8,544 nucleotides of DNA, taken from positions 1 to 8,544 of the forward strand of contig DAOVRJ010000098.1 of the NCBI GenBank assembly GCA_030628225.1, given 5' to 3'. The notes beneath the pieces are model-generated. The model was not told the origin of the DNA. It searched no databases and worked only from the letters and a program-made list of their open reading frames with translations. This document shows positions 1 to 8,544 of the stretch, in pieces. The translations under genes and the position numbers were made by a program. Origin of the DNA: Candidatus Zixiibacteriota bacterium. Its GTDB lineage: Bacteria > SM23-81. How positions within the stretch are numbered: the first letter of the stretch is position 1; the number at the start of each line of letters is the position of its first letter.

Positions 1-1155
1 CTCCACCTGGCCCACCCCCTCCGTGGGAGTCTCGGTGGGAATGCGACGAATCTCCTTACTGGTTATTTCCGGGTCCTGCACCAGCTCCATCATCAGCTCC
101 GCGGCGTACATCAGCTCGATGAGACGGGCCCAGTGTGTGGCCAGGGTGGCATGAACCGGCTTACCCCCCAAAGTTTTATAGAAGCGTTCGTATTCTGCTT
201 GGGCCAGAGGCGTGGTCATGCCATCGGCGGCGTTGAGACGGGAAAGGGGCGTGGCTTTGTAGACACCGCTGTCGGGACCGTCCACCAAACCCTTCCAACC
301 GATCTTCTTTAGGTAGGGGAACTTCATGTAGGTCCAGGGCTCCACATGCTCTTCCAGATGCTTTAAGTAATCGGCGGCTTTAAATTTGGCGAACTCCTGG
401 CCCTTTTGATCCACGACCCGGATATGGCCATCGTAGAAGTTGACCTGATTGTTCTCATCGACAGTGCCCATGGAATAGGTCCGGTGGGCATAGGCATCGC
501 TGAGGATCAGATCCACGTACTTCTTGTTGGCCAGGACGACGTCATCGAAGAGCTGCAGGCTGAACTTGCCGAACTCCACGGCCGTCTTGGCCACCTGCTC
601 GATCTGTTGCCGTTCCTCCTCGTTGATGCTCTTGCTGAACCCACCGGCAAGGGCACTGACCGGATGGATCGTCCGGCCGCCGAGGATTTTGATCACCCCG
701 TGCAGGGCATGACGGGCGTTGATCACCTTGAGGCCGGCCTCGGTGCCCACTTTTTGAATGAGGCCGAAGATATTCCGCTCGGCGGGGCTGGCCTCGGGCC
801 CCACCACGAAATCTGCGCCGGCCAGGATGTAAAAATGTGTGGCGTGGTCGGCGACGAAAAAGGCGCTGTACATCAGCTCGCGTAATTTCTTTCCAGCACT
901 GGGTATCTCCACGTGGTAGACGGCGTCACAGGCTTTGGCCGAGGCCATGTGGTGTGCCACAGGACAAACGCCGCAAATACGCGTGGTGATCCGGGGTAGC
1001 TCCTCCACGGGATGTCCCTCACAAAATTTCTCAAAACCCCGCAGCTCCGGCACCTGAAAGTACACATTGGCCACATCTCCGGCGTCGTCGAGAAAGATCT
1101 CGATCTTTCCGTGCCCCTCCAGCCGGGTGATGGGGTCGATAGTAATGCGTTTCAT
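1..1155 (-). CDS. mvhA: [NiFe] hydrogenase large subunit, MvhA-like (group 3c type), C-terminus cut by window edge
   Basis: This is the catalytic large subunit that splits or forms H2 at a Ni-Fe centre in the cytoplasm. I read 385 residues without a stop. The N-terminus has the large-subunit signature TRLEGHG (residues 10-16, including the conserved Glu13) and the L1 motif RICGVC, with Cys61 and Cys64 as the first two Ni ligands, followed by the typical PVAHHMAS. A GGRTIHPVSA segment is also characteristic. The second Ni-ligand pair (DPCxxCxxH type) and the processed C-terminal tail would lie beyond position 1, as the visible sequence stops after EGVGQVE. The start ATG overlaps the mvhG stop as ATGA, with AGGAGA 8 nt upstream, so the two are translationally coupled. 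Pairing with mvhG and hdrABC supports the Hdr-linked group 3c class over F420-reducing or NAD-reducing types. The group assignment is by context and motifs, not a tree. Confidence 0.95.
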   Translation of the reverse strand, partial: MKRITIDPITRLEGHGKIEIFLDDAGDVANVYFQVPELRGFEKFCEGHPVEELPRITTRICGVCPVAHHMASAKACDAVYHVEIPSAGKKLRELMYSAFFVADHATHFYILAGADFVVGPEASPAERNIFGLIQKVGTEAGLKVINARHALHGVIKILGGRTIHPVSALAGGFSKSINEEERQQIEQVAKTAVEFGKFSLQLFDDVVLANKKYVDLILSDAYAHRTYSMGTVDENNQVNFYDGHIRVVDQKGQEFAKFKAADYLKHLEEHVEPWTYMKFPYLKKIGWKGLVDGPDSGVYKATPLSRLNAADGMTTPLAQAEYERFYKTLGGKPVHATLATHWARLIELMYAAELMMELVQDPEITSKEIRRIPTETPTEGVGQVE

Positions 1156-2111
1156 TTGATGACTCTCCTGCGCAGAATTGAGTAGGGTAGCCCGAAGCGG
1201 TAGAAATACCCAATTGGATTTGGAATCTGGTCCAGTATCCGGTTTATCTCCTCTGGTTCCTCAGCATCGATGATGGAGCCCAGAGCGCTAACGATCTTGG
1301 CCCCCTGGTCGATGACCTTTGGGGGAGGGCCGTAACATCCACGACAGGGCATGTTGACCTGAATGCATTGGGCCCCGCAACCATCTCTGGTAGCGAACCC
1401 GGCACAGAAAATTCCCTGTTCCAGCAAACAGACGTCCGGGTCCGGGATCACCAGATGGGGACGCACAAAGGCCTTGATCTTCTTCTCATTTTTGGTCCGC
1501 GGACACTCATCGCAGACGGTCTTCTGGCCGGCACCCACCACAGAGCCCTTCTCGGGCAAATTGTTGCCTAAAATAGCCTCCAAAACCTCCCAGGTTCGTT
1601 CTCCTGTGGGGGGACAGCCAGGAACGAAGTAGTCCACATCCACCGTCTGGGCCAGGGTCTTAACGGTGTCGTAGAACTCGGGCAGCCGAAGCTCACCTTC
1701 GGGCACCTTTGTTTTGGTCTGGGGTCTGATTCCCTTGGGATTTTTGGTGCTCGGTGTGGTATCGTAGACCCGTTTGAAAATGCCCTCTCGATCGGTCACG
1801 TTGGCCAGGCCTGGGATGCCGCCCTCGTAGGCGCAGGAGCCATAGGCCACCAGCACTTTGCTCTTGCGCCGGAACAACTTGGCCATGTACTCGTTCTCCG
1901 ACGTGCGAATAGCACCGTTAAACAGGGTCAGATCAATACTCCCATCGGGCATGGCCTCCACATGGTGATATTTGAAATCCATGGCGCAAGGCCAGAAAAC
2001 TATCTCCGCCCCGGCGACAAAATCCAGAATCTTAGCCCCTATGTCCAGAATCGATATCTCACATCCCCCACAGCTGGCCGCCCAATAAAGAGCAACTTTT
2101 AGCTTTGCCAT
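1152..2111 (-). CDS. mvhG: [NiFe] hydrogenase small subunit, MvhG-like (F420-non-reducing type)
   Basis: This 319-residue small subunit carries electrons from the Ni-Fe site through three Fe-S clusters towards MvhD. The proximal cluster ligands fit Cys14 and Cys17 (SCGGCE), Cys93 (YGSCAYEGG) and Cys166 (VPGCPPT). The C-terminal half has eight further cysteines (200, 203, 228, 236, 245, 249, 256, 259) in the arrangement of the medial and distal 4Fe-4S clusters of Mvh/Frh-type small subunits. There is no twin-arginine signal peptide, so the hydrogenase is cytoplasmic, unlike periplasmic uptake enzymes. The start has AAGG 8 nt and AGGA 3 nt upstream. The gene follows the FrdA-like gene after 36 nt and ends in an ATGA overlap with mvhA. 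In common Mvh operons mvhD sits next to mvhG; here two Frd-like genes separate them. Confidence 0.95.
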   Translation of the reverse strand: MAKLKVALYWAASCGGCEISILDIGAKILDFVAGAEIVFWPCAMDFKYHHVEAMPDGSIDLTLFNGAIRTSENEYMAKLFRRKSKVLVAYGSCAYEGGIPGLANVTDREGIFKRVYDTTPSTKNPKGIRPQTKTKVPEGELRLPEFYDTVKTLAQTVDVDYFVPGCPPTGERTWEVLEAILGNNLPEKGSVVGAGQKTVCDECPRTKNEKKIKAFVRPHLVIPDPDVCLLEQGIFCAGFATRDGCGAQCIQVNMPCRGCYGPPPKVIDQGAKIVSALGSIIDAEEPEEINRILDQIPNPIGYFYRFGLPYSILRRRVIK

Positions 2112-2147
2112 ACTTCCTGCCTTTTTATATCGTTGAACTGTCGTTGT

Positions 2148-3824
2148 TTAACGGAGGGTCCCTTGATATTGGGTTGTTAGCTGCCTCTTTCTCACCTCGG
2201 GATTGCTGTAATCAGGCAAAAGCATGGGAGCGATACGATCTGTCTTCACGCCGGCCTTTTCCAGCTCCCGATTGTAACGGATCACGTGCTCCAGAGTCGG
2301 CTTTCCCCTGGGCGACTTGGCGCGGCTATACCTGGCAGCGTTCTCCCCGGCAATTCTTCCGAAGACGGTCACGTCCAGCAGAGAATTGCCCATCAGCCGA
2401 TTCTCGCCATGCACACCCCCGGAGACCTCGCCGGCCACAAACAGACCTGGAACGCTGGTCTGGCAACTTTCATCAATCTCCAGACCTCCATTCTGGTAAT
2501 GCAAGGTGGGATGCACCAGCATCGGTTCCTTGGAGATGTCGATCTCATAACGCCGGAACAGGATGCATTTGCCGGGAAATTCCCGTTTGACCGTCCCCGG
2601 GCCCTGAAGCAGCTCGATCATCGGCGAATCCAGCCAGACGCCAAATTTGCCCGTAGGGGTGGGCACGCCTTTGCCTCTGTCCGGGGAACATTCCCTGATG
2701 ACGGCCGCCGCCTCCACGTCCCTTGGTTCGCGCTCGTAGACGAATTGCTCGCCGTCGACGTTGACCAGATTGGCGCCAGCTCCCCGGAACTTCTCGGTGA
2801 TCAGCAGGCCCTCAGCCTGCTCTGGAAAGACGGCCCCGGTGGGATGATACTGCACACTATGCAGAAAACGCAGCTTCACCCCGGCCCGATAGCCCAAAAT
2901 AAGTCCATCTCCTGTAGCGCCATAGTGGTTGGTGGTCATATAGCCCTGCATATGCAATCTGCCGGAGCCACCCGTGGCCAGTACCGTGGCTTTAGCATGA
3001 ACCACGAAATACTCCTCGGTTTCCAGATTGTACAAAATCGCTCCAGCACACTGCCCCTTATTGGTAAGCACCAATTCCACTGCCGGAGAAAACTCAATGA
3101 TTTTTATGTTCTCCGGCCGATTTTTCACCTCATCACGCAGGGTGCGCATGATCTCGGCACCGGTGATCTCGCCGGCATAGTGCATCCGCTTTCGGGATGT
3201 GCCTCCGCCGTGCATGGTCTTCAGTGTGCCATCCGGAAATTTGGAGAACATGGTCCCCATCTTCTCCAGCCAGCCCATCACTTTGGGAGCTTCCAAAACC
3301 AGAGTCGAGACCAGCTTAGGATCGTTGGAAAAATGGCCACCGCCTATGACATCCAGATAGTGATAATATGGGGAATCCTTTCCCCTCTTGGTAGCCGCCT
3401 GAATGCCTCCCTCAGCCATCATGGTGTTGGCGTCTCCCATGCGCAATTTAGTGGCCAGAAGAACCCCAGCACCGCTCTCCTGGGCTAACAGCGCTGCGGA
3501 AGCACCTGCGCCCCCCCCGCCTATGACCAAAACATCGGTCTCGTACGCTACCCTGGAAAGATCGATCTTTTTGGGGTCAACGCGGCTGTGCGCCTCTAAA
3601 AGATCCACCACCTCGTGGGAGATGGAATACCCCTTGCTGGGACCAACTCGAATCTTCCGACGATTGCCTGATTTGAAATCAGGATGGTACTTTTTCAGTA
3701 TCTTCTGCCGATCATCCACGGGAATAGCGGAAAACTCCAAGCCCTTTTTTTTACGCTGCACGCGAGCGGGCCTCGTTTTCTCCACAACCTTCATCAGTTT
3801 CTTCAGCTCAGGCGTATAGGGCAT
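2148..3824 (-). CDS. FAD flavoprotein of the fumarate reductase/succinate dehydrogenase family (FrdA/SdhA-like), soluble
   Basis: This 558-residue FAD oxidoreductase probably interconverts a C4-dicarboxylate pair such as fumarate/succinate or reduces a related double bond. The Rossmann motif IGGGGAGA lies at 101-108. Family active-site residues are present: His327 in QYHPTG, Arg347 in TEKFRGAG, His442 in HYQNGG and Arg476 in HGENRLMGNS, matching the substrate-binding and proton-donating positions of FrdA. The covalent-FAD histidine (SHT before AxxGG) is replaced: the segment reads ANTMMAEGG, with Asn133 at that position, so FAD is probably non-covalent. About 95 residues precede the Rossmann fold, much more than in usual FrdA; they are Lys/Arg-rich (about 15-65). 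I chose the ATG at 3824 because GAGGAGG lies 6 nt upstream; an earlier in-frame ATG at 3857 overlaps the preceding gene and lacks such a site. No transmembrane segment is seen. Methanogen TfrA and L-aspartate oxidase are related alternatives; the true substrate is unproven. Confidence 0.85.
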   Translation of the reverse strand: MPYTPELKKLMKVVEKTRPARVQRKKKGLEFSAIPVDDRQKILKKYHPDFKSGNRRKIRVGPSKGYSISHEVVDLLEAHSRVDPKKIDLSRVAYETDVLVIGGGGAGASAALLAQESGAGVLLATKLRMGDANTMMAEGGIQAATKRGKDSPYYHYLDVIGGGHFSNDPKLVSTLVLEAPKVMGWLEKMGTMFSKFPDGTLKTMHGGGTSRKRMHYAGEITGAEIMRTLRDEVKNRPENIKIIEFSPAVELVLTNKGQCAGAILYNLETEEYFVVHAKATVLATGGSGRLHMQGYMTTNHYGATGDGLILGYRAGVKLRFLHSVQYHPTGAVFPEQAEGLLITEKFRGAGANLVNVDGEQFVYEREPRDVEAAAVIRECSPDRGKGVPTPTGKFGVWLDSPMIELLQGPGTVKREFPGKCILFRRYEIDISKEPMLVHPTLHYQNGGLEIDESCQTSVPGLFVAGEVSGGVHGENRLMGNSLLDVTVFGRIAGENAARYSRAKSPRGKPTLEHVIRYNRELEKAGVKTDRIAPMLLPDYSNPEVRKRQLTTQYQGTLR

Positions 3825-3830
3825 AACGAC

Positions 3831-3837
3831 CCTCCTC
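3831..3837 (-). promoter_or_regulatory. Shine-Dalgarno site of the FrdA-like gene
   Basis: On the minus strand this reads GAGGAGG and lies 6 nt before the ATG at 3824. It is the strongest ribosome binding site in the window. It decides the flavoprotein start in favour of residue MPYTPE rather than the ATG 33 nt upstream. Confidence 0.8.
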
Positions 3838-3853
3838 AACATTGCCTCTGAAC

Positions 3854-4633
3854 TCAAAGATAATCGTTGCTCTCTGGCGTCCAGTCCTCCTCGGCCATCT
3901 CTGGCTCGATCTCTCTCTCTTTATACAACCGCTTCAAATCTTTGATATCTGCACTTTTCAGAGCCCGCAGGGGCCTTTCGTATTTCCCCTTCTCGATCTC
4001 CCGTACTCTCTCGGCCAGGTGCTGTGCTCTGGGGGCGATATGCCTGGCGTAAAGGCGACGACAGAGAACGGCCATATTATACTGAACCAACTCCGCTGGG
4101 CATCGCGCCGCGCACAGACCGCACATAACGCAATCGAAGGAAAGCTCCGCCACCCCAGCCACATCTCCGCGAATGGCCCGGGCCATATACTCCATGACAT
4201 CGATATCCATGGGACAGCTCTTGGTGCAGACGTTACAACCCACACACTTGAATATCTCCGGATAGAGCTTGGACACATCGGCCCCGGTAGGAGATAATTT
4301 CTCGATATCGTACACAGCCTTATTGGCTGGGAAAAAGGGGATCTGGGCCAGATACATATTCGGCTTGACCACCGTCTGGCAGGCCAAACCCACTTCCACT
4401 CGATAGCTGTCCGGCAGGCGAAATACAGTACCACAAGCACCGCAGATACCACCCCGACATCCACAGCCGCGCACCAGCTGATAGCCCGCGTACTCCATGG
4501 CCTTTTGAATGGTCAGGCTGTCCGGAACCAGATGCCTTTGTCCCATGATGAAGATGGGAACGAGCTTCTGCTGCTGCTCCAGCTTTTTCCCGGTGGCGTC
4601 AGCTCGTTTCTTCTTTTTTCGTTGAGCCGCCAT
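3854..4633 (-). CDS. Iron-sulfur subunit, FrdB/SdhB-like N-terminal 2Fe-2S domain plus HdrC-like 2x[4Fe-4S] domain
   Basis: This 259-residue electron-transfer protein is the expected partner of the flavoprotein encoded next. After a Lys-rich N-terminus (residues 5-17) comes a plant-type 2Fe-2S domain with Cys59, Cys64, Cys67 and Cys85 (CRGGICGAC then LAC). Two full CxxCxxCxxxCP motifs follow: Cys130/133/136/140 and Cys168/171/174/178. Classical SdhB/FrdB instead have one such motif and a second, differently spaced one that binds a 3Fe-4S cluster next to the quinone site. Two regular motifs suggest two 4Fe-4S clusters and no quinone chemistry. The C-terminus is helical-looking and charged and lacks the HdrB-like CCG domain of methanogen thiol:fumarate reductase TfrB. 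The ATG at 4633 has GGGAGG 5 nt upstream and lies inside the end of mvhD (35-nt overlap). The gap to the flavoprotein gene is 29 nt. No membrane segment is seen. Confidence 0.85.
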   Translation of the reverse strand: MAAQRKKKKRADATGKKLEQQQKLVPIFIMGQRHLVPDSLTIQKAMEYAGYQLVRGCGCRGGICGACGTVFRLPDSYRVEVGLACQTVVKPNMYLAQIPFFPANKAVYDIEKLSPTGADVSKLYPEIFKCVGCNVCTKSCPMDIDVMEYMARAIRGDVAGVAELSFDCVMCGLCAARCPAELVQYNMAVLCRRLYARHIAPRAQHLAERVREIEKGKYERPLRALKSADIKDLKRLYKEREIEPEMAEEDWTPESNDYL

Positions 4634-5057
4634 CTTGGCCTCCCTTTCTCGACCCTAACTTAATCGGGCCGAGGGCTCTGATCTGCTCGGTAAACTCATC
4701 CATAAGCTGGGCAAACTTTCTCCCCTCTGCGGCGGAAACCCATTCCAGTCTCAGCCGCCCATTTTCTAATCCAAACTGCTTGAGCACCCTCTGGAAAAGC
4801 TCAATCCTCCGTAAAGTCTTATAATTTCCGTCCTGATAATGGCAGTCTCCAGGGTGACAGCCTCCCACGAAAACGCCGTCGGCTCCCCGGTCGAAGGCCC
4901 ACAGGATGTGCTCGGGATCCACCCGACTGGAGCACATAATCCGGATGTTCACCCCGTTGGGAGCATATTCCAGACGGGAGGTGCCAGCCAGATCTGCACC
5001 TGCATACGTGCACCACTTACAAAGAAAACAGACGATCTTTGGCTCAAACATCGTCAT
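4599..5057 (-). CDS. mvhD: MvhD-like hydrogenase delta subunit (2Fe-2S adaptor between hydrogenase and HdrA)
   Basis: This 152-residue protein of the MvhD/FrhD family carries a 2Fe-2S cluster and passes electrons from a hydrogenase (or another module) to HdrA. The family cysteines are present: CFLCKWC at Cys10/13/16, MCSSR at Cys42, and GGCHPGDC at Cys67/72. The start ATG at 5057 overlaps the hdrA stop as ATGA. A second ATG two codons later (5051) is 7 nt from the GGGAG ribosome binding site and may be the real start; the protein would then begin MFEPKIVC. The last 17 or so residues are Gly/Lys/Ser-rich, look non-conserved, and largely fall in the 35-nt overlap with the next gene. MvhD normally precedes mvhG; here the Frd-like pair comes between them, which raises the possibility that MvhD receives or delivers electrons for that pair too. 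Confidence 0.93.
   Translation of the reverse strand: MTMFEPKIVCFLCKWCTYAGADLAGTSRLEYAPNGVNIRIMCSSRVDPEHILWAFDRGADGVFVGGCHPGDCHYQDGNYKTLRRIELFQRVLKQFGLENGRLRLEWVSAAEGRKFAQLMDEFTEQIRALGPIKLGSRKGGQDGGSTKKEETS
4639..4644 (-). promoter_or_regulatory. Shine-Dalgarno site of the FrdB-like gene, inside mvhD
   Basis: The minus strand reads GGGAGG, 5 nt before the ATG at 4633. It lies within the mvhD coding sequence and supports that start despite the 35-nt overlap with mvhD. Confidence 0.65.
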
Positions 5058-7006
5058 TCTCCCAGGACAACTTTCACCATTTCGCGAATTTGATCGTCGG
5101 TAATATTCTGCTGCTGGGTGGCCCCGGAAGGACAGGCTGCTACACAGGCCCCACACCCCTCGCACAACAGCTCGTTGACCCGGACGATATTCTTTTCCTC
5201 ATCAAACTCCCGGGCATCATACGGACAGGCGGAGATACAAATCTTACAGCCGCTGCAAAGGTTCTCGTCGACCACGGCGACGATGGGATCGTGAAGGAGC
5301 ATCTCCTGGGAGAACATACCGATCACCTTTGAGGCTGCTCCGCCAGCCTGAGCAACAGTTTCGGGAATATCCCTGGGACCCTGGGCAGCCCCGGCCAGGA
5401 AAAACCCCGGGGTGAGACTCTCCACGGGCCGCAGCTTAGGATGGGCCTCGCTGAGGAACCCATTCTCGTCGCAAGCCAGCTTCAGATTGGCGAAGAGTTT
5501 CTTGCTGCCCTCAGCCGGCACTGCACCCGTGGCCAGCACTACCATGTCCGCGGTAATCTCCACCTTTTTCCCCGTCAGGGTGTCGACCCCCCAAACCATC
5601 AGTCCGTCGCCGTCTTGAAATATCTTGGAGACCTTACCCCTCAGGTAAACCACCCCTTCCTGTTCTGAAACCCGATGATAGAACTCCTCGTAACCCTTGC
5701 CTGCCGTGCGCACATCGATATAGAAAATATAAGGCTGGCCATCGGGAACGCGATGTTTATAAAGCAAGGCATGTTTGGCCGTGTACATACAACAGAATTT
5801 CGAGCAGTAGGGGAGGTGTTTCTCCGGATCCCGTGAGCCGGCACACTGTACGAAAACCACCTCTTTGGGAACCTTACCGTCAGAAGGTCTTCTTATGACA
5901 CCCTGAGTCGGACCTGATGCGGAAAGAAGACGTTCAAAATGAAGCCCATCAATTATATCAGGGTTTCTGCCATTGCCATATTCTTTAAGTTCCTCGCTTG
6001 GCAAAAGGTCATAACCGGTGGCGACGACGATGGCACCAACGGTCTCCTCTATTATCTCAGGCTTCATATCATAATCTACCGCATTTGGCTCACATACCTC
6101 TTTGCACTTGTTGCAGGCAAGCGGAAAAAGGCCCAGGCAAGCATCTGCATCAATTGTACAGATGGATGGAACAGCTTGTGGGAAAGGAATGTAGATGGCA
6201 TATCTTGAGCCCAATCCCCTTTCAAACTCATTGGGCACAACGACCGGACATACCTTGAAGCACTCGCCGCAGTTATTGCAAAGATCCTCCTTCACATATC
6301 TTGGCTTTTTCAAGATCTTTACATTGAAATTGCCCACATACCCACCTACGTTTACAACCTCGCTGTAAGCAAGCAGCTTTATTTTGGGATGGTGACTGAT
6401 CTCCACCATCTTTGGAGTCAAGATACATTGAGAGCAATCCAGAGTCGGAAATGTTTCAGAAAGCTGCGCCATATGCCCTCCGATGGAGGGCTCCTTTTCC
6501 ACGAGGATAACCTCGTATCCACTGTCGGCGATATCCAGAGCTGCCTGTATGCCAGCGATACCTCCGCCAATAACCAGCGCCCGGCGAGTCATAAATACAC
6601 TTATGGGCGATAACGAATCATTCAGTCTCTCCTTCTCGATGATGCTCTTGGTTATCTTGATGGCTTTTGCCGTGGCGATTTCCTTGTCCTGGTGAACCCA
6701 GCTACACTGTTCACGGATGTTGGCGATCTCACACTGGTAAGGATTCAGACCAACGGCCTCCGAGGCCCGGCGAAAGGTAAATTCGTGAAGGGTCGGGGAG
6801 CAGGCGGCCACGATGATCCCGTCGAGATGTTCCCTCTCGATGGCCTCCTGGATCATCTTCTGGCCAGGATCTGAACACATGTACTGGTAATCAGTCGCAT
6901 AGACCACACCGGGATAGTGGCCAATCTCCTCGACCACCTTTTTCACATCCACCGTCTTGGCGATGTTGATGCCACAACCACAGACGAAAACCCCGATTCT
7001 TTTCAT
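5054..7006 (-). CDS. hdrA: HdrA-like, FAD-containing electron-bifurcating subunit
   Basis: This 650-residue protein is the flavin hub of an Hdr complex. It splits electron pairs between a low-potential path to ferredoxin and a high-potential path through HdrC. Visible parts in order are an N-terminal domain of about 140 residues with Cys9/11/44/69/101; a Rossmann motif IGGGIAGI at 146-153; a DCSQC motif at 190-194; a CxxCxxCxxxCP ferredoxin motif at 243-254; a second cysteine set at 290, 298, 301 and 305; the family signature CAGSRD with YCSKFCC at 388-406; an ATG flavin-fold motif at 492-494; and a C-terminal 2x[4Fe-4S] ferredoxin domain (Cys584/587/590/594 and 615/618/621/625). Length and layout match full-length HdrA. 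AGGAGA lies 4 nt before the ATG. The stop overlaps the mvhD start as ATGA. The central 600 nt are poorer in G+C than both flanks by hand count. QmoA/B-type HdrA paralogues are the main alternative, but hdrB/hdrC and mvh context favours HdrA. Confidence 0.95.
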   Translation of the reverse strand: MKRIGVFVCGCGINIAKTVDVKKVVEEIGHYPGVVYATDYQYMCSDPGQKMIQEAIEREHLDGIIVAACSPTLHEFTFRRASEAVGLNPYQCEIANIREQCSWVHQDKEIATAKAIKITKSIIEKERLNDSLSPISVFMTRRALVIGGGIAGIQAALDIADSGYEVILVEKEPSIGGHMAQLSETFPTLDCSQCILTPKMVEISHHPKIKLLAYSEVVNVGGYVGNFNVKILKKPRYVKEDLCNNCGECFKVCPVVVPNEFERGLGSRYAIYIPFPQAVPSICTIDADACLGLFPLACNKCKEVCEPNAVDYDMKPEIIEETVGAIVVATGYDLLPSEELKEYGNGRNPDIIDGLHFERLLSASGPTQGVIRRPSDGKVPKEVVFVQCAGSRDPEKHLPYCSKFCCMYTAKHALLYKHRVPDGQPYIFYIDVRTAGKGYEEFYHRVSEQEGVVYLRGKVSKIFQDGDGLMVWGVDTLTGKKVEITADMVVLATGAVPAEGSKKLFANLKLACDENGFLSEAHPKLRPVESLTPGFFLAGAAQGPRDIPETVAQAGGAASKVIGMFSQEMLLHDPIVAVVDENLCSGCKICISACPYDAREFDEEKNIVRVNELLCEGCGACVAACPSGATQQQNITDDQIREMVKVVLGE

Positions 7007-7079
7007 CTGTTCTCCTAGGGGGAAAATTTATCTACGAAAACACGATAGCGTTTAAACCGTTCCGCCTAAGGAACCCGGG
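7007..7079 (-). other. 73-nt gap between hdrB and hdrA, the largest inside the cluster
   Basis: The gap holds the hdrA ribosome binding site (AGGAGA at 7011-7016), a perfect 8-bp palindrome GTTTAAAC at 7050-7057, and a short inverted repeat GTTCC/GGAAC at 7059-7074 with a 6-nt loop. The stem is only 5 bp and has no T-run after it, so it does not look like a terminator. A weak internal promoter resemblance on the minus strand (TTTAAA, 16 nt, TAGATA) is too degenerate to call. No small gene is supported. Confidence 0.4.
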
Positions 7080-8000
7080 TCAAACCAGATGTTTCTCCTT
7101 CAACAGCGGAACGGGATCGGCGAAATTCCTTTCAAACCCGAGGGATGCCGGATCCAGGCCCAGGGCCAAGGCCAGAAGTTGGCTGAAGAAAAATACGGGC
7201 ATGGGCCGAAAACCCGGGAAATGCCGGGCAAACTCGCTCTGTTTCTGTTCCAGATTGTAGAAACACATGGGGCAGCTGAGCATAATGGCATCGGCCCCGT
7301 TCTTTCTGGCCGATTCCAGGATGGTATGGCAAAGCCGGCGGGCGATCTGAGGGGACGAGAGAGACAGAAAAGATCCGCAACATTCAATGCGATACGGAAA
7401 CTCCACGACCTGCGCTCCCATACTGCCCAGAAAATCTTCCATGATTCTCGGATCTTCCGGGTCGTCCAAATCCATTTCTAAGGGGGGGCGAAGAAGATTG
7501 CAGCCGTAATAGGGAGCGATTTTTAAGTCTTCGAGCGGTTTGCTTACGGCAGCGGCAACGGCCTCAAAACCCAGTTCATCTCGAAGCATCTCCAGGTAAT
7601 GGAGGACCTTTACTCCACCATCGTACTCCTGCCCCTCTCCCACTCTCCGACCACTGGCCGCCCAACGGCGATCGTCATCGCTTAAAAAAAGGTTCAGCCG
7701 CGTTCGTTTGACCGAATCCTCCCTGATGATCAGGTTGGTCCGCTTGAGCACATTATAGCAAAAGTCGCAGATGGTCACCAACTTATCGTCCCCGGCTTCC
7801 TGCACTTCTTTGAGTATGCGAAAGGGGGCGACCAAATTCACGATCTTGGTCTCACTCACCGGATATACGCCTCCGCAACAGGTCCAGTTGGGCATCTCCT
7901 CGAGCTGCACATCCAGCTTTTCGGCGCAGGCCAAGGCCGTGGTTTCCAATTGGGAGGTTCTGTCCTTAAGAGTACAACCTGGATAATACGGCAGCTTCAT
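7080..8000 (-). CDS. hdrB: HdrB-like subunit with two CCG (cysteine-rich) domains
   Basis: This 306-residue protein carries the disulfide-reducing or analogous terminal site of Hdr complexes. Both cysteine-rich CCG motifs are complete. The first is Cys9 (YYPGC), Cys41-Cys42 (TCCGG) and Cys78/81 (ICDFC). The second is Cys167 (YYGC), Cys207-Cys208 (ECCGS) and Cys243/246 (SCPMC). Spacing agrees with the C-x31-39-CC-x35-36-CxxC family pattern, with the second CC-to-CxxC spacer one residue shorter. In methanogen HdrB such motifs bind the two non-cubane 4Fe-4S clusters that reduce CoM-S-S-CoB. Nothing here shows that these coenzymes are the substrate. Two adjacent ATGs exist (8003 and 8000); I chose 8000 because it is 6 nt from GGAG, whereas 8003 is only 3 nt away. 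The gene follows hdrC by 37 nt. No membrane segment is seen. Confidence 0.93.
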   Translation of the reverse strand: MKLPYYPGCTLKDRTSQLETTALACAEKLDVQLEEMPNWTCCGGVYPVSETKIVNLVAPFRILKEVQEAGDDKLVTICDFCYNVLKRTNLIIREDSVKRTRLNLFLSDDDRRWAASGRRVGEGQEYDGGVKVLHYLEMLRDELGFEAVAAAVSKPLEDLKIAPYYGCNLLRPPLEMDLDDPEDPRIMEDFLGSMGAQVVEFPYRIECCGSFLSLSSPQIARRLCHTILESARKNGADAIMLSCPMCFYNLEQKQSEFARHFPGFRPMPVFFFSQLLALALGLDPASLGFERNFADPVPLLKEKHLV

Positions 8001-8006
8001 CATTTT

Positions 8007-8010
8007 CTCC
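8007..8010 (-). promoter_or_regulatory. Ribosome binding site of hdrB
   Basis: The minus strand reads GGAG followed by AAAATGATG. Spacing of 6 nt to the second ATG, against 3 nt to the first, favours translation from 8000. Confidence 0.5.
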
Positions 8011-8037
8011 GGTCAATGAGTCGCCCTGATCGAGATC

Positions 8038-8445
8038 TCAGGCTCCCAGCTTACGAACCACTGTGACCAACGCCTGTTGGGGAGCACGGGCCAGCTCAGC
8101 GGACGGGATCTCCCCGGGGCCAAATCGATCGACCCCACCCGCCATGGCCATCTGGCGCAACGCGTCCATGATCTTGGAGATATCGATGCCCCGAGGGCAG
8201 CGGGCGAAACACTGGAAACAAGAGACGCACAGCCAAATGGTCTTTGAGGCTAGTAGTTCCTCCTCCATGCCCAACTGGACGTACCGAATCACCTGATTTG
8301 GCAGAAGATCCATCTCCTCGGCGATGGGACAGCCAGAGGAACAACAGCCACACTGGTAGCAAGCCCAGACACTCTGTCCGCTTAGCTCCTCGACCTGATG
8401 AAGAAATTCACCTTTCACTTTCCTCGCAGAAATCTCAGTGCGCAT
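8038..8445 (-). CDS. hdrC: HdrC-like 2x[4Fe-4S] subunit
   Basis: This 135-residue protein relays electrons from HdrA to HdrB. Two CxxCxxCxxxCP motifs are clear: Cys29/32/35/39 and Cys73/76/79/83, with the helical spacer and the RCPRGIDISKIMDALR segment typical of HdrC. The start is taken at the ATG at 8445, which leaves a normal 28 residues before the first cluster and has AAGG about 8 nt upstream. A GTG at 8496 would add 17 residues, and the frame stays open to an in-frame TAA at 8544, so a longer product cannot be ruled out. The C-terminus ends soon after the second cluster, making it short compared with methanogen HdrC (about 185 residues); I see no frameshift that would restore a tail. 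It is the first gene of the visible cluster and lies 37 nt before hdrB. Confidence 0.9.
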   Translation of the reverse strand: MRTEISARKVKGEFLHQVEELSGQSVWACYQCGCCSSGCPIAEEMDLLPNQVIRYVQLGMEEELLASKTIWLCVSCFQCFARCPRGIDISKIMDALRQMAMAGGVDRFGPGEIPSAELARAPQQALVTVVRKLGA

Positions 8446-8544
8446 GCTTAAAACCTTTCCTTGTATATAGAAATACTCTATCTCCCCCGGAAACACTGGT
8501 GAGACGGGAATCAGAGTCTTTGGTATTTCTGTGTACCATGCTTA
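8446..8544 (-). promoter_or_regulatory. Leader region before hdrC, possible operon promoter and operator
   Basis: No conserved protein is recognisable in these 99 nt. On the minus strand an AT-rich block TATTTCTATATACAAGG lies just before the hdrC ribosome binding site. It could be a -10 element or an archaeal TATA box, but no convincing -35 partner is visible. The octamer TAAGCATG occurs twice on the minus strand (8537-8544 and 8443-8450), the second covering the hdrC start. The window ends here, so an upstream gene reading into this region is also possible. Confidence 0.3.
8463..8536. repeat. Imperfect inverted repeat upstream of hdrC (arms 8463-8476 and 8523-8536)
   Basis: The left arm reads GTATATAGAAATAC on the plus strand. 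The right arm reads GTATTTCTGTGTAC, which matches the reverse complement of the left arm at 12 of 14 positions. The arms are 46 nt apart. Each arm is itself partly symmetric, with GTAT at one end and TAC at the other, so they could be two binding sites of one dimeric regulator flanking the promoter. No known regulator motif is recognised, and a chance match in AT-rich sequence is possible. Confidence 0.35.

Follow-up and report, generated by a model that had tools for sequence, protein, structure and literature searches.

A probable H2-linked, Hdr-based fumarate reductase encoded behind fumarase in a Candidatus Zixiibacteriota bacterium

When examining an 8.5 kb contig from a Candidatus Zixiibacteriota bacterium (8,544 nucleotides, analysed in full and referred to here as the window), we observed a pair of genes for fumarate reductase-like proteins embedded in an operon for an Hdr complex and a [NiFe]-hydrogenase. 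The arrangement, fumAB-hdrCBA-mvhD-frdBA-mvhGA, probably encodes a fumarase together with a soluble H2:fumarate/ferredoxin oxidoreductase that would feed a reductive branch of the TCA cycle. This reading draws on the gene order, the predicted active sites and cluster ligands, the recurrence of the arrangement, and its linkage to fumarase, 2-oxoglutarate:ferredoxin oxidoreductase (KOR) and SucCD. The preliminary description of this DNA had proposed a cytosolic, H2-linked, fumarate-type electron-bifurcating complex; the genes present, their catalytic residues and their genomic surroundings support that proposal, in the form of an Hdr-based fumarate reductase.

The eight genes hdrC-hdrB-hdrA-mvhD-frdB-frdA-mvhG-mvhA all lie on the minus strand (Table 1), and most of their junctions are overlaps or are shorter than 40 nt: the start of mvhD and the stop of hdrA share an ATGA, frdB overlaps mvhD by 35 nt, and mvhA overlaps mvhG by 4 nt. 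After refinement of the starts, every gene is preceded by a purine-rich, RBS-like stretch or by an overlap. Gene calls and domain matches thus bear out the order and strand of the eight co-directional, tightly packed genes of the preliminary description, with the Frd-like pair exactly between mvhD and mvhGA; that list stands except that it overlooked a ninth gene, the 3' end of fumarase beta upstream of hdrC.

Table 1. Genes of the window, in order of transcription
Gene	Position	Strand	Match or feature
fumarase (class I) beta, last 10 codons + stop	8511..8543	-	KHGTQKYQRL*; the relative's end is EGIRKYQRS*
hdrC	8038..8445	-	NCBIfam CoB_CoM_SS_C, E 2e-22; two CxxCxxCxxxC [4Fe-4S] sites
hdrB	7080..8003	-	PF02754 CCG, 2e-19; two CCG domains, two non-cubane [4Fe-4S] clusters
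hdrA	5054..7006	-	NCBIfam HdrA2, 4.6e-245; FAD + Fe-S subunit, proposed bifurcation site
mvhD	4599..5057	-	PF02662 FlpD, 1e-51; [2Fe-2S] protein, link between hydrogenase and HdrA
frdB-like	3854..4633	-	[2Fe-2S] domain + HdrC-like module with two [4Fe-4S] sites
frdA-like	2148..3824	-	PF00890, 2e-73; fumarate reductase flavoprotein, conserved N-terminal extension
mvhG	1152..2111	-	match to MvhG 5odc_E, E 1e-66; [NiFe]-hydrogenase small subunit
mvhA	1..1155	-	NCBIfam VhuA, 3e-100; [NiFe]-hydrogenase large subunit, cut at contig end

Both ends of the operon continue on other contigs of the same assembly. The last 33 coding nt upstream of hdrC (8543-8511) encode the C-terminus of class I fumarase beta, and contig C190 ends in fumA-fumB, both scoring above the NCBIfam cut-offs, with about 15 near-identical bases (2 mismatches) to the end of this contig; evidently, C190 precedes it, and fumarase alpha and beta head the operon. 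At the opposite end, the C-terminus of MvhA is found at the end of contig C93. SM23_81 (LJUY01000002.1, loci L025/L018), a genome from the same family that was assembled independently, shares the order fumAB-hdrCB-hdrA-mvhD-frdBA-mvhGA, so the gene order is not an assembly artefact. In this nearest relative, fumAB occupies the same position before hdrCB, the HdrA gene is interrupted by an NADH module, and the locus contains both NuoEFG-type and MvhGA modules. The order hdrCBA-mvhD-frdBA-mvhGA is uninterrupted in three more genomes (L161, L164, L168), and at least five genomes have frdBA inserted between mvhD and mvhGA. The gene-order search suggested in the preliminary description accordingly disposes of the objection that the arrangement is confined to this genome. 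A literature search found no description of the hdrCBA-mvhD-frdBA-mvhGA order.

The Hdr and Mvh subunits have the hallmarks of the MvhADG-HdrABC type, all six being encoded together (MvhA completed on C93). HdrA matches methanogen HdrA over its full length (8rvu_a, E 1.4e-214); the 8 cluster cysteines of the two [4Fe-4S] sites of HdrC are kept in 42/42 to 42/43 homologues; the 10 cysteines of the two CCG motifs of HdrB, which also matches the SdhE model (1e-38), are all invariant (46/46 and 49-50 homologues); and Ni-binding motifs are present at both ends of MvhA, RICGVC in the window and DPCLACATH on C93. The MvhADG-HdrABC complex of hydrogenotrophic methanogens (PDB 5odc, 9sw2) has the same six subunits and the same cluster ligands, but here FrdBA lies between mvhD and mvhGA, fumarase belongs to the operon, and the host is a bacterium, in which CoM-S-S-CoB is not expected.

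Judging from the sequence, FrdA keeps every active-site residue of fumarate reductases and belongs to the FrdA/SdhA superfamily. Its best fold match is E. coli FrdA (1kf6, E 9.5e-31), and equivalents of E. coli H232, T244, E245, R287, H355 and R390 are present in it as well as in all 28-29 scorable broad homologues. The residues H338, T354, E355, R358, R379, H453 and R487 (counted from the TTG start at 3857; numbers counted from the ATG at 3824 are lower by 11) are conserved in 72-74 of 74 close homologues. The covalent-FAD histidine of SQR/QFR is replaced by Asn in 74/74 close and 30/30 broad homologues. The highest score with a curated model, 350 for TfrA, is far under the cut-off of 718. 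Apart from NadB, no other protein of the FrdA family was found in the metagenome-assembled genome (MAG; 92% complete). L-aspartate oxidase (NadB) itself is ruled out by the score (277.9 versus a cut-off of 452.75) and by the position next to frdB in all 31 broadly sampled loci; NadB of this genome is encoded on contig C287 (509.7 bits). Neither this operon nor that of SM23_81 has a gene for a membrane anchor subunit.

FrdB (259 aa) combines one [2Fe-2S] site with an HdrC-like module that carries two [4Fe-4S] sites, and lacks PF02754, the HdrB-like CCG domain. The cysteines C59/C64/C67/C85, C130-C140 and C168-C178 are invariant in 40 sequences. In the structural model, residues 114-201 match HdrC (8rvu_C, Z 8.4) and residues 21-101 match the N-terminus of NuoG; Z values of 7-8 are middling, whole-chain Foldseek matches are weak, and the two halves were assigned separately. 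A classical SdhB with a [3Fe-4S] cluster is ruled out by the two full CxxCxxCxxxCP sites and by a dhsB score of 20.9 versus a cut-off of 88 bits. The label 'FrdB-like' of the preliminary description conceals this departure from the classical SdhB architecture. The match of FrdB to 9sfi_T covers only a 73-residue 4Fe-4S stretch and does not represent a solved Hdr-fumarate reductase complex; 9sfi_T is a ferredoxin-type chain within an Hdr-Mvh assembly.

We infer that these subunits probably form a single complex in which MvhAG would oxidise H2 and MvhD would hand on the electrons to the HdrA flavin (FAD). HdrA would split each electron pair: one electron would reduce ferredoxin, and the other would travel by way of HdrC, HdrB and the FrdB Fe-S centres to FrdA, where fumarate would be reduced to succinate; the predicted net reaction is 2 H2 + Fd(ox) + fumarate -> Fd(red) + succinate. 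FrdB and HdrB would jointly replace the fused TfrB of methanogens, so that HdrB would be a relay, or a binder of a tethered disulfide, rather than a reductase of free heterodisulfide. Succinyl-CoA synthetase would then convert succinate to succinyl-CoA, and KOR would convert this to 2-oxoglutarate with ferredoxin from the same complex, one per fumarate. That this full scheme holds, with one soluble complex, HdrB relaying to FrdB, and reductants supplied 1:1 from fumarate to 2-oxoglutarate, so that many phyla would share a quinone-free, H2-driven half of the reductive TCA cycle, we propose only tentatively, at somewhat below even chances.

HdrB retains both catalytic non-cubane cluster sites in all loci compared, so the reaction that it actually catalyses may be the reduction of a disulfide. 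Accommodating all ten CCG cysteines, a two-step route can be envisaged in which MvhADG-HdrABC, by bifurcation of electrons from H2, reduces ferredoxin and a soluble or small-protein disulfide (DsrC/TusA type), and FrdBA oxidises the thiols in the manner of TfrAB. TfrA is the best curated match of FrdA, and a cluster in Cloacimonadota has been interpreted in this way (PMC8542988); nevertheless, we consider this route quite improbable given that FrdB lacks the C-terminal, thiol-oxidising HdrB-like domain that defines TfrB, that the TfrA score falls so far short, and that the cluster contains no thiol carrier gene. TfrAB of Methanothermobacter does resemble the present pair in that FrdA is nearest to TfrA among curated models and the FrdB-type subunit has an HdrC-like Fe-S region; however, here HdrB is a separate gene, and the scores are under the cut-offs for both TfrA and TfrB.

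FrdBA has at least 518 database relatives, and the FrdB family is carried by 35 of 386 sampled genomes. The gene set occurs mostly in uncultured lineages, and many carriers belong to syntrophic groups, e.g. Syntrophaceae and Syntrophobacteraceae. Genetic linkage to HdrABC, as in the window, is common: hdr genes accompany FrdBA in 61 of the 80 closest loci and, among 31 broadly sampled loci, in 22, along with [NiFe]-hydrogenase in 11, fumarase in 7 and KOR in 6. KOR, SucCD and fumarase share clusters with FrdBA, joined by ATP-citrate lyase in Desulfofervidaceae. Some loci carry hdrCB-frdBA only, which argues for direct electron transfer between HdrB and FrdB, and others have no hdr genes at all (NrfD/cytochrome or sucCD contexts), so FrdBA is a portable module. 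This occurrence alone or with other electron-input modules would also fit co-regulated but separate enzymes, namely, an ordinary Hdr-Mvh complex beside a soluble fumarate reductase that works on its own with ferredoxin or another carrier, but the frdB-mvhD overlap, the repeated insertion into the mvhD-mvhGA unit and the HdrC-like module of FrdB make this highly improbable.

The direction of the reaction bears on the role of the complex in the host. With succinate equal to fumarate and ferredoxin at -450 to -500 mV, the forward reaction is computed to be exergonic by ~12 to 79 kJ per fumarate (1e-5 to 1 bar H2), falling to ~0 at 1e-5 bar H2 with -500 mV ferredoxin and a 100-fold succinate excess; the reverse is feasible only at ~0.01 to 3 Pa H2. 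Both expectations of the preliminary description, that the forward reaction is downhill and that its reversal comes near balance only at very low H2, agree with these values. The 92%-complete MAG, in which KOR and SucCD are on one contig, yielded no citrate synthase, ATP-citrate lyase or CODH/ACS, and the reductive direction is therefore favoured. The complex might instead run in confurcation, with succinate and reduced ferredoxin yielding H2 in an oxidative TCA cycle or syntrophic propionate oxidation; KOR gives one Fd(red) per succinate, so the 1:1 match holds in both directions, many carriers come from syntrophic groups, and citrate synthase is present in SM23_81, such that an oxidative role may hold elsewhere in the group. 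For the window we regard such reversal as unlikely, considering the narrow range of break-even H2, the failure to find citrate synthase in this genome, and the ATP-citrate lyase in clusters of Desulfofervidaceae, a lineage for which carbon fixation through the reductive cycle has been predicted (PMC10553843). A full ATP-citrate-lyase cycle was not found in the host (of eight genomes, only G062 and G064 were positive); the CdhC/AcsB domain is absent from the window's genome and seven others, and methylene-THF-type Hdr complexes were therefore set aside along with a Wood-Ljungdahl context.

The idea of Hdr-coupled fumarate reduction has already been published, for NADH-linked versions and one H2-linked cluster; a literature search found no biochemistry of the H2-linked form. 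In Pseudoclostridium thermosuccinogenes, for whose succinate operon PMC7282089 cites a 2019 preprint of Koendjbiharie and van Kranenburg, the donor is NADH (Flx), in contrast to H2 via [NiFe]-hydrogenase here; the window has MvhGA in place of the NADH-oxidising Flx/Nuo input of the Flx-Hdr class. That operon combines fumarase, Flx-Hdr and FrdAB, with fumarate-ferredoxin coupling proposed (PMC7282089). In tubeworm symbionts, flxABCD-hdrABC is interspersed with korABCD and tfrAB in an rTCA cluster, most of which, tfrAB excepted, is co-expressed, and direct electron delivery has been proposed (PMC6315080, PMC11636981); Hdr, fumarate reductase and OGOR are likewise linked, but the donor is NADH, the host oxidises sulfur, and the fumarate reductase is annotated as TfrAB. 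The closest published parallel is the TFR-OGOR-fumarase-SCS-Mvh-Hdr cluster of Ca. Celaenobacter (Cloacimonadota, a different phylum), which likewise unites H2, Hdr, fumarate reductase, fumarase and OGOR; it was interpreted through CoM-S-S-CoB, in an account without subunit-level analysis (PMC8542988). The 8-methylmenaquinol:fumarate reductase SdhABE similarly joins FrdA/FrdB to an HdrB-like subunit, but has a membrane quinol donor and neither HdrA nor hydrogenase.

Fumarate reductases generally work with quinones of the membrane, and how many anaerobes obtain the low-potential ferredoxin for CO2 fixation in the reductive TCA cycle is a standing question. If the proposed mechanism is correct, one soluble machine would exploit the steep potential difference between H2 and fumarate to generate ferredoxin for the next carboxylation, and metabolic reconstructions of many metagenomes would change, given the 35/386 carriers. 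The operon also offers a clear biochemical test of the capacity of Hdr-type flavins to power reactions besides disulfide reduction.

The window is one entire contig of 8,544 bp from a 2.34-Mb metagenome-assembled genome (306 contigs, 92% complete), and its minus strand is filled by eight genes, hdrC, hdrB, hdrA, mvhD, an frdB-like and an frdA-like gene, mvhG and mvhA, with junctions of -35 to +73 nt, including 4-nt overlaps at hdrA/mvhD and mvhG/mvhA and a 35-nt overlap at mvhD/frdB. The preliminary description had correctly recognized these eight same-strand genes, with the Frd-like pair between mvhD and mvhGA, but overlooked the end of a fumarase beta subunit gene (see table). Another contig of the same genome, C190, terminates in fumarase alpha and beta genes that score above the NCBIfam fumarase cut-offs, with the beta subunit broken at the same point, and the final 15 bases of C190 agree with the first bases of our contig apart from 2 mismatches. 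The remainder of mvhA, which is cut by the contig end, lies at the end of contig C93 and includes the DPCLACATH motif. In SM23_81, an independently assembled Zixibacteria genome of the same family, fumA-fumB directly precede hdrC, and the fumarase beta subunit ends in EGIRKYQRS-stop. Given the C190 terminus and this gene order, the operon therefore reads fumAB-hdrCBA-mvhD-frdBA-mvhGA; we infer both joins (C190-C80, the latter being the present contig, and C80-C93) from sequence and synteny, as they are not assembled. A second, HdrA-like gene follows mvhA on C93 (locus L126).

Coordinates of features in the contig and in related loci
Feature	Location	Coordinates	Strand	Remarks
Fumarase beta C-terminus	C80	8543-8511	minus	Encodes KHGTQKYQRL-stop, upstream of hdrC
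NADH-oxidising module splitting HdrA inside the ferredoxin insert	SM23_81 (LJUY01000002.1), L025	4609-9469		HdrA(1-255)-NuoE fusion, NuoF, NuoG N-terminus fused to HdrA(235-650)
Same module	SM23_81 (LJUY01000002.1), L018	11120-16088	minus	
Long double HdrA (1011 aa)	SM23_81 (LJUY01000002.1), L018	2709-5741		Downstream of mvhA; then mvhD, hydrogenase protease, second hdrCB
FrhB/FdhB-like Fe-S protein, about 380 aa	L034	8750-9895		Directly upstream of frdB
Large membrane protein, about 750 aa	L114 (family member)	6640-8925		Separates sucD and sucC
Large membrane protein, about 750 aa	L115 (family member)	13201-15447		Separates sucD and sucC

FrdA matches FAD_binding_2, and the structure closest to its AlphaFold model (mean pLDDT 80.6) is E. 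coli fumarate reductase (1kf6, E 9.5e-31). The residues responsible for dicarboxylate binding and for hydride and proton transfer in E. coli FrdA (H232, T244, E245, R287, H355 and R390 in literature numbering) are all conserved here, in 72-74 of 74 close homologues (one has Ala at the E245 position) and in all 28-29 scorable homologues of a broader set. Since asparagine replaces the FAD-carrying histidine throughout the homologues, the FAD should be bound non-covalently. A ~90-residue N-terminal extension ahead of the FAD domain, common to all homologues, is a possible docking element. In the FrdA tree, the protein clusters with those of SM23_81, B38 and KSB1. In FrdB, the residues that would ligate one [2Fe-2S] and two [4Fe-4S] clusters do not vary; with moderate Z scores, the first half of its model resembles a NuoG-type [2Fe-2S] domain and the second half HdrC of Hdr complexes (8rvu_C, Z 8.4; 5odc_C, Z 7.0). 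It lacks an HdrB domain, and an intact HdrB is encoded separately.

HdrA aligns over its full length with HdrA of solved methanogen complexes (E 1.4e-214), and MvhG matches 5odc_E (E 1e-66). Across homologous loci, 10/10 CCG cysteines of HdrB, which also matches an SdhE model (1e-38), and 8/8 cluster cysteines of HdrC are kept. In SM23_81, the split-HdrA module forms one operon with mvhGA and frdBA, and the resulting complex would accept electrons from both H2 and NADH.

Electrons from H2 would enter at MvhA/MvhG and pass via MvhD to the HdrA FAD, to be split there between ferredoxin and a path through HdrC, HdrB, FrdB and FrdA to fumarate. Ten loci in the tree set contain hdrCB-frdBA alone, which speaks for a direct link between HdrB and FrdB. 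The HdrB- and FrdB-equivalent parts are fused in methanogen TfrB, and in SdhABE the HdrB-like SdhE serves the FrdAB head. As had been proposed, the reaction of H2, ferredoxin and fumarate is downhill: at equal succinate and fumarate, the computed energy change per fumarate is about -69 to -79 kJ under 1 bar H2 and about -12 to -22 kJ when H2 falls to 1e-5 bar; with a 100-fold succinate excess at 1e-5 bar, it is -10 kJ (ferredoxin at -450 mV) or about 0 (-500 mV). The reverse was likewise expected to need very low H2, and the computation puts its upper limit at about 0.01-3 Pa H2, a value that varies with the ferredoxin potential and the succinate/fumarate ratio.

When genomes were scanned with an alignment of FrdB, at least 518 relatives emerged, and the closest 80 represent Zixibacteria, KSB1, Latescibacterota, Eisenbacteria, Fermentibacteria, B38, Desulfobacterota/Syntrophales, Anaerolineae, Planctomycetota and one Methanomassiliicoccales archaeon. 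FrdA follows FrdB in 77 of these 80 loci, and the fetched flanks contain hdr (61), mvhD (48), FrhB-like (38) and fumarase/KOR/SucCD genes (14; KOR, 2-oxoglutarate:ferredoxin oxidoreductase; SucCD, succinyl-CoA synthetase). Because these loci were picked by closeness to the query, a broader sample was drawn, in which 35 of 386 genomes encode the FrdB family; among the 31 loci from genomes other than G000, G001, G002, G004 and G038, 22 contain hdr, 19 mvhD, 11 hydrogenase genes (in one case a weak partial match), 7 fumarase and 6 KOR. The gene order of the window recurs uninterrupted in three loci (L161, L164, L168) and, with the split HdrA, in SM23_81; other loci are permutations with added TCA genes, such as korC-hdrA-mvhD-mvhGA-hycI-hdrCB-frdBA-korAB-fumAB (L184, L185; L180 is similar) and fumAB-sucCD-hdrCB-frdBA-hdrA-mvhD-mvhGA-hycI (L173). 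The Desulfofervidaceae loci (L094/L122) read fumAB-hdrCBA-KOR-frdBA-sucCD, with ATP-citrate lyase upstream. In L180, L184 and L185, all from one family with small genomes of 1.3-1.7 Mb, the H2-Hdr-Frd-KOR-fumarase cluster fits into about 15 kb.

The FrhB/FdhB-like protein precedes frdB in L034 and in 33 of the 80 closest loci, in Desulfobacterota and Chloroflexi, with the order mvhD-FrhB-frdB-frdA, which suggests another electron-input module. The archaeal locus (L104, Methanomassiliicoccales bin396), hdrA-mvhD-FrhB-frdBA, is apparently a cross-domain occurrence. In Desulfomonile-like bacteria (L057, L031, L047, L068, L090), FrdBA occurs with multihaem cytochromes, an NrfD-type membrane protein and a molybdopterin oxidoreductase; FrdBA is thus a portable fumarate-reductase head, with a possible quinone link as well.

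NadB, on C287, was the sole further member of the FrdA family detected in the genome. KOR and SucCD are encoded together on C237, and there are genes for fumarase and an RnfC-type protein; no citrate synthase, ATP-citrate lyase or CODH/ACS was found in this 92% complete genome, so the plausible route to 2-oxoglutarate is the reductive one (fumarate to succinate, succinyl-CoA and 2-oxoglutarate). This is a lean rather than proof, because the relative SM23_81 has citrate synthase. The 1:1 output of succinate and reduced ferredoxin would equal the demand of SucCD plus KOR.

NADH-linked relatives have been proposed in Pseudoclostridium (PMC7282089) and in tubeworm symbionts (PMC6315080), where most of the cluster is co-expressed (PMC11636981); the donor in those systems is NADH, whereas in the present operon it is H2. 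An Mvh-Hdr-TFR-OGOR-fumarase-SCS cluster (TFR, thiol:fumarate reductase; OGOR and SCS being KOR and SucCD) was noted in Ca. Celaenobacter (PMC8542988), and reductive cycle use was predicted for Desulfofervidus (HotSeep-1; PMC10553843). The novelty is therefore moderate, the general idea being already published; our literature search found no biochemical work on a bifurcating fumarate reductase linked to Hdr. The original observation is confirmed and extended, and its reading as a cytosolic, H2-linked, bifurcating fumarate-type complex is supported as an inference. What is added is the placement of FrdBA within the Mvh-Hdr unit of an operon that begins with fumarase, the subunit-level reading of an FrdB without an HdrB domain beside a separate, intact HdrB, and the breadth of occurrence of the H2-linked form together with its linkage to KOR and SucCD.
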